Positions 1-64,000 of a stretch of DNA of 64,000 nucleotides are shown in pieces. The position numbers were made by a program, and so were the translations under genes. Under the pieces are notes generated by a model, which saw only the letters and a list, made by a program, of their open reading frames with translations, ran no database searches and was not told where the DNA came from. The stretch covers positions 124,001 to 188,000 of the forward strand of contig JAKAXB010000004.1 of the NCBI GenBank assembly GCA_021816765.1, written 5' to 3'. Source of the DNA: Natronospirales bacterium (GTDB taxonomy: Bacteria; Pseudomonadota; Gammaproteobacteria; Natronospirales; REEB76). How positions within the stretch are numbered: the stretch's first letter is position 1; each line of letters starts with the position of its first letter.

Positions 1-141
1 AGCGAATTCTTCGCCTCCGGGCTGTCCTATGACGCGTTTCATACCTGCAACACCTGGACGGCCGAGGCGCTCCAGGCAGCCGGTCTCCCGGTTTTCTCCG
101 GCGGGGTCGTTTTTGCCGGTCAAGTGTGGCACCAGCTATAG
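1..141 (+). CDS. DUF2459 family protein, C-terminal end (partial)
   Basis: Frame 1 is open from the left edge and stops at TAG 139-141, giving the last 46 residues. The stretch HTCNTWTAEALQAAGLP matches the conserved C-terminal signature of the DUF2459 (TIGR02117) family, in which an N-T-W-T-A block lies near the end of the protein. The biochemical role of the family is not established; members are small and often exported. The start and any signal peptide lie outside the window. It points toward the minus-strand TA pair that follows, so the two are not co-transcribed. Confidence 0.75.
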   Translation, partial: SEFFASGLSYDAFHTCNTWTAEALQAAGLPVFSGGVVFAGQVWHQL

Positions 142-249
142 ATGAAATTTCCGGGATACAGCGCCGTCTCCAGCCGGGCGAATTTATTCGTCCTAACCGG
201 CGGACAGAGCATCGGATTGGTCGGCAACGGCCGCCGGTCTCATGCCGGC

Positions 250-675
250 CTACACCCTGACGGGTAGGGATCGCCTCAAGAGATCAATGAATTCACGTGG
301 CGTCATTACCGGGACATCTGCGCGACTGGTTTGCGGGTAGTGCGCGATATTCCCGGTCACCAGGATGGCGCCCAGCGCATGGGCTGTGGCGATAAATACC
401 TCGTCATCCTGATCCGGCATCGGATAGGGCCACGGCAATGCAGCTACTTCCCTGCCGTACTTTTCCACCGCATCGAGGATTTGGGTGACCCGTGCTTGAT
501 GGAGGGCGAGATGGGGTCGCGCAAGGACATCCCGGTATTCGGCAAGTATTCTTGGCTCGGTCCCAAGGCCAAGGCTGCGATTTAGCGCCAGATCCAGTAT
601 CTGTCCGGATGGACCCGACTCCGAAAGGATGCCCGACACCAGCATGTTGGTGTCGAGAACAATCAAGCGGGTCAA
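250..675 (-). CDS. PIN-domain toxin (PIN_3 type, VapC-like)
   Basis: A 141-residue protein of the size of PIN-family TA toxins, which act as Mg2+-dependent ribonucleases. The N-terminal LDTNML motif supplies the first acidic residue (Asp8). Glu46 in ILAEYRDVL and the acidic PDQDDEVF segment (88-93) supply the others. LVTGNIAHYP near residue 105 is the usual last motif, but with Asn where many PIN proteins have Asp. The start overlaps the stop of the upstream antitoxin gene by four bases, so the two are translationally coupled. The RNA target cannot be read from sequence. Confidence 0.85.
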   Translation of the reverse strand: MTRLIVLDTNMLVSGILSESGPSGQILDLALNRSLGLGTEPRILAEYRDVLARPHLALHQARVTQILDAVEKYGREVAALPWPYPMPDQDDEVFIATAHALGAILVTGNIAHYPQTSRADVPVMTPREFIDLLRRSLPVRV

Positions 676-980
676 ACGGAACCGTCTTTTGTGCGGCCGC
701 GTTTGTGCTGACGTGCATCTCGAATCATGGCGTCAATCTGCTCCGGTGTGAGCCGATCAAGGCCGCGTGTGCGGGCATCCCGGCGCACCTTCCGCAATGC
801 CACCCGCGCACGCGCCAAACGAACAGCCTGGAGTGTTTCATCCAGCGTGCTGCCGTCCACGGACAGTATGATTGCAACAGGCCGGCCGTTCGAGGTCAAT
901 ATCACTTCGCCCTCGGCGGCAAGATCCTCTTGCACCGCACCGGGTCGGTTTCTGAGATCTCGAACGGTGATGATTTTCAT
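672..980 (-). CDS. Phd/YefM-like antitoxin
   Basis: 102 residues. The N-terminal half, beginning KIITVRDLRNRPGAVQEDL and continuing with a VILTSNGRPVAII strand, is the Phd/YefM antitoxin fold: a DNA-binding dimer that represses its own operon. The highly basic C-terminal half (residues 55-100) would be the toxin-wrapping tail. It lies immediately upstream of the PIN gene and overlaps it by four bases. A 10-bp perfect palindrome sits just upstream (991-1000), a plausible autoregulatory operator. The family call is firm; the partner is inferred from coupling. Confidence 0.8.
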   Translation of the reverse strand: MKIITVRDLRNRPGAVQEDLAAEGEVILTSNGRPVAIILSVDGSTLDETLQAVRLARARVALRKVRRDARTRGLDRLTPEQIDAMIRDARQHKRGRTKDGSV

Positions 981-990
981 GGTTAAGAAG

Positions 991-1000
991 TGTAGCTACA
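991..1000. promoter_or_regulatory. Palindrome TGTAGCTACA, putative antitoxin operator
   Basis: A perfect 10-bp palindrome starting 11 bp upstream of the Phd-like start codon (minus strand), followed by a second TTTGTAGCA half-site. Phd-type antitoxins bind such short palindromes. A similar TGTGTACACA palindrome precedes the Phd-type antitoxin at 60377. Function is inferred from position. Confidence 0.4.
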
Positions 1001-1453
1001 TTTGTAGCACGATAGTGTGCTGCATAATGGCCCGCGGCGGGGGCTGCAACTCGCCGTGAGGATTTGAGAATCGCGGCCGGGATGGCTGCCCCGTAGGATG
1101 AAATACCGGTGGAAACGTAGCCCGGGGAAGCGGCACCAGCGCGGGTGGCGATCCCTGCCACAGTTTCTTTACTGTCAATTGACGAGGAACGATCGCGGTC
1201 GGGGCGGCCACTCCCGCGGGAGAAGCGTGGTGGGAGTGGCGGTTTCCGCCACGATGCTTGAACCCTGCTCTGCGGAGGCCCATACCACCCGGGAAAAATT
1301 TGGCATTTCCCGCCGGTACGGGCGATCCCCGTGTGACCACGGCGGCATGAGCCCTTACAATGGCTGCCTCCCGCCAGAGAGACCCGGCGCGGGAATACAA
1401 CATTGGCCGCTGTGATCCTGCATGATTAAGATTATTCGGGGCCAGGGAGCGAT
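1001..1453. other. Non-coding stretch with REP-like hairpins
   Basis: I see no credible gene here. At 1230-1256 there is a REP-like unit (GTGGGAGTGGCGG, short loop, CCGCCACGATG) with a perfect 7-bp stem. Around 1063-1085 the GAATCGCGGCCGGGA tail found in other REP copies of this window appears. The methyltransferase at 1454 has its own ribosome binding site (AGGGAG, 1444-1449). Confidence 0.5.
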
Positions 1454-2269
1454 ATGCGGTCCACGTTTGCAGAAGAAATTGTCGAGGGCAAACGCTTCGA
1501 GTTCGGCAAGAACTGGGCACTGTTTCTCAGGAATCTCAATGCTGAGCGTATTGAGATCGCGAGGCACTCACTCCAGTCAATGCTGGGCCTGGATTCCTTG
1601 GCGGGTAAAGTCTTTATTGACGTGGGCTGCGGCAGCGGGCTGTTTTCACTGGCCGCGCGCCAGTTGGGCGCGCGGGTGCATACTTTTGATTACGATCCGC
1701 AATCTGTCGCTTGCGCCCGGTACTTGAAGGAGAAGTTTTTCCCGCAGGATAGCCAGTGGGCTATCGGACAGGGATCCGTACTAGATCAGGCATACCTCGG
1801 CACGCTTGGGCAGAACGACGTGGTGTATTCGTGGGGCGTGTTGCACCACACTGGCGCCATGTGGGAGGCACTCGCTAACGTGGCGCTGCTGGTCAAGCCC
1901 GGGGGACAGTTGTTCATCGCCATCTACAACGACCAAGGCTGGATAAGCCGCTATTGGAAGTTCATGAAAAGCCAATATAATCAGGGTGCGTTGCGGAAAT
2001 TCTTGATAATCGCTGTACATATTCCCTATTTTATGGTGCTCGTTCCCCTGGTCCAACTTGCCAAGGGCAAGTTTCGCCTGAAGCGGGGGATGTCCCGTTG
2101 GCACGACTTTTTGGATTGGCTCGGGGGTTTGCCTTTCGAGGTGGCATCGCCGGAGGCGGTGGGCGAGTTCTACGGGCAGCGTGCTTTTACCCTGCAGAAG
2201 CGCAAAACCTGCGGTCGCCGTCATGGCTGCAACGAATATCTACTGCAGCGAAACGTGATTCCCCGATAA
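1454..2269 (+). CDS. Class I SAM-dependent methyltransferase
   Basis: 271 residues. Motif I VFIDVGCGSGLFSLAA (residues 53-68) binds S-adenosylmethionine. FDYDP (motif II) and VVYSWGVLHHTG (motif IV region) follow. The start is supported by AGGGAG five bases upstream of ATG. It is a paralogue of the methyltransferase at 44395-45210: both share RFEFGKNW near the N-terminus, the same motifs and a WLGG-PFE/MEF block, although this copy lies 35 kb away outside the glycan locus. A late frameshift was considered, but the C-terminal TCGRRHGCNEYL matches the usual family ending. The substrate is unknown; a glycan hydroxyl is plausible. Confidence 0.8.
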   Translation: MRSTFAEEIVEGKRFEFGKNWALFLRNLNAERIEIARHSLQSMLGLDSLAGKVFIDVGCGSGLFSLAARQLGARVHTFDYDPQSVACARYLKEKFFPQDSQWAIGQGSVLDQAYLGTLGQNDVVYSWGVLHHTGAMWEALANVALLVKPGGQLFIAIYNDQGWISRYWKFMKSQYNQGALRKFLIIAVHIPYFMVLVPLVQLAKGKFRLKRGMSRWHDFLDWLGGLPFEVASPEAVGEFYGQRAFTLQKRKTCGRRHGCNEYLLQRNVIPR

Positions 2270-2479
2270 TCCCCGCCCCGCCAACGACCCTGGCCAGGTT
2301 CTGCGGATTGAGATACTGTGATTGAACCGGCTGGCTTGATGGCGAGCGGATTGCAGTTCGGCGGGCTGGCCAATTGGGGGCCCGAAAGTAGGCTTACGCG
2401 TGACCCCGGAACCCCGAACCCGTAAAATGACCGCCGCTGGCGGAACGAGCCCCAACCCTCTTTATAAAAGGATTCAACA

Positions 2480-2968
2480 ATGGCACGCGGCGTCAACAAA
2501 GTCATTCTCATCGGCAACCTGGGCGCGGACCCGGAAGTGCGTTACATGCCGAGCGGCAGTGCGGTCGCCAACATCCGCATCGCCACCAGCGAATCCTGGA
2601 AGGACAAGGCGACCGGCGAGCAGCAGGAGCGCACCGAGTGGCACCGCATTACTTTCTACAATCGCCTGGCGGAAATTGCCGGCGAATATCTGAAGAAGGG
2701 TTCGCAGGTATATATAGAAGGGCGTCTGCGCACCCGCACCTACGAAAAGGAAGGCCAGACCCACTATTCCACCGAGATCATCGCCGACAACATGCAGATG
2801 CTGGGTTCACGCGCCGGTGCCGGCGGGGCGGACCGCGTCAGCGCGGCGGACGACCCCAGGAAGTCCCCGCCGGAGGAAAGCCGCGGCGAACCCGAAACGG
2901 CCGCCGCTCCGGCCCCCAATCCGGCCAAGACGGGCGGCGATTTCAACGACGACGACATACCGTTTTAG
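2480..2968 (+). CDS. ssb: Single-stranded DNA-binding protein
   Basis: 162 residues. An N-terminal OB fold begins [20 protein letters not shown] and holds the conserved [22 protein letters not shown] segment in two parts. A low-complexity Pro/Ala/Gly linker (about 112-150) leads to the acidic tip DFNDDDIPF, the docking site for replication and repair proteins. It coats single-stranded DNA in replication, recombination and repair. AAAGGA at 2467-2472 precedes the ATG at good spacing. It is monocistronic here, ending in a strong terminator; no uvrA is seen beside it. Confidence 0.97.
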
Positions 2969-2994
2969 GGCATACCTCCGTCATTTTTGTAAAC

Positions 2995-3029
2995 AAACCC
3001 AGGTAGGCGTATGTCCTGCCTGGGTTTTT
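2995..3029 (+). terminator. Rho-independent terminator of ssb
   Basis: Arms AAACCCAGGTAGG and CCTGCCTGGGTTT flank a 7-base loop (one G-T wobble), and the right arm runs into a T tract. It lies 27 bp after the ssb stop. Confidence 0.85.
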
Positions 3030-3466
3030 GCTTGTTAACACTGCGGGCGCCATCAAGCAGGGTTCCCGGCAAGTGGATACCTGAATTATTTTGACAACAA
3101 CTGGGGAGACACCGGCGGCCGGTTTGGGTGAAAACAGCAACCGTCGGATTCTCGCCGCCCTCATTCCATGAAGCGTTGTCCTCTCAATCCTCCGTGAGAC
3201 GTTCCTTATGCAGTATTCCCCCACTCCGCCCAACAGTGGGTTTGGGTAGCGTCCCGACACAGGAACGTGCGCTCGGCATGCCCCCAGTCCCGCTGCCGCT
3301 GGACGATATAAACCGGTCCGGAAGCGGGGATGCGTGCGTTGCTGCCGGGCAGAAACACCAAGGTCTACTGGCACCACGTGCGCTGCTCCCCAGCACCTTG
3401 CGGGCATCCTTCGTGCGAAGGAGTGCGTGGACGTGGAGTGATGGTGCCAGAGGGCCTGGCTTTTTA
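3030..3466. other. Intergenic, no gene recognised
   Basis: An open frame runs from 3128 into the nucleotidyltransferase gene, but its upstream part (3128-3496) shows no recognisable domain, and the operator and -10 box at 3467-3504 place the real gene start later. I treat it as non-coding. Confidence 0.5.
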
Positions 3467-3504
3467 ATACCCAAATTGGGGTATATAATACCCAAAATGG
3501 GTAT
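3467..3504 (+). promoter_or_regulatory. Tandem palindromic operator with embedded TATAAT
   Basis: Two copies of ATACCC-N5/6-GGGTAT lie at 3467-3484 and 3488-3504. A perfect TATAAT -10 hexamer spans 3484-3489 between them. The ATG at 3497 lies inside the second palindrome, about 7 bases past the -10 box, so the transcript may start at the AUG itself. No good -35 box is seen. The winged-helix domain of the encoded protein is the obvious candidate binder. Confidence 0.6.
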
Positions 3505-4126
3505 TAAGAATCAACCAATGACTGGCGCTGCGCAAACCCGCTCCGGGATTGCAGACGCCCTGTTTACCAAGGTGCAACAGCGAGTACTGGCTATCGTATA
3601 TGGGAACTCCGGTAGGTCTTTTTATGCGAACGAGATTATCGCCCTCGCAGGTTCCGGTACGGGTGCGGTCCAGAGGGAATTGGGCCGTCTTGAGGCGGCA
3701 GGTCTCGTTATTCTCACGCGCATCGGTAACCAGAAGCACTACCAGGCTAATGCGTCGGCACCGGTGTTTGTGGAATTGCGCGGCCTGGTCCTGAAAACTT
3801 GCGGTCTGGCGGATATTTTACGCGCAGCGCTGGCACCGCTGGCCGGTCAAATCATCACCGCATTCGTTTACGGCTCGGTCGCTAAGGGCGAGGATACAGC
3901 GAAAAGTGACATCGATCTGATGGTGCTAAGCCATACGCTGTCGTACGCTGACTTATATGCTGTTCTAGAAGGGGCGACGAATCAGCTAGGGCGGACTGCC
4001 AACCCGACCTTGTATAAGCCCCAGGAACTCGAAAAACGTGTTAAAGAGGGCAACGCCTTCATCCAGCGAGTCTTGACACAACCGAAACTTTGGTTGATGG
4101 GAGACGAACATGAGCTCGCCGTTTGA
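3497..4126 (+). CDS. Winged-helix / nucleotidyltransferase (MNT-type) protein
   Basis: 209 residues from ATG 3497; ATG 3518 is an alternative. Residues about 20-90 form a winged helix-turn-helix (ANEIIALAGSGTGAVQREL, then a GLV-LTRIGNQKHY wing). Residues 123-145 hold the pol-beta-type nucleotidyltransferase signature: YGSVAKG, then SDIDLMV with Asp138 and Asp140 as metal ligands. In MNT/HEPN systems the MNT partner can nucleotidylate the HEPN toxin. The extra DNA-binding domain suggests it also represses its promoter. It overlaps the HEPN-like gene by 17 bp. Confidence 0.8.
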   Translation: MGIKNQPMTGAAQTRSGIADALFTKVQQRVLAIVYGNSGRSFYANEIIALAGSGTGAVQRELGRLEAAGLVILTRIGNQKHYQANASAPVFVELRGLVLKTCGLADILRAALAPLAGQIITAFVYGSVAKGEDTAKSDIDLMVLSHTLSYADLYAVLEGATNQLGRTANPTLYKPQELEKRVKEGNAFIQRVLTQPKLWLMGDEHELAV

Positions 4127-4532
4127 AAACCTAAGCGGACCCGGCAAACCCCTGCGCAAAGAGGCTGCGGATGCAAAAGAATTCCAAGGGCTAAAGCGTT
4201 CCGGTCTCGCGCGCTTACCCGATGCGGCGAATCCCGCCAATTCACTGGAGAGCCGATTCGATCTTGCCTACAACGCGGCGCATGCGTTGTGTTTGGCGGC
4301 GTTACGTTGGCATGGCTACCGGCCTGAGCATCGGTATATTGTTTTTCAAGTGCTTCCCCATACGCTTGGGTTGGGGCCGGAGGTGTGGCGCGTCCTGGAT
4401 AAATGCCACAACATCCGCAATCAGGGAGAGTATGAGGGCGACCTGAATGTGGACGATCAACTTGTCACAGACCTGATCAGCGCCTGCCGCGCAGTAGCAA
4501 CTAAGGTGAATGCTCTTAAACCTCCAGGGTGA
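4110..4532 (+). CDS. HEPN-like protein, partner of the nucleotidyltransferase
   Basis: 140 residues, mostly helical. RFDLAYNAAHALCLAAL (49-65) and the HNIRNQGEYEGD segment (100-111) resemble HEPN-type four-helix proteins that pair with MNT nucleotidyltransferases. The R-x4-6-H ribonuclease motif of active HEPN toxins is absent: Arg103-Asn104 is present but no His follows. It may belong to an R-N subfamily, be inactive, or act another way. The 17-bp overlap with the upstream gene supports one operon. TA function is inferred. Confidence 0.6.
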   Translation: MSSPFENLSGPGKPLRKEAADAKEFQGLKRSGLARLPDAANPANSLESRFDLAYNAAHALCLAALRWHGYRPEHRYIVFQVLPHTLGLGPEVWRVLDKCHNIRNQGEYEGDLNVDDQLVTDLISACRAVATKVNALKPPG

Positions 4533-5242
4533 AGCATTTCGTTCGATGGCAACGAAGAGACCAGCAATGAAACACGGGAAAGCCAAGATCACTTGGGACG
4601 AACTGCTTGAATCAAAGTATTCCCAATAGGTGCCACGATCGGGTTGACGCAGGCTCGGCAAACCCGGGCGCTTGAGGAAAAATTTGAGCGGCTTTTGGTC
4701 GCGCCGCATAGACGACACCCAACCCGGGCCGGCGGCGTTCACCGAAACCTTCAAACCGCACCGCAAGCTACTGCGCGGCGGCGACGGCCTGTCGGTGGAG
4801 GAATTCCTCACCCAGCCCGTCGGGCACTGGCAGCGGCCAAGAGTGCTTTGCCGGCTCCGCCGGGGGCTGGACCGGGTGTGTGAAAGCGGGCCTACGGGTC
4901 CGAGGTCTGTTTTTCATGAACCCGGTCCCGTAAAATCCGTTCCGGCGCCGGGGCCAGAACCTCCAGGGGCTGCAAACGGCAAGTCCAGGCCCGTCACGCG
5001 CCCGCAATAGCCGGCGCGGTTAAGTGAGGTAAGGCTGAGGCCTCCCCAGCGTGTCGGAAACGGCGGGGCTGTTGCCCGGGCGGGTTCGTGTGCACCGGGC
5101 TGGCGATGCACGTTACTCTGCCTAACTGACTGGGAATGAAATGTATGAACGGAACTCGCCGTGCTTTGCATTGCCGTCCCAGCCGCAACTTCCGTGTGAC
5201 GGCCCGGCTCCCGGACCATTTCAAGTCAAGGATTATTTTCCA
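4533..5242. other. Intergenic, possible gene debris
   Basis: No supported gene. A tiny frame at 4567-4629 (begins MKHGKAKITWDELLES) resembles the start of a small antitoxin-like protein but stops after 20 codons. An open frame over 4672-5010 is not recognisable. The stretch may contain the promoter of the Wzz-like gene, but I see no clear -10/-35 pair. Confidence 0.4.
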
Positions 5243-6523
5243 ATGAATACGGAATCCCAGCCCCCCAAGAAAACCGATCTGCAGAATCCAAGCCCCTCCC
5301 CGATGGTTCCACAAGCCGGCATGCCCCAGCCGCCCTGGATGCCGGGCTACCCACCGAACGAGGAAATTGATCTCGTGGATCTCGGCGTCATGCTCTGGCG
5401 TCGGCGCCGGCTGATGGCATGGGTGGCCGGAGTGCTGATTGCATTGGCCTTGCTGCTCGCGATTTTCAAGAAGCCGGCGTACGACTATACCGTCAGCATC
5501 CAGTTGGGTTCCATGTTGGCCCAGGATGGTACTTTGGCGCCGCTCATGTCGCCGCAGTCCGCCGCCGGGACATTGCAGAACACCTATATCCCCAATGCCA
5601 CCTACCAGTACGAAGCGCAGCAGCACGTCAGCCTGCGTGCGCTGAAGATCAACGTGGGCTCGCACAGCGACAGCACCACCGTCACGCTCACCTGCAAGGT
5701 CTCCGGCAAGCTGAGCGCGGCGTGCATGGCGGTGGAAAAGGCCGCGGCCGGAAATTTCGTCAGGGACAATGCCCGGGCCATGGCCGCCGTGCGTGCCAGC
5801 CTCAAGGAGAAGGTGGATGCCGCCAAACTGAATCTGGTGGCCCTGCAGGACCCCACCGTATTCGGTGTGCAGAAACTCGCGGCGGAAAAGGCTATCGCAG
5901 ATGCCCGGAACGCCCTCGCCAACCTGCAGGCCAGTACCACGGTGCTCAAGGTCCGCCAGAGCAAACTCCATGCCTCCGTGAGTCTCTACCGGAAAGAGGC
6001 CGCGCAGTTGCAGACCCACATTACCGACGTGCGCAAGGCCGCCATGGGTGCCGCCCAGGGGACGGCCAGTCCCACCGAAGCCATGGCCAATCTGATCCTC
6101 AGCACCGAAGAGCAGCGCAGCGTGGACCTCTACAACACGATCCAGCACAAGCTCGCGGTCACGCTCCCGGAGCAGTCGGCCACCGTAGACAAGGACTTGG
6201 CCGACAACGCCCGTGCCCAGACCTTGCAGAAACAGGTGATCGCGCAGAATCAGTTAGCGCTGCAGAAGTTGCTCTTCGACCACGGCCAGCAGATCCAGAA
6301 CCAGCAGATCCGCATCGGCAATCTGCAGTCCCAGCTCAGTAACATCCAGGACAACCGCGTGCTGGGAGATCCGCTGCGCTCGTTCGTGCCAGTAGGCCTC
6401 GGCCGCGCCGCCATCCTTGCCATCGGCATCGTATTGAGTGTCTTTATCGCTTTAATCGCCGCGCTGTTTGCCGGATATGTAGAGCAGGTACGCGCGCGCC
6501 TGGCTGCCGCGAAAAACACCTGA
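5243..6523 (+). CDS. Wzz-like polysaccharide chain-length determinant / co-polymerase
   Basis: 426 residues from ATG 5243, preceded by AAGGA; the open frame extends upstream without support. A Pro-rich cytoplasmic N-terminus (1-50) leads to TM1 (about 57-75), then a long periplasmic domain rich in coiled coil (about 175-370), then TM2 (about 389-411). This two-TM hairpin is the polysaccharide co-polymerase (PCP) topology that sets the length of Wzy-made polymers. No cytoplasmic tyrosine-kinase domain follows, so it is PCP-1-like rather than Wzc-like. It lies 8 kb upstream of the Wzx/Wzy genes, separated by cys genes and repeats. Confidence 0.75.
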   Translation: MNTESQPPKKTDLQNPSPSPMVPQAGMPQPPWMPGYPPNEEIDLVDLGVMLWRRRRLMAWVAGVLIALALLLAIFKKPAYDYTVSIQLGSMLAQDGTLAPLMSPQSAAGTLQNTYIPNATYQYEAQQHVSLRALKINVGSHSDSTTVTLTCKVSGKLSAACMAVEKAAAGNFVRDNARAMAAVRASLKEKVDAAKLNLVALQDPTVFGVQKLAAEKAIADARNALANLQASTTVLKVRQSKLHASVSLYRKEAAQLQTHITDVRKAAMGAAQGTASPTEAMANLILSTEEQRSVDLYNTIQHKLAVTLPEQSATVDKDLADNARAQTLQKQVIAQNQLALQKLLFDHGQQIQNQQIRIGNLQSQLSNIQDNRVLGDPLRSFVPVGLGRAAILAIGIVLSVFIALIAALFAGYVEQVRARLAAAKNT

Positions 6524-6549
6524 GGCGGAAAACGATCCGGGAGACGGCT

Positions 6550-6672
6550 TCACGGCAGATTCCGCGGCAGGCGGTAGTCACCCGGCGGGACATCAGGCAA
6601 GAATACGATGAAATTGCGCGGCTTCAGCAGGTGCCGCCGATACCAGGCGGTTCCCCAGGCCGCCTTGCTGCG
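6550..6672 (-). pseudogene. C-terminal gene scrap, unidentified
   Basis: Minus-strand open frame of 40 codons ending in TGA and closed upstream by an in-frame TAG. It reads [18 protein letters not shown] followed by a Pro-rich end. The composition looks protein-like and the piece has no start codon, so it could be the remnant of a gene removed when the cys genes or the Wzz gene came together. Family unknown. Confidence 0.25.
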
Positions 6673-6689
6673 CTAAAACGGACTATCAC

Positions 6690-7598
6690 GTGACCGAGCG
6701 AATACCAACCTATCTGGCTCAACTGGAGGCGGAGAGCATCCACATCCTCCGCGAGGTGGCCGCGGAATTTGACAATCCCGTGATGCTGTACTCCATCGGC
6801 AAGGATTCCTCGGTGATGCTGCACCTGGCCCTGAAGGCCTTTTATCCGGCCAAGCCGCCGTTCCCGCTGCTGCACGTGGATACCACCTGGAAATTCCGCG
6901 ACATGATCCGTTTCCGGGACGAGACCGCCAAACGGCTGAACCTCAAGCTGATCGTGCACATCAACGAAGAGGGGGTCCGCGCCGGCATCAACCCCTTCGA
7001 CCACGGCAGCAAGAAGCACACCGACGTGATGAAGACCGAGGCGCTCAAGCAGGCGCTGACCCGATATCGGTTTGACGCCGCCTTCGGCGGTGCGCGCCGC
7101 GATGAGGAGAAATCCCGCGCCAAGGAGCGCGTGTATTCGTTCCGCGATGCCAACCACCGCTGGGACCCCAGGAACCAGCGACCGGAATTGTGGCATCTGT
7201 ACAACGGACGCATCAACAAGGGCGAAAGCATCCGCGTGTTCCCGCTCTCAAACTGGACCGAGCTGGATGTGTGGCAATACATTTACCAGGAAAATATCCC
7301 GGTGGTGCCATTGTATTTCGCCAAACAGCGCCCGGTGGTGGACCGCGACGGAGCGCTCATCATGGTGGACGACGCACGCATGCGGCTCCATCCGGGTGAA
7401 ACACCGCGCAGGGAAATGGTGCGTTTTCGCACGCTGGGGTGCTACCCGCTGACCGGCGCCGTGCGCTCCCATGCCGCGACACTGCCGGAAGTGATTCAGG
7501 AAATGCTGCTGACGCGCACCTCCGAACGCCAGGGCCGCATCATTGATCATGACCAGGCGGGGTCCATGGAAGAGAAGAAGCGTGAAGGGTATTTCTGA
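6690..7598 (+). CDS. cysD: Sulfate adenylyltransferase subunit 2
   Basis: 302 residues from a GTG start. The PP-loop [13 protein letters not shown] (35-47) binds [23 protein letters not shown] and the C-terminal [12 protein letters not shown] are CysD signatures. With CysN it forms adenosine 5'-phosphosulfate (APS) from ATP and sulfate, driven by GTP hydrolysis. The CysNC gene begins two bases after its stop. No cysH, cysI, cysJ or sulfate transporter is present nearby, so the pair may serve sulfation as well as, or instead of, cysteine synthesis. Confidence 0.96.
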
Positions 7599-7599
7599 C

Positions 7600-9522
7600 A
7601 TGGCAGATCAGCCGCAACTGGTCCGCAGCGACATCCAGGCCTTCCTGGCACGGGACAGGCGCAAGGAACTGCTGCGCTTCATTACCTGCGGCAGCGTGGA
7701 CGACGGCAAGAGCACGCTCATGGGCAGGTTGCTGCATGACACCAATATGATCTTCGAAGACCAGTTGGCGGCACTCCAATCGGACAGCCGCAAGCACGGC
7801 ACCACGGGCGACGATATGGATCTGGCCCTGCTCATGGATGGGCTGCAGTCCGAGCGGGAGCAGGGCATCACAATTGATGTCGCCTACCGCTATTTTTCCA
7901 CGGAAAAGCGCAAATTCATCATCGCGGACACGCCGGGCCACGAACAGTACACCCGCAACATGGCCACCGGCGCTTCCACCGCCGATCTGGCGGTGATTCT
8001 GGTGGATGCGCGCAAGGGCGTGCTCACCCAGACCCGGCGGCACAGTTTCATCGTCTCCCTGCTGGGCATCCGCCACGCCATCATCGCCGTCAACAAGATG
8101 GATACGGTGGAGTACGCGCGCAAGGTATTCGAGGAAATCTGCGCCGATTACAGGGCGCTGGCCGCCTCGCTCGACCTGCCGGACCTCCGTTTCGTGCCGG
8201 TGTCCGCGCTCAAGGGCGACAACGTCGTGCACCGCGGCGCGGCCATGCCCTGGTATCAGGGCGAGACCCTGCTCGAGATGCTGGAAACCGTCGAGGTTGC
8301 AGAGGACATCAATTTCCGGGATCTGCGTTTGCCGGTGCAATACGTGAACCGGCCGAACCAGGACTTCCGCGGCTTTTGCGGCACCCTCGCCGCCGGCGTG
8401 CTGCGCAAGGGCGATAGCGTCATGGCGCTGCCGTCGCGCAAGTCCAGCCGGGTCAGCGCCATCGTCACCTATGACGGCGAGCTGGAGACGGCGTTCGCTC
8501 CCATGGCGGTGACGGTCACGCTGGCGGATGAAATTGACATCAGCCGCGGCGACATCCTGGTGCACGGCGACCGGGCGCCGCACGTGGGCACCAGTCTGGA
8601 CGCGTGGCTCATCTGGATGGCGGAGGCGCCGATGCTGCCGGGCAAGCAGTACCTGTTCAAACTGGCCGCAAAAACCGCCAACGGCGTGATCCAGACAATT
8701 CATCACAGCGTGGACGTCAACACGCTGGAGCAGCGCCCCGCCGCGGAACTGGGACTGAACCAGATCGCCCGGTGCCGGGTGGTCTTGAGCGAGCCGCTGG
8801 CGTTTGACCCGTATGCCGTCTCGCGCGTCACCGGCGGTTTTATCGTCATTGACCGCCTCACGAACGCCACCGTCGGCGCCGGCATGGTGACGCGCACCCT
8901 TACCCCGCCTAGGGAGGATCGTGCACAGAATGTGGTATGGCACGAACACAAGGTCAACAAGACCATGCGCGCCAATCAAAAGGGCCAGCATCCCTGCGTG
9001 CTCTGGCTGACCGGCCTTTCCGGTTCCGGCAAATCCACCATCGCCAACGCACTGGAACAGCGGCTGTTCCTGGAAGGCTACCATTCCTATCTGCTGGACG
9101 GCGACAACGTGCGCCACGGACTCAACAGGGATCTGGGATTCAGCGACGAGGCCCGCGTGGAAAATATCCGCCGCATCGGTGAGGCGGCGAGACTGTTCAC
9201 GGATGCCGGCCTGATCGTGATTACCGCGTTCATTTCACCCTTTCGCGCCGACCGGCACCTGGTGCGGGAGCTTATCCCGCAGGGCGAATTCATCGAGGTG
9301 TTCCTGGATACGCCGATCGAGGTTTGCGAGCAGCGCGACCCCAAAGGCCTGTACCGCAAGGCGCGCGCCGGGCAAATCCGCAATTTCACCGGCATTGATG
9401 CGCCCTACGAACCGCCGCAATCCCCCGAATTGGTGCTGCATACCGCGGAGGACGATGTGGCGGAATGCGTGGATCAGGTGTTGTCGTACATGCGGCGCAA
9501 CAGCATGCTGAAACATACCTGA
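7600..9522 (+). CDS. cysNC: Bifunctional sulfate adenylyltransferase subunit 1 / APS kinase
   Basis: 640 residues from ATG 7600; an upstream extension of the frame overlaps cysD and is not needed. Residues 1 to about 450 are an EF-Tu-like GTPase: GSVDDGKST (31-39), DTPGHEQY and NKMD. Residues about 455-640 are a CysC APS kinase: GLSGSGKST (472-480), [17 protein letters not shown], and a C-terminal GIDAPYEPP. The fusion turns ATP and sulfate into PAPS, the donor for sulfotransferases, one of which is encoded at 21150. A REP-like unit begins just after the stop. Confidence 0.96.
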
Positions 9523-9596
9523 ATCCCGGTGGGAGCGGCGGTCCCCACCGCGATGGGGTTTCGGTAGGAGCGGTGACATTCACCGCGATGGATTTC

Positions 9597-10188
9597 GTAG
9601 GAGCGGCGACATTCGCCGCGATTGAAATCTGGTCGCGGTGTGTGACACCGCTCCTACCAAAAAAGACCTGCTAATTCATCGTGGGAGCAGCTTCGCCGCG
9701 ATGGGGTTGCGGGTGGGAGCGGCGCTATTCGTCGTGATGATTGGGGTTTGGGATTTCGTAGGAGCGGCGACATTCGCCGCGATTGAAATCTGGTCGCGGT
9801 GTGTGACACCGCTCCTACCAAAAAAGACCTGCTAATTCATCGTGAGAGCAGCTTCGCCGCGATGGGGTTGCGGGTGGGAGCCGCGCTATTCGTCGTGATG
9901 ATTGGGGTTTGGGATTTCGCAGGAGCGGCGACATTCGCCGCGATTGAAATCTGGTCGCGGTGTGTGACACCGCTCCTACCAAAAAAGACCTGCTAATTCA
10001 TCGTGGGAGCAGCTTCGCCGCGATGGGGTTGCGGGTGGGAGCCGCGCTATTCGTCGTGATGATTGGGGTTTGGGATTTCGTAGGAGCGGCGACATTCGCC
10101 GCGATTGAAATCTGGTCGCGGTGTGTGACACCGCTCCTACCAAAAAAGACCTGCTGATTCATCGTGGGAGCAGCTTCGCCGCGATGGA
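9597..10188 (+). repeat. 161-bp tandem repeat array (about 3.7 copies)
   Basis: Copies start at 9597, 9758, 9919 and 10080, each beginning G(T/C)AGGAGCGGCGACATTCG and differing by only a few bases; the last is cut at about 10188. Each unit holds a 61-bp module with 10-bp inverted ends (GTAGGAGCGG and CCGCTCCTAC), then a second REP-like palindrome (GTGGGAGCAGCTTCGCCGCGAT) and a GTGGGAGC-GCGCTATTCGTCGTGAT one. A diverged partial unit lies at 9529-9596 and REP-like debris continues to about 10270. The unit also creates repeated 65-codon frames that I do not regard as genes. Confidence 0.9.
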
Positions 10189-10400
10189 TTTCCAGGAATC
10201 GCGGCCGGGACCTGTCTGCGTGCACCGCACAGGCAGGCGACCGCTCCTACAATGGATTTTGGATTTCGCAGGATACCGGCGGGAATGAAAAACTCTGACG
10301 ACAATCGGCAGGAACGGCTGTTCAGGCGCTCGGCACCATACCCAAGATATGCGGCGGCATGCCGCGAGGCTGGCGTTGTCCGGTACGCCCAGACATCAAG

Positions 10401-10526
10401 ACGGTGGTGTCCGTGAGTTCGCCCCGCGTCGCAGAGATGACCAGGCTGCTGGAGAACGTCCATCGTGTGGTGAACAGTGATCTGGTCAATGAAATGTCAA
10501 TCATTACCAACCGCATGGGCATAGAC
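10401..10526 (+). pseudogene. Fragment of a WbpA-type nucleotide-sugar dehydrogenase
   Basis: The translated stretch TVVSVSSPRVAEMTRLLEN and the following SDLVNEMSIITNRMGID match the mid-region of UDP-GlcNAc/UDP-ManNAc 6-dehydrogenases, just before the catalytic Cys region. Neither the N-terminal Rossmann domain nor the C-terminal domain is present: about 42 of some 430 residues survive. It differs from the intact dehydrogenase at 51221, so it is not a recent partial copy of that gene. It marks a decayed sugar-nucleotide gene in the 9.5-14 kb scrap zone. Confidence 0.75.
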
Positions 10527-10550
10527 AATAGAAATCAATCTGAGCTTCCC

Positions 10551-10829
10551 TCAGGCGGCGATCTTCTTCACCTTCGGCAACGGTTTCTGCTCCGCAGACC
10601 ACAGATCGCAGGCAGCCTGCATATTCAGCCACATCTCGGGGCTCGTGCCGAGCGCCTGCGACAAGCGTAGCGCCATTTCCGCGCTCACACCGGCATGACC
10701 ATTCAGGAGTGCGGAGAGCGCTTGGCGGGTGACACCCAGGTGCTCTGCCGCCTCGGTAACCGTCATGCCCTCCGGTAGGTACTCACGCAGCACCTCGCCA
10801 GGGTGCGCCGGATTGTGTATGCGAGACAT
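10551..10829 (-). CDS. higA: HigA-type antitoxin (XRE family)
   Basis: 92 residues starting MSRIHNPAHPGEVLREYLPE, the HigA/VapI signature, followed by a helix-turn-helix (TEAAEHLGVTRQALSALLNG, residues 25-44) and the family's SPEMWLNMQAACDLW block. It should bind the operon promoter and, in a working system, neutralise HigB. Its usual toxin gene lies directly upstream but is broken (10847-11132), so this is probably an orphan antitoxin. AGGAGG-like sequence (TACCTCCT on the plus strand at 10834-10841) gives a strong ribosome binding site. Confidence 0.9.
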   Translation of the reverse strand: MSRIHNPAHPGEVLREYLPEGMTVTEAAEHLGVTRQALSALLNGHAGVSAEMALRLSQALGTSPEMWLNMQAACDLWSAEQKPLPKVKKIAA

Positions 10830-10846
10830 GATTTACCTCCTCACGC

Positions 10847-11132
10847 TCAGTGATAGTCCACGTAATCCACATCCACAGCGTCCGTGCCTTCAAACCGGAA
10901 CACCAGGCGCCAGTTGCCGTTGACTGTGATTGCGAAGCAGCCGCGCAAATCACCGATGAGAGCGTGCAGCCGCCAGCCCGGCGCGTTCATGTCTTTGAAA
11001 CTACGTGCCTGCTCCAGCGTGGTCAGTTGCAGCCGTAACTTGCCGGCCTGATGAGGCTGGATGCCCCGCTTTGAGCCGGTCTGGAAGAAGCTCTCCAGCC
11101 CCTAGCCCCTTGTGCCGGAAGTTCTTGATCAG
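10847..11132 (-). pseudogene. higB: Broken HigB toxin gene
   Basis: The minus strand reads LIKNFRHKGL, then after a frame change GLESFFQTGSKRGIQPHQ, KLRLQLTTLEQARSFKDM, NAPGWRLHALIGDLRGC and finally RFEGTDAVDVDYVDYH before TGA: a nearly full HigB/RelE-type mRNA interferase. Two faults are seen. A 7-base near-duplication at 11096-11109 (TAGCCCC after CAGCCCC on the plus strand) shifts the frame and puts a TAG in the downstream frame. The codon where ATG is expected is CTG. No ATG lies upstream in frame. Loss of function is inferred. Confidence 0.8.
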
Positions 11133-11583
11133 GAACAAAAGTTGTAAAGCGTCGCTTGACGCTAGTCAACCGGCCTGCCAGCCAAGGTCCTTCGGGCAAC
11201 GTTGCCCATACCACCGGTTTCGCCGGTCCGCGGCTTGGCCTGCCGTGAGGGTGACTTCAGGCGTGCCCTGACGGTACACGCAGAACAGGATTCCGCCTAC
11301 ACCTGGCGCGTGACTTGCAGCCGGCCGGCTGACCCAGTAACCAGAAATCAACCGGATTTTCCGGATACCCTGGAAATCGGTCATGGACGCGGGATTTATC
11401 GGTAACGTCAGCAAAGTACGAATATATGGCTTTTGCGATGTGCGAGTGGCGCGACCCGCAGGGGCTTCCTCTCTGGGATTCGGATGGGGAGTAAATAATG
11501 GGTGGGAGCGGTGGTCCCCGTCGTGATTGTTGGGAACCTCAGCAGACCGTCATTGCATCAGTGCTATACCCGGTGTTACATTG
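11133..11583. other. Intergenic, no gene recognised
   Basis: No frame with recognisable protein content. The stretch holds the first of two 37-bp direct repeats flanking the VapBC pair (11455-11491) and a REP-like piece (GTGGGAGCGGTGG, 11501-11530). Confidence 0.5.
11455..11491 (+). repeat. 37-bp direct repeat, left copy flanking vapBC
   Basis: Begins CCCGCAGGGGCTTCCTCTCT and continues GGGATTCGGATGGGGAG. It matches 12317-12353 with three differences. Both copies run into REP-like sequence. The pair brackets the antitoxin/toxin genes at 11609-12270. Confidence 0.7.
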
Positions 11584-11602
11584 ATCCCGTGTAGCACGGG
11601 AT
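11584..11602. promoter_or_regulatory. Inverted repeat, putative VapB operator
   Basis: ATCCCGTG and CACGGGAT are perfect 8-bp arms around TAG, ending 6 bp before the antitoxin ATG. Ribbon-helix-helix antitoxins bind such repeats to repress their operon. Confidence 0.55.
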
Positions 11603-11608
11603 TAAGTC

Positions 11609-11842
11609 ATGAGCAACCTGACCATCACTATTGAAGAGGACGTCCTTAAACGGGCACGCCTGCGTGCGCTCGAACAGGGCACCTCGGTGAATAGCATTTT
11701 GCGACAGTACCTTGAGGGTTATGCAGGTGCCCGGGATGAACGGCAGGCAGCCGTACGGGATTTACTCGATCTGTCGCAATCCAGCGGCGCGCGTGCGCAG
11801 CGTCACTGGACACGTGACGAGCTGCATGAGCGCCGGCGCTGA
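11609..11842 (+). CDS. Ribbon-helix-helix antitoxin (VapB-like)
   Basis: 77 residues. MSNLTITIEEDVLKRARLRA followed by LEQGTSVNSILRQYLEGYA is a ribbon-helix-helix (CopG/Arc-type) domain over residues 1-42. The charged C-terminal half (DLLDLSQ, then HWTRDELHERRR) is the likely toxin-binding tail. Its stop codon overlaps the start of the PIN toxin gene by one base. A perfect 8-bp inverted repeat lies just upstream. The pairing is inferred from coupling. Confidence 0.82.
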   Translation: MSNLTITIEEDVLKRARLRALEQGTSVNSILRQYLEGYAGARDERQAAVRDLLDLSQSSGARAQRHWTRDELHERRR

Positions 11843-12270
11843 TGTCGGCTTTCTTCGACACAAATGTCCTGGTCTATCTCTTTGATGATTCCGAACCGCG
11901 GAAAAAGACGGCGGCTCAGCAGTTACTGGAAACAGAAGTGGCATCCGGGAATGCGGTGATCAGCACGCAGGTGCTGCAGGAATTCTATGTGGCCGTTACC
12001 CGGAAGCTGGCCGAACCGCTGCCCCTGGATGTGGCCGAACGGGCACTGCGCAATCTGGCGGCACTACCGGTTCAGGCGGTAGATACGCACTTGATCATGG
12101 CGGCAGTGCGCCGTAACCGGACTGATGCGATGTCATTCTGGGATGCATTGATTGTGGAGGCGGCGTTAAGTTCGGGCGCTCAACGGTTATACAGCGAGGA
12201 CTTGCAGGATGGCCGTGAAATCGGCGGGCTGCGCATCGAAAACCCGTTCAAAGAACAGGCAGCACGCTGA
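11842..12270 (+). CDS. PIN-domain toxin (VapC-like)
   Basis: 142 residues with the PIN acidic residues in order: Asp6 in FFDTNVLVY, Glu47 in TQVLQEFYV, Asp101 in FWDALIVEAAL, and the final YSEDLQDG (Asp120). Such proteins are Mg2+-dependent endoribonucleases, often cutting tRNA or rRNA. It is translationally coupled to the RHH antitoxin. The pair is bracketed by 37-bp direct repeats, which could reflect the way it inserted. Confidence 0.87.
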   Translation: MSAFFDTNVLVYLFDDSEPRKKTAAQQLLETEVASGNAVISTQVLQEFYVAVTRKLAEPLPLDVAERALRNLAALPVQAVDTHLIMAAVRRNRTDAMSFWDALIVEAALSSGAQRLYSEDLQDGREIGGLRIENPFKEQAAR

Positions 12271-12316
12271 TCCATTCCGGTTCGCCGGCCGTGCACATGA
12301 AGTGGTTCGCAGGCTG

Positions 12317-12353
12317 CCCGCAGAGGCTTCCTCCCTGGGATTCGGATAGGGAG
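12317..12353 (+). repeat. 37-bp direct repeat, right copy flanking vapBC
   Basis: Begins CCCGCAGAGGCTTCCTCCCT; three differences from 11455-11491. It lies 47 bp past the toxin stop and runs into REP-like repeats. Confidence 0.7.
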
Positions 12354-12640
12354 AAATTAGGAGCGGCGATGCCCGCCAGGGGTGAGCGGCGATAGCCGCG
12401 AACGGGCAGGCAGGAAGCGGAGCTTGAATGGCGGAAATACAGATTTTGCAGGAGCAAAAATCTGCCTCGCCGCGATGGATTTCGTAGGAGCGACGACATT
12501 CGCCGCGATGGGTTTTCAAGAATCGTGGTCGAGTTGCTCCCGGCACCCTGCCTCCTCCCCCGTCGGGACTTCCAAGGGTCGCGCACACTTGTACCTCCCT
12601 GTACATCGTACGACCGCTCCCACAAAGACAATATGCGGCC
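12354..12640 (+). repeat. REP-like repeat cluster
   Basis: Several units of the window's REP family lie here, including GTAGGAGCGACGACATTCGC at about 12485. A segment near 12586-12622 (CACTTGTACCTCCCTGTACA and neighbours) occurs inverted at 57097-57145. No gene is evident. Confidence 0.65.
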
Positions 12641-12697
12641 AGCGGAGACGCCGGGCTGTTGAACTGTTCAGGATTGACCCGTAAGTCAGAAATCAAT

Positions 12698-12720
12698 AGA
12701 ATCAGACTGTATCTGATTCT
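12698..12720. promoter_or_regulatory. Inverted repeat, putative antitoxin operator
   Basis: AGAATCAGA and TCTGATTCT are perfect 9-bp arms around CTGTA. Its position 16 bp before the TTG at 12737 argues that the antitoxin starts there rather than at the earlier in-frame TTG (12659). Confidence 0.6.
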
Positions 12721-12736
12721 TCGCATTTCCAGGGAA

Positions 12737-13015
12737 TTGAAGATAAAAACCATCACCGCCACAGAACTGGCCCGCAACCTCAGCCGGGTGCTGGATCGGC
12801 TGGCGGCCAGGGGTGAAGCAATCATCGTGGAGCGCAATCACCGGCAGGTGGCGCGGATTATTCCGGAGCATACGTATCAAACCGCCCTGGAAGCGATGGG
12901 CGACCTGTATCGGACGCTGCCCGATGAAGCGGCCGTCGGTTGGCTGGCGGACGGTCGGACTCAACTGGCTCAAGACGGCACGGTGGCAAGCGTCAGGAAT
13001 CCATGGGCTACCTGA
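12737..13015 (+). CDS. Phd/YefM-like antitoxin
   Basis: 92 residues from TTG 12737, chosen because KIKTITATELARNLSRVLDR is the normal family start and a perfect inverted repeat lies just upstream; the frame itself opens earlier. The IIVERNHRQVARIIP strand is typical Phd/YefM. The C-terminal tail (LPDEAAVGWLADGRTQL) would bind the toxin. It overlaps the PIN gene by 13 bp. The ribosome binding site is poor (AGGG directly before TTG), so expression may be low. Confidence 0.72.
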   Translation: MKIKTITATELARNLSRVLDRLAARGEAIIVERNHRQVARIIPEHTYQTALEAMGDLYRTLPDEAAVGWLADGRTQLAQDGTVASVRNPWAT

Positions 13016-13422
13016 TTGACACCTGCATCTGGGTGGAGGTGGAACGTGGGGCGTGGGCGCACGCCGATGTCATGTCGATGACCGGGGATGCGCCGGTGTT
13101 TCTCTCCCCCGTAAGCATCGCGGAGCTGTATTTCAGTGCGGAAATTGCCCGCGAGGCCGGCATTCGTCAAAAACGCCTTGTGGCCTTGCAGCGGCTCCAG
13201 CGCAAACCCATGCTGACGATAGATGGGGAGACCGGAGTGATTTTCGGCAGGCTGGCAGCCGCGATTAAGGCGGCGGGTAGAAGTCATCGCTACCGGGTGC
13301 AGGATTTGTGGCTCGCGTGCCAGGCTATCCAGCATGGGTTCCGTTTCCTGACACGCAACGAACGCGACTTCACTGATATTCCCGGGTTGGATCTCGTGGT
13401 CATGCCTTCGGCAACTGCCTGA
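13003..13422 (+). CDS. PIN-domain toxin (VapC-like)
   Basis: 139 residues from ATG 13003. Asp6 in YLIDTCIWVEVERG, Glu41 in SIAELYFSAE, Asp101 in VQDLWLACQA and the RNERDFTDIPGL end make a complete PIN active site of the VapC/FitB type. Overlap with the Phd-like gene indicates coupled translation. Sequence remnants of rmlB begin 80 bp downstream. Confidence 0.87.
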   Translation: MGYLIDTCIWVEVERGAWAHADVMSMTGDAPVFLSPVSIAELYFSAEIAREAGIRQKRLVALQRLQRKPMLTIDGETGVIFGRLAAAIKAAGRSHRYRVQDLWLACQAIQHGFRFLTRNERDFTDIPGLDLVVMPSATA

Positions 13423-13500
13423 TAAGCCGGTGCCTTATCCGCACATTCGGGTATTGAGAACAACACGATCGCAAGGACGATGCACCAAAACCCGCGCCGC

Positions 13501-13656
13501 AGAATTTATGGTTTGAACATCACCATTAGCAACTGCTCCAACAACTACGGACCCTATCAGTTCCCGGAGAAGCTCATCCCCCTGTGCATCGTCAATTTGC
13601 TGAATGGCAAGCCATTGCCCATCTATGGCGATGGCAAGAACATCCGCGACTGGCTG
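13501..13656 (+). pseudogene. rmlB: Internal fragment of dTDP-glucose 4,6-dehydratase
   Basis: The translation [20 protein letters not shown] continuing [19 protein letters not shown] and [11 protein letters not shown] is an unmistakable RmlB segment (about 52 residues of some 350). It is cut at both ends: no Rossmann start and no YxxxK site precede it, and it runs into REP-like sequence after DWL. It lies 365 bp upstream of intact rmlA, the normal neighbour, so an rml operon was probably truncated here. No intact rmlB is in the window. Confidence 0.88.
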
Positions 13657-14020
13657 GTGCGGGCAAGGTTACAATACCCGGCAAAATCATCGGCAGGTAC
13701 GGTCGTCGCGATAGGGTTTCGGGTAGGAGCAGTCTCGCCGCGATAGGATTTCCAAGAATCGCGCCCGGGACGGCCGCTCCCACGAGAGAGATGTGAATGG
13801 GCGGCGATATTCGCGCGATAATGTGGGATCTCGGTAGGAGCGGCGCGCGGTGCCCGCTCCCGAACGCAGGACAGTCGCGGCGAAAGGAATTCACGTCGCT
13901 GGGATGAGGGAACGGAACGACCCTTGGAAGTCCCGGACGTGGGACGCCGGGACCGTACTGTCCATAACCGAGTCCCGCGACGCTATCGCGGGTCTGAAAC
14001 ACTGTCAGGGATTTGGGATC
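13657..14020 (+). repeat. REP-like repeats between the rmlB fragment and rmlA
   Basis: Units GTAGGAGCAGTCTCGCCGCGAT (in two parts, about 13724-13745), GGGCGGCGATATTCGCGCGAT (about 13799) and GTAGGAGCGGCGCGCGGTGC (about 13834) recur. The GAATCGCGCCCGGGA tail seen elsewhere is also here. No gene is recognised; the promoter of rmlA may lie in the last 100 bp. Confidence 0.6.
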
Positions 14021-14893
14021 ATGTCATACAAAGGGATCATTCTCGCCGGCGGATCGGGTACCAGGCTTCATCCTGTGACCCGCGCCATCAGCAAGCAGCT
14101 TTTGCCGGTGTACGACAAGCCGATGATTTATTACCCGCTGTCCACCCTGATGCTGGCGGGTATCCGGGATATTTTGATTATCTCGACTCCGTATGATTTG
14201 CCGCGATACCAGGAGTTGCTGGGTGACGGTAGCCAGTGGGGCTTGGCCTTCAGTTACGCAGCGCAGCCCCGGCCCGAGGGGCTGGCCCAGGCGTTCCTCA
14301 TCGGCAGCCGGTTCATTGGCAAAAACCCGGTCGCACTGGTGCTGGGTGATAATGTTTTTTACGGCCACGGCATGCCGGAGCAACTCGCCCGCGCAGCGTA
14401 CCAGGAAAGGGGAGCGACAGTTTTTGCTTATTACGTCAAGGATCCCGAACGCTATGGCGTGGTCGCCTTCGATGATCATGGTCTGGCTTCTGGAATCGAG
14501 GAAAAGCCACTTGAGCCGAAATCCAACTATGCGGTGACGGGCCTGTATTTCTATGACAATGATGTGGTAGAAATCGCCGCTTCCATCAAGCCATCTGCAC
14601 GCGGCGAACTCGAAATCACCGATGTGAACAAGGCCTATCTCAAGCGGGGTGAACTGCGGGTGGAAATCCTCGGGCGCGGTGTGGCATGGCTTGATACTGG
14701 AACTCATGAATCACTGCTGGAAGCTGCAGCATTTATTGAGACTATTCAGAATAGGCAGGGGCTTTTGGTGGCTTCACCCGAAGAAATTGCTTATCGGCAG
14801 GGTTTCATCACTGTGGAGCAGTTAGCTGCACTCGCCCAGCAGCTAATTAAAACCAGTTATGGTCAATATCTTGCAAATTTAGCAAAGAGTTAA
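14021..14893 (+). CDS. rmlA: Glucose-1-phosphate thymidylyltransferase
   Basis: 290 residues from ATG 14021, the usual RmlA length; the frame opens earlier without support. [20 protein letters not shown] binds dTTP and the phosphate. [11 protein letters not shown], the IEEKP block and [13 protein letters not shown] are further RmlA signatures. It makes dTDP-glucose from dTTP and glucose-1-phosphate, the first step toward dTDP-rhamnose and many deoxysugars. RmlC- and RmlD-like genes follow, but the dehydratase gene is only a fragment, so an rmlB elsewhere would be required. Confidence 0.95.
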
Positions 14894-14898
14894 CAAGT

Positions 14899-16131
14899 AT
14901 GGATAGGCGTGGGAAAGGGAGCTTTAGCAAAAAGGCCGATATAGTCGTGATTGGTGCTGGTATCGTCGGCGTTACACTGGCCATTGAGCTTAAGCAGCGC
15001 TACTCCGATTGTTCTGTGATGTTGCTGGAAAAGGAACCGTTCGCCGGGTTTCATGCTTCCGGCCGTAACAGTGGCATTCTCCATGCGGGATTTTATTACA
15101 CTGCAGATAGCTTAAAGGCTCGGTTTACCCGAGACGGCAATATCTTGTGGCGGGACTATTGCAGAGAAAAAGGACTGCGTATAAATGAAAGCGGTAAGCT
15201 TGTTGTGGCCATCAGCGAGAAGGATTTAGTGGGACTTGATGAGTTATGTCTCCGAGGTGAGCGCAATGGCGTCCCCCTGCATTATTTGACGGCCAAAGAG
15301 GCTCAGGAAATAGAACCGCGTGTCATAACTTATGGTTATGCCCTCTATTCGCCAACCACGGCGTCCATTGATCCCAGAGAGGTAGTTGCCACAAAGATTC
15401 GCGATGCAGTAAATTTTGGAATTGATATTCAATATGGTTGCAAGTTTCTATTGCCGGGCTCTTCTGGGAGAGAGATTATTACGAGCCATGGTAAGTACGA
15501 AGTAGGGTATCTCGTCAATGCCGCCGGTCTGTACGCGGATAGAATTGCACTTCAGTATGGATTTTCCGACAGTTATCGCATACTTCCTTTCAAGGGACTG
15601 TATATTTACGCCACGAAGCGGCCATTCAAGCTTCACACGAACATTTATCCGGTGCCGGATATGAGTAAGCCCTTTCTTGGCGCACACTTTACTCTTACAG
15701 TTGACGGACATGTCACAATTGGTCCCACAGCGATCCCCGCATTCTGGCGGGAACATTATAACGGAGTGTCCAGATTCAAGGCGGGAGAATTCTTCGAAAT
15801 AGTGCGGCGGGAGTGGGATCTCTTTCGCCGAAATACATTTGGTTTTAGAGATCTCGCCTTTGAGGAAATAAAAAAATACCGCAAAGGTTATATGGTAAAG
15901 GAAGCAGCCGCGATGCTCCGGGGAAGCGAAACTTTGGGTTTTAGAAAGCGCGGCCATCCTGGGATTCGTGCGCAGTTACTGAACGTCAAGACAGGCCAGC
16001 TGGAGATGGATTTCAAGTATGAGGGGGATGACAGATCCTTTCATGTATTAAATGCCGTCTCACCAGCGTTTACCTGTGCGATTCCCTTCAGTAAATACTT
16101 GGCTGATCGTATTCAGCAACTAATAAAGTGA
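14899..16131 (+). CDS. FAD-dependent oxidoreductase, L-2-hydroxyglutarate oxidase (LhgO)-like
   Basis: 410 residues. The N-terminal dinucleotide fold reads DIVVIGAGIVGVTLAIEL (14-31), followed by SGRNSGILHAGFYY, a block typical of LhgO/YgaF proteins in the DAO superfamily. Residues near 200-400 carry NAAGLYADRIA and the substrate domain. The family oxidises L-2-hydroxyacids. Its place between rmlA and an rmlC-like gene, 5 bp after the former, suggests it works on a sugar-derived hydroxyacid or glycan precursor, which is inference. Codon use is AT-richer than in the flanks. Confidence 0.75.
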   Translation: MDRRGKGSFSKKADIVVIGAGIVGVTLAIELKQRYSDCSVMLLEKEPFAGFHASGRNSGILHAGFYYTADSLKARFTRDGNILWRDYCREKGLRINESGKLVVAISEKDLVGLDELCLRGERNGVPLHYLTAKEAQEIEPRVITYGYALYSPTTASIDPREVVATKIRDAVNFGIDIQYGCKFLLPGSSGREIITSHGKYEVGYLVNAAGLYADRIALQYGFSDSYRILPFKGLYIYATKRPFKLHTNIYPVPDMSKPFLGAHFTLTVDGHVTIGPTAIPAFWREHYNGVSRFKAGEFFEIVRREWDLFRRNTFGFRDLAFEEIKKYRKGYMVKEAAAMLRGSETLGFRKRGHPGIRAQLLNVKTGQLEMDFKYEGDDRSFHVLNAVSPAFTCAIPFSKYLADRIQQLIK

Positions 16132-16141
16132 GGGCACATAT

Positions 16142-16693
16142 ATGGAGATTGTGAATACAGACATTCCAGATGTGAAAATACTAAGACCCAAAAAGCACGG
16201 GGATCATCGGGGATTTTTTTCAGAAACTTATAATAGGAGAGCCCTAATAGAGGTGGGCATTGATATAGAGTTTATACAGGACAATCATTCTTTGTCAGGG
16301 CAAATGGGTACCATTAGGGGGCTGCATTTTCAAATCCCCCCCTTCGCTCAAGACAAACTTGTACGTGTGGTTCGGGGTTCAATACTGGACGTTGCTGTGG
16401 ACTTGCGACGGAATTCGTCAACGTACGGCAAACATGTTACGGTCCAAATCAGCGATGCGGAATGGAACCAGATACTTGTGCCGGCAGGTTTCGCCCACGG
16501 TATATGTACTTTGGCTCCGGATACGGAACTAATATACAAGGTTTCAAACTATTACTCGCCCCAGCACGACAAGGGTGTGCTGTGGAACGATCCTGTTTTG
16601 GGCATCAAATGGCCGGTGAAGGTGGAGGAGGCCATCCTGTCTGACAAGGATCGAAACCAACCGCGTTTTGCGGAATTACCGTCGTATTTTTAA
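16142..16693 (+). CDS. rmlC: dTDP-4-dehydrorhamnose 3,5-epimerase-like protein
   Basis: 183 residues, normal RmlC length. The cupin core is complete: FSETYNRRAL, FIQDNHSLSGQMGTIRGLHF with the catalytic His, DVAVDLRRNSSTYGKHV, and VPAGFAHGICTL. It epimerises C3 and C5 of dTDP-4-keto-6-deoxyglucose. Lys and Tyr positions of the active site look conserved, but I cannot separate a 3,5- from a 3- or 5-epimerase. It lies in a tight run with the FAD oxidase upstream and an SDR downstream. Confidence 0.88.
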   Translation: MEIVNTDIPDVKILRPKKHGDHRGFFSETYNRRALIEVGIDIEFIQDNHSLSGQMGTIRGLHFQIPPFAQDKLVRVVRGSILDVAVDLRRNSSTYGKHVTVQISDAEWNQILVPAGFAHGICTLAPDTELIYKVSNYYSPQHDKGVLWNDPVLGIKWPVKVEEAILSDKDRNQPRFAELPSYF

Positions 16694-16713
16694 AGATTTA
16701 ACAGGAGTGAATA

Positions 16714-17739
16714 ATGAGAAGGGTACTTGTTACAGGCGCAGGTGGTTACATTGGATGCATTCTGGTACCGATGTTGCTGGAAAATGGTTATGGTGTAAGA
16801 GCTGTCGATCGCTTTTTCTTTGGAGAAAATCGTCTTCCTTCAGTAGCTAAGAACCTAGAGAAGATCAAGACAGACACGCGCCGTATATTGCCAGAACATC
16901 TGGCTAATATCGATTATGTAATTGACCTCGCGGCTCTATCGAATGATCCGACCGGGGAACTGTATCAGAACGCTACTTGGGAAATTAATCACATTGCCAG
17001 GGTTAACTTAGCGAACCTCGCCAAACGTCTTGGCATAAGACGATACATCCTGCCTTCGTCATGCAGTATTTATGGTTTTCAGGCAGAAGGCGTAATCGCA
17101 AATGAGCAGAGCCAACCAAACCCTCTTACCACATATGCAAAAGCAAATTTGATGGCTGAGCAGAGCATTCTTCCACTAGCTGACAAAACATTTTGTGTCG
17201 TTACTTTGCGGCAGGCAACGGTATATGGATATTCGCCACGCATGCGATTTGATCTGGCTATCAATGGCATGACGTATGGAGCGTGGAAGACTGGAAAGTT
17301 GCCGCTGATGCGCGATGGAAGCCAGTGGCGACCAATGGTGCATGTTAAGGACACTGCTGCGGCTATATGCTTTATGCTTGAGCAAGATTCAACGAAAATT
17401 AGCGGGCATATATTTAACGTCGGCTCAGATTCAAATAACTACCAACTTAAAGCATTGGCCGAAGCTGTTGCAAAAACAGTGCCAAAGAAAGTAGAGATTG
17501 AGTGGTACGGGGATCCTGACCATCGCTCCTATCGCGTTAATTTTTCGAAGATTGAGGCACTTGGTTATAAGGCGACGCGTCGCGCTGAGGATGGCGTGCA
17601 GGAAATCTGTCAGGCATTGGAAGCAGGCACGCTTGATAAGACAACCGATACACTAACTTTGCAGTGGTATCAAGAACTCATACGCTGGCACAAGATTATA
17701 AAAGCGACCGAATTCGATGGGAAAATGATTGATTTATGA
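16714..17739 (+). CDS. NAD-dependent epimerase/dehydratase (extended SDR)
   Basis: 341 residues. RVLVTGAGGYIGCILVPMLL (3-22) is the extended-SDR nucleotide site, and DLAALSNDPTGELYQ and SSCSIYGFQAEG follow. The active-site segment reads TTYAKANLMAEQ: the Tyr of YxxxK is present, but Asn stands where the catalytic Lys is expected. That could be a subfamily trait or mean altered catalysis. The stop overlaps the RmlD-like gene by four bases. It probably acts on a nucleotide sugar; it is not an ordinary RmlB, whose [12 protein letters not shown] block it lacks. Confidence 0.8.
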   Translation: MRRVLVTGAGGYIGCILVPMLLENGYGVRAVDRFFFGENRLPSVAKNLEKIKTDTRRILPEHLANIDYVIDLAALSNDPTGELYQNATWEINHIARVNLANLAKRLGIRRYILPSSCSIYGFQAEGVIANEQSQPNPLTTYAKANLMAEQSILPLADKTFCVVTLRQATVYGYSPRMRFDLAINGMTYGAWKTGKLPLMRDGSQWRPMVHVKDTAAAICFMLEQDSTKISGHIFNVGSDSNNYQLKALAEAVAKTVPKKVEIEWYGDPDHRSYRVNFSKIEALGYKATRRAEDGVQEICQALEAGTLDKTTDTLTLQWYQELIRWHKIIKATEFDGKMIDL

Positions 17740-18617
17740 GAGCGTTATTGCTTGGCCCGAATGGACAGCTTGGAACGGATATCCAGCGCGTATTTGCACA
17801 GTCATCGTCTAATATTCAATTATCATTGATGGGTCGTACTCATCTCGATGTTGAAAATGCAGAGTCCATAAACGAGATATTGAGGCACGTACAGTTCGAT
17901 GTCTTGATAAACTGCACCAGTTACCATAAAACAGATGAAGTAGAATTAAATGCAACCAAAGCAATCGCGGTCAACGCGCACGCCGTGGCCAGATTGGCTG
18001 AAATGTGCGAGAGGAAGCATGCACGATTTGTTCACGTAAGCACAGATTATGTATTTTCAGGAGAGAAAAGGCGGCCTTACACAGAAACAGATTCGCCTGC
18101 GCCGCTCAATGTTTATGGACTGTCCAAATATATGGGCGAAACGTTGATTAGGCAGGGGTGTTCCCGTTTTTGGATCCTGCGTGTGGCATCGTTGTTTGGT
18201 ATAGCAGGCGCAAGCGGCAAGGGTGGAAATTTCATCGAAACAATTTTACGCATTGCGATGGATAAAGGTGAAGTACGCGTCGTGAGCGATGTGATCATGT
18301 CGCCGACGTCTACGAAATCAGTGGCATCAATGATATTGCGCATGTGTGAGAGTGAGGCGGACGATGGTATTTATCATGCTGTCAACTCTGGCAGCGCCAG
18401 TTGGTATGAGTTCGCCAGTGGTTTTGTAAGCTTTATGGGGTTAAAGGCGAATATTGTTCCGATTAACAACTCTGAATACAAAGCTGTGGCTAGAAGGCCG
18501 CTATACAGCGTTCTATCAAATGAAAAAATTTCCGGCCTGATTGGACAGATCGAAACGTGGGAGGAGGCATTACATGAGTATCTGATCGAGAAAGGACATA
18601 TACAAAGGAGAGCATAA
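17736..18617 (+). CDS. rmlD: dTDP-4-dehydrorhamnose reductase-like SDR
   Basis: 293 residues, RmlD length. The N-terminus MRALLLGPNGQLGTDIQRVF is the RmlD form of the Rossmann motif. STDYVFSGEKRRPYTETD and PLNVYGLSKYMGE carry the conserved Thr/Tyr/Lys set (YGLSK), and WILRVASLFG follows. The family reduces dTDP-4-keto-rhamnose with NAD(P)H. It overlaps the preceding SDR by four bases. An alternative role with another 4-ketosugar is possible because the pathway here is not the standard rmlBDAC set. Confidence 0.85.
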   Translation: MRALLLGPNGQLGTDIQRVFAQSSSNIQLSLMGRTHLDVENAESINEILRHVQFDVLINCTSYHKTDEVELNATKAIAVNAHAVARLAEMCERKHARFVHVSTDYVFSGEKRRPYTETDSPAPLNVYGLSKYMGETLIRQGCSRFWILRVASLFGIAGASGKGGNFIETILRIAMDKGEVRVVSDVIMSPTSTKSVASMILRMCESEADDGIYHAVNSGSASWYEFASGFVSFMGLKANIVPINNSEYKAVARRPLYSVLSNEKISGLIGQIETWEEALHEYLIEKGHIQRRA

Positions 18618-18689
18618 AATAATTGAAACCTCACTCTTTGATATAGCGAACTTGAGCTCGGTATTGATCCCCTGAGACCGGATAACGTG

Positions 18690-19985
18690 ATGGCATTTGT
18701 AAAAAAAACCATGGAGTTGTTTACATCCAGCCGGCTTACCCAGGACACGGTTTACGCACTACTCTTCAAAATAGTGGGGGGGGTGCTGATGTTTCTCTTC
18801 GGTGTAGCCACAGCCCGGGTTCTTGGCGCCAAGGGCTCAGGCGCGTTCTACTGGGCGCTGGCTTGGTTCAACGTGGTCATGGCTGTGGCAACCTTCGGCT
18901 TAGATAATTTCATAGTCAGAGAAGTGGCGGTACTCGCCAGTCGCGACCAATGGGCCATTTTAACGGTGACTTTGAAGAACACATTGGCGCTTGCGTTTGG
19001 TTTAGCTTTGTTTGGCGCCATAGGTCTTTGGATATACGGCTGGCTAGGTACCCCCTCCGCCATGGCTTCGGTCGGGGCAAATAAGCTGTTTTTACCTCTC
19101 GGGTTAGCCCTGCCAGCTGTGGTGTTGGCAATGCTCTATGGTGACGCCTTGCGTGGCGTAGGACGTATCCAGTCCGCCATATTGATCCAAAGCATTGGTT
19201 TACCCTTAGTAGCACTGCTGTCGTTGACCTGGGCAGCTCACTTGGGAGGCACATTGGGTGTGGCATGGGCGTATTCAGGAGCCGGCTTTCTACTGTGGAT
19301 GGCCGCTGTAGTTACCTGGCGTCGGAAGATTGCGCATGTTCATCCAGCAGTGTTGAGTGCAAAACACCTGTTTAGGCAGTTTCGTGCGAATATGCCTTTG
19401 GCATGGGTAACAATGTTGGGTAGGGCACTATCCTGGATAGATATTCTGGTGCTTGGCTTTTATGTGAATGCCAGCAATCTTGGTGATTACAATGCCGCGC
19501 TTCGAATAGCAGCGCTCATCAGCTTTATGCTCGGAGCTGTTAACGTAGTGGCCGCGCCCCGATTCGCTGCAGCAGCGGCTAATAGTGGAACAGGATTATT
19601 GCGCCAAGATTATGAGCGTTTACGCTTCGCGACGATGATTACGTCATTTCCCGTAATAGCGATATGCATTCTGTGGCCAGCGGGTGTGTTGTCGTTATTT
19701 GGCCCGGGGTTTGATAAGGCCTCAGAGGTGTTGCGCATCCTTGCCTTGGGGCAGTTCGTGAATGCCATCACCGGTCCATCTGGCACACTCCTGTTAATGT
19801 CCAAGCATGAGCGTTTTGTGGCTTACAGTCTGGTTTTTTCCGTAGGCTTGACTTTGACGTTGTGCCTATTGCTGGTACCAATTTATGGAATTGTAGGTGC
19901 GGCGGTGGGGTCGACTTCTGGCCTCATAGTGCTTAATACGGGAATTTATATCAAGGTGAGGCGGATCACAAATCTTGCGCAATAA
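18690..19985 (+). CDS. wzx: Wzx-like polysaccharide flippase (MOP superfamily)
   Basis: 431 residues from ATG 18690 (GTG three bases earlier is possible). Some twelve to fourteen hydrophobic segments, the first being YALLFKIVGGVLMFLFGVAT with the family's RVLGAKGSGAFYWAL loop. Such proteins flip undecaprenyl-linked repeat units to the periplasmic side for Wzy. The segment GFYVNASNLGDYNAALRIA is typical of the C-terminal half. A Wzy-like protein is encoded at 22032 and a Wzz-like one at 5243, completing the set. Confidence 0.88.
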   Translation: MAFVKKTMELFTSSRLTQDTVYALLFKIVGGVLMFLFGVATARVLGAKGSGAFYWALAWFNVVMAVATFGLDNFIVREVAVLASRDQWAILTVTLKNTLALAFGLALFGAIGLWIYGWLGTPSAMASVGANKLFLPLGLALPAVVLAMLYGDALRGVGRIQSAILIQSIGLPLVALLSLTWAAHLGGTLGVAWAYSGAGFLLWMAAVVTWRRKIAHVHPAVLSAKHLFRQFRANMPLAWVTMLGRALSWIDILVLGFYVNASNLGDYNAALRIAALISFMLGAVNVVAAPRFAAAAANSGTGLLRQDYERLRFATMITSFPVIAICILWPAGVLSLFGPGFDKASEVLRILALGQFVNAITGPSGTLLLMSKHERFVAYSLVFSVGLTLTLCLLLVPIYGIVGAAVGSTSGLIVLNTGIYIKVRRITNLAQ

Positions 19986-20350
19986 TTTTCCATTCTTAGG
20001 TGTGACACGGTTCCACTTGCTAACTCGCGCATGAGTGGCCACTACAATGTATAACACAGGTTACCGAGAAGTAGGTGGAGTATGCCCTCTCAATGTTGAG
20101 TGCCATACGGAACCATGCGCTTGTATCGGCTCGTGCGCACCTTACAAGCGTGGTCAAAAGATGCGCTACAGTAACGAGGAACTACCTCATCCAGTTTTCG
20201 GTATAGTCGTCAGTGTCCCCACCAAGCATTGGACAACAGAGTACCGGATGAGGTCATATTCTGGTACAAACGTCAGCAGGATTCTCTCACAACCTGAGGT
20301 GAGCGCATGAAATATTCGTTTAGCTTCCTTACCTTGGGGGAATTACGACC
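19986..20350. other. Intergenic, no gene recognised
   Basis: A 91-codon frame (20035-20310) has no family resemblance and odd Cys-rich composition. A 9-bp inverted repeat (ACCTCATCC at 20184-20192, GGATGAGGT at 20246-20254) might fold into a stem with a 53-base loop. GGGGG before 20351 serves the next gene. Confidence 0.4.
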
Positions 20351-21106
20351 ATGACCCAAAATTACCGCGCATTTGTGGGACCAGAGAATAAGTATGATGT
20401 TATGTCTGCAATACAATTTATACGGCTTTTTCAAATCGGACTGCGTGGCGACTCTACTTTACTTGAGATCGGCGCCGGGTCGTTGAGAGCTGCTCGCCTA
20501 TTTATTCCGTATCTCAAGGAGAATCATTACTTTGGGCTTGAACCTGAGCGCTGGTTGGTGGAAGACGGTTTGTCAAAGGAGCTTGGTAAAGACATCTTCA
20601 CTATAAAAAAACCTCACTTTGTCTATAATCGCGAATTTAATTTTTCGGGACTATCCTTGCCAAGTCAGGGAGTGGATTACTGCTTGGCGCAGTCCATCTT
20701 TTCCCATACATCTGTACAACAATTTCAGATGGCGCTGAGCAAGGTGACTGAAGTGCTGGCACCGAAGGGCGTTTTTATTGCGACTTACGTCAGGGGTGAA
20801 AAGGATTATGGTGGGGACCAATGGGTCTACCCTGGGTGCGTTACTTTCCGGGCCGAAACCGTCGAACGCATGGCTGAGAAATCCGGGTTGATTGTGCGTG
20901 AAATGGAGTGGTTGCATCCTAATGACCAAACTTGGGTACTATTTGCCAAAGATCCAGCAAAGCTTAATGCCATAGCGGTTTCAGATACTGTTTTGCTGGA
21001 TGAGTACGTCAACACCATCACTGAACTACGACGCCGTATCGCCCGAGTGAAAAGCTTTCTCCCGATCAAGGTATTGCTTTGGATGCGAAACAAGTTTGGC
21101 TCATGA
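20351..21106 (+). CDS. Class I SAM-dependent methyltransferase
   Basis: 251 residues. STLLEIGAGSLRAARLFIPY is motif I, GLEPERWLVEDG motif II, and QSIFSHTSVQQFQMALSK plus LAPKGVFIATY the post-motif region. This resembles small methyltransferases in glycan loci, but the target is unknown. The C-terminus (residues 215-251) is helical and basic. It lies 43 bp upstream of the sulfotransferase gene, in the same orientation. Confidence 0.75.
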   Translation: MTQNYRAFVGPENKYDVMSAIQFIRLFQIGLRGDSTLLEIGAGSLRAARLFIPYLKENHYFGLEPERWLVEDGLSKELGKDIFTIKKPHFVYNREFNFSGLSLPSQGVDYCLAQSIFSHTSVQQFQMALSKVTEVLAPKGVFIATYVRGEKDYGGDQWVYPGCVTFRAETVERMAEKSGLIVREMEWLHPNDQTWVLFAKDPAKLNAIAVSDTVLLDEYVNTITELRRRIARVKSFLPIKVLLWMRNKFGS

Positions 21107-21149
21107 ATCAGCCTTTTTTGTACAAAACTATCGATCACCGTGATACTTT

Positions 21150-22022
21150 ATGATATCGAAAAATGCTTATCGCTATGGGTGGTCACCCATTATTATTATT
21201 GGCATGCACCGTTCGGGTACTACCATGTTGACGCGGGCTCTGGGAGAGCTGGGGCTGTTTATCGGAAAGCATCTAGAAGAAAATCACGAGTCCATTTTTT
21301 TCATGAATCTTAACAATTGGCTGATGCGCCAATGCGGTGCGGAATGGGACCAGCCGGATCCCTTCCATCGCTTGGCCGAAGCGCCCGATATACGGGCGTG
21401 GATGGTGCAACGGCTAGACTGTTTTTTGCGTAGTCCGCGAGTGATATTTTACCTTGGTACTTCCCGCTATATGCGCTGGCGCACTCCTTTCCGTTTGGAT
21501 CGGCCTTGGGGGTGGAAGGATCCTCGAAACACCTACACCCTGCGTCTGTGGCTCGATCTTTTTCCGCAAGCCAAGGTCGTGCATATCTATCGGCATGGTG
21601 TGGATGTTGCACAAAGCTTGAAGATGCGCGCGGAAAAACTCTTTGCCGTTTCCCGGGACAAGAGCTTTTGCGTAGATTGGCTACGAGTGCGCCCACGAGA
21701 GGCGACCAATACAATTCGCTGCCTGCAACTGGAGGGAGGGTTTTCTCTGTGGGAAGAATACATGGCCGAGGCGCAACGGCAGGTGGCCAAGTTGGGGGAA
21801 CGGGCGCTTGAAATCCGCTATGAAACTTTGCTGGAAGATCCGCTGCCGTGGTTGGAAAAGCTAACAGGGTTCTGCGATCTTTCGTGCGAAAAACGACAAA
21901 TGGAAAGCATTGCTAAGCGTTTACACCAGGGCAGGGCTTATAGCTATCGTACGGTGCCATCGTTAGCAAAGTTTGCTGAGGGGGTGTCTGCAAGGTTGAA
22001 GGCATGGGGTTACTCGGCATAA
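21150..22022 (+). CDS. PAPS-dependent sulfotransferase
   Basis: 290 residues. IIIIGMHRSGTTMLTRAL (14-31) is the 5'-phosphosulfate-binding loop of the sulfotransferase family. KVVHIYRHGVDVAQSLKMR (about 138-156) holds the Arg and Ser that bind the 3'-phosphate of PAPS. The protein lacks a signal peptide and should act in the cytoplasm. Between a methyltransferase and the Wzy-like gene, it likely sulfates a sugar of the repeat unit. PAPS would come from cysD/cysNC 12 kb upstream. The acceptor is unknown. Confidence 0.88.
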   Translation: MISKNAYRYGWSPIIIIGMHRSGTTMLTRALGELGLFIGKHLEENHESIFFMNLNNWLMRQCGAEWDQPDPFHRLAEAPDIRAWMVQRLDCFLRSPRVIFYLGTSRYMRWRTPFRLDRPWGWKDPRNTYTLRLWLDLFPQAKVVHIYRHGVDVAQSLKMRAEKLFAVSRDKSFCVDWLRVRPREATNTIRCLQLEGGFSLWEEYMAEAQRQVAKLGERALEIRYETLLEDPLPWLEKLTGFCDLSCEKRQMESIAKRLHQGRAYSYRTVPSLAKFAEGVSARLKAWGYSA

Positions 22023-22031
22023 GGACCGTTA

Positions 22032-23327
22032 ATGGCTGATCCCATAATTCCTTTAGTTACCGGAGCATGGTTTATGGCCATCGCTTGGATGTTTTCTGTT
22101 CGTGGTGGGTCAGGTCTTGCGCCTGGCGCATTTATCATGGGATTTTGGGGGCTTCTGATGTTGGGGGTAGGGCTGCTGACTCCGGATTATGCTGTTACCG
22201 GTACAGGAGCGGTTGCTATCTTTTTGGCTTGTTTGGCGATGGCAATCGGCTCCGCGCTTGTTCCTATAAAAAAACGGACATCCTACGTACCAAGGTGGAG
22301 AAATCACCCCGTGGAGTCGGGGAATGGGCACTTTCTGTTAAGCGCATGCGTGGTAGGAAGTCTCATGGGACTGGCCGCGATGGTAGTGTATACAATCAAG
22401 GCGGGATTTTCGCTATCCAGCCTGATGTCCCTGAGGGATGTCCTCACTATTGCGCATTACTATTCCTATTCACGTTACAATATCCCTGGATACCGAGAGC
22501 CGGGCCTCGCTGTTTTTCTAACCTCTTTTATGTACTGGGCTGCCTTTTGCGGGGGTGCACGCTTCGCGCTGGGTGGTACGCGCATGCAGCGGATCCTTTC
22601 TCTGACCTGTTTCGTGCCGGCGACCGGCATTACCCTCCTTTTGACGACGCGAACAGATTTCCTGGAGGTTGCCGTGATGTGGATTGCCGGATACTTGGCC
22701 TTATCTGCAATGCTGACCGGAGGGCGCTGGCGGCTGCTGACCAGGAAGCGAGTGAGCGGAGCTATGATGGCAGCGGCAGCCGCGGTGATAATGTATGTGG
22801 TGGGTGGCATGTTCCGCAGTGGACGCGTGGGTGTTTCCCATGTTGCCGCTTCTTTGCCGAATCTCTTTTCAGCATTTTTGGGATCGGTTCCTGCATTTTC
22901 AGCGTGGATCGGTCGTGCTTGGGACGCACCGGTACCTCTGGGTTTGGGAAGCAGTACCTTGGCTGGGCCTCTTGGACTCTTGTTCTCGATTAAACGTGCC
23001 CATTTTAGTCCGATGATTGTTGGTCATGGCAATATAAACTCAGCGCCTACCACGGTCTATACGCTTTTCCGTGAGGTGATCTATGACTATTCCTTGCCCG
23101 GAGCCCTTATTATACTGATACTTTTCGGATTTATGGGGGGCCTCGCTTGGCGAGGGGCGCTTTCGAGACGCTGGCTTGGTGTGGCCATTCTTACAGCGTT
23201 TTATCTCGTGATCATGACGAGTTTTGTCGGATCTCCATTCGCTTATACAACCATACTGGTCGGTTGGATTATGTTTGCAGTAACGCTCTTTCTGGAACGT
23301 GGTTTATGGAAGAAAAGAAGAATATGA
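22032..23327 (+). CDS. wzy: Wzy-like O-antigen / exopolysaccharide polymerase
   Basis: 431 residues, about ten to twelve membrane segments from residue 5 (VTGAWFMAIAWMFSV) to 425, with the longest non-membrane loops around residues 80-100 and 270-345. The NINSAPTTVYTLFREVIYDY stretch is like the periplasmic loop of Wzy-type polymerases, which join flipped repeat units. Sequence conservation is low in this family, so the call rests on topology and on neighbours (flippase upstream, glycosyltransferase overlapping at the stop). Confidence 0.75.
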   Translation: MADPIIPLVTGAWFMAIAWMFSVRGGSGLAPGAFIMGFWGLLMLGVGLLTPDYAVTGTGAVAIFLACLAMAIGSALVPIKKRTSYVPRWRNHPVESGNGHFLLSACVVGSLMGLAAMVVYTIKAGFSLSSLMSLRDVLTIAHYYSYSRYNIPGYREPGLAVFLTSFMYWAAFCGGARFALGGTRMQRILSLTCFVPATGITLLLTTRTDFLEVAVMWIAGYLALSAMLTGGRWRLLTRKRVSGAMMAAAAAVIMYVVGGMFRSGRVGVSHVAASLPNLFSAFLGSVPAFSAWIGRAWDAPVPLGLGSSTLAGPLGLLFSIKRAHFSPMIVGHGNINSAPTTVYTLFREVIYDYSLPGALIILILFGFMGGLAWRGALSRRWLGVAILTAFYLVIMTSFVGSPFAYTTILVGWIMFAVTLFLERGLWKKRRI

Positions 23328-24193
23328 AGTCATCCGTATTGATTTTGTGCGTGAATTACAGGAATGACGCGGAAACGAGCGCATTCGTTCGCGCGGCAGC
23401 GAATCTTCCTTCCCGAGCTGCCAACATCGTGGTGATATCCAATTCGCCCAGCGAAAAGACGGGAGGGCTTGAACCCCTTAATAACATTGAGGGTGTGCAG
23501 GTACTATTTCCGGAGAAGAATCTCGGATATTTTGGTGGCGCTGCGTATGGTTTGAGCAGCTATCTTGATACACACCCTCTTCCTGACTGGGTCATTGTGA
23601 GCAATACCGATATCGAATTTCAGGATCCAGCGTTTTTCTGTAAGCTGGCAGAGCTCTACGTTCAACATCCTCCTGCGGTGATCGGACCGGATATCCTACT
23701 CGTTAGCCGGAACGGCCATCCTTCCAGTCGTACGCATCAAAACCCGTATTATTGCAAGCGCCCCATCCCAGGCAAGATGCGTTTACTCGCTGCTATTTCT
23801 GGAAATTACTTTACCTACACCGCGTACGAATTTCTTTCATCGCTACGCTATGCCGCGATGAACATGGTGGCAAGGGTGCGACTGCGGGAAGCAGTTGAGG
23901 AGACTGCTGCAGATCGGCCAAGGCCAATCTACGCGCCGTTCGGCGCATTCATGGTGTTCCACCGGCAATATTTCGAGTCCGGAGGCAATCTGAGCTATGG
24001 TAGTTTTTTGTTCGGGGAAGAGATATTTATCGCAGAAACTGCTAGGCGACTGGGGATGACCATTGTCTATGATCCGCGACTCAGGCTTTGCCATCGCGAG
24101 CACGGGGTCATGCTCAATGTGCCGTCGCGGCAGATTGCACACTACGCAGCGCAGTCCGTGCGTTATCTGGCCCGTACGTATTTTTCCGATTGA
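23324..24193 (+). CDS. Family 2 glycosyltransferase (rhamnosyltransferase-like)
   Basis: 289 residues from ATG 23324 (ATG 23306 also in frame), overlapping the polymerase stop by four bases. The GT-A core starts SSVLILCVNYRNDAETSAFV. FPEKNLGYFGGAAYGLSSYL is the N-G-G-type nucleotide-binding segment of rhamnosyltransferase-like GT2 enzymes. WVIVSNTDIEFQDP gives the metal-binding D-x-D-like site (NTDIEF). FLFGEEIFIAETARRLG is the acceptor-side ED motif. It adds a sugar to the lipid-linked repeat unit; rhamnose is a guess from rmlACD. Confidence 0.83.
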   Translation: MKSSVLILCVNYRNDAETSAFVRAAANLPSRAANIVVISNSPSEKTGGLEPLNNIEGVQVLFPEKNLGYFGGAAYGLSSYLDTHPLPDWVIVSNTDIEFQDPAFFCKLAELYVQHPPAVIGPDILLVSRNGHPSSRTHQNPYYCKRPIPGKMRLLAAISGNYFTYTAYEFLSSLRYAAMNMVARVRLREAVEETAADRPRPIYAPFGAFMVFHRQYFESGGNLSYGSFLFGEEIFIAETARRLGMTIVYDPRLRLCHREHGVMLNVPSRQIAHYAAQSVRYLARTYFSD

Positions 24194-24199
24194 AACGTC

Positions 24200-26077
24200 A
24201 TGTGTGGCATAACACTCATTTTGAGCGACATACCGAACAGAAGCATCGTTTCGGATGCTTTGGTTCGTATGGGAGCAGTGCAGGGTCACCGCGGACCGGA
24301 TGACCAGGGAACCTTGGTCGAAGCGGTGTCGCCGAATGTAGCGTTGGGTTTGGGTAACCAGCGTTTGGCGATTCAGGATCTCAGCACTCATGGCCATCAA
24401 CCCATGGAGAGTCCCTGTGGGCGTTATGTCATTGTTTTTAACGGGGAGGTTTACAACTTTCGCGAACTGGCGAAAGAGCTCGACGCGGACCCTATCCTGT
24501 CTATTTCCGACAGTGACACTGCTGTGGCACTGGCCGCTCTGGCTCGTTGGGGTGAGGAAGCTTTCTCGCGATTCAACGGCATGTGGGCGCTGGCATTCTA
24601 TGACCGGAAGAGGAAACGACTTCTGATCAGCAGAGACCGTTTGGGGATCAAGCCGCTTTATTGGTGCCGGATGGATGGCAGCCTGTATTTTGCTTCCGAG
24701 ATAAAAACTTTATTGGCGGTCGCGCCCCGTAAATTCGATGTCGAGGAAGATGTGGTTGCCCGCTATCTTTTCCAGTCGCTGACCGATACGTCGGCAAAGA
24801 CGTTTTTCAAGGGAATCGAAGCGGTGCCGGCGGGTTCTTACATTGATTTAACCTTGGATCGGCATATACCCGGCTCTTTGCAGTTCCAAGCCTTTTGGCG
24901 TCACCCCTACGAACGCGGTGTCAGGCCCGAAGCGGCGTACCAGCCGGATCCAAACGAGCTATGGAATTTACTGGTTGATTCGGTAGGCATCCGGCTGCGC
25001 AGCGATGTGCCCGTTGGCATTCTCCTTTCAGGCGGTCTGGATAGTTCCGCCATGCTGGCTGCGGCGAAAACCTATGCCGGTTCGCGGCTTACCGCTCTTT
25101 CCGTGGTCAGTGACGATCCGCGCAGTAACGAAGAGCCTTATATTGACCTTATGGTTTCACATGCAGGTTGTGATGTGGTCAAGGTGCACATTGATGCCAA
25201 TCCACAGATGCTTCTTGGCGAACTGGAGCGCGCCTGCTGGTTTTCGGATGAGCCGGTGGGCGGCTTCAGCGCCGTGGCGCACCGCCTAATGATGGAACAG
25301 GCGCGGGCAAAGGGATTGACTGTGCTGCTGACGGGCCAGGGATCGGATGAGCAGCTCGGGGGATACAACAAATACCTTTATTTCTACTTAATGGATTGTG
25401 TGCGACGGGGTCATTGGCTGAAAGGCGCCGCGACGGCGGCTCGGTTCGGCTTTCGCGGCACAGTCTTCAGAGAGTTCACTTTTGAGGAAGCCAGGCGCTA
25501 TCTGCCGTGGCTTCGGCAACGCGGGGTGCGTGATTACGCGGGGCCCGCCCTGGAGCATTGCACGGTCGCGGATACCGGCATGGCGGGGAGCTATGCCGAG
25601 CGGGAATACCTGGATGTCTGTCGCTATTCCGTACCCATGCTGTTGCATTATGAAGATCGAATGTCCATGTCGCACTCGCGCGAGATCAGAGTGCCGTTTC
25701 TGGATTATCGAATCGTGGAGTATCTGGTGCGGGTCCCCGTGGAGCAAAAGCTTAACCAGGGCTGGACCAAATGGATTCTGCGTCAGGCCATCGCCGGCCA
25801 GGTGCCGGAGGCTATCCGGTGGCGCAAGGACAAGAAAGGTTTCAACATCCCCGAGAAAGAGTGGGCCCGTTCCGACTTCCGCAACGCATTCATGGCACGG
25901 TTTTCAGACGACATGCTTGCCGGGCGTTTGGGTCTTGTACGGCCTGCTGCTGTCAGGCATTTATATGAACGCTGGTTGGCTGGTGACAGATCGGCGGCTT
26001 ACAAAACCGTGTTCTCCATTTACTGTCTTGAAATCTGGCTGGAAGCTTTCACCGTCTACCTGAATCTGGAGAAGTAA
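24200..26077 (+). CDS. asnB: Asparagine synthase (glutamine-hydrolysing), glycan-locus type
   Basis: 625 residues. Cys2 (MCGITLILS) is the nucleophile of the N-terminal glutaminase domain, with NQRLAIQDLSTHGHQPM and VFNGEVYNF. The synthetase domain has the PP-loop SGGLDSSAML (from about 277). Besides making asparagine, AsnB homologues in glycan loci are thought to amidate sugar carboxylates. It lies inside a glycosyltransferase run (7 bp after one, 1 bp overlap with the next), which favours a glycan role. A second homologue is at 36872. Confidence 0.9.
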   Translation: MCGITLILSDIPNRSIVSDALVRMGAVQGHRGPDDQGTLVEAVSPNVALGLGNQRLAIQDLSTHGHQPMESPCGRYVIVFNGEVYNFRELAKELDADPILSISDSDTAVALAALARWGEEAFSRFNGMWALAFYDRKRKRLLISRDRLGIKPLYWCRMDGSLYFASEIKTLLAVAPRKFDVEEDVVARYLFQSLTDTSAKTFFKGIEAVPAGSYIDLTLDRHIPGSLQFQAFWRHPYERGVRPEAAYQPDPNELWNLLVDSVGIRLRSDVPVGILLSGGLDSSAMLAAAKTYAGSRLTALSVVSDDPRSNEEPYIDLMVSHAGCDVVKVHIDANPQMLLGELERACWFSDEPVGGFSAVAHRLMMEQARAKGLTVLLTGQGSDEQLGGYNKYLYFYLMDCVRRGHWLKGAATAARFGFRGTVFREFTFEEARRYLPWLRQRGVRDYAGPALEHCTVADTGMAGSYAEREYLDVCRYSVPMLLHYEDRMSMSHSREIRVPFLDYRIVEYLVRVPVEQKLNQGWTKWILRQAIAGQVPEAIRWRKDKKGFNIPEKEWARSDFRNAFMARFSDDMLAGRLGLVRPAAVRHLYERWLAGDRSAAYKTVFSIYCLEIWLEAFTVYLNLEK

Positions 26078-27354
26078 TGCGGGTCTGGCTCGTAACCGTA
26101 GGTGAGCCGCTGTCCAGCGACGCAGAGGGAGTCCGCTTGCATCGTGCAGGCATTCTGGCCAATTTGCTGGCTCAGCGCGGACACGATGTGGTATGGTGGA
26201 CTTCCACATTTGACCATACGCATAAACGTCATCGTGCTGATGCCGATGTGCGTGAGGTGCTTGATACAGGCGTGGATATCCGCATGCTTCATGGCTGCGG
26301 TTATCGGCGAAACGTATCTTTGCGCCGTGTCCTGGATCATATATTGGTGGCAAAGCACTTCGTGCGCGCCGTGAAATCCGAACCCAAGCCGGACGTCATA
26401 CTTTGCTCTCTGCCTACGCTTGAGCTATCCGTGGCTACTGTGCGTTATGCGAAGGCGGCGGGAGTACCAGCAGTAATAGATGTTCGGGATTTGTGGCCGG
26501 ATTTGTTTGAGGAAGTTGTGCCTATCTGGGCGCGGAGAGCGCTGCGCCCGTTGCTCTTTCCCATGCGGCGACAGGCGCGACTGGCGTGTCAGGGGGCAAC
26601 GGCGATTACCGGGAATGCTCCGGACATGGTTGCTTGGGGGCTAAGAATGGCAAACAGAACAGCGGGATTTTTTGATCGTGAGTTCCCGTTTGGGTATGTG
26701 AACAAGCCGCTGAGTGAGGAACAAAGAAATAAGGCCCTTACTTTCTGGACAGAACATGGAATTATCCCGGAAAAAGATCAATTTACGGTCTGCTATTTTG
26801 GGGTGTTAGGCCGGCATCATGAATTCGAGACAGTGATCGAGGCGGCCAGAATATTGGAGAATGCCAGAAAGCCCTTTCGTTTTGTGCTGTGCGGTATCGG
26901 GGAACGGTTGGAATATATTAAGACTCAAGTGACACAGTTACAGTCTGTATATTTGCCTGGATGGGTTGGTGCGCTGGAGATCAGAACTCTTATGGAAATG
27001 TCCCAGGTTGGGCTTGCACCCTTCAAGAGTAACGTGGGCTACACTGGCAATATGCCGAATAAGCCGATAGAGTATCTCTCCGGCGGCTTACCAATTGTCT
27101 CTACGCTCCAGGGTTACCTCCGCACGTTCTTGGAGATGTACGATTGCGGCATTACCTGTGCCAACGGTGATGCAGCGGGGCTGGCACAAACGTTGGCAGC
27201 GCTTGCTGATGATAGTGCTCGTCTTAAAACGATGTCAGATAATGCGAGGAAGGTGTTCGCTGAACGCTTCGAAGCAGAAAAAGTATATGGCGACATGATT
27301 AGTTATTTGACGGACGTGGCTTCCAATTTTGGAAAAGAGGTGGCTGAGAGATGA
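26077..27354 (+). CDS. Family 4 glycosyltransferase (WcaI/WbuB-like)
   Basis: 425 residues with a GT-B fold. The N-terminal domain begins MRVWLVTVGEPLSSDAEG and has the RDLWPDLFEEVVP motif typical of WcaI/WbuB-type GT4 enzymes. The C-terminal UDP-sugar domain includes FTVCYFGVLGRHHEFETVIE and GLAPFKSNVGYTGNMPNKPI followed by EYLSGGLPIV. It shares one base with asnB and four with the next methyltransferase, so the genes are co-translated. Donor and acceptor cannot be read. Confidence 0.85.
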   Translation: MRVWLVTVGEPLSSDAEGVRLHRAGILANLLAQRGHDVVWWTSTFDHTHKRHRADADVREVLDTGVDIRMLHGCGYRRNVSLRRVLDHILVAKHFVRAVKSEPKPDVILCSLPTLELSVATVRYAKAAGVPAVIDVRDLWPDLFEEVVPIWARRALRPLLFPMRRQARLACQGATAITGNAPDMVAWGLRMANRTAGFFDREFPFGYVNKPLSEEQRNKALTFWTEHGIIPEKDQFTVCYFGVLGRHHEFETVIEAARILENARKPFRFVLCGIGERLEYIKTQVTQLQSVYLPGWVGALEIRTLMEMSQVGLAPFKSNVGYTGNMPNKPIEYLSGGLPIVSTLQGYLRTFLEMYDCGITCANGDAAGLAQTLAALADDSARLKTMSDNARKVFAERFEAEKVYGDMISYLTDVASNFGKEVAER

Positions 27355-28214
27355 CCAATTCCCCCATTGCGAAACAACAGTTGTTGCAAGCGCTAGAGCT
27401 TTTAAGCCAAATATCAAATGATGATTGGCTGGCAGGTTTGGGAGGAAGGAAGCTCGCGGAGCTTGAGTTTCATAATCGCGATAGAGATAAAGAGTTTACC
27501 GCTAAACTACCTCATGATACTTATGAACAGCTTCACGGAAACAAAAAATTCTATAACACTGTTCAATTATCATCCGCATATGTAGATACTTGGATAAGGC
27601 AACATAGCAAAGGTAGAATTTTTCTAGATTATGCTTGTGGAAATGGGTTCAATGCTGTCAAGGCAGCTAAAGCGGGTGCGGATCTTGCAATAGGCTTGGA
27701 TATCAGTGATATCTCAATAAAAAATGCACAGCAGTGTGCAAAAGAGAAGGGGATATCTGAAAATACTTATTTCATTCAAGGGGACTGCGAAAATACGAGA
27801 TTACCAAATGAGTGTATAGACGTTTGTATCTGTTCAGGTATGTTGCATCATCTCGATTTAAGTTTTGCCTTTCCTGAACTGCGAAGAATTTTAAAACCAG
27901 GGGGAGTTATTTTAGCGGTGGAAGCGTTGGACTATAACCCTTTGATTAAACTATATCGGACTTTAACGCCGCAGATGCGAACAGAATGGGAAAAAGCTCA
28001 TATCCTGTCTTATAAAGATATCATTTTTGCTAAACGATTTTTTGCTGTGAAAGAAATAAAACATTGGCATTTATTCAGTGTCGCTGGGGTTTACATGCCG
28101 TTCGCTTTGCCGTTATTTAATGTGATAGATAATGTAGTATTAAGACTCCCGTTGGTTAAAATGATGTCGTGGATGTTTACTTTTGAATTGCATAAATCTT
28201 CCGATACAAGATAA
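27351..28214 (+). CDS. Class I SAM-dependent methyltransferase, AT-rich
   Basis: 287 residues. RIFLDYACGNGFNAVKAAKA is motif I, GLDISDISIKNAQQCAKEKG motif II, and CICSGMLHHLDLSFAFPELR with LKPGGVILAVEAL the later motifs. Base composition is the most AT-rich of the window (19 of 60 G+C at 27541-27600), a sign of separate origin. The C-terminal 100 residues are hydrophobic in part (VAGVYMPFALPLFNVIDNVV) and may bind the membrane or a lipid-linked acceptor. Substrate unknown. Confidence 0.8.
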   Translation: MTNSPIAKQQLLQALELLSQISNDDWLAGLGGRKLAELEFHNRDRDKEFTAKLPHDTYEQLHGNKKFYNTVQLSSAYVDTWIRQHSKGRIFLDYACGNGFNAVKAAKAGADLAIGLDISDISIKNAQQCAKEKGISENTYFIQGDCENTRLPNECIDVCICSGMLHHLDLSFAFPELRRILKPGGVILAVEALDYNPLIKLYRTLTPQMRTEWEKAHILSYKDIIFAKRFFAVKEIKHWHLFSVAGVYMPFALPLFNVIDNVVLRLPLVKMMSWMFTFELHKSSDTR

Positions 28215-28329
28215 TTGTTTATTTTCTTGTATTGATTCCGTCAAAAAGGTCGGACCGTGTTCACAAGGTAATTTATCTGGCCGCAAAACGTAGTGACTGA
28301 TTGGCGGAGGTCAAGGAGAAAAGAGCAAC

Positions 28330-29454
28330 ATGAATCTGAGCCGTTCTATCCCATTTTTTAACTACCCTGCCTTGTTCGCCGAGAAGGAAAGAGAGCTTAC
28401 GGAGGTTGTCCTAGGGATATGTCGTCGCGGTGCGTACATCCTCCAAAAGGACTTGGCGGAGTTCGAGAAACACTTGGCGGAGCTCATGGGGGTGAAGCAC
28501 GCTTTCGGCGTGGCCAATGGTACGGATGCGATCTGGCTGGGTCTGATGGCCGTGGGAGTGGGGCCTGGAGACGAAGTAATTCTACCTTCCCATACCTACA
28601 TCGCCACCGCCGCCGCTGTGCATTTTGTGGGCGCAACACCGGTGCTGGCGGACATCGGGTCTGACCACATGCTCGATGCAGCTTCGGCGGAGGAGTTCAT
28701 TACGCCTCGCACGAAGGCCATTATGCCGGTACAGGTCAATGGACGAACCTGCGACATGGATGCTCTTCAAGCCATCGCAGACCGGCACGAGGTGATGATT
28801 GTGGAGGACGCCGCCCAGGGGCTGGGATCCAGGTTCAAGGACAAATCGGCCGGCACCTTTGGCAACTTCGGCACCATCAGCTTCTATCCAGCCAAGCTGC
28901 TCGGCTGTTTCGGGGACGGTGGGGCGGTGGTGACTAACGATGACGCCGTGGCCGAGAAGCTCGTTTTGTTGCGCGACCATGGGCGTAACGACAAGGGCAG
29001 AGTGGTCGTTTGGGGCTTCAATTCGCGCTTGGACAACCTCCAAGCCGCTGTCCTGGATTTCAAACTCAAAACTTTCCATAAGGATATCACCCGCCGCCGG
29101 GCCATTGCTGAATGTTACCAGGCGCGTTTGGGTGCCATGAGGGAGTTGATTCTGCCACCCGCGCCGGATGCCGATCCGCGGCATTTCGACGTGTACCAGA
29201 ACTACGAACTGGAGGCCGAGCGCCGGGACGAGCTTCGCGCTTATCTGGAAAAGCACGGAGTCCGCACCATCATCCAGTGGGCCGGCACGCCGGTGCACCA
29301 GTTCCATGAACTGGGTTTCAAGAATGTAAAGTTGCCCAATACCGATCGTTTTTTTACCCGCTGCCTTATGTTGCCTATGAATACCTCACTGAGCGATGAT
29401 GATATAGATTACATCTGCGACCAGATTTGCGCGTTTTATGGTTACTCGGTGTGA
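28330..29454 (+). CDS. DegT/DnrJ/EryC1/StrS family sugar aminotransferase
   Basis: 374 residues. GVANGTDAIWLGLMAVGVGP and VILPSHTYIATAAAVHFVGA are the PLP-pocket segments. EDAAQGLGSRFKDKSAGTFG and then SFYPAKLLGCFGDGGAV give the Schiff-base lysine (Lys in PAKLLG). NSRLDNLQAAVL completes the family signature. These enzymes aminate 3- or 4-keto nucleotide sugars using glutamate. The two genes after it encode a thiamine-diphosphate E1 enzyme, an unusual pairing. The nearest 4-ketosugar source is the 4,6-dehydratase-like gene at 32407. Confidence 0.9.
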   Translation: MNLSRSIPFFNYPALFAEKERELTEVVLGICRRGAYILQKDLAEFEKHLAELMGVKHAFGVANGTDAIWLGLMAVGVGPGDEVILPSHTYIATAAAVHFVGATPVLADIGSDHMLDAASAEEFITPRTKAIMPVQVNGRTCDMDALQAIADRHEVMIVEDAAQGLGSRFKDKSAGTFGNFGTISFYPAKLLGCFGDGGAVVTNDDAVAEKLVLLRDHGRNDKGRVVVWGFNSRLDNLQAAVLDFKLKTFHKDITRRRAIAECYQARLGAMRELILPPAPDADPRHFDVYQNYELEAERRDELRAYLEKHGVRTIIQWAGTPVHQFHELGFKNVKLPNTDRFFTRCLMLPMNTSLSDDDIDYICDQICAFYGYSV

Positions 29455-29456
29455 CA

Positions 29457-30503
29457 ATGGACATGGACAGTTTCGAACTCGGCGATCTAGCTAATCCACG
29501 CTGTTATACTGAACCACTCGACATCGGTGGCTGCGATCCGGTATTGCTAAGGGCGCAATTGCGCATGATGCTTTTGATCCGCCGGGTGGAAGAGAAGATC
29601 GGCGATATGTTGGCCGCGCAGAAAATTCCAACGCCTTGCCACTTGGGTATTGGCCAGGAGGCTATCGCGGTAGGGGTTTCCGAGTACCTCCGACCGACAG
29701 ACCGTGTGTTTGGTGCGCACCGCTCCCACGCGCATTTCCTCGCCCTTGGGGGCGAGGTGACAGCTCTCATGGCAGAGATACTGGGCCGAGATGCCGGTTG
29801 TTCCCGCGGCATGGGCGGTTCCATGCATCTTTGGGGAGGTAGCGTGGGGTTCTTCGGCTCCGTGCCCATTGTGGCCGGCACGGTACCCCTAGCCGTAGGG
29901 GCGGCGCTGGCGGCCAAGAAAGATGGTGAGAGTGCCGTGGCGGTGGTGTATTTAGGCGATGGTGCGGCCGAGGAGGGGAGCATCCACGAATCCCTTAACC
30001 TGGCGGCGGTCTGGAAACTGCCGGTGTTATTCGTGTGCGAAAACAATCTCTTTTCCAGTCATATGCACATTTCCCTGCGTCAGCCGTCCAACCGCGTAGC
30101 ACGTTACGCCGAGGCCCATTGCATTCAGGCCGCTACTGTGGATGGCAATGATTTGGTGGTGGTGTCGCGCACTTCGGACGATATGGTGGCGGCCATGCGG
30201 GACGGAGGAGGGCCAAGGTTTCTGGAGGTGGTAACCTACCGCTGGCGCGGCCATGTGGGATACCGCGAGGACAACGACGTGGGGGTCAATCGCAGCACTG
30301 ACTTGACTCTTTGGAAGAGGCGCGATCCTATCAGGCGTTTGGTCGACGCGCTGACTATGGCCGGGGGATGGGATAATCACGCGTTTCATGCAATGGATGA
30401 AGCGGTGAAAACGGAGGTAGAAAAGGCTTGGCAGCAAGCTGAAACGGCCCCCTATCCACCCGCGTCGGCATTGTTGGATCGGGTTTATGCAGAGCGGCAT
30501 TGA
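29457..30503 (+). CDS. Thiamine-diphosphate-dependent dehydrogenase E1, alpha subunit-like
   Basis: 348 residues from ATG 29457, 2 bp after the aminotransferase stop. GIGQEAIAVGVSEYL, HRSHAHFLALGG, GRDAGCSRGMGGSMH and VYLGDGAAEEGSIHESLNLA (the GDG...N Mg-ThDP motif) are classical E1-alpha blocks of the pyruvate/acetoin/branched-chain dehydrogenases. The C-terminal phosphorylation-loop-like region has YRWRGHVGYREDNDVG. No E2 lipoyl or E3 gene is nearby, so it may do ThDP carbon-carbon chemistry on a sugar or ketoacid without a multienzyme complex. Confidence 0.85.
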   Translation: MDMDSFELGDLANPRCYTEPLDIGGCDPVLLRAQLRMMLLIRRVEEKIGDMLAAQKIPTPCHLGIGQEAIAVGVSEYLRPTDRVFGAHRSHAHFLALGGEVTALMAEILGRDAGCSRGMGGSMHLWGGSVGFFGSVPIVAGTVPLAVGAALAAKKDGESAVAVVYLGDGAAEEGSIHESLNLAAVWKLPVLFVCENNLFSSHMHISLRQPSNRVARYAEAHCIQAATVDGNDLVVVSRTSDDMVAAMRDGGGPRFLEVVTYRWRGHVGYREDNDVGVNRSTDLTLWKRRDPIRRLVDALTMAGGWDNHAFHAMDEAVKTEVEKAWQQAETAPYPPASALLDRVYAERH

Positions 30504-30504
30504 C

Positions 30505-31515
30505 ATGGCACGTGTCAATTACGGTTCTGCTATCCGCGAGGCTTTCGTTTACCTGCTCGATCGCTATCCCAAGGTGTTTGTGATCGGTCAAGGCCTGTGG
30601 GCTAAGTGGTACGTGGGCAACTCTATGACCGATCTGGACAAGTTTTACGGGACCGAACGGATCATGGATTCGCCGGTATCGGAGCTGGCCTGTACCGGGG
30701 CGGCGGTAGGTGCGTCATTGTGCGGTTACCGGCCCATCGTGGTGCATCCTCGCATGGATTTTATGCTTTACGCTATGGATGCCATTGTGAATCAGGCGGC
30801 CAAGTGGTCCCACATGGTAGGTGGTCAGGCCCACCCCGCGGTAACCATCCGCGGCATCATCAACCGCGGCGGTGAGCAGGGGGCACAGCATTCCCAAGCC
30901 TTGCACGCTTGGTTCGCTCACATACCTGGGCTTCGAGTGGTGATGCCTGCCACTCCTCAGGATGCCCGTGATCTTTTGATCGCCAGCGTGCTGTGCGACG
31001 ACCCGGTGCTCTATCTCGATGACCGCTGGTTGTATGAATTGGAAGAAGATCTACCGCCGGTGGTGGAGTGCCCGCTAGAGCAGGAAGGCTCGCGGGTGGT
31101 TAGTAGGGGTGATGATGTGACCTTGGTGGGAGCAGGTTACTCGGCGTGGCTGTGCAGGGAGGCGGCTGCCGCACTCCAACAACGAAGCATCTCTGCGGAA
31201 GTAATAGATTTGCGCGTGCTCAATCCCTTGGACGTTTCTACTGTAATCCAATCTGTAGAGAAGACGGGTCGGTTGTGTGTAGTGGATGGTAGCTGGAGCA
31301 GCTGTGGTTTGGCGGGTGAGGTTATTGCAAGGGTATCTGAAACATTATCGCCCCGTAAGCTTTTGGGGGCGCCGGTACGCATCACTCTCCCCGATGCTCC
31401 GGCCCCGACCAGCGGTTTTCTGGAGAAATTGTATTATCCGACATTGGATACGATTATGGAGACTGTTGCGCGTCTTGTGATTAGGGAGGGAGTACATGCT
31501 AAAGCGGTTGATTGA
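30505..31515 (+). CDS. Thiamine-diphosphate-dependent dehydrogenase E1, beta subunit-like
   Basis: 336 residues from ATG 30505, one base after the alpha gene. ARVNYGSAIREAFVYLLDRY opens the pyrimidine-binding domain. PVSELACTGAAVGASLCGYR with the conserved Glu for ThDP activation, and the QAAKWSHMVGGQAHPAVTIR block, follow. The C-terminal transketolase-like domain reads VTLVGAGYSAWLCREAAAAL and VIDLRVLNPLDVSTVIQSVE. It forms the heterotetramer with the alpha subunit. The next gene, a sugar transferase, overlaps its end by 20 bp, tying the pair to glycan assembly. Confidence 0.85.
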   Translation: MARVNYGSAIREAFVYLLDRYPKVFVIGQGLWAKWYVGNSMTDLDKFYGTERIMDSPVSELACTGAAVGASLCGYRPIVVHPRMDFMLYAMDAIVNQAAKWSHMVGGQAHPAVTIRGIINRGGEQGAQHSQALHAWFAHIPGLRVVMPATPQDARDLLIASVLCDDPVLYLDDRWLYELEEDLPPVVECPLEQEGSRVVSRGDDVTLVGAGYSAWLCREAAAALQQRSISAEVIDLRVLNPLDVSTVIQSVEKTGRLCVVDGSWSSCGLAGEVIARVSETLSPRKLLGAPVRITLPDAPAPTSGFLEKLYYPTLDTIMETVARLVIREGVHAKAVD

Positions 31516-32230
31516 TATTGTCGCGTCGGCGGTGGGATTGCTGTTTGCTTTGCCCGTCTTGTTGCCGATCATGTTTTTGGTATGGCGCCAGGATCGTCAC
31601 TCGCCTTTTTACATTGCGCCGAGGGTAGGCAGGGGTGGGGGCATATTCCGCATGGTCAAGCTACGCTCAATGGCGGTGAATGCAGACTGCTCGGGAGTGG
31701 ATTCTACTTCCGGCAATGATCCACGTATTATTCCCATGGGCTACTTCATCCGCCGTTATAAACTGGACGAGTTAACCCAACTGTGGAACGTGCTCAAGGG
31801 TGACATGAGCCTTGTTGGCCCGCGCCCTAACGTCAAGCGGGAGACTGACCTCTATACGGCTAAAGAACAGCGGCTACTCTCGGTTAAGCCAGGCATCACC
31901 GATCTCGCTTCCATCGTATTTTCGGACGAGGGTGATATTCTCAAGGATGAATCTGACCCGGATATTGCCTACAACCAGCTTATTCGTCCCTGGAAAAGCC
32001 GACTCGGGCTCTTTTATATTGATCATGGTAGCCTTTGGCTGGATCTTCAAATTATTACATTAACAGCGCTGGCTGTCGTATCGCGCGAAAAGGCTTTACG
32101 AGGTGTGATGCAGATTCTTGCAGAACTGCATGCGGATGAAGCCTTGCAGCGGGTGGCAAGTCGCAGGGAGCCGCTTATCCCTGCTCCTCCGCCCGGTGCA
32201 ACCGGTATCGTCATGTCACGAGAGATCTGA
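31496..32230 (+). CDS. Initiating sugar-1-phosphate transferase (PglC-like, monotopic)
   Basis: 244 residues. One N-terminal hydrophobic re-entrant helix (ASAVGLLFALPVLLPIMFLV), then the bacterial sugar transferase domain: MVKLRSMAVN, YKLDELTQLWNVLKGDMSLV with the Asp-Glu catalytic dyad, GPRPN and KPGITDLASIVFSDE. It moves a sugar phosphate from a UDP-sugar to undecaprenyl phosphate, the first committed step of repeat-unit assembly. The short form, next to a 4,6-dehydratase and near an aminotransferase, suggests an amino-deoxysugar donor. Confidence 0.88.
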   Translation: MLKRLIDIVASAVGLLFALPVLLPIMFLVWRQDRHSPFYIAPRVGRGGGIFRMVKLRSMAVNADCSGVDSTSGNDPRIIPMGYFIRRYKLDELTQLWNVLKGDMSLVGPRPNVKRETDLYTAKEQRLLSVKPGITDLASIVFSDEGDILKDESDPDIAYNQLIRPWKSRLGLFYIDHGSLWLDLQIITLTALAVVSREKALRGVMQILAELHADEALQRVASRREPLIPAPPPGATGIVMSREI

Positions 32231-32406
32231 TTACCTCTTCCATGAGCGGAAGGCTGATGAGTCGGGGCTCTTCAAACGCCCCACACGGTTGCCTACCAGA
32301 GCTTTGGAAAGGTGAAGCCACAGAGTGCATACTCTGCTTTATGGGGTAGCATGGAATAAATACGATGGATCATAGCCTAAGGATTCCGGGGTGAAGGGAG
32401 GACAAG

Positions 32407-34302
32407 ATGAGAAAAAGAGACTTTTTGCCATACGCTACAAAGCGAATTCTCATATTTCTGCATGACTTGGCGTGGGTGCCTATCTGTATCTCCTTTAGTT
32501 ATTGGCTGCGCTTCAATTTTGCTGCGATCCCCGCATTAAGGAGTGCTGGTCTCGTTGAACTGATGTTGGTCGCCGTTGTTATAAATGGGCTGATGTTCTG
32601 GCTTTTTGGCTGTTACCGGGGCATCTGGCGATTTGCCTCGATTCCAGACTTGCTTCGTCTCATCAAGGCTGTCGCCGCCGGCGACATCGGGACAATACTT
32701 GTTTGTTTCATGATCGGCCGGTTGGAGGGTATCCCGCGCTCGGTACTGGTGCTGTATCCAATCCTGCTGGTGGGGGCGCTGGCAAGTGCGCGTATTGCCT
32801 ATCGCGTAGTGAGAGATCAGGGCCTGAAGTTCGATTTTGAACAGGGAACACGAGTGTTGCTGGTGGGGGCAGGCCACGCTGGGGAGATGCTGGTGCGCGA
32901 TATCGAGCATCATGGTCAGTTTTCCCCGGTGGCTTTTGTTGACGATGATCCTCAGAAACAAGGGCACGAGGTGCGCGGAATACGTGTGTGTGGCACGATC
33001 GAAGATCTTCCCCGATTGCTTGAGGAACTGGACATCCAGATGGTGTTGGCCACAATGCCGTCTGCGCCCCTCAACGTGCTGGAACGGATGGTCAGGGTGT
33101 GTGCCGAGCGGGGCATTAAATGCCGTACGCTGCCCTCCTTGTCTGAGCTCGCAGATGGTCGTATTGAAGTGGCGCGTCTGCGGACGGTCACGGTCGAGGA
33201 TCTTCTCGGGCGCGATCCGGTCGAGCTCGATCAACAATCAGTGGTTTCATTTCTCAGCGGTAAGCGCGTCCTGGTCACGGGTGGCGGTGGTTCCATCGGT
33301 TCGGAGCTGTGCCGCCAGATCAGCCGGCATAATCCCGACCTGCTGATAGTGCTGGATAGCTGTGAATACAACCTGTACCGCATAGACCAAGCGCTCAACA
33401 CGCACGGCAAACCGCTGGTGTTCAACAGCATGCTTGGCGATGTACGGGATGAGTACACAATCGAGTCTCTTTTTGCAAGAGTCAAGCCACACGTTGTGTT
33501 CCATGCGGCAGCCTACAAGCATGTTCCCATGGTGGAAGACAATGTGATCGAAGGTGTTCGGAATAATGTCTTTGGCACCCGCACCGTTGCGGATGCTGCC
33601 TTGCGCCATGGTGCAGAAAAATTTGTACTGATTTCTACGGACAAGACCGTCAATCCCACCAATATCATGGGGACTACCAAGCGGGTGGCGGAAATTTATT
33701 GCCAGGCACTTGGATACAGCAATGGGACGCAGTTTGTGACCACACGGTTCGGCAATGTGCTGGCATCGGCCGGCTCCGTAGTGCCGTTATTCGAACGTCA
33801 GATCGCAGCCGGCGGTCCGGTAACCGTGACTCATCCGGAGATTACGCGCTACTTCATGACCATCCCCGAAGCGGCCAGCCTTATCCTGCAGGCCGGCGCC
33901 ATCGGTAAGGGCGGAGAAATATTGGTGTTGGATATGGGTAAGCCGGTACTGATACGCGAACTTGCTGAAAAAATGATCATGTTGTCTGGTTTGCAGCCGA
34001 GCCGGGATATCCAAATTGCTTATACCGGTCTTCGTCCGGGTGAAAAAATGCATGAAGAGCTTTTCTATGAAAAAGAAGAGTTGCAGGGCACCACTCATCC
34101 CAAGCTGCTACTGGCGAATTCTATACCGGCGGAGCTTGCCACGGTACGTAAAGGCCTCGATATGCTTTCGAAAGCCGTGGAAAAATCCGATGTGGATGGG
34201 GTCAGAGCCCTGTTGAAGTCATTGGTCCCGGAATTCAATCCAACGTTTCTGCACGAGCAAGAGATGAAGAAAAGCGCATCGCTCAGGCTCGTGAAAACGT
34301 GA
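32407..34302 (+). CDS. UDP-sugar 4,6-dehydratase, membrane-anchored WbpM/CapD type
   Basis: 631 residues. Four N-terminal membrane helices (about 15-130), a first Rossmann domain (RVLLVGAGHAGEMLVRDIEH), then the catalytic SDR domain with VLVTGGGGSIGSELCRQI (about 287-304). The active site is SxxDKTVNPTNIMGTTKRVAE-like, with Met replacing the usual Tyr and the Lys kept, as in WbpM. Such proteins make UDP-4-keto-6-deoxy-GlcNAc, the precursor of bacillosamine, QuiNAc and FucNAc. With the DegT aminotransferase at 28330 this would suit a 4-amino-sugar. Confidence 0.92.
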   Translation: MRKRDFLPYATKRILIFLHDLAWVPICISFSYWLRFNFAAIPALRSAGLVELMLVAVVINGLMFWLFGCYRGIWRFASIPDLLRLIKAVAAGDIGTILVCFMIGRLEGIPRSVLVLYPILLVGALASARIAYRVVRDQGLKFDFEQGTRVLLVGAGHAGEMLVRDIEHHGQFSPVAFVDDDPQKQGHEVRGIRVCGTIEDLPRLLEELDIQMVLATMPSAPLNVLERMVRVCAERGIKCRTLPSLSELADGRIEVARLRTVTVEDLLGRDPVELDQQSVVSFLSGKRVLVTGGGGSIGSELCRQISRHNPDLLIVLDSCEYNLYRIDQALNTHGKPLVFNSMLGDVRDEYTIESLFARVKPHVVFHAAAYKHVPMVEDNVIEGVRNNVFGTRTVADAALRHGAEKFVLISTDKTVNPTNIMGTTKRVAEIYCQALGYSNGTQFVTTRFGNVLASAGSVVPLFERQIAAGGPVTVTHPEITRYFMTIPEAASLILQAGAIGKGGEILVLDMGKPVLIRELAEKMIMLSGLQPSRDIQIAYTGLRPGEKMHEELFYEKEELQGTTHPKLLLANSIPAELATVRKGLDMLSKAVEKSDVDGVRALLKSLVPEFNPTFLHEQEMKKSASLRLVKT

Positions 34303-34348
34303 GCCGCATCCCAAGACTGCACATCAAGATATTCAGTTGCTAGCTAAA

Positions 34349-34390
34349 CGAGTGCGACTCCGCCAGGATAGCGGAGGTGCTCGGGGTTTT
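34349..34390 (+). terminator. Hairpin before the first ligase gene, possible terminator
   Basis: CTCCGC and GCGGAG close a 7-base loop; the stem can be extended by CGAG/CTCG with small bulges, and GGGGTTTT follows. It lies 47 bp after the dehydratase stop, so it may end the Wzx/Wzy-type operon. The T tract is short, so confidence is moderate. Confidence 0.5.
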
Positions 34391-34398
34391 GACCGTGA

Positions 34399-35193
34399 AA
34401 GGAGCAGGCGTGTCCGCGGATAATTCTCCCGTTGCTTCGCCGGCATCCGGACTGTTGCGCTACGCGGTCATGGTGCTGGTATTGGCGTTCCCGTCCGTCT
34501 GCCTGCTGGTGAACCGGGGCGACAGTATCGGCCTCGGCCTGCTTGCCTTACTTGGATTCTGGGTGGGGTTCCGGGAGGGGTTTGCCCGCACCCTGAAGCG
34601 GGAAGATGGGTATGTGGCGCTGGCCTTTTTCGCCTTCTTTGTGGTGGCCGTGCTGTCTTACGAATTCGGCCAGGCGACCTATGACGGCTTCCGCTTCCTG
34701 GGCCGGGACCTGCGTTTTCTGCTCATCGTGCCGGTATTGGTACTGTTCCGCCGCTATCCGCCGCCGGCCAAAATCGTGTTCATCGGACTTGCCATCGGCG
34801 GGCTGCTGACAGGCGCTTATTCCCTGGTGGAATTCCTGCACGCGCCGGCCGCCTACCGTGCCCAGGCGGAGACGGATCTGCCGATCATGTTCGGTGATCT
34901 CACCGCAAGCATTGTGCTAATGCTGGCAGCGGCCTACGGGCTGGTGGTGTCAGCCCGGAAACTATGGCTGACGGCGGGGTATCTTTTCTGCCTGCTTTTG
35001 GGACTCACCGCCGTCATCCTGTCCGGCACCCGCGGGGCGTGGGTGGCGCTTCTGCTGTTGCTGCCGCTGCTGTTCGGGCTGCTCGGCCGGGTGACGCACA
35101 AGCGATATCTGGCGCTGATCGTGGTTTCCCTGTTGGTGCTGTTTGCAGGAGCGTTAGCGATTTCCAGAACGGATGTGCGCAGCCGCCTGAGCC
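34399..35193 (+). repeat. 795-bp direct repeat, copy A (5' part of ligase gene)
   Basis: Nearly identical to 55285-56079 (offset 20886). I count about 17 differences, only two of them in the last 290 bp. Similarity begins at the AAGGAG ribosome binding site and ends abruptly at the codons after CGCCTGAGC. It spans residues 1-261 of the ligase, the first membrane half. Confidence 0.92.
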
Positions 35194-36167
35194 GGGTTAT
35201 CGAAGGGATTTCACTCTACCAAACTGCTTTGCGCTCGCTACCCCTGGACCGGGGAAATAACATCCAGGATGTACCGTTCTGCGACGACCAGAGTCAGTTC
35301 CTGCAAGGCTGGTTAACCCTCAGTGGGCAAGACGGTGGCGATATTCTTACAGCTAAAATCGTGCGGGATCCCGCACTGAGTGCTGACAGACACTTGGATG
35401 TTATGTGTCATAACGGCTATGTTATTCGCATTTGGAATTCTGGAAAATTGAACGGTCGACTTGTCTTCGAGAGAATGGTGAACGGAGTCCATGCGCCTCA
35501 GGTCACACGCTTAGTCGTGAAGGGTGTTGGTATAGTATTTTTGTCTGACAAAGATGCTCAGACAGTGCATGTTGATATACAGAATTATCATATGCTTGTA
35601 TTGCATGGTCCTCCTAATTCCGGGTGGGGGTTATCTGTGATTGTGACGCCAGGCCAGACATTGTGGCTGGTACCCGTGGAAAGCTACTTTGGCGAGTACC
35701 GCTATACATTGATGAATACGTCAGTGGGCCAGCGCTTCGAGATGTGGCGGGCGGCCTGGCATATGTTTTTGGATCATCCCGTGCTGGGTATCGGTACCGG
35801 AGCATTTTATGAGGACGCGCAGCAGATGGCGCACCGCGGTTTGATCGCTCCTCCGGCCGCGCAGTATGACCATCCCCACAGCGACTATTTCGATGCCCTG
35901 TCGAGCCGCGGAATACTGGGATTGCTGGCGTTGTTCGCATTGCTGGGGGTTCCGGCAATCTACTTCGTGCGTGCCGTGAAAAGCGGCGACGAAACTTCCC
36001 ATGCCGTGGGACTGGCGGGGTTGCTGCTGGTATGCGGGTTCGCCATTTTCGGCCTGACCGACACCGTCTTTATCCATTCCATGAACATCAGTTGGTATGT
36101 GATCTATATTGCCCTGTTCATGGCGCTGCTGAAACCGGATAGTGCAAAAGTGGCTTCAGCGAAGTGA
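34410..36167 (+). CDS. O-antigen ligase / polymerase (WaaL/Wzy_C family), paralogue 1
   Basis: 585 residues from GTG 34410, chosen because AAGGAGCAGGC precedes it and the paralogue at 55296 starts identically. About eight N-terminal membrane segments (to residue 255) are followed by a large soluble, presumably periplasmic loop (about 265-435). The Wzy_C/WaaL motif then reads GQRFEMWRAAWHMFLDHPVL, GIGTGAFY and HPHSDYFDALSSRGILGL, followed by more membrane helices. Enzymes of this family join undecaprenyl-linked glycan to an acceptor. Its loop differs strongly from that of paralogue 2, suggesting a different acceptor or glycan. Confidence 0.87.
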   Translation: MSADNSPVASPASGLLRYAVMVLVLAFPSVCLLVNRGDSIGLGLLALLGFWVGFREGFARTLKREDGYVALAFFAFFVVAVLSYEFGQATYDGFRFLGRDLRFLLIVPVLVLFRRYPPPAKIVFIGLAIGGLLTGAYSLVEFLHAPAAYRAQAETDLPIMFGDLTASIVLMLAAAYGLVVSARKLWLTAGYLFCLLLGLTAVILSGTRGAWVALLLLLPLLFGLLGRVTHKRYLALIVVSLLVLFAGALAISRTDVRSRLSRVIEGISLYQTALRSLPLDRGNNIQDVPFCDDQSQFLQGWLTLSGQDGGDILTAKIVRDPALSADRHLDVMCHNGYVIRIWNSGKLNGRLVFERMVNGVHAPQVTRLVVKGVGIVFLSDKDAQTVHVDIQNYHMLVLHGPPNSGWGLSVIVTPGQTLWLVPVESYFGEYRYTLMNTSVGQRFEMWRAAWHMFLDHPVLGIGTGAFYEDAQQMAHRGLIAPPAAQYDHPHSDYFDALSSRGILGLLALFALLGVPAIYFVRAVKSGDETSHAVGLAGLLLVCGFAIFGLTDTVFIHSMNISWYVIYIALFMALLKPDSAKVASAK

Positions 36168-36360
36168 TTGGGCTCCAGGTATTCTTGCGGGGCGACGGTC
36201 TCGATTGTGATGGGAGCGGCGATATTCGCCGCGATGGATTTCGTAGGAGCGGCGACATTCGCCGCGACTGAAATCTGGTCGCGGTGTATGACACCGCTCC
36301 TACGAAACCACAAACCCAGACCATCACGGTGGAAATCGCCGCTTCTACCATAAAAACCTG
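36168..36360 (+). repeat. REP-like repeats after ligase paralogue 1
   Basis: 36243-36303 is almost the same 61-bp module as in the 161-bp array (compare 9597-9657), with ends GTAGGAGCGG and CCGCTCCTAC. A further unit (GGGAGCGGCGATATTCGCCG) precedes it. The other ligase paralogue is also followed by such repeats. Confidence 0.8.
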
Positions 36361-36409
36361 AAGAACATGTGGCGGCAGTCGTCCAGGCCACAATTCGTGG
36401 CAGGTGCAG

Positions 36410-36697
36410 CTATCCCTGCAAATCAAAGCTGTACACACGACCGTTGCTATTGGGATTGCTGTTGTCAGAGGTAGAGAACAATAGCCGGTTCTGCCAATGG
36501 GAGTAGGCACCGCCGCCAAAGGCCCTGATGCAGAAGTGAAGCGCGTGGGCGGGGGCGAGCGACGTGTCGTCCTCCGGGGTGTGGCGCGGGAATCCGGGAT
36601 GTGGGTCACGCTGGGATGCGATGCGGGTGACGCGCATCCGCCCGTACAAGTGACGCTGGATCAAAGGGCAGGCACCCATCCACATGCGATCCGACAT
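36410..36697 (-). pseudogene. Possible 3' gene remnant, unidentified
   Basis: Minus-strand frame ending at 36410 whose last 40 residues look like a real protein end: FGGGAYSHWQNRLLFSTSDN, then SNPNSNGRVYSFDLQG. The upstream part of the frame (His/Arg/Pro-rich) does not look coding. I suspect the tail of a lost gene facing the ligase, but cannot name it. The stretch 36700-36871 before the asparagine synthase shows no gene. Confidence 0.3.
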
Positions 36698-36871
36698 CCT
36701 GCCGAGGACAGGAGCGTGGCCGGCTTTCGTGTAAAATGCGCGGCTTTGTCAATCCAGAGGGCGCACGGGCCGCCGGCCGGATCGGTCAGCACGATGATTG
36801 ACGCCCGTGGATTGGATGCGCAGGATACCCTCAAGAACCATTATTCTCCGCTTCAATGGGACCAGGCTGAA

Positions 36872-38812
36872 ATGTGCGGGATTGCGGGTATTTACACCTT
36901 TGGTCGGGAGCATGACGGCGCGGAACTGCGCCGCCGGGTCGAGGCGATGGATGCCACGCTGCGGCATCGCGGGCCCGATTCCACCGATACCTGGATTGAT
37001 GCGGAGGCCGGCATCGGTCTGGGGCATACGCGCCTCGCCATTCGTGAGTTGTCCCCGCTCGGCGACCAGCCCATGGTGTCTTCCTGCGGCCGCTTTGTAA
37101 TTGTGTACAACGGCGAGGTCTATTCCAACGCGGAACTCGCCGCCGATCTTGCGGGCACCGGCCGTCATTTGAAGGGGCATTCCGACACCGAGGCCATGCT
37201 CGAAGCCTGCGCCGAATGGGGCGTCGAACGCTCGGTTACCCGATTCATCGGCATGTTTGCCTTCGCGCTGTTCGACAGGAAGGAACGCGAACTCTATTTG
37301 GTGCGGGATCGTCTGGGGAAGAAGCCGCTCTACTGGGGCATTCTCGGCGGACGCCTGTTGTTCGGTTCGGAGTTGAAAGCGCTCCGCGCCGTCGGCGGCT
37401 GGACTCCGGAATTGGATCGCAACGCGCTTGCCTCATTCCTGCGGCACGATTACATTCCCGCGCCGCACACCATATATAAGGGTGTGCAAAAGCTGGAACC
37501 CGGTTGCCTGTTGCGCGTCGGCCCCGATGGATCTCCAAAGATCAGCAGGTACTGGGACGCGCGGGTCATGGTGGAATCGGGCATCCGCAATCCCGCCCAG
37601 GGTAACGAACACGAATTGGTTGACGAGTTCGATGTCCTGCTGCGTGATGCGGTGAAGCGGCGCATGGTATCCGACGTGCCGCTGGGCAGTCTGCTGTCCG
37701 GCGGAGTGGACTCCTCCCTCATTACCGCACTCATGGCGGAACAGAGCCGCCAGCCCATCAACACGTTTTCCATCGGATTCCAGGAAAGCGAGTACAACGA
37801 GGCGCCCTATGCCAAGCAGATCGCGCAACATCTGCATACCCATCACACCGAGCTTTATGTGGAGCCGGTGCACGCCCTGGAAATAATCCCCAAGTTACCG
37901 TACTGGTATGATGAGCCGTTCGCGGATTCTTCGCAGATACCCACCATACTGGTGTGCGAACTGACCCGGAAGTATGTGACCGTGGTGCTGTCCGGCGACG
38001 GCGGAGACGAGGTGTTTGCGGGGTATGGACGGTACCAGACCGGCTTGAACCTGTGGGGCAGGGCAGACGCCGCACCCACACCCATACGAAATGCCCTGGC
38101 CGGGGTTTTACTCCGTGTGCCGCCGGCACTGCTGAACAAGTGTCTGGCGCGGATTCCGGGGCGAAAATATTCAACACAACGCGGAACCAAATTGCACGAA
38201 GCCGCCAGGGCCATACTCCGGCAAGACCCCGACGCCATGTACCGCCAGATGATGAGCCATTGGGACGAACCGAACGCCATGGTGAGGCAGGCCGGTGAAA
38301 CCCAAGGTATTCTGTGGGACAGGACAGTGGCCCGCTCGATTCCCAATCTGCTGGATCGCATGCAGTTCTATGACTCGGTTACCTACCTGCCCGACGACAT
38401 CCTGGTCAAGGTGGACCGCGCCGGCATGAGCGTCTCGCTGGAAGCGCGCTCCCCGCTCCTGGATCATCGTGTCTTCGAGCAGGCGTGGCGTCTGCCTCGA
38501 CGCATGAAATTCCGCAATGGCGAGACCAAGTGGATCTTGCGTCAGTCCCTGTATAAGCGCGTACCGCGTCAGTTGATCGAGCGTCCGAAGATGGGTTTCG
38601 GTGTGCCGATTGACCACTGGCTGCGCGGACCGATACGCGACTGGGCAGAGAACCTGCTGGATGAGAAGCGTTTGACATCACAGGGTCTGCTCGATCCCGC
38701 TCCTGTCCGCGAACGCTGGAAAGCCCATCTGCAAGGCGCCAACTGGGCCTATCCGTTGTGGAATGTACTCATGTTGCAAGCGTGGCTTGACGCCAATCCG
38801 GGAGTCTCATGA
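36872..38812 (+). CDS. asnB: Asparagine synthase (glutamine-hydrolysing), glycan-locus type
   Basis: 646 residues from ATG 36872, which places the nucleophilic Cys at position 2 (MCGIAGIYTF); the open frame upstream is not coding. LRHRGPDSTDTWI and VYNGEVYSNAEL mark the glutaminase domain, and SGGVDSSLITALMAEQ (from about 276) plus LSGDGGDEVFAGYGRYQ the synthetase domain. It overlaps the ABC permease by four bases, so it leads the export operon. With UDP-uronic-acid enzymes at 51221-53559, amidation of a uronic acid is plausible. It is distinct from the copy at 24200. Confidence 0.92.
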   Translation: MCGIAGIYTFGREHDGAELRRRVEAMDATLRHRGPDSTDTWIDAEAGIGLGHTRLAIRELSPLGDQPMVSSCGRFVIVYNGEVYSNAELAADLAGTGRHLKGHSDTEAMLEACAEWGVERSVTRFIGMFAFALFDRKERELYLVRDRLGKKPLYWGILGGRLLFGSELKALRAVGGWTPELDRNALASFLRHDYIPAPHTIYKGVQKLEPGCLLRVGPDGSPKISRYWDARVMVESGIRNPAQGNEHELVDEFDVLLRDAVKRRMVSDVPLGSLLSGGVDSSLITALMAEQSRQPINTFSIGFQESEYNEAPYAKQIAQHLHTHHTELYVEPVHALEIIPKLPYWYDEPFADSSQIPTILVCELTRKYVTVVLSGDGGDEVFAGYGRYQTGLNLWGRADAAPTPIRNALAGVLLRVPPALLNKCLARIPGRKYSTQRGTKLHEAARAILRQDPDAMYRQMMSHWDEPNAMVRQAGETQGILWDRTVARSIPNLLDRMQFYDSVTYLPDDILVKVDRAGMSVSLEARSPLLDHRVFEQAWRLPRRMKFRNGETKWILRQSLYKRVPRQLIERPKMGFGVPIDHWLRGPIRDWAENLLDEKRLTSQGLLDPAPVRERWKAHLQGANWAYPLWNVLMLQAWLDANPGVS

Positions 38813-39612
38813 TAAAAAGCATGATGAAATTCTTACGCGTACTCTACACGCGGCGCGAACTTATAGCGGAGATGGTGCGGCGCGAGTTGCGCGACGAACA
38901 TATGGGTCAAACCATCGGCGCCTTGTGGGCCTTCGGGCAGCCTCTGATTCTCATGTTCATATACATGATTCTGTTTACGTATGTGTTCCCCGCACGCTTC
39001 GGCAGCCAGGCCTCCATGGCGGATTACTCGGCTTGCGTGTTCGGCGGCATCGTACCGTGGTTGACGTTTCAGAATCTGTTATTCCGGGCGCCAGGTATTC
39101 TAAAATATCAGGCAAATCTGGTGAAACAAATCGTATTTCCAATCGAAATTCTTCCCATCAAAACCGCTATTGCAAGTGCGTTGCCCTACTCGGTGGCGCT
39201 GGTTTTCGCTCTCGGCTATTCTGCCTGGCACCGCGACCTGTCGTGGTGGACCCTGGCTATTCCCTGGCTGATTGTCTGCGAACTGGCCGCAATGATCGGT
39301 GTGGCATTTTTACTTTCCGCCACGGCGGTCTTTTTGAAGGACGTGAAAGAGTTCGTGCAGATATTCACCAGCCTGAATCTGTTTGCTCAGCCGGTTCTCT
39401 ATAACCCTTTCATCAAGATCAGATATCTGCATACTATGTTTTATTTCAATCCATTCAGTTATCAGACTTGGTGCTGGCAGGATGCGCTGTTTCGTCCCAC
39501 CGCGCCTCATCTGGTAGCGTGGTTTGTTTATCCTGTGTGCAGCTTTGGCACACTTTTTATTGGTTGGCTTGTGTTTGAGCGTACGCGCAGTTCTTTTGGA
39601 GATGCACTGTGA
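38809..39612 (+). CDS. wzm: ABC-2 type polysaccharide export permease
   Basis: 267 residues, six membrane helices after an N-terminal amphipathic segment (RRELIAEMVRRELRDEHMGQ), as in Wzm/KpsM/TagG-type permeases. PLILMFIYMILFTYVFPARF is TM1 and VYPVCSFGTLFIGWLVFERT the last. It exports a finished polysaccharide across the inner membrane with Wzt. The GTG of the ATPase gene overlaps its stop, so subunits are made together. Confidence 0.93.
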   Translation: MIKSMMKFLRVLYTRRELIAEMVRRELRDEHMGQTIGALWAFGQPLILMFIYMILFTYVFPARFGSQASMADYSACVFGGIVPWLTFQNLLFRAPGILKYQANLVKQIVFPIEILPIKTAIASALPYSVALVFALGYSAWHRDLSWWTLAIPWLIVCELAAMIGVAFLLSATAVFLKDVKEFVQIFTSLNLFAQPVLYNPFIKIRYLHTMFYFNPFSYQTWCWQDALFRPTAPHLVAWFVYPVCSFGTLFIGWLVFERTRSSFGDAL

Positions 39613-40976
39613 GTGACGCACCCATCGCCATCCTGGCGCGCAACCTGAGTAAGATATATCGCATCTATAAAACACCTCTGGATGCGGTGAAGGAAGCCAT
39701 CACCGGGAAACCCCGGCATGTGCAACGTGTGGCACTCAACCGCATCAATCTTGAGGTCCGGCGCGGAGAAATCGTCGGCATCATGGGCCGCAACGGCGCC
39801 GGCAAGAGCACCCTGCTGAAATTGATTGCCGGCACCCTGGAGCGCACCGAGGGGCACCTGGATGTGCGCGGCCGCATTACCGCGATTCTCGAACTCGGCA
39901 GTGGGTTTCACCCTGATTACACCGGCCGCGAGAACATCTATATGGGTGGCATGTGCTTGGGCATGAGCAAACGGGAAGTGGATTCCAAGTTGGAATCCAT
40001 CATCGAGTTCAGCGAATTACGGGATGTCATAGACCAGCCGTTCAAGACTTACTCCACCGGTATGCAGGCGCGGCTCACATTCAGCGTGGCCATCAGTGTG
40101 GACCCGGATGTTTTGATCGTGGATGAGGCGCTGTCGGTGGGTGATGCACGCTTCCAGCTCAAGTGCTTTACGCGTCTGCAACAGTTGCGTGAGAAGTCCA
40201 CCACCATACTGTTGGTGTCCCATGACACCAACACCATGACCACACTGTGCGATCGCGCGCTGATTCTCGAGGGCGGGCAGGTGTATGGGGAGGGTAATGC
40301 CAAGCAGATGTCCATTGTCTATCACAATTTACTGTTTGGTGAAAAAAAGTCCACCGCGAAACTGAAAAAATCAGCTAAGAAGTCTCTTCAAACCGTTAGC
40401 GAGCCGAAAACTGCGGATAAGATCGCGGCGTCGGTATCAGCATTAGCCGAACAGTTGCCGGTAGATACAGCACAGGCGACGCAGGTGTCGCCGCCGGGTG
40501 CAACCTTAAGATACGGATCGGGCGAGGCCCAGCTTGTGGACTGGGGGATATTGGATGGCGGCGGGCAACGCTGCCAGGTCATCGAGTCCGGTAAAGCCTG
40601 TCGTATCTATATGATCCTGGATTGTGAGCAGGATATTGATGATTTGTCCTGCGGCTTTAACATCAAGGACCGGCGCGGCACGATATTATGGGGGGTGACT
40701 AACTTGACCCAGAAGCAGCCGCCCTACAAAGCACGCGCCGGTTCGCGGCTCACCATCGCCGCCGATTGCATCATGTGGCTGTCAGCGGGTGATTATTTCG
40801 TAACACTGGGTACCGCGCATCTGACCGATGGCGTGAAGATAGACTTTGCGGAGGACGCCATCGGATTCAAGGTAGTCGGGCCCGAAGGCATATTTACGAC
40901 CTCAACGGTAAACCTGCAAACCGCATTCAGTATCGAGTGTGAAACCGCTGGAGTTGGGAGCACTGCTGAAGCATGA
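39609..40976 (+). CDS. wzt: ABC-type polysaccharide export ATPase with C-terminal carbohydrate-binding domain
   Basis: 455 residues. The ATPase domain (1-240) has GRNGAGKSTLL (Walker A), YSTGMQARLTFSVA (signature) and VLIVDEALSVGD (Walker B). A Lys/Ala linker (about 245-295) leads to a beta-rich C-terminal domain (about 300-440) of the Wzt_C type, with LDCEQDIDDLSCGFNIKDRR and TILWGVTNL. In O8/O9a-type systems that domain recognises a modified chain end before export. Methyltransferase genes follow directly, in keeping with a methyl cap. Confidence 0.93.
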   Translation: MSDAPIAILARNLSKIYRIYKTPLDAVKEAITGKPRHVQRVALNRINLEVRRGEIVGIMGRNGAGKSTLLKLIAGTLERTEGHLDVRGRITAILELGSGFHPDYTGRENIYMGGMCLGMSKREVDSKLESIIEFSELRDVIDQPFKTYSTGMQARLTFSVAISVDPDVLIVDEALSVGDARFQLKCFTRLQQLREKSTTILLVSHDTNTMTTLCDRALILEGGQVYGEGNAKQMSIVYHNLLFGEKKSTAKLKKSAKKSLQTVSEPKTADKIAASVSALAEQLPVDTAQATQVSPPGATLRYGSGEAQLVDWGILDGGGQRCQVIESGKACRIYMILDCEQDIDDLSCGFNIKDRRGTILWGVTNLTQKQPPYKARAGSRLTIAADCIMWLSAGDYFVTLGTAHLTDGVKIDFAEDAIGFKVVGPEGIFTTSTVNLQTAFSIECETAGVGSTAEA

Positions 40977-41872
40977 GACATCTCCTTCACTGGTTCGGCG
41001 CCGCACCGGATAAAGAACCAGCATTCACAGAGGACAAGCATAATGTGTCGGTAGCTAATTCCACAGCGACCGCACATGTGCATTCGGAGCGCGTCATGTC
41101 TCTCGTAAGCGAGTTGCGGAAATTTGCGCCTCAGCAAACAGAGAATTTGCTCTCTCAGATGGTCACAGCTCTCCGCAGCGATGCCACGGAAACCGATCGC
41201 TATAACGCCGCCGAGGCTCTGAGCACGGCGGTGTATCCCAAGTTCAAATTCAGCGAGTTCGGCCGTCTGTTTCTTGAGGATCAGGCATTCCTGAGCTATT
41301 ACGAACGGTTCATGGATGCCGGTAACTGGCATTCGCTGGACCGCAAATACACCCTCGATCAGTTGTTGAAGGTTGCCCTGACGGCTCCGGGTGATTTTGT
41401 CGAGTGTGGCGTTTACAAAGGCATGACCGCTTATCTTATGTGTCAGGCACTACAAGGCAAGGACAAAAAGGTGCACCTGTTCGATTCATTTGCGGGGTTG
41501 TCTGCACCAGGCGAGTTGGATGGCAGCTATTGGGTGGCGGGAGCATTGAGCGCGCCTGAGTCGGTGCTCCGGGAGACGCTGGGGGAATTTGACAATTACC
41601 GCGTTTATCGTGGCTGGATTCCGGAGCGTTTTGAGGAGGTCGCCGGGAACAAATTCAGTCTTGTCCATGTTGACGTGGATTTATATCAACCGACACGCGA
41701 CGCCCTCGAGTTCTTCTATCCCCGTACATCCCGGGGCGGTATCATCCTGATGGATGACTACGGGTTCATCACCTGTCCGGGAGCGAAGCGTGCGGCGGAT
41801 GAATTCTTTGCCAGCAAGCCCGAACCCATACTTATGCTGACCACAGGTCAGGCATTGGTGATCAGGCAATGA
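40973..41872 (+). CDS. TylF/MycF-like O-methyltransferase
   Basis: 299 residues. GDFVECGVYKGMTAYLMCQA (motif I), KKVHLFDSFAGLSAPGELDG and LVHVDVDLYQPTRDALEFFY with IILMDDYGF are the signatures of macrocin-type methyltransferases, which methylate sugar hydroxyls using Mg2+. An N-terminal helical extension (1-110) is family-like but longer than usual. It overlaps wzt by four bases and the next methyltransferase by four, so it is likely part of chain-end or repeat-unit methylation for the ABC pathway. Confidence 0.88.
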   Translation: MRHLLHWFGAAPDKEPAFTEDKHNVSVANSTATAHVHSERVMSLVSELRKFAPQQTENLLSQMVTALRSDATETDRYNAAEALSTAVYPKFKFSEFGRLFLEDQAFLSYYERFMDAGNWHSLDRKYTLDQLLKVALTAPGDFVECGVYKGMTAYLMCQALQGKDKKVHLFDSFAGLSAPGELDGSYWVAGALSAPESVLRETLGEFDNYRVYRGWIPERFEEVAGNKFSLVHVDVDLYQPTRDALEFFYPRTSRGGIILMDDYGFITCPGAKRAADEFFASKPEPILMLTTGQALVIRQ

Positions 41873-42756
41873 TTAGCAGAGCCGGCGGGAAGCCGCTGCA
41901 GATCGCGAAGGGCGCAATGCCCCGGCAAGCCGCTGCGCGGGCAAGAATCATAACCTGGTTTACAAGGTTTCTTGATCGTCTGTGGTTTTCCCCACATGAT
42001 CCGACCAGGCCTGCGCGCCTGCAATGGACGCCCGAACTGATGGAGCAATTTTGGAATGGTATCGCCAGAACACGTTTGGTTGAACTCAACTTTTCGCGCC
42101 TGGGCGGGAAAGCCTTGATTGCAGCCATCGCCCATGTGCTGCCCAAGGATGGGCGCATCCTCGATTTCGGTGCGGGGGATGGAGATTTGATTGAGCTTAT
42201 GTGCGCGCGCGGCCTGCACGTTGCGGCTTATGAGCCTTCCGAGGGCCGCAACCAGAACCTGCAAAAGAGGGTGGCTGGCCATCCCAACTTCTTGGGTACA
42301 GTCAACACTGAGTCCAGCGAGTCGTTTGACGTGGTCATGCTGGTGGAGGTGATCGAACACATATTGGAAGAGCAATTAGACAACACGCTGCAATTGCTCG
42401 CACGCTTTACCCGGCTAGGCGGAACCTTGATCGTTTCAACACCGAACAATGAGGATCTGGATCTAAGCATGGCGTACTGCCCTGTCAGCAATACCTTGTT
42501 CCATCGCTGGCAGCACGTGCGCTCTTTTACCGCTGAATCTCTGGCGTCGCTGCTGACCCGATACGGTTTTGAGGAGATCGCAACCCATCAACTGGAATAC
42601 AGGGATGATCTGTTCCTGCCCTATGACGATATCTGGGGGTCGCCGGAAACAGCGGCATTGCCACCGCATATCGCGGAGCTACGGGCCAACCGACCCACAT
42701 ACGCAGGATCGGGAATGGGTCTGGTTTACGTTGGCCGCCGGTCAAATTCCAGATGA
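41869..42756 (+). CDS. Class I SAM-dependent methyltransferase
   Basis: 295 residues. GRILDFGAGDGDLIELMCAR (motif I), AAYEPSEGRNQNLQ and VVMLVEVIEHILEEQLDNTL follow the UbiG/Methyltransf_11 pattern. RLGGTLIVSTPNNEDLDL and an HVRSFTAESLASLLTRYGFE block are common in glycan-locus members. It is translationally coupled to the TylF-like gene. The frame of the next gene overlaps it in another phase, but that gene is best started after this stop. Confidence 0.82.
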   Translation: MISRAGGKPLQIAKGAMPRQAAARARIITWFTRFLDRLWFSPHDPTRPARLQWTPELMEQFWNGIARTRLVELNFSRLGGKALIAAIAHVLPKDGRILDFGAGDGDLIELMCARGLHVAAYEPSEGRNQNLQKRVAGHPNFLGTVNTESSESFDVVMLVEVIEHILEEQLDNTLQLLARFTRLGGTLIVSTPNNEDLDLSMAYCPVSNTLFHRWQHVRSFTAESLASLLTRYGFEEIATHQLEYRDDLFLPYDDIWGSPETAALPPHIAELRANRPTYAGSGMGLVYVGRRSNSR

Positions 42757-42787
42757 GATTGCGCGAAGAAGAACAGGATGCGAAAAC

Positions 42788-44398
42788 TTGAATAAGTTTA
42801 CAAGAGACACGAAAGACTTCGTTAAGAAAATCTCTGGTCGTTATTATGAGCCCTGGATACGACGGCCACTGATTACCTTGCGGTCGTTGAAATACTACTT
42901 GGTCAAAATAGTCCTACGGCCGCAGCTCATCCTACGCTCGCTTATGCATCGCATGGGTAAGTGCATTGCGGAAATTCCGGGATCCTTGCAGTTACGGATT
43001 CAGGCTTATCTCGGCAAACCGCGTTGGCACCCGTTGCGTCTGCTGGTATGCCCGATGCTGGAGACAATAGTGCACGCACTGGAGAGCCGCTATCGGAGAT
43101 ATTTCCTGCAGTTTGGGGCGGCTGTAGCGAGGTTGCCGCAGACGGCGACGGACTATGATGGCTTGTTGCTGGTGAGTGGTACCTTGGGGCCCGGGGGGTC
43201 AGAACGGCAGACCGTATTGACGACGCTGGGACTCACCCGTCGCGGACTCCAGTCCGTCAGACTTGCAGTGTGCTATCTACGATCAGAATACGAGCGGTTT
43301 TATCAGCACAAGCTGGAAACCACGGGCATGCCGTTCACCGAATTCAATCGCGATACTTCGAAGGATGACAGCGAGGACTTGAGAGAATTGCTGCGGGCAG
43401 TGAGCTGGCTACCCGCTGAATTGCATGACGTGGCTGATTACGCGCGTACCCTTGCAGCACAACGCCCGCAGCTCGTGCATCTGTGGCTGGATGAAGTGAA
43501 CATCAAAGGCGGCCTGGCGGCCGTAGCTGCCGGCGTGCCCCGCATTGTGCTCAGCGGCCGTAATTTACCGCCTAACAATTTTATCTTTTACCAATCTTAC
43601 ATGCGTGCGGGTTATGGTTGGCTGCTACGGCAGCCGGGGGTGACACTCATCAACAACAGCGCGGCGGGAGCACGAGCCTATGAGCGATGGCTTGGGTTGC
43701 CGAAGGGCAGCATCCGCGTGGTGCACAATGGGTTTGATTTCGATGAGCGGCTGCTGGCTGCTTGTCGTGATGGGCGGGCAGAGTATCGTGAGCGCCACGG
43801 AATTCCCCTGAAGGCACCCATGGTGGGGACGGTAATACGGCTCAGTGAGGAGAAACGGCCGTTGCTGTGGGCGGAGATTGCCGCCCGCATTGGGCGTGTC
43901 ATACCTGAGGCCCATTTTCTCGTGGTGGGCGACGGCCCCCTGCGAGCAGAACTTGAGGCGAGAGCGGCCCGCCCTGATCTGGCGGGGCGGTTGCATGTGA
44001 TCGGCTTGGAGAAACAGCCGCTGGCTGCCATGGCCGCCATGGATCTGTTTCTGCTGAGTTCCCGGGGCGAAGGCTTGCCTAACGTGCTGGTTGAAGCGCA
44101 ATCACTTGGCGTGCCGGTCGTGACCACCCGTGCGGGTGGTGCTTCCGAGACGTTGGAGGATGGGCGCACGGGGTGGGTATTGCGGAATGACAAGCCGGAT
44201 GCTGTCGCAGCAGTGATTACCCGGCTGTTGGCCGATACGCAATGGCTCGCACAGGCAGGTCTCGCCGGCAGGGATTTTGTTCACAGCCGTTTCGGGCTGG
44301 AGCGCATGCTGGATGAGACGCTGGAGGTCTATGGCGCCGGAACCCAAAGAACTGCAATTGAGGGGGAACCTGTCCTTTCGGAGGGGGCGGCGTCATGA
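42788..44398 (+). CDS. Family 4 glycosyltransferase with N-terminal helical extension
   Basis: 536 residues from TTG 42788, which has AGGA at 9-base spacing and avoids overlapping the upstream methyltransferase. Residues 1-125 are basic and helical with no family match. From about 130 the GT-B fold begins GTLGPGGSERQTVLTTLGLT, then HLWLDEVNIKGGLAAVAAGV. The C-terminal domain has GTVIRLSEEKRPLLWAEIAA, VVGDGPLRAELEARA and SRGEGLPNVLVEAQSLGVPV. It is a paralogue of the enzyme at 47236, which shares the layout. Its stop overlaps the next methyltransferase. Confidence 0.83.
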   Translation: MNKFTRDTKDFVKKISGRYYEPWIRRPLITLRSLKYYLVKIVLRPQLILRSLMHRMGKCIAEIPGSLQLRIQAYLGKPRWHPLRLLVCPMLETIVHALESRYRRYFLQFGAAVARLPQTATDYDGLLLVSGTLGPGGSERQTVLTTLGLTRRGLQSVRLAVCYLRSEYERFYQHKLETTGMPFTEFNRDTSKDDSEDLRELLRAVSWLPAELHDVADYARTLAAQRPQLVHLWLDEVNIKGGLAAVAAGVPRIVLSGRNLPPNNFIFYQSYMRAGYGWLLRQPGVTLINNSAAGARAYERWLGLPKGSIRVVHNGFDFDERLLAACRDGRAEYRERHGIPLKAPMVGTVIRLSEEKRPLLWAEIAARIGRVIPEAHFLVVGDGPLRAELEARAARPDLAGRLHVIGLEKQPLAAMAAMDLFLLSSRGEGLPNVLVEAQSLGVPVVTTRAGGASETLEDGRTGWVLRNDKPDAVAAVITRLLADTQWLAQAGLAGRDFVHSRFGLERMLDETLEVYGAGTQRTAIEGEPVLSEGAAS

Positions 44399-45210
44399 GT
44401 AACGAAGACCAGCGTTTCGAGTTTGGCAAAAACTGGTTGAATTATATCCATAAGAATTTGACTGAGGAAAAAGTCGAGATATCGAGAAAGCACATGCTCA
44501 GGGTGCTGGGTCAAGAAGATATTAAGAGGATGTCCTTTCTTGACATCGGTTGCGGCAGCGGGTTGCATTCCTTCGCCGCCTGGCAGGCCGGGGCCAGAGA
44601 GGTTTACAGTTTCGATTACGATCCCAAATCCGTGGAGGCCACGCGCTACGTGTGCGGCCGCGCTGGAAACCCCGCCAACTGGGCGGTGGTGGAACAGGGT
44701 TCAGTGCTGGATGACGCCTACATGGAAGGGCTGCCGCAATTTGATCTGGTTTATTCCTGGGGCGTGCTGCATCACACGGGTGATGTGTGGCATGCCATCC
44801 GCAATGCGGCCGGCCGGGTAAAGACCGGCGGCTTGTTCTATATCGCGCTGTATTCTGCTGATGTACAAAAGAACCCTACGCCGGAATTCTGGCTGGAAGT
44901 AAAGCGCAGGTATGTCTCCTCCGGCTGGCTGAGGCGTCGCTGCATGGATGCCTGGTATGTGTGGAGGTTCATACTCAATCGTCGCATTCGAAATCTGCCA
45001 GTTTTTATCAAGCGGGCACGGACTCACAAGCAGAGCCGCGGCATGAGCTTATTCACAGACATCCGTGATTGGCTGGGAGGCTGGCCTATGGAATTCGTGT
45101 ACGATGCCGAAGTGGTGCACTTTTGCGAGCAGCTTGGGTTCCGCAAGGTAAAAATGCTGACCGGCGAAGCCAATACTGAATTCGTGTTTTTGAAAAAACC
45201 CAAAGCCTGA
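44395..45210 (+). CDS. Class I SAM-dependent methyltransferase, paralogue of the one at 1454
   Basis: 271 residues, the same length as the homologue at 1454-2269. Shared features: RFEFGKNWLNYI near the N-terminus, MSFLDIGCGSGLHSFAAWQA (motif I), FDYDPKSVEATRY, EQGSVLDDAYMEG and LVYSWGVLHHTGDVWHAI. Both then carry a basic helical insert before RGMSLFTDIRDWLGG. The C-terminal end differs (TGEANTEFVFLKK here). Coupled by four bases to the glycosyltransferase. Substrate unknown. Confidence 0.82.
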   Translation: MSNEDQRFEFGKNWLNYIHKNLTEEKVEISRKHMLRVLGQEDIKRMSFLDIGCGSGLHSFAAWQAGAREVYSFDYDPKSVEATRYVCGRAGNPANWAVVEQGSVLDDAYMEGLPQFDLVYSWGVLHHTGDVWHAIRNAAGRVKTGGLFYIALYSADVQKNPTPEFWLEVKRRYVSSGWLRRRCMDAWYVWRFILNRRIRNLPVFIKRARTHKQSRGMSLFTDIRDWLGGWPMEFVYDAEVVHFCEQLGFRKVKMLTGEANTEFVFLKKPKA

Positions 45211-45269
45211 TCTCGTAACCGCGCATTGAACAAGCTTGTTATTTCAGATTGTTACTGGGAATTCTAACA

Positions 45270-46280
45270 ATGAAAACGGTGCTGGTTACGGGAGCTGCCG
45301 GGTTTATCGGTTTCCATGTCTGCGCGCGACTGCTGCGAGATGGTCATCAGGTCGTGGGGGTTGACAATTTCAGTGATTATTACGATCCCCAGCTAAAGCA
45401 CGCCAGGCTGCGGACCATCCAGGATCACCCGTCGTTTGTTTTTCACAAACTGGAGTTGTCCGACAGGAATGCCGTTGCGGCGATTTTCAGGGATGCGCAG
45501 CCGAAATCCGTGATAAATCTTGCGGCCCAGGCCGGCGTGCGTTACTCCATCAAGAATCCCTATCCCTATATTGATAGCAACATTGTCGGCTTCCTGAACG
45601 TGTTGGAAGGTTGCCGATGGCACGGGGTGGAACATCTAGTGTTTGCATCCTCAAGCTCGGTGTACGGATCGAACACTCGCATGCCATTCTCGACACACGA
45701 CAACGTGGATCATCCGGTGTCACTTTATGCGGCCACCAAGAAGGCCAATGAACTGATGGCCCACAGCTACAGCCATTTGTATCAATTGCCTTGCACCGGA
45801 TTGCGGTTGTTCACCGTCTATGGACCCTGGGGACGCCCGGACATGTCGTATTTCCTGTTCACCCGCGCGATATTGGAGGGCAGGCCGATTGACGTGTTTA
45901 ATGGTGGAGATATGCAGCGGGACTTTACTTACATTGACGATATCGTCGAGGGGATCGTGGCGGTGATGAATCATATCCCGCAAGGTGACTCAAAGTGGAA
46001 TCCCGATAGTCCGAGCTCCGACTCCAGCCATGCACCCTACCGGATATACAACATCGGCAACAATACTCCGGTGAGGCTCATGGTCATGATCGAGGTACTG
46101 GAAAAGGCTATCGGCAAGAAGGCCGCGAAGAATTACCTGCCCATGCAGGACGGCGATGTACCGGCAACCTACGCGGATATAGATGATCTGACTGCCGCTG
46201 TGGGATTCAAGCCGCGGACTTCCATCGAGGAGGGACTACCGCAATTTGTAAAATGGTACCGGAGCTATTACGCAACCTGA
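45270..46280 (+). CDS. UDP-glucuronate 4-epimerase-like SDR (CapI type)
   Basis: 336 residues from ATG 45270. KTVLVTGAAGFIGFHVCARL (2-21), GVDNFSDYYDPQLKHARL and NLAAQAGVRYSIKNPYPYID are CapI/LspL signatures. SSSSVYG and the YAATKKANE active site (Tyr and Lys present) follow, then LRLFTVYGPWGRPDMSYFLF. It interconverts UDP-GlcA and UDP-GalA, providing a uronic acid for the glycan. Its upstream gap is 59 bp, so it may have its own translation signal but share the operon. Confidence 0.9.
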   Translation: MKTVLVTGAAGFIGFHVCARLLRDGHQVVGVDNFSDYYDPQLKHARLRTIQDHPSFVFHKLELSDRNAVAAIFRDAQPKSVINLAAQAGVRYSIKNPYPYIDSNIVGFLNVLEGCRWHGVEHLVFASSSSVYGSNTRMPFSTHDNVDHPVSLYAATKKANELMAHSYSHLYQLPCTGLRLFTVYGPWGRPDMSYFLFTRAILEGRPIDVFNGGDMQRDFTYIDDIVEGIVAVMNHIPQGDSKWNPDSPSSDSSHAPYRIYNIGNNTPVRLMVMIEVLEKAIGKKAAKNYLPMQDGDVPATYADIDDLTAAVGFKPRTSIEEGLPQFVKWYRSYYAT

Positions 46281-46292
46281 GGAGCAGATGAA

Positions 46293-47129
46293 ATGTCAGG
46301 TGACGCCGACCCGAACCCACGCAAGAAATTTGACGAAGCAGTGAGTTATGCAGTCCAGATTGCCAACGGGGTTCTCCGCAAACTGGAAACACACGATATT
46401 TCACTCAGCGGCCTGCGCTATCTGGAGTTGGGACCGGGCGCGGATTTTGCCCCGCAACTCATACTGGTAAGCCATGGTGTGAGAGTTACTCTGGCGGATA
46501 AATACCTTAGCCAATGGGATCCAGGCTATCACCCGGGTTTTTACCGGGCATTCCTGGAGCAGTGGCCGGGGCGCAAGGAAGCTATCGAGATTGCCCTTAA
46601 GCAGGGGGGTTATGACGGCTTGCTTAAGCTGGTATCGGAGCCTGTGGAGGAGATGGCGTCATTGGCGGCTGACAGTTTCGATCTGGTGCTGTCGAACGCT
46701 GTCTTGGAGCATGTCCTGGACATCCCGGGAGCCGTGGCTGAACTGGCCCGGGTCACGCGAGCCGGCGGCATCCATGCGCATCAGGTTGATTTTCGTGACC
46801 ACCGCAATTTCGATCGGCCGCTTGACCATCTATTGCTTGATAAGGATGCTTATCATGAATACCGGGTCGTATCGAAGGGTGTCCACGGTACCAAACAGCG
46901 GATGCCAGAGATGATTGAACAATTCAGCAAGCATTTCTGGCTATGGGAAGTGGAACCTAACACATTGGCTGATCTAAATTATGTCAATGAGATTATCTCG
47001 CAGCTTCCGCGTGACAATCCCTACCGAGGCTGGTCACCCCAGTTATTGCGTGTTGTGAGCGGGCATCTATGGATGGTGCGAAAGTCATACCAAGGTCCAC
47101 GTTCGTGGTTCCGGAAAAGAAGTCATTAG
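46293..47129 (+). CDS. Class I SAM-dependent methyltransferase
   Basis: 278 residues. LRYLELGPGADFAPQLILVS is a motif I variant with E-L-G-P-G. SFDLVLSNAVLEHVLDIPGA and AELARVTRAGGIHAHQVDFR give motifs IV-VI; the DFRDHRNFDRPLDHLL stretch is often seen in glycan-locus methyltransferases. It begins 12 bp after the epimerase. The acceptor is unknown; it is the fourth methyltransferase within 6 kb. Confidence 0.78.
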   Translation: MSGDADPNPRKKFDEAVSYAVQIANGVLRKLETHDISLSGLRYLELGPGADFAPQLILVSHGVRVTLADKYLSQWDPGYHPGFYRAFLEQWPGRKEAIEIALKQGGYDGLLKLVSEPVEEMASLAADSFDLVLSNAVLEHVLDIPGAVAELARVTRAGGIHAHQVDFRDHRNFDRPLDHLLLDKDAYHEYRVVSKGVHGTKQRMPEMIEQFSKHFWLWEVEPNTLADLNYVNEIISQLPRDNPYRGWSPQLLRVVSGHLWMVRKSYQGPRSWFRKRSH

Positions 47130-47235
47130 CAGGGCACCTTGATCGGTCTTTATGAACAGCCGTATGTATTTCTCACTATTTATCTCTGAACCCGTTGTGT
47201 AATCTGGCTCAACAATATCCATATATAACGGAGCT

Positions 47236-48711
47236 GTGGTGCATAAATACATTGGCCTGGTTCGGAAGACATTGAAAAAAAGGAACCTCGGGAATCTGCT
47301 GCTATCTTTGCCGGAGATACTCATAATAAGGGCTCTAGTACGGCTGCAATGGCAAGCTCAGGATAAGACGGACTGGCATGCTTTGAATCGGCTTTCCTGT
47401 GCAATCCTGCGATCATTCCTCCACTGGCGTGAACGTTCTTACAGAAGAGTATTCCTGCATTTCGGTTCAGTTTTGGATTCTGTGCAACACCGCGAGCGGG
47501 ATCCCCGCGGAGTGTTGCTGATGATCGGCACACTGGGTCCCGGCGGTGCCGAACGGCAGGCGGCGATCACGCTACTCGGCTTGGCGCAACGTGGATTGAA
47601 GCCGCTGGCCATGACGGCCATGCATCTGCGGTTGGAGACACAGCGCTTCTTTCTGCCCAGACTTGAAGAAGCGGGTATTTCGGTTGGCGAACTGGATCGT
47701 GATCCGGCGCAGGATGGTGCGGATAACCTGCCTCAGATAAAGCGCGCAGTAAGCACATTACCTAGCCGGCTCGCCGAGGTGATGAATTTTGCACGCACGC
47801 TGGTGAAACAGAATCCGCAGGTCGCACATCTGTGGCTGGATGAGGTGAACATACAGGGTGGACTGGCGGCGGTGGCTGCAAGAGTACCGCGAATTATCCT
47901 GCACGTGCGCAGCCTGCCGCCGTATCACTTCGCTTTCTACAAGACCTATATGCTAGAAAGCTACCGCTGGCTCGCGAAACAACCCGCGGTCACGCTGGTG
48001 GCCAACAGCATCGCCGGTGCCCGTGCCTATGAGGAATGGCTGGGGTTGCTGGCAGGCCATATCCGGGTGATACACAATGGATTCGATTTCGACCGGGATT
48101 TGTCGCTCGCGCATCGCAGCGAACGTACTCGTACCGATTATCGTTCACGGCATGGCATTCCCTCCGATGTGCCGCTGGTGGGTACGGTCATCCGCTTCGA
48201 TCACGGGAAGCGTCCCGGATTGTGGGCCGATATCGCCGAACGAGTGGCGCGCGCCGTGCCGGACGCTCATTTCCTCATGGTGGGGGACGGTTACTTGCGT
48301 TCACGAATCGCACTGCGAGCCAGGAGCGGCACACTGAAGGACAGGCTGCATGTGGTGGGATATGAAAAGCATACCCTCGCCGCCATCGCCGCCATGGATC
48401 TGTTTCTGCTGACCTCCCGGGAGGAAGGGCTGCCGAACGTGCTGATCGAAGCCCAGGCACTGGATGTACCGGTAGTCACCACTGCGGCAGGCGGGGCGGT
48501 GGAAACCCTCGCGCACGGCCGCACCGGCTGGATACTGGCGGATGATCGCCCAGACGCCGCCGCCGCAGTGATTGTGCAACTGCTGACTGACAAACCCTGC
48601 CTGCAACGGGCGGGCGGAGAAGCGCGGGAGTTTGTGCGCGTGCGTTTCGGAATAGAGCGAATGCTGGATGAGACGCTGCAAGTGTATGGCCCCGGGTTTT
48701 CCGGATTCTGA
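47236..48711 (+). CDS. Family 4 glycosyltransferase, paralogue of the one at 42788
   Basis: 491 residues from GTG 47236 (GTG 47239 is equally possible, with GGAG just upstream). A basic helical N-terminus of about 90 residues precedes GTLGPGGAERQAAITLLGLA. The shared blocks HLWLDEVNIQGGLAAVAARV, VTLVANSIAGARAYEEWLGL, IRVIHNGFDFDR and SREEGLPNVLIEAQALDVPV match the enzyme at 42788 closely. The pair probably arose by duplication and may add successive sugars. Donor unknown. Confidence 0.83.
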   Translation: MVHKYIGLVRKTLKKRNLGNLLLSLPEILIIRALVRLQWQAQDKTDWHALNRLSCAILRSFLHWRERSYRRVFLHFGSVLDSVQHRERDPRGVLLMIGTLGPGGAERQAAITLLGLAQRGLKPLAMTAMHLRLETQRFFLPRLEEAGISVGELDRDPAQDGADNLPQIKRAVSTLPSRLAEVMNFARTLVKQNPQVAHLWLDEVNIQGGLAAVAARVPRIILHVRSLPPYHFAFYKTYMLESYRWLAKQPAVTLVANSIAGARAYEEWLGLLAGHIRVIHNGFDFDRDLSLAHRSERTRTDYRSRHGIPSDVPLVGTVIRFDHGKRPGLWADIAERVARAVPDAHFLMVGDGYLRSRIALRARSGTLKDRLHVVGYEKHTLAAIAAMDLFLLTSREEGLPNVLIEAQALDVPVVTTAAGGAVETLAHGRTGWILADDRPDAAAAVIVQLLTDKPCLQRAGGEAREFVRVRFGIERMLDETLQVYGPGFSGF

Positions 48712-48728
48712 CGCAACCAGGCACTGCT

Positions 48729-49889
48729 ATGAAGATATTGCACGTCATCAGCGGTCTGGAAGTCGGGGGGGCCGAACTTTTCCTGGAGCGCCTGCTGCAG
48801 ACCATGGATGCATCCGAATTTGAACCGGCGGTGGTGTCGCTGGAGGAGATCGGTCCGATTGGACGGCGATTGCAGCATCGGGGCATCGCCGTGCACGCAC
48901 TCGGTGCGGGATTTTCTCCCACGGGCATCGCGGCGATACTCAAGATGCGCAAGGTGACATGCCGCCTTGCGCCGGATCTGATTCAGGGCTGGCTGTACCA
49001 CGGTAACCTGGGCGCAAGCCTGGCACGCCGTGCCGCGGGATTACGCTGTCCGGTGGTATGGAACGTGCGTCATTCGCTGGATGGCTGGCGCGAGGAAACG
49101 GCCGGCTTGCGGGCATTGATCCGGCTGGGTGGCATGTTATCCGGATCCGCCGCGCGCATCGTATTCAACTCGGAAATGGCGGCGCGCCAGCATGAACGGC
49201 TTGGGTATCCGAAGGTCAAGGCGGTGATCATCCCCAACGGGTTTGATTGTGAGCGGTTCCGCCCGGATGCGGCTTTGCGACTGGCCACGCGGCGGGAATT
49301 GGAATTCGACAGCCAGGCGATCGTGATAGGAATGGTGGCTCGGTATCACGCCGTCAAGGATCACGAGACGTTTCTGCAGGCCGCCCATATCCTGCTCGAA
49401 CAGGCGCCCATGACCCGCTTCCTGCTGGCAGGCAAGGGTGCGGAACGGCAGAACCCCGCTCTGCGCCGCCTGCTGGAAAAATCGGGTCTTACGGAGCGGG
49501 CGCCGGCGCTCGGGGAGCGGGAAGATATCCCGGCACTCATGAATGCTGTGGACATCTGTGTGTCTTCTTCCCGGGCGGAAGGGTTCCCCAACGCCGTGGG
49601 CGAGGCCATGGCATGCGGGGTGCCCTGCGTGGTCACCGGCGTGGGTGCGTCCGCGGAATTGGTGGGCGACACAGGTCGCGTCGTGCCGGCGCGTGCGCCT
49701 GAATCCTTGGCTGCCGCCTTGCTGGAACTGGTGCGTGCCGGCGCAGCGGCGCGCAAACGACTCGGGGCGGCGGCCCGCGAGCGCATCCTGCGGCACTATG
49801 AACAGGGTGCAATCATGCATCGGTACGCGGAGTTGTATCATGAAGTTGCCGCTTATACGCAGGCGGGTCGGGATCATGGTGCGGCGTGA
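48729..49889 (+). CDS. Family 4 glycosyltransferase
   Basis: 386 residues. The N-terminal domain opens MKILHVISGLEVGGAELFLE, a classical GT4 start, and has WNVRHSLDGWREE. The C-terminal domain contains VIIPNGFDCERFRPDAALRL, IGMVARYHAVKDHETFLQAA, FLLAGKGAERQNPALRR and SSSRAEGFPNAVGEAMACGV with the E-x7-E pair. A retaining enzyme of the cytoplasmic face adding a sugar to the lipid-linked chain. It starts 17 bp after the previous gene. Confidence 0.87.
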   Translation: MKILHVISGLEVGGAELFLERLLQTMDASEFEPAVVSLEEIGPIGRRLQHRGIAVHALGAGFSPTGIAAILKMRKVTCRLAPDLIQGWLYHGNLGASLARRAAGLRCPVVWNVRHSLDGWREETAGLRALIRLGGMLSGSAARIVFNSEMAARQHERLGYPKVKAVIIPNGFDCERFRPDAALRLATRRELEFDSQAIVIGMVARYHAVKDHETFLQAAHILLEQAPMTRFLLAGKGAERQNPALRRLLEKSGLTERAPALGEREDIPALMNAVDICVSSSRAEGFPNAVGEAMACGVPCVVTGVGASAELVGDTGRVVPARAPESLAAALLELVRAGAAARKRLGAAARERILRHYEQGAIMHRYAELYHEVAAYTQAGRDHGAA

Positions 49890-49946
49890 CGGGACACCCC
49901 GTGGATTTCGTGGCACCCGTGCAGGTTTCATCCGGCAGGCATACCA

Positions 49947-51086
49947 ATGAATAATGCTCCGTGCATGCTGTTTTTCGAAAATAACCCCGCCTATTTCGTC
50001 TCACACCGTCTGCCGCTGGCACGGGCGGTGCGGGACATGGGGTTTGCGGTGCACGTGGCCGCCATGCCGGGGCAGGCGGCCGAGGCTATCCGCGCGGTGG
50101 GGTTTGAGTTTCATCCGCTGCCTTTCCAGCGCGGCGGCATGAATCCTTTTCGAGAATTGCTGACGCTATGGCGCATCCGGCGCCTGTATCGCGATCTGCA
50201 GCCGCAGCTTGTCTATCAGGTTACCATCAAGCCGGTGATCTACGGCACGTTGGCCGCGCGCAGCGCGCGTGTACCCCGGGTGGTGAGCGTGATATCCGGA
50301 CTGGGATATTTCGCCTTGCAGGATAGTTTGCGTGGCGCGCTGCTGCGCAATCTGGTGTTCGGTTTTTACCGCTTCGCCTTGCGGCATCCCTGTCAAAGAG
50401 TCATTTTCCACAATCTTGAGGACCGGGACGCGTTCGTGTGTCGCGGTATTCTGTCGCGGGCGGATACCGACGTGGTACCGGGCTCCGGCGTGGACATGAC
50501 TTACTTCAATGTTTCCGATGAACCCGCCGGTGTGCCGGTCGTGGTGCTGCCGGCACGCATGTTGCGCGACAAGGGGGTGCATGAATTCGTCGCGGCCGCC
50601 GCAGCACTGAGGGCTGTCGGCGTACAAGCGCGTTTCCTGCTGGCGGGCGGAACCGATGCGGGCAATCCCAGTGCCATCCCTGAAATGCAACTGCAACAGT
50701 GGCATGCGGAGGGGGATATCGAATGGTTGGGTCATGTGCCGGATATGCGCGCGCTCTACGCCCGATGCCATGTAGTCTGTCTGCCGTCTTATCGTGAGGG
50801 AATGGCCAAGGTGCTGGTCGAGGCGGCCGCCTGCGGACGGCCGGTCGTGACTACCGATGTGCCGGGTTGCCGCGACGCCGTGCTGGCCGGTGAGACCGGG
50901 GTGCTGGTACCGGTGCGAGATGTGCAGGAATTGGCGGCGGCGCTCCGGCGGCTCATCGAGGACAGCGCAATGCGCCGGCGCATGGGGCGGCAGGGCCGGC
51001 TTCTCGCGGAAAGCCGATTCTCGACGGATCGCGTGGTGGCCGCCACCCGCGACATTTTGCATGCGCTGATGAATGGGGTGTCGTGA
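49947..51086 (+). CDS. Family 4 glycosyltransferase (PglA/CapM-like)
   Basis: 379 residues. LFFENNPAYFVSHRLPLARA and the VYQVTIKPVIYGTLAARSAR block, with VVSVISGLGYFAL, follow the pattern of PglA/CapM-type GT4 enzymes that extend an undecaprenyl-linked amino-deoxysugar. The donor domain has PARMLRDKGVHEFVAAAAAL and LPSYREGMAKVLVEAAACGR with the E-x7-E pair. A GC-rich hairpin follows 89 bp later, so it may end a transcription unit. Confidence 0.87.
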   Translation: MNNAPCMLFFENNPAYFVSHRLPLARAVRDMGFAVHVAAMPGQAAEAIRAVGFEFHPLPFQRGGMNPFRELLTLWRIRRLYRDLQPQLVYQVTIKPVIYGTLAARSARVPRVVSVISGLGYFALQDSLRGALLRNLVFGFYRFALRHPCQRVIFHNLEDRDAFVCRGILSRADTDVVPGSGVDMTYFNVSDEPAGVPVVVLPARMLRDKGVHEFVAAAAALRAVGVQARFLLAGGTDAGNPSAIPEMQLQQWHAEGDIEWLGHVPDMRALYARCHVVCLPSYREGMAKVLVEAAACGRPVVTTDVPGCRDAVLAGETGVLVPVRDVQELAAALRRLIEDSAMRRRMGRQGRLLAESRFSTDRVVAATRDILHALMNGVS

Positions 51087-51174
51087 ACACATACGGCGGG
51101 AGCTAACCGCGGAGCAGATAATTCCAGGCTGATTTACCCGCTTCGGGGCAGCTTGGTTTAAAGTATGCGCCTTG

Positions 51175-51199
51175 AAAGCCCGCCCTCCGGCGGGCCTTT
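51175..51199 (+). terminator. GC-rich hairpin, putative terminator
   Basis: AAAGCCCGCC and GGCGGGCCTTT close a 4-base loop. Position between a glycosyltransferase stop and the dehydrogenase start 22 bp later fits a terminator or an attenuator. The T run is short. Confidence 0.55.
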
Positions 51200-51220
51200 A
51201 CATCAGCAAGGTTTCAGGGG

Positions 51221-52498
51221 ATGCGCAAAATTTCCGTCATCGGCCTCGGCTATGTGGGCTTGCCGGTGGCTGTGGCCTTCGCCCGCAAGGGTCGAGTTAT
51301 CGGATTCGATATCAACGAGCAACGCCTCGCGGAGCTGCGCGCCCGGCATGATCGCACCGGCGAGGTGCCGGCGGCGGAACTGGCAGCCGCCGACATCGTT
51401 TACACCAACCAAATCGCAGTGCTGCGCGAGGCGGATTTTCACATCGTGGCGGTGCCGACGCCGGTGGACGAAGCCAACCAGCCCGATCTCAGGCCCGTAC
51501 TGCGGGCTTCGGAGACGGTCGGCAAGGCGCTCAAGCGCGGCGACATCGTGGTGTATGAATCCACCGTCTATCCCGGCGCCACCGAGGAGGATTGCGCGCC
51601 CATCCTGGAGCGCGTGTCCGGGCTCAAGTGCGGCGTGGATTTTTTCCTGGGTTACAGCCCGGAGCGAATCAATCCGGGCGACCGGCAACATACCTTCACC
51701 AAAATCAAAAAGGTGGTGTCTGGCCAGACTCCGGAGGTACTGGAAATCGTGGCCTCGGTGTACGGCAGCGTGGTGGAGGCGGGTGTGCACAAGGCACCCA
51801 GCATCAAGGTGGCGGAAGCCGCCAAGGTCATCGAGAACACGCAGCGCGATCTCAACATCGCGTTCATGAACGAGCTGGCACTCATCTTCGATCGCATGGG
51901 CATTGATACCCATGCGGTGCTGGAGGCGGCGGGCACCAAGTGGAACTTCCTGCCGTTCCACCCCGGTCTCGTAGGGGGTCATTGCATCGGCGTGGACCCC
52001 TATTACCTCACCCACAAAGCCGAGGAGCTCGGCTACATCCCGCAGGTGATCCTCTCGGGCCGGCGCATCAACGACAGCATGGGGCGCTTTATCGCGCAGC
52101 GTGCCATCAAGGAAATGGTGCGCGCCGGCCACAATGTGCTGGGCAGCACCGTGACGGTATTAGGTCTCACGTTCAAGGAAGATTGCGCAGACCTGCGCAA
52201 TTCCAAAGTCATGGACATCATCCGGGAACTGCGGGATTTCGGCGTGCAGGTGCAGGTGACGGATCCGCTGGCGGACCCGGAGGAAGCACGCCACGAATAC
52301 GACGTGACGCTGGTGCCGTGGGCGCAACTGAAACCCGCCGACGCGATTGTCGCGGCGGTGGCCCATGCCGACTACCGCAAGCTCAAGCCCGCGGACCTGC
52401 TCCGCCTGCTGCATGACCGGCCGGTGCTCATTGACGTCAAGGGCATGTATTCGCCCACTGCGCTGACAGCGGTCGGCATCCGCACCTGGCGTCTTTGA
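51221..52498 (+). CDS. Nucleotide-sugar 6-dehydrogenase (TviB/WbpO-like)
   Basis: 425 residues. [20 protein letters not shown] (2-21) is the NAD site. [39 protein letters not shown] and [19 protein letters not shown] are TviB/WbpO-type blocks. The catalytic Cys lies in [20 protein letters not shown]. These oxidise UDP-GlcNAc or UDP-GalNAc to the uronic acid with two NAD+. The next gene is a TviC/WbpP-like epimerase, together a UDP-GalNAcA route. A fragment of a different member of this family survives at 10401. Confidence 0.94.
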
Positions 52499-52527
52499 GA
52501 AGTCAGCGCACAAGGTACGTCAACAGC

Positions 52528-53559
52528 ATGAATATTGGGGATTGTGAAAAGGAATTGATCGCCAGTCCGCGCGCATGGCTGATCACGGGCGTGGCCGGCT
52601 TTATCGGTTCCAATCTGCTGGCGCGGCTATTGCGGCTGGAGCAGACCGTGGTGGGGCTGGACAATTTCAGCACCGGTCATCGCAGCAACCTGGAGGCGGT
52701 GCGTGAGCTGGTGACGCCGGCACAGTGGCAGCGTTTTACCTTCATCGAAGGCGATATCTGCATCTTCGATACTTGCCGGATGGCTGTAAACGGGGTGGAG
52801 TTCGTGTTCCATCAGGCGGCCCTGGGCTCTGTCCCGCGCTCTTTGCTGGATCCGATCGGCACACACGAAAGCAACGTCAACGGTTTTCTGAACATGCTGG
52901 TCGCCGCACGCGATGCCAAAGTACAACGGTTCATCTACGCCGCCTCCAGTTCCACCTACGGGGATCATCCCGGTTTGCCGAAAGTTGAAGACAAGATCGG
53001 ACAGCCGCTTTCCCCTTATGCCGTCACAAAATACGTAAATGAACTGTACGCGGATATCTTCGCCCGCTGCTACGGCATGCAGACGATCGGCTTGCGGTAT
53101 TTCAATATCTTTGGCCCACGCCAGGATCCGGAAGGCGCTTATGCGGCGGTCATCCCGCTGTGGTTCAAAGCCATCATCAGACACGAACCTGTTTATATCT
53201 ACGGCGACGGTGAGACCAGTCGGGATTTTTGTTTCGTGGATAACGCCGTGCAGGCTAACCTGCTGGCGGCCTGCACGCGGGATCCGCAAGCCGTGAATCA
53301 GGTATATAACGTCGCCGTGGGGCAGCGCACCACGCTCCAGGAATTGTTTGAGCTGATCCGAGGTGAAGTGGGGGGGCGGCTGCCTGTCCGCGACAGCGAG
53401 CCCGTGTACCGGGATTTTCGTGCGGGGGACGTGCGCCATTCCCTGGCGGACGTGTCCAAGGCAAAGCGTCTGCTGGGCTATCAACCCACGCACACCGTCC
53501 GCGAAGGGTTGAAGGCAGCCGCGGATTATTACCTCAGCCTGTTTGCCGGCGATGGTTGA
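52528..53559 (+). CDS. UDP-N-acetylhexosamine 4-epimerase-like SDR (TviC/WbpP-like)
   Basis: 343 residues from ATG 52528; the N-terminus [20 protein letters not shown] aligns with TviC-like proteins, while the longer frame starts at a TTG without ribosome binding site. [20 protein letters not shown] is the NAD site. [36 protein letters not shown] and [12 protein letters not shown] (Tyr/Lys present) are the WbpP signatures. It interconverts UDP-GlcNAc(A) and UDP-GalNAc(A), working with the dehydrogenase 29 bp upstream. Confidence 0.92.
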
Positions 53560-53636
53560 AACGAGCTGTTGGATCAGGTTGATGGACGGGTCAACGGCTC
53601 ATCGGTTAGCTCGTTAGACTGATTGAAGGTCATTTC

Positions 53637-53666
53637 TTGAGGTCAGGGGCAATGGCTCGGTATACT
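53637..53666 (+). promoter_or_regulatory. Putative sigma-70 promoter before the second initiating transferase
   Basis: TTGAGG (53637-53642), an 18-base spacer and TATACT (53661-53666), about 70 bp upstream of the ATG at 53738. The 178-bp gap after the epimerase supports an independent start. Confidence 0.45.
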
Positions 53667-53737
53667 GGCGGCCAGTGGCGATTTCCTGTAGGACGTATCC
53701 GTAGCCTCATGCACAGCCAAGGAAAGAGTCGATTACG

Positions 53738-55057
53738 ATGAATTTTGTGCAGCAGAAGCACGCTAACCTCGCGTATGCCGGAAGCCTGACGAACAACCGG
53801 TTTCTGCAGCAACAACCGCCCTATCCTTTATTGCTCTGGTACACACTCGGTCTTATTGTCGTCATAACGGCATCGTTCTTTGCTATGCTGGGATTGGCGC
53901 AGCGGCCGGTGTTGCTTGCCACATTCATGCAGCAGCATCTATTCTTGTTTGTCGCCGTGGTGATTGCCTACCTGCTGTCAACAATTCTCGTGGAGAAGAC
54001 CAACCGTTTCCCCGGTTGGAGCTCGGTAACAGCCGTGATGCCTGCGGTATCCGGCGTATTTCTGCTGCTGATGTGTCTGCTGCTTATTGGCAGATTGTAT
54101 TATGCCCGCAGTTTCCTGCTGATGGCATATAGTCTGACGATGCTGTGGTTAATGCTCGGCCTGTATATACGCCGTCGTTTTTTCGTGCCACGGCTCGTTC
54201 TCGTCCCGGTGGGCGATACATCATCGCTGGCTGGAATCCCGGGTATCCATTGGCAGATTCTGACTAAGCCGCTCTTGAACGATAGAGACACCCATGGGAT
54301 CGTGGTGGACCTGCATGCCGACTTGCCAGTCGAATGGCAGCACTTCATCGCTGACTGCGCCCTGCACCGCATCCCGATTTACCATTCCCTCTGGGTGTAC
54401 GAAAACATGACGGGGCGGGTTTCGCTCAGGTATCTGTCGGAAAGCCTCCTCAGCAATCAGAACCCCCCACCCGTCTATGCGCTGATCAAGCGCGGGTTCG
54501 ATCTTCTGACCGTGCTCATGTGTTTGCCATTAATTCTTCCATTCATGCTTCTGATGGCGCTGCTGATCAAACTGGATTCACCCGGTCCGGTATTTTTCGT
54601 ACAGAAAAGGGTGGGGCGCGAGGACCGGGTGTTTCCAATGCTCAAGTTCCGCAGCATGCATGCAGGTTCAGAAAGTGATGGGGCCAAATTCGCCGATACG
54701 GACGATTCCCGGATTACGCGCATCGGAAAATTCATGCGCAAGCTCCGTATTGATGAACTGCCGCAGATTTTCAATATTCTGTTGGGGCACATGAGCCTGG
54801 TGGGTCCGCGACCTGAGCAAATCTGCTTTGTCAAACAATACGAGGACGAGATTCCTTTCTATAGTTATCGCCACACCGTGCGTCCGGGGATCACCGGCTG
54901 GGCACAAGTGACCCATGGTTATACTGCGGATACGGAATCCACCACCGAGAAATTGGAGCGGGATATCTATTATATGAAGTACATGTCGTTCTGGATGGAT
55001 TTTTCGATTTTGTTCCGGACTTTTCGTATCCTGATTACCGGTTTCGGTGCTCGCTAA
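53738..55057 (+). CDS. Polyprenyl-phosphate sugar phosphotransferase (WcaJ/WbaP type)
   Basis: 439 residues. Four to five N-terminal membrane helices (about 25-150), a poorly conserved cytoplasmic domain, another membrane hairpin (LLTVLMCLPLILPFMLLMAL), then the catalytic domain: FPMLKFRSMHAGSESDGAKF, LRIDELPQIFNILLGHMSLV with the Asp-Glu dyad, GPRPE and RPGITGWAQVTHGY. It starts glycan assembly on undecaprenyl phosphate with a hexose-1-phosphate. It is the second initiating enzyme in the window (the other is the short form at 31496), suggesting two different lipid-linked glycans. Confidence 0.93.
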   Translation: MNFVQQKHANLAYAGSLTNNRFLQQQPPYPLLLWYTLGLIVVITASFFAMLGLAQRPVLLATFMQQHLFLFVAVVIAYLLSTILVEKTNRFPGWSSVTAVMPAVSGVFLLLMCLLLIGRLYYARSFLLMAYSLTMLWLMLGLYIRRRFFVPRLVLVPVGDTSSLAGIPGIHWQILTKPLLNDRDTHGIVVDLHADLPVEWQHFIADCALHRIPIYHSLWVYENMTGRVSLRYLSESLLSNQNPPPVYALIKRGFDLLTVLMCLPLILPFMLLMALLIKLDSPGPVFFVQKRVGREDRVFPMLKFRSMHAGSESDGAKFADTDDSRITRIGKFMRKLRIDELPQIFNILLGHMSLVGPRPEQICFVKQYEDEIPFYSYRHTVRPGITGWAQVTHGYTADTESTTEKLERDIYYMKYMSFWMDFSILFRTFRILITGFGAR

Positions 55058-55284
55058 CGCTGTGGAGATGCTTCAGCCGCGCTGTCAACCAGAATGTTTG
55101 GTTGCCGGAAGGCTGCATTCGACTCCATGGATAGGGTGGAGTGATTCGGGGTTTCACCCTGGCTTGAGTCCACTGAATGACCGACGTAGTTGGGCGCCAT
55201 TATGCCCAACGCCCGCTGGTCTTGTGTGGTGTGAGTTGGCTCCGGCAGAAGCTTCTTTCTGGCTGGAAAACAGCCGTTGAATTC

Positions 55285-56079
55285 AAGGAGCAGGCGTGTC
55301 CGCGGATAATTCTCCCGTTGTTTCGCCGGCATCCGGACTGTTGCGCTACGCGGTCATCGTGCTGGTGCTGGCGTTCCCGTCCGTCTGCCTGCTGGTGAAC
55401 CGGGGCGACAGCATCGGCCTCGGCCTGCTTGCCTTACTTGGATTCTGGGTGGGGTTCCGGGAGGGGTTTGCCCGCACCCTGAAACGGGAAGATGGGTATG
55501 TGGCGCTGGCCTTTTTCGCCTTCTTTGTGGTGGCCGTGCTCTCTTACGAATTCGGCCAGGCGACCTATGACGGCTTCCGCTTCTTGGGCCGGGACCTGCG
55601 TTTTCTGCTCATCGTGCCGGTATTGGTACTGTTCCGCCGCCATCCGCCGCCGGCCAAAGCCGTGTTCATCGGGCTTGCCATCGGCGGGCTGCTGACGGGC
55701 GCTTATTCCCTGGTGGAATTCCTGCACGCGCCGGCCGCGTACCGTGCCCAGGCGGAGACGGATCTGCCGATCATGTTCGGTGATCTCACCGCAAGCATTG
55801 TGCTAATGCTGGCAGCGGCCTACGGGCTGGTGGTATCAGCCCGGAAACTATGGCTGACGGCGGGGTATCTTTTCTGCCTGCTTTTGGGACTCACCGCCGT
55901 CATCCTGTCCGGCACCCGCGGGGCGTGGGTGGCGCTTCTGCTGTTGCTGCCGCTGCTGTTCGGGCTGCTCGGCCGGGTGACGCACAAGCGATATCTGGCG
56001 CTGATCGTGGTTTCCCTGTTGGTGCTGTTTGCAGGAGCGTTAGCGATTTCCAGAACCGATGTGCGCAGCCGCCTGAGCC
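55285..56079 (+). repeat. 795-bp direct repeat, copy B (5' part of ligase gene)
   Basis: The second copy of the block at 34399-35193, in the same orientation. The two copies bracket about 20 kb (35194-55284) holding the ABC exporter, methyltransferases, glycosyltransferases and the second initiating transferase. Confidence 0.92.
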
Positions 56080-57053
56080 ACGTTGTTGGACAAATTGCTC
56101 TCTACCGGACGGCGCTTCGCACCTTGCCATCTGACTGGAAAGACAATGCCAGGGATCTTCCTTTCTGCAACGACCAGCGTCATTTCCTCGGAGGTTGGCT
56201 GTCCTTTAACCAGCAAGGCGGTCCGGGGGAAATTGCAGCTCACGTTGTACCCGACCCCATGTTAATCAAGACAAAGTTGTCGGATATCAAGTGTCAGGAT
56301 GGTTACGCCCTGCATATTACCAATAACGGCAAAGGGAGCGGCTGGACCGGATTTCCCAGAACAGTGATGCACACTCATTCACCTCAAGTTACGCATCTCA
56401 TCGTGCGCGGGAACGGCATAGTATTTTTGTACGGAAGAGGCGCGCAACAAATAAACATCAATACCCGACACTATCGCATATATACACTGCACGGTCCCGC
56501 TGGATCCGGACAGTCGGTAATTGCCGAATTGGTGCCGGGCCAATCCTTATGGCTGGTTCCTGTGGATGGCTATTATGGTGAATATCGCTATACATTGGTG
56601 AGCACTTCTATAGGGCAGCGCTTCGAGATGTGGCGAGCCGCCTGGCATATGTTTTTGGAACATCCCGTGCTGGGTATCGGTACCGGGGCATTTTATAAGG
56701 ACACACAGCAGATGGCGCACCGGGGTTTGATCGCTCCTCCGGCCGCGCAATTCGATCATCCCCACAGCGATTATTTCGATGCCCTGTCGGGCCGCGGAGT
56801 AGCGGGCCTCGTGGCCTTGCTGGCTCTGTTCCTGGTTCCGGCCGCTTATTTCCTGCGTGCCGTGAAAAACCCGGGGGACATGTCCCATGCCGTGGGCTTG
56901 GCCGGCTTGCTGCTGGTATGCGGGTTTGCCGTTTTCGGTTTGACCGACACCGTTTTTATCCATTCCATGAACATCAGTTGGTATGTGATCTATATTGCCC
57001 TGTTCATGGCGCTGCTCAAACCAGGCAGTGCAAAAGCAGAGGGGGTGAAATGA
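55296..57053 (+). CDS. O-antigen ligase / polymerase (WaaL/Wzy_C family), paralogue 2
   Basis: 585 residues from GTG 55296, with AAGGAG upstream. Same length and topology as paralogue 1 (34410). By eye residues 1-261 differ at only about five positions. The loop (about 265-435) is strongly diverged, sharing mostly scattered residues such as LPFC-DQ, PQVT and GIVFL. Similarity returns from GQRFEMWRAAWHMFLEHPVL and HPHSDYFDALSGRG to the end, at lower identity than the first part. The swapped loop could define the glycan or acceptor served. REP-like repeats follow, as after paralogue 1. Confidence 0.87.
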   Translation: MSADNSPVVSPASGLLRYAVIVLVLAFPSVCLLVNRGDSIGLGLLALLGFWVGFREGFARTLKREDGYVALAFFAFFVVAVLSYEFGQATYDGFRFLGRDLRFLLIVPVLVLFRRHPPPAKAVFIGLAIGGLLTGAYSLVEFLHAPAAYRAQAETDLPIMFGDLTASIVLMLAAAYGLVVSARKLWLTAGYLFCLLLGLTAVILSGTRGAWVALLLLLPLLFGLLGRVTHKRYLALIVVSLLVLFAGALAISRTDVRSRLSHVVGQIALYRTALRTLPSDWKDNARDLPFCNDQRHFLGGWLSFNQQGGPGEIAAHVVPDPMLIKTKLSDIKCQDGYALHITNNGKGSGWTGFPRTVMHTHSPQVTHLIVRGNGIVFLYGRGAQQININTRHYRIYTLHGPAGSGQSVIAELVPGQSLWLVPVDGYYGEYRYTLVSTSIGQRFEMWRAAWHMFLEHPVLGIGTGAFYKDTQQMAHRGLIAPPAAQFDHPHSDYFDALSGRGVAGLVALLALFLVPAAYFLRAVKNPGDMSHAVGLAGLLLVCGFAVFGLTDTVFIHSMNISWYVIYIALFMALLKPGSAKAEGVK

Positions 57054-57387
57054 CCGGGCTCTCCCGGTTATCCTTTGAGAGTGGAGATCTCGATTGCAGG
57101 AGCGGCCATCCGATGTACAGGGATGTACAAGTGCTGCGGTAGGCATGGATGTCGCAAGCAGCCCGGCCGCGATTCCCGGAAATCCATCGCGGCGAATGTC
57201 GCCGCTCCCACGAAAACACAAACCCAAACCATCGCGGCGGAAATCGCCTCTCGCATGATAATGCTTTGCACGGGGCCGTCACCTCCACTTGCGGCATCCG
57301 TGGAACTTGTGACGGTGATGCGCTTGCAACCGGAGCGGTGAGGGGGGGATGCAATTACCCAGCCCGATTGACCGGCGGAGCAGCATG
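57054..57387 (-). repeat. REP-like repeats, inverted relative to the others
   Basis: At 57165-57210 the complement of the usual REP unit is seen (CATCGCGGCGAATGTCGCCG, then CTCCCAC). At 57089-57145 lies the inverse of the segment near 12586-12622, including GTACAGGGATGTACAAGTG. The rest (57240-57387) shows no gene. Confidence 0.65.
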
Positions 57388-57405
57388 CCTTACCATCCTG
57401 TAAGG
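57388..57405. promoter_or_regulatory. Inverted repeat CCTTAC-N6-GTAAGG, putative operator
   Basis: Perfect 6-bp arms ending 21 bp before the AbrB-like antitoxin ATG. The TTAC/GTAA core recurs before the other two AbrB-type antitoxins at 59503 and 62709. Confidence 0.5.
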
Positions 57406-57426
57406 AATTAATATGGTGGTAGGGTT

Positions 57427-57663
57427 ATGCTTTCGACCCTCAGCAGCAAAGGTCAGATCACTCTGCCGAAGGATCTCCGGGACCGGCTCAAGCTCCGTAG
57501 CGGTGACAAGGTGGAGTTTTTGTTGCAGGAGAACGGTCGGGTGGAGCTGGTGCCTGTTACCTCGAGCGTGACGTGCCTGAAGGGGTCTGTGCCCAAACCC
57601 GGGCGCAAAGTCACAATCGGAGAGATGGCTGCGGCCATTCGCAAGCGGGCGGCAACGCGGTGA
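57427..57663 (+). CDS. AbrB/MazE-type antitoxin
   Basis: 78 residues. MLSTLSSKGQITLPKDLRDR and LKLRSGDKVEFLLQENGRVE form a swapped-hairpin SpoVT/AbrB DNA-binding domain (1-48). The basic tail (KPGRKVTIGEMAAAIRKRAA) resembles toxin-binding ends of VapB antitoxins. The GTG of the PIN gene overlaps its stop. An inverted repeat 21 bp upstream is the probable operator. Confidence 0.85.
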   Translation: MLSTLSSKGQITLPKDLRDRLKLRSGDKVEFLLQENGRVELVPVTSSVTCLKGSVPKPGRKVTIGEMAAAIRKRAATR

Positions 57664-58064
57664 TTGCGCTGGATACGAATGTTCTGGTCCGCTATATCGT
57701 TCGGGATGACGCGACGCAGGCCAGCAAGGCGGCGAAACTGATTGAATCACGCTGCACCGCGGAGTCACCGGGCGTAGTGGATGTCGTGGTGCTGTGTGAA
57801 CTTGTCTGGGTGCTGGAGACCGCCTACGGGTATGGGAGAAGCGTTGTGGCCCAGGTGGTGAGGCAGTTGCTGGGCGTGGCCGAGCTTGCGGTTACCTCAT
57901 CAGATCAGGCCTGGGCGGCGCTGCGGGCTTACGAGAGCGGCCGAGGGGATTTTGCCAATCATTTGATCGCCCTGCGCAATCATGCGGCAGGATGCAAGAC
58001 CACGTTTACCTTCGACAAGCAGGCGGCTGTCAGCGCGCCGGGCATGTTCACGCTGATTCAGTGA
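57660..58064 (+). CDS. PIN-domain toxin (VapC-like)
   Basis: 134 residues from GTG 57660. Asp5 in [15 protein letters not shown], Glu47 in [11 protein letters not shown], Asp97 in [11 protein letters not shown] and Asp119 in TFTFDKQAA build a full PIN active site; the GDFADHL-like block is typical of this VapC subtype. Coupled to the AbrB-type antitoxin by a four-base overlap. Only 32 bases separate it from the start of miaB, so transcription may run on into miaB. Confidence 0.87.
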
Positions 58065-58096
58065 CAGGGCGGATACGTCACTTCATGGATTTTCCC

Positions 58097-59455
58097 ATGC
58101 CCGGCAAACTTCACATCAAGACCTTCGGCTGCCAGATGAACGAGTACGACTCGGCGAAAATGGCCGAGGTGCTCGGGATGTCGCACGGTATGCAGCTCAC
58201 CGGACAGGCCGAAGAGGCGGACGTGATTCTGCTCAACACCTGTTCGGTGCGCGAGAAAGCGCAGGAGAAGGTGTTCTCGCAATTGGGCCGGTGGCGCGAG
58301 CTCAAGCAGCGCAATCCCGATCTCGTCATCGGCGTGGGCGGCTGCGTGGCGAGCCAGGAGGGCGCCGGTATCGTGAAGCGCGCGCCGTTCGTGGATATGG
58401 TGTTCGGACCGCAGACGCTGCACCGCCTGCCGGACATGCTGGCGGAAACGCGCCGCAGCCGTTTGCCGGTGGTGGACGTGTCCTTCCCGGAGATCGAGAA
58501 GTTCGACAATCTGCCGCCGGCACGGGCGCAGGGCGCGACCGCCTTCGTGTCCATCATGGAAGGCTGCAGCAAGTACTGCACGTTCTGCGTGGTGCCCTAC
58601 ACCCGCGGCGAGGAAGTGAGCCGGCCCTTCGACGATGTGATCGCCGAGATCGCGGAACTCGCCGGGCAGGGCGTGAAGGAGGTGACGCTCCTCGGCCAGA
58701 ACGTGAACGGCTACCGCGGCCGGATGCACGACGGCGCAGTGGCGGATCTGGCGCTGCTCATCGAGTACGTGGCGGCCGTGGACGGTATCGAGCGCATCCG
58801 CTTCACCACCTCCCATCCGCTGGAATTCTCCGAACGGCTGATCCGCGCCTACGCCGAGGTACCCATGCTCGCCAATTACCTGCACCTGCCGGTGCAGAGC
58901 GGCTCGGACCGCATCCTCGCCGCCATGAAACGCAACCACACGGTGCTGGAGTACAAGGCCCGGATCCGCAGGCTGCGGGAGGTGCGTCCCGACATCAGCC
59001 TGTCCACCGACATCATCGTGGGTTTTCCGGGAGAGACGGCCAAGGATTTCGAGGACACCCTGAAGCTGGTGGAGGACGTACGCTTCGATCAGGCCTTCAG
59101 CTTTATCTATAGCCGCCGTCCCGGCACGCCGTCGTCGTCGTTCCACGACGATGTGCCGCATGAAGAGAAAGTGCGCCGCCTGGAAACCGTGCAGGCGTAC
59201 ATCTACGAATTCGGTCAGGATTACATGCGGCGCCTGCAGGGCACCGTGCAGCGGGTGCTGGTGGAGCGGCTCTCCACCCGGAATCCGCGTGAGCTCGCCG
59301 GCAGAACCGAGTGCAACCGCTGGGTGAATTTCGCCGGCGATGCGTGCCTCATCGGCCGCTTCGCCGACGTGGCGATCACCGAGGTGAAACAGAATTCCCT
59401 GCGCGGGCGGCTGGTTCGGGAAAAAATACCTGCTTTTTTCAGTGCCGATGCCTAA
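58097..59455 (+). CDS. miaB: tRNA-2-methylthio-N6-isopentenyladenosine37 methylthiotransferase
   Basis: 452 residues from ATG 58097 ([19 protein letters not shown]); ATG 58085 is an in-frame alternative. The N-terminal cluster cysteines are in [17 protein letters not shown] and [11 protein letters not shown]. The radical-SAM CxxxCxxC is in [19 protein letters not shown]-terminal TRAM domain (about 385-446) has VQRVLVER and [13 protein letters not shown]. It adds the methylthio group to i6A37 of tRNAs. In many gammaproteobacteria phoH, ybeY and corC follow directly; here two TA pairs intervene. Confidence 0.97.
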
Positions 59456-59502
59456 GCTTGAATGGCAATACAGCGGTATCTTGTATTCTCCATTTCCTTT
59501 TT

Positions 59503-59517
59503 GTAAGATATCCTTAC
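59503..59517. promoter_or_regulatory. Inverted repeat GTAAG-N5-CTTAC, putative operator
   Basis: Perfect 5-bp arms 15 bp before the AbrB-type antitoxin ATG, immediately followed by its ribosome binding site (AAGGA, 59521-59525). Confidence 0.45.
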
Positions 59518-59532
59518 TTAAAGGAATTCATC

Positions 59533-59754
59533 ATGCTTGCCAAGAAAACGTCCAAAAACCAGATCACTCTGCCCAAGGCGGTCATCAGCCGTTTCCCCGC
59601 TGTCGAGTATTTCGATGTGCGCGAAGAAAATGGCCGTATCGTACTGGCGCCTGTGAAAACCGGCGGTGCGGATGCAGTCCGGGAGAAGCTGCAGATGCTT
59701 GGCATAACCTCTGCTGATGTGGATAACGCGATTGCGTGGGCACGTGAGAAGTGA
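59533..59754 (+). CDS. AbrB/SpoVT-type antitoxin
   Basis: 73 residues from ATG 59533 (AAGGA seven bases upstream); the frame opens inside miaB without meaning. MLAKKTSKNQITLPKAVISR and VEYFDVREENGRIVLAPV give the AbrB-like hairpin domain. The C-terminal helix (VREKLQMLGITSADVDNAIA) is the likely toxin-binding part. The stop overlaps the PIN toxin GTG by four bases. Confidence 0.83.
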   Translation: MLAKKTSKNQITLPKAVISRFPAVEYFDVREENGRIVLAPVKTGGADAVREKLQMLGITSADVDNAIAWAREK

Positions 59755-60194
59755 GCCCGCGGGTTGTCTTTGATACCAATACGGTGGTTTCCGCGCTGCT
59801 CTTTCCAACCGGCAGTCTTGCCTGGTTACGGCAGTCATGGCATGGCCGGACAGTGATCCCGCTGGCAAACAAAGCCACCATGCAGGAGCTTTGCCGTGTC
59901 CTTTCTTATCCAAAATTTACCTTGGCGGCTGCGGACCGTGAAGAGCTGTTGGGCGACTATCTTCCCTTTGCCGAATTGGTGACTACGCCCGCGCGACCGC
60001 CGGCTTTGCCGCAATGCCGCGATCCGAATGATCAGAAGTTCATTGAACTTGCATTCTCCGCCCAGGCTGACATGCTGGTTACCGGTGACAAGGATTTGCT
60101 TGTGCTTGCCAACAAGGTAAAGTTCCGGATATGCACTCCGGCGGAATTGCTGATTGCATTTGCGACGACCGGCCGGCCGGATAGGCTCGGGTAA
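59751..60194 (+). CDS. PIN-domain toxin (PIN_3 type)
   Basis: 147 residues from GTG 59751. Asp8 in VVFDTNTVVSALLFP, Glu46 in MQELCRVLSYPKF, Asp91/Asp94 in CRDPNDQKFIELA and Asp113 in LVTGDKDLL make the PIN_3 active site, as in the toxin at 250 but with the last Asp intact. Translationally coupled to the AbrB-like antitoxin. Confidence 0.87.
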   Translation: MSPRVVFDTNTVVSALLFPTGSLAWLRQSWHGRTVIPLANKATMQELCRVLSYPKFTLAAADREELLGDYLPFAELVTTPARPPALPQCRDPNDQKFIELAFSAQADMLVTGDKDLLVLANKVKFRICTPAELLIAFATTGRPDRLG

Positions 60195-60346
60195 GAGGGC
60201 CCCAGAGCCGCTGTCCACGATTCTGCTGCTGCAGCCCGCCCACAACCGAGGGCGCCCCGGTTCCCGCGCCTGCGGAAAGCCGGGGCCGGGGCGGAGTTGT
60301 CCGTCCGGATGACTTGTCCGTCCTTCCCTGGAGAGATACACTTCCT

Positions 60347-60356
60347 TGTGTACACA
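60347..60356. promoter_or_regulatory. Palindrome TGTGTACACA, putative antitoxin operator
   Basis: Perfect 10-bp palindrome 20 bp before the Phd-like ATG, resembling the TGTAGCTACA palindrome before the Phd-like gene at 980. Role inferred. Confidence 0.4.
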
Positions 60357-60376
60357 TAGACGTGGCGGGGGCGGGT

Positions 60377-60616
60377 ATGGAAAAGGTCGGTGTGCGCGAG
60401 GCACGCGAAAGGCTGTCGCAGTTGCTTGATGCGGTGGAAGCCGGGGAAGAGGTCATCCTGGTCAGACGCGGTAAACCCGCCGCCCGCCTGACCGCCGTGC
60501 GTGCGACCCGTTGGAAGGGCTTTCCGGATCGCGCTCCGCTGCGGGCTCTGGTGCCGCCATCGGTCACCAGCGCGTCGGAGACCGTGCGCATGCTAAGGGA
60601 CGGCGAGCGCTTCTGA
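60377..60616 (+). CDS. Phd/YefM-like antitoxin
   Basis: 79 residues from ATG 60377. MEKVGVREARERLSQLLDAV followed by EAGEEVILVRRGKPAARLT is the Phd/YefM fold. The tail (VTSASETVRMLRDGERF) would bind the toxin. Its stop overlaps the first ATG of the PIN gene by one base. It lies about 180 bp after the preceding PIN gene, so the two TA pairs form a tandem array between miaB and phoH. Confidence 0.85.
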   Translation: MEKVGVREARERLSQLLDAVEAGEEVILVRRGKPAARLTAVRATRWKGFPDRAPLRALVPPSVTSASETVRMLRDGERF

Positions 60617-61041
60617 TGATGTTTTTTGTGGATACCAGCGTGGTGCTGGCGTTTTATCGCGCAGAAGCGCGGAGCGCCCGCGCGCAACGGTTCTTGCGTG
60701 GCTTGAAAGAACCTGCGCTTATCAGCAATCTGACCGAGATCGAGGTGGCCTCCGCTCTCGGCCGCTGGGTACGCATGGAGGAGATCAGTGACGCCGATGC
60801 GAGCCGCATCCATGCTGTATTCGAGAGTGATATTGAGGAACAATGCTACCGGCGGGTTCCGCTCACCACGGGTCACTACCGCCAGGCAAGGTCGTGGCTA
60901 TTGACGAGAAAAACCGCTCTGCGTGCATTGGATGCTTTGCATCTCGCCTGCGCCGCCAGACTTCAGGTTCCGCTGGTGACATTGGATGCGAGCCTGGCGT
61001 CTGCTGCGGCAACCTTCGGCATTGCCGTACACAGGGTCTGA
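60616..61041 (+). CDS. PIN-domain toxin (VapC-like)
   Basis: 141 residues from ATG 60616; ATG 60619 is equally possible. Asp6 in FFVDTSVVLAFYRAE, Glu43 in NLTEIEVASALGRW, Asp in RALDALHLACAARL and LVTLDASLASAA form the PIN site. The start overlaps the antitoxin stop. It ends about 100 bp before phoH. Confidence 0.87.
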   Translation: MMFFVDTSVVLAFYRAEARSARAQRFLRGLKEPALISNLTEIEVASALGRWVRMEEISDADASRIHAVFESDIEEQCYRRVPLTTGHYRQARSWLLTRKTALRALDALHLACAARLQVPLVTLDASLASAAATFGIAVHRV

Positions 61042-61138
61042 CTTTGCGCGGTGAGCCAGCTTTCCTGTGCGGTACGGCGGCGGAGTGTCCACCCCGACCC
61101 CCCGCCGATGCGCGCACGCCGGTGCCCGCCTGCTGATC

Positions 61139-62128
61139 ATGGATTCTCAACCCGTCTCCATGGATGTGGTCCTGGAACCGGCCGACAACGCGCGGCTGGC
61201 CAACCTGTGCGGCCAGTTCGACGAGCACCTGCGGCAACTGGAGCAGCGCCTGGGGGTGGAGATCAACAACCGCGGCAATCAGTTCCGCGTGATCGGTGAA
61301 AAGGAATCGGCGCAGGCTGCCGTATCTATTCTGAAGGAACTTTATGCCGCGACGGCGCAGGAGCGCATCCGCCGCGAGACCGTGCATCTCAGTCTGCAGC
61401 AGTCGGCCGTGGCCGCCACGCTGGCCGGGAACGATGCAGCCGGGGAAACCGAGGGTATCGTGATTCCCACCCGGGAGGGGCGTGTCCGCGGACGCGGGCC
61501 GAACCAGCGGCGCTATTTGCACAATATCGCCGGCCACGATTTGAATTTCGGCATCGGCCCCGCAGGTACGGGCAAGACGTATCTGGCCGTTGCCAGTGCC
61601 GTGGCGGCGCTCAACCGCGATGCGGTGCGGCGGCTGGTGCTGGTACGGCCGGCGGTGGAGGCGGGCGAGCGACTCGGCTTTCTGCCCGGCGACATGGCGC
61701 AGAAGGTGGACCCCTATCTGCGTCCCATCTACGACGCACTGTATGAAATGCTCGGCTTTGAGCGCGTCAGCCGGCTGCTGGAGCATGGCGTGATAGAAGT
61801 GGCGCCGCTCGCCTTCATGCGCGGGCGCACACTCAATGAAGCTTTCATCATTCTGGACGAAGCCCAGAACACCACCATTGACCAGATGAAGATGTTTTTG
61901 ACGCGCATCGGCTTCGGCTCGAAGACCGTGGTGACCGGCGACATCACCCAGGTGGACATTCCGCGGCCGCAACGCTCGGGGCTGCGCGATGCAGTGGATC
62001 TGTTGCGCGACATGCCGGGCGTGAGTTTCACATTCTTCACCGCCGCCGATGTGGTGCGTCATCCGCTGGTGCAGCGTATCGTCACCGCCTATGAGCAGCG
62101 CGACCCGGCGGAGGAGTCGAAGCGGTGA
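61139..62128 (+). CDS. phoH: PhoH-like ATPase (YbeZ)
   Basis: 329 residues from ATG 61139, the usual length; the frame opens earlier. An N-terminal KH-like domain (EPADNARLANLCGQFDEHLR, RLGVEINNRGNQFRVIG) is followed by a P-loop ATPase with FGIGPAGTGKTYLAVA and the Walker B IILDEAQNTTIDQMKMFLTR. It acts with YbeY in RNA and ribosome metabolism. Two TA pairs separate it from miaB, and a REP-containing 96-bp gap separates it from ybeY, which is normally adjacent or overlapping. Confidence 0.96.
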   Translation: MDSQPVSMDVVLEPADNARLANLCGQFDEHLRQLEQRLGVEINNRGNQFRVIGEKESAQAAVSILKELYAATAQERIRRETVHLSLQQSAVAATLAGNDAAGETEGIVIPTREGRVRGRGPNQRRYLHNIAGHDLNFGIGPAGTGKTYLAVASAVAALNRDAVRRLVLVRPAVEAGERLGFLPGDMAQKVDPYLRPIYDALYEMLGFERVSRLLEHGVIEVAPLAFMRGRTLNEAFIILDEAQNTTIDQMKMFLTRIGFGSKTVVTGDITQVDIPRPQRSGLRDAVDLLRDMPGVSFTFFTAADVVRHPLVQRIVTAYEQRDPAEESKR

Positions 62129-62130
62129 AT

Positions 62131-62200
62131 ATCGCGGCGGATACCGCCGCGATGGTTGAAGTTTATGTTTTCGCAGGAGCGGCGATATTCGTCGCGATGG
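62131..62200 (+). repeat. REP-like hairpins between phoH and ybeY
   Basis: 62131-62153 is a perfect 10-bp stem (ATCGCGGCGG and CCGCCGCGAT) with a three-base loop, two bases past the phoH stop. 62173-62200 is a standard REP unit (GCAGGAGCGGCGATATTCGT). Such hairpins can stabilise upstream mRNA or reduce downstream expression. Confidence 0.75.
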
Positions 62201-62224
62201 AGAGCAACCCGGAATGACAAATAC

Positions 62225-62686
62225 ATGACCGGCAAACTGCGGGTGACGGTGCAGCGGGCTACGCGCCTGCGCAAGCTGCCTGCCGACGCGGACTTCACTC
62301 GCTGGGTACGCGCGGCGCTCAGAGGCCGCGGCGCGGCGGAACTCGTGATCCGTATTGTGGATGCGACGGAGGGCCGCCGGCTCAACCGCCGCTGGCGCGG
62401 CAAAGACCGCGCCACCAACGTGCTGTCGTTTCCCGCCGGGCTGCCGGTGGGCGTGGCCCTGCCGCTGCTGGGCGATCTGGTTATCTGTGCGCCGGCGGTG
62501 GCGCGGGAGGCAGCGGAGCAGGGCAAGACGCCCGCGGCGCATTGGGCCCACCTCACGGTGCACGGCACCCTGCATTTGCTGGGGTATGACCACGCAACGG
62601 AGGCTCAGGCGGTGGTGATGGAGCCCCTGGAAACGGCTATCCTCGGAACACTCGGTTTCCCGGACCCTTACGGTCCGGGCCGTTGA
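62225..62686 (+). CDS. ybeY: Endoribonuclease / rRNA maturation factor YbeY
   Basis: 153 residues from ATG 62225. The zinc-binding [11 protein letters not shown] motif (about 117-127), preceded by [10 protein letters not shown] and LGDLVICAP, identifies YbeY. It takes part in 16S rRNA 3'-end maturation and ribosome quality control. The gene following in most relatives is corC; here an AbrB/PIN pair is inserted between them. Confidence 0.95.
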
Positions 62687-62703
62687 CGTCCGGGGGAGGA
62701 GTT

Positions 62704-62730
62704 AGTATTCTTACCGGTAAGAGTAATACT
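62704..62730. promoter_or_regulatory. Palindromic operator before AbrB-type antitoxin
   Basis: The core TCTTACCGGTAAGA (62709-62722) is a perfect 14-bp palindrome, with outer arms AGTAT and ATACT. It lies 18 bp after the ybeY stop and 20 bp before the antitoxin ATG, and shares the TTAC/GTAA core with the operators at 57388 and 59503. Confidence 0.6.
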
Positions 62731-62750
62731 CCAGCGAGGGCTTGTCTGTT

Positions 62751-62978
62751 ATGAAGATCACCGCCAAGGGCCAGGTGACCGTGCCGCAGGATATCCGCCG
62801 CCGGCTCGGCCTGATGCCCAACACCGAGGTGGAGTTCAGCGTCTCGGGCGACCGCGCCTACCTGCGCAAGGCCGTGGGCAAGGCCCGCCGCGGCGACGCA
62901 CTCATCGCGCGCATGCGCGGCCGGGCCACCGTACGCATGAGCACCGATGAGATCATGGCGCTCACCCGCGCGGAATGA
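62751..62978 (+). CDS. AbrB-type antitoxin (VapB-like)
   Basis: 75 residues from ATG 62751. MKITAKGQVTVPQDIRRRLG and LMPNTEVEFSVSGDRAYLRK make the AbrB hairpin domain. The tail (MRGRATVRMSTDEIMALTR) is a familiar VapB end. Overlaps the PIN gene by four bases. Confidence 0.87.
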   Translation: MKITAKGQVTVPQDIRRRLGLMPNTEVEFSVSGDRAYLRKAVGKARRGDALIARMRGRATVRMSTDEIMALTRAE

Positions 62979-63397
62979 GCGCCGCGCAACGCATCCTGGT
63001 GGACAGCAACGTGCTCCTCGACATCCTGGAGGAAGACGCACGTTGGTTTGACTGGTCCGCGCAGCAACTGGCGCGTTGTGCAGAGAGCGCAGAACTGGTC
63101 ATCAACCCGGTGATCTATGCTGAAGTCTCCATCGGCTTCGATGCCATCGAGGCGCTGGAGGAAGCGCTGCCGACGAGCCACGTGCGCCGCGAGCCGCTGC
63201 CGTGGGAAGCGGCGTTCCTGGCCGGCAAGTGCTTTCTGCGCTACCGGCGCCTGGGCGGGACGCGGCGTTCGCCCCTGCCGGATTTTTTCATCGGTGCGCA
63301 TGCTTCGGTGTCGGGGATGAGCCTGCTCACTCGGGATGCTTCGCGCTACCGGGCGTATTTCCCCAAACTTGCCGTCATCGCTCCTGATGAGGGATGA
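62975..63397 (+). CDS. PIN-domain toxin (VapC-like)
   Basis: 140 residues. Asp10 in ILVDSNVLLDILEED, Glu50 in PVIYAEVSIGF, PLPDFFIGAHASVSGM and LLTRDASRYRAYFP match the VapC type whose second motif is D-F-F-I-G-A-H. Coupled to the AbrB-type antitoxin by ATGA overlap. Its stop lies 16 bp from the corC start, so the module is inserted cleanly between ybeY and corC. Confidence 0.88.
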   Translation: MSAAQRILVDSNVLLDILEEDARWFDWSAQQLARCAESAELVINPVIYAEVSIGFDAIEALEEALPTSHVRREPLPWEAAFLAGKCFLRYRRLGGTRRSPLPDFFIGAHASVSGMSLLTRDASRYRAYFPKLAVIAPDEG

Positions 63398-63413
63398 ATG
63401 GATAACGACCGTC

Positions 63414-64000
63414 ATGCCAGAGACCAACACGGATAATCACAGCAGTCACGGCCCCGGGCTGCGCGCCTGGTTCGAGCGCCTGCGCCAGGCACTCAGCGGC
63501 GAACCCCGGGACCGGGACGAGCTTCTGGAATTGCTGCACGACGCCCAGCAGCGCAACCTGTTCGATACCGACGCTCAGGCCATGCTGGAGGGGGTGCTGC
63601 AGGTGGCGGACATGCAGGCCCGCGACATCATGATCCCGCGGGCGCAGATGGTGGTGCTGGAGAAGGACGCCGCGCTGCGCGAGGTCATGGCGGTGGTGGT
63701 GGATTCGGGCCATTCGCGTTTTCCGGTGGTGGGCGAGCGTCGTGACGAGGTCGTCGGCATCGTGCTCGCCAAAGATCTGCTGGAGCATTTCCTCGAGAAC
63801 CCGGACGGTCAGTTCAACATCCGTGAATATTTGCGGCCGGCGCCCTTCGTGCCCGAGAGTATCCGCCTGAACGTGCTGCTCAAGAATTTCCGCGCCAGCC
63901 GCAACCACATGGCCATTGTCGCGGACGAATACGGCGGCGCGGCGGGGCTCGTCACCATCGAGGATGTGCTGGAGCAGATCGTCGGCGAAATTGACGATGA
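63414..64000 (+). CDS. corC: CorC/YbeX (HlyC/CorC family CBS protein), 5' part
   Basis: The first 195 residues from ATG 63414; the gene runs off the right edge. [17 protein letters not shown], then [18 protein letters not shown] opens the first CBS domain, and [20 protein letters not shown] with [20 protein letters not shown] continue through the second. The family is linked to Mg2+/Co2+ efflux and, as YbeX, to ribosome metabolism. The C-terminal transporter-associated domain is outside the window. Confidence 0.94.

Follow-up and report, generated by a model that had tools for sequence, protein, structure and literature searches.

A probable REPIN-type cluster amplified in tandem downstream of cysNC in a Natronospirales bacterium

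Architecture of the tandem array

The non-coding DNA downstream of cysNC in the Natronospirales bacterium (assembly GCA_021816765.1) harbors a 598-bp tandem array which is likely a cluster of the REPIN/BIME type, composed of GTAG-tagged REPs and amplified in tandem. The array lies at positions 9590-10187 of the 64,000-nucleotide stretch analysed (contig JAKAXB010000004.1, positions 124,001 to 188,000; hereafter the window) and was delimited by Tandem Repeats Finder (TRF; period: 161; 3.7 copies; 98% matches; 0 indels; score: 1168), by comparison of the sequence with itself at an offset of 161 and by block differences. At this offset the base match is near-perfect from 9590 to the end of the last copy near 10187. 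The three full copies differ at 2/161 positions in each pairing (1/2, 2/3 and 1/3), while the match of the fourth copy, which starts at 10080, is lost past unit position 108. The first-pass annotation, made from the sequence alone, had placed nearly four copies with very few differences at 9597-10188, and both the copies and, to within a few bases, their bounds are real.

On reading the sequence, each unit was found to comprise four REPs, three forward and one reversed. The first (forward, GTAG...CGCGA) and the second (of the same type, reversed, unit positions 37-61) form a 61-bp head-to-head dimer, or REPIN, the first copy of which (9597-9657) was recognized from the sequence, the offset comparison, the REP scan and the hairpin fold, with further copies at 9758-9818, 9919-9979 and 10080-10140. 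It is followed by the spacer CAAAAAAGACCTGCTAATTCATC (9658-9680 in copy 1), a similar form of which is common to two sibling species, and by a third, forward REP, GTGGGAGCAGCTTCGCCGCGATGG (9681-9704, + strand), which repeats at +161, +322 and +483 and is caught in 3/4 copies by a REP scan allowing one substitution. The REPIN, spacer and third REP constitute a block of ~108 bp, here termed H. The remaining 53 bp, block X (9705-9757, + strand; repeated at 9866-9918 and 10027-10079), hold the fourth REP, also forward (9713-9737), and a linker ending in GGGATTTC. Copies of H are 1-2/108 bases apart and those of X 0-1/53, the second and third X being identical and the first differing by one base. 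As the last copy ends after the third REP, the array reads H-X-H-X-H-X-H.

The REPs show the GT(A/G)G head by which GTAG REPs are defined in the available sections of PMC2817692, followed by a GC-rich imperfect palindrome (e.g. GTAGGAGCGGCGACATTCGCCGCGA), with a GCAG head in one array copy. The dimers likewise have the features of REPINs, namely two inverted REPs with a short spacer that form one hairpin and recur, similar dimers being found at 36243 and on contigs C31 and C40. Furthermore, the TRF, offset and block comparisons agree with the definition of an ordered tandem REPIN cluster in the accessible text of PMC3116915. The 10-base ends of the 61-bp module at 9597-9657 are exact reverse complements, as first described, and the single copy reported at 36243-36303 is present, with differences at 2/61 positions. 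The true inversion is, however, longer than those ends, the single copy having 30-nt arms of 87% complementarity (36239-36268 and 36278-36307).

Additional REPs flank the array. One, detected by the REP scan at 9529-9553 (+ strand), begins shortly past the stop codon of cysNC, which ends at 9522, while another of the GTAG type (9564-9588, + strand) is located directly to the left of the array and is followed by TGGATTTC, as is also the case at 36210-36242. At the right edge, the last block-H REP runs into a second, different REP dimer (10164-10252).

Predicted folding of the unit

When folded as RNA, the first unit is more stable than all of 200 dinucleotide shuffles (200/200; z: -4.23), and as DNA 2/200 shuffles fold equally well (z: -3.02). 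The REPIN dimer is predicted to form one long hairpin as RNA, while in the lowest-energy fold of single-stranded DNA its two REPs form separate predicted hairpins. A structured RNA family was sought in Rfam with positions 9000-14000 at E <= 1, and none of the 11 matches obtained reached its gathering score. Ten are to MIR (microRNA precursor) families and one to a worm snoRNA, with the best at 31 vs 64 bits, and these are read as chance matches to hairpins. Within 9000-11000, a single terminator-like site was found, outside the array (1.9 expected), and promoter-like sites numbered 0 (0.9 expected), so that neither an intrinsic terminator nor a promoter is recognized in the array.

Genomic setting

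The cysNC product carries GTPase and APS-kinase domains (Pfam). On the other side of the array and facing cysNC is higA (10551-10829; TIGR02607), which places the REP cluster between convergent genes. More REP-like sites and toxin-antitoxin genes continue to about 13.8 kb. The toxin-antitoxin-type genes found among REPs at 10551-13422 include, in addition to that for HigA, a PIN-domain gene and a Phd/YefM-type gene adjoining a second PIN-domain gene. Beyond these, an 88-amino acid frame (13480-13746), by eye a piece of a dTDP-glucose dehydratase, continues into REP sequence, and a nucleotidyltransferase-like gene lies downstream.

Full-length cysNC was found in 1/11 genomes of the genus, that of the window itself, with matches of 51-54% identity to the APS-kinase part in four others. 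As such, the array site has no comparable counterpart among the 11 genus genomes searched. A cysNC search of named genomes returned 80 loci from other taxa, with best-segment identities of up to 64%, and these were left out of the site comparison.

Other repeats were observed in the window. A direct duplication of ~1.5 kb (34399-35947 and 55285-56833) has its copies 20,886 bases apart, and the two ends differ in identity (97% and 83%, each over 300 bases). A stretch of 70 bases at 34316-34385 is 79% identical to 58108-58177 and by eye resembles the beginning of a MiaB-type gene, so that the stretch at 34316 may be a gene fragment.

Dispersal of the REP family

The one-substitution scan, which catches 12/15 of the array REPs counted by eye, identified 36 REP-like sites in the window, against a mean of 6.46 and a maximum of 13 in 100 first-order Markov sequences. 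A scan allowing two substitutions was set aside as too noisy to serve as evidence (52 sites vs 14-31 in 20 Markov sequences). A genome-wide search with the pattern GGAGCGG-N4..14-CCGCGAT yielded 27 matches, among them the four array copies and at least one (on C21) with an unusually long middle that may not be a REP, while the reversed pattern has none. The family is thus dispersed, with an extragenic position checked around 9529-10252 and on C31. This dispersal is modest, since more than 100 copies per genome are called usual for GTAG REPs in the sections available of PMC2817692.

The building blocks of the array recur elsewhere in the window. A single dispersed copy (36210-36307) comprises a REP (36210-36234) and the REPIN at 36243-36303. 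The REP and REPIN at 36210-36310 share 91/101 bases with 9564-9664, and a REP-linker-REPIN arrangement is found inverted at 36239-36349 (81/111 bases identical). A search of six REP-bearing loci for block X found nothing at E 1e-4, and an ancestral H-X-H arrangement is therefore not seen among them.

A second tandem REPIN array is located on contig C31 of the same genome (66978-67227; positions 2979-3228 of locus L151), with a period of 80, 3.1 copies and 85% matches by TRF. Made of a REPIN with a short spacer, this array is more diverged than the 161-bp one and lies between facing open frames (2111-2956 on the + and 3335-5404 on the - strand of L151). The same second REP dimer adjoins both arrays (10174-10250 vs C31; 87% over 77 bases).

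The pattern is matched in 11/11 genomes of the genus, with counts ranging from one (G006 and G009, where the single matches may be by chance) to 89 (G003). With the 161-bp unit as query, 9/56 genomes were matched. All nine are among the 11 genus genomes, and the 45 others gave no match. The CAAAAAAGACCTGCTAATTCATC spacer pattern occurs three times in the array's own genome (the fourth array spacer, with one base changed, being missed), twice in G008, once in G010 and in none of the other eight genus genomes. The claim that the array is built from composite modules of the REP type is thus borne out, the modules being dispersed across both genome and genus.

Y1 transposases and the RAYT link

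A search for a REP-associated transposase (RAYT), proposed in the first-pass annotation, gave a mixed result. The genome contains two Y1_Tnp matches, one of which (L001) is an intact Y1 transposase of 282 amino acids that exceeds the NCBI RAYT cut-off (NF047646; 87.5 bits; cut-off: 80), but neither gene is flanked by REPs. The intact gene has inverted GGGGTCAGGTC ends; its 3.3-kb locus is free of REP-like sites, and the surrounding 19 kb contain one weak site, under the Markov mean of 2.58. The second match is partial (family positions 44-118 of 121), in a locus of about 3 kb with one GGGGTCAGGTC-type end and no REP-like sites, and two weak sites are found in the 12 kb around it (Markov mean: 1.32). 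A candidate RAYT remnant on C12 of the same genome (36% over 47 residues; E: 0.008) was discarded, as it is part of a same-strand open frame of 530 amino acids which by eye resembles a purine-synthesis enzyme. A REP-flanked RAYT was therefore not found in this draft of 47 contigs (99.12% complete).

Within the genus, RAYTs flanked by REPs could be identified. Contig C9 of the sibling G008 encodes a 175-amino acid RAYT (NF047646; 130.7 bits; cut-off: 80) amid REPs of the array's family, with the same REP-spacer composite as that of the array located 38 bases from the gene. Its two closest homologs (50% identity in G002 and 49% in G010) are likewise flanked by REPs, with related REPs on C165 of G010 and variant REPs on C81 of G002. 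The array module thus fits a RAYT-mobilised family, which appears to have a RAYT within the genus whose cleavage and movement of these REPs is putative. Y1_Tnp loci number 21 in 7/11 genus genomes, some shortened by contig ends; REP-like sites number 6, 13 and 3 at the three with close RAYTs, and none (13 loci) or one (five loci) at the other 18. REP counts do not follow the presence of a RAYT: G003 and G005 have 89 and 68 pattern matches and no close RAYT homolog, while G008, with its RAYT, has only eight. By TRF, the REP clusters beside the RAYTs of G008 and G010 hold no tandem array.

In both of these siblings, the 3′ end of a gene which by eye encodes an NtrC/PilR regulator recurs as a duplicate after the gene (L096, G010 C378, 1-2643, 91% over 362 bases; L155, G008 C9, 5021-7491, 94% over 339 bases). 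A toxin-antitoxin pair, again recognized by eye, lies between gene and duplicate, with REPs nearby, and the locus resembles an insertion that restores the gene end.

With no cognate REP-flanked RAYT found in the array's own genome, mobilisation here can be proposed from the siblings. The cognate enzyme may have been lost, may fall in a gap of the draft, or its role may be served by the other transposase of the genome.

Origin of the array

The H-X-H-X-H-X-H layout, together with the near-identity of the copies, fits amplification by recombination or slippage. Relatives and the literature suggest that RAYT-mobilised REP-spacer composites landed between cysNC and the facing higA, which would have left two direct copies of H (REPIN, spacer and REP) around X (REP and linker). 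Unequal recombination or replication slippage between these ~108-bp copies could then have expanded H-X-H into H-X-H-X-H-X-H, perhaps aided by the hairpins, and a few base differences now mark the copies. Most likely, the array is not itself autonomous. The initial interpretation, which spoke of active recombination or slippage, is thus partly supported: amplification agrees with the near-identity and the layout, while the word "active" finds no support in the one strain compared.

It is very unlikely that a RAYT made the tandem copies directly, via a circular or single-stranded REP intermediate, rather than general recombination or slippage. The available portion of PMC3733652 reports a model in which complex REP arrays form through a circular intermediate, and an intact Y1 transposase above the RAYT cut-off is present in the genome; this enzyme, however, has GGGGTCAGGTC ends and REP-poor surroundings, while the period of the array spans two more REPs and a linker, as homologous exchange between composites would yield. 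There is, in turn, a small chance that the copy number is partly an artefact of assembly, the array being longer or shorter in the cell, as a 598-bp array in a draft may exceed short-read length. Against this, base differences distinguish the copies, and unique flanks are found on both sides within one contig of 209,555 bases.

It likewise seems unlikely that selection keeps the array between the cysDNC operon and the facing toxin-antitoxin genes for stabilisation of mRNA 3′ ends, for termination or for protein binding. The position of the first REP right after the end of cysNC, the location between convergent genes and the strong predicted RNA hairpin of the unit would suit such a role, as would the reported ability of BIMEs to bind gyrase and IHF and of REPs to help in Rho-dependent termination (PMC2817692, sections available), but the array holds neither an intrinsic-terminator nor a promoter pattern and the region no Rfam family at gathering score. 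If the 3′ end of the cysDNC mRNA is affected at all, this is probably a by-product of the REP hairpins.

Amplification by recombination or slippage after the landing of mobile composites remains the preferred reading. A broader and rather doubtful extension is that REPIN arrays keep growing by ordinary recombination after loss of the cognate RAYT, and that array length could tune read-through between cysDNC, an operon for sulfate assimilation, and a toxin-antitoxin pair. If this were so, two adjacent composites would suffice to turn orphan mobile repeats into a length-variable array where convergent genes end.

Comparison with known systems

Arrays of this kind are well documented in other bacteria, and the present one is thus an ordinary, if tidy, case that leaves existing knowledge of REPs unchanged. 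It clearly illustrates how two direct copies may give rise to a compound REPIN cluster, and its length could be used as a marker given more sequenced strains. Tandem REPIN clusters with flanking DNA have already been published (PMC3116915 and PMC3733652, in the sections available), including 16 ordered clusters in Pseudomonas fluorescens SBW25 (PMC3116915). From the SBW25 clusters, as far as they are described there, the array differs in its REP sequence, in the two extra REPs of its unit and in a genome in which no REP-flanked RAYT was found. The transposase L001 resembles the TIRYT proteins in the available text of PMC3733652, its inverted GGGGTCAGGTC ends fitting the GGGGWSAS motif, but differs in that it also passes the NCBI RAYT cut-off, and no link between it and the array is seen. 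The BIME-2 elements of Escherichia coli consist of several units in tandem repeat (PMC2817692, in part), and the array shares with these and with atypical BIMEs the tandem units with oppositely oriented REPs, while its REP sequence is another and its unit has three REPs in one direction and one in the other rather than alternating. The GTAG REPs of PMC3733652, within the portion available, share with those of the array the GTAG/GTGG tag, the imperfect palindrome and the head-to-head dimers, and their clusters, like the array, consist of dimers tandemly reiterated with flanking DNA downstream of a gene.
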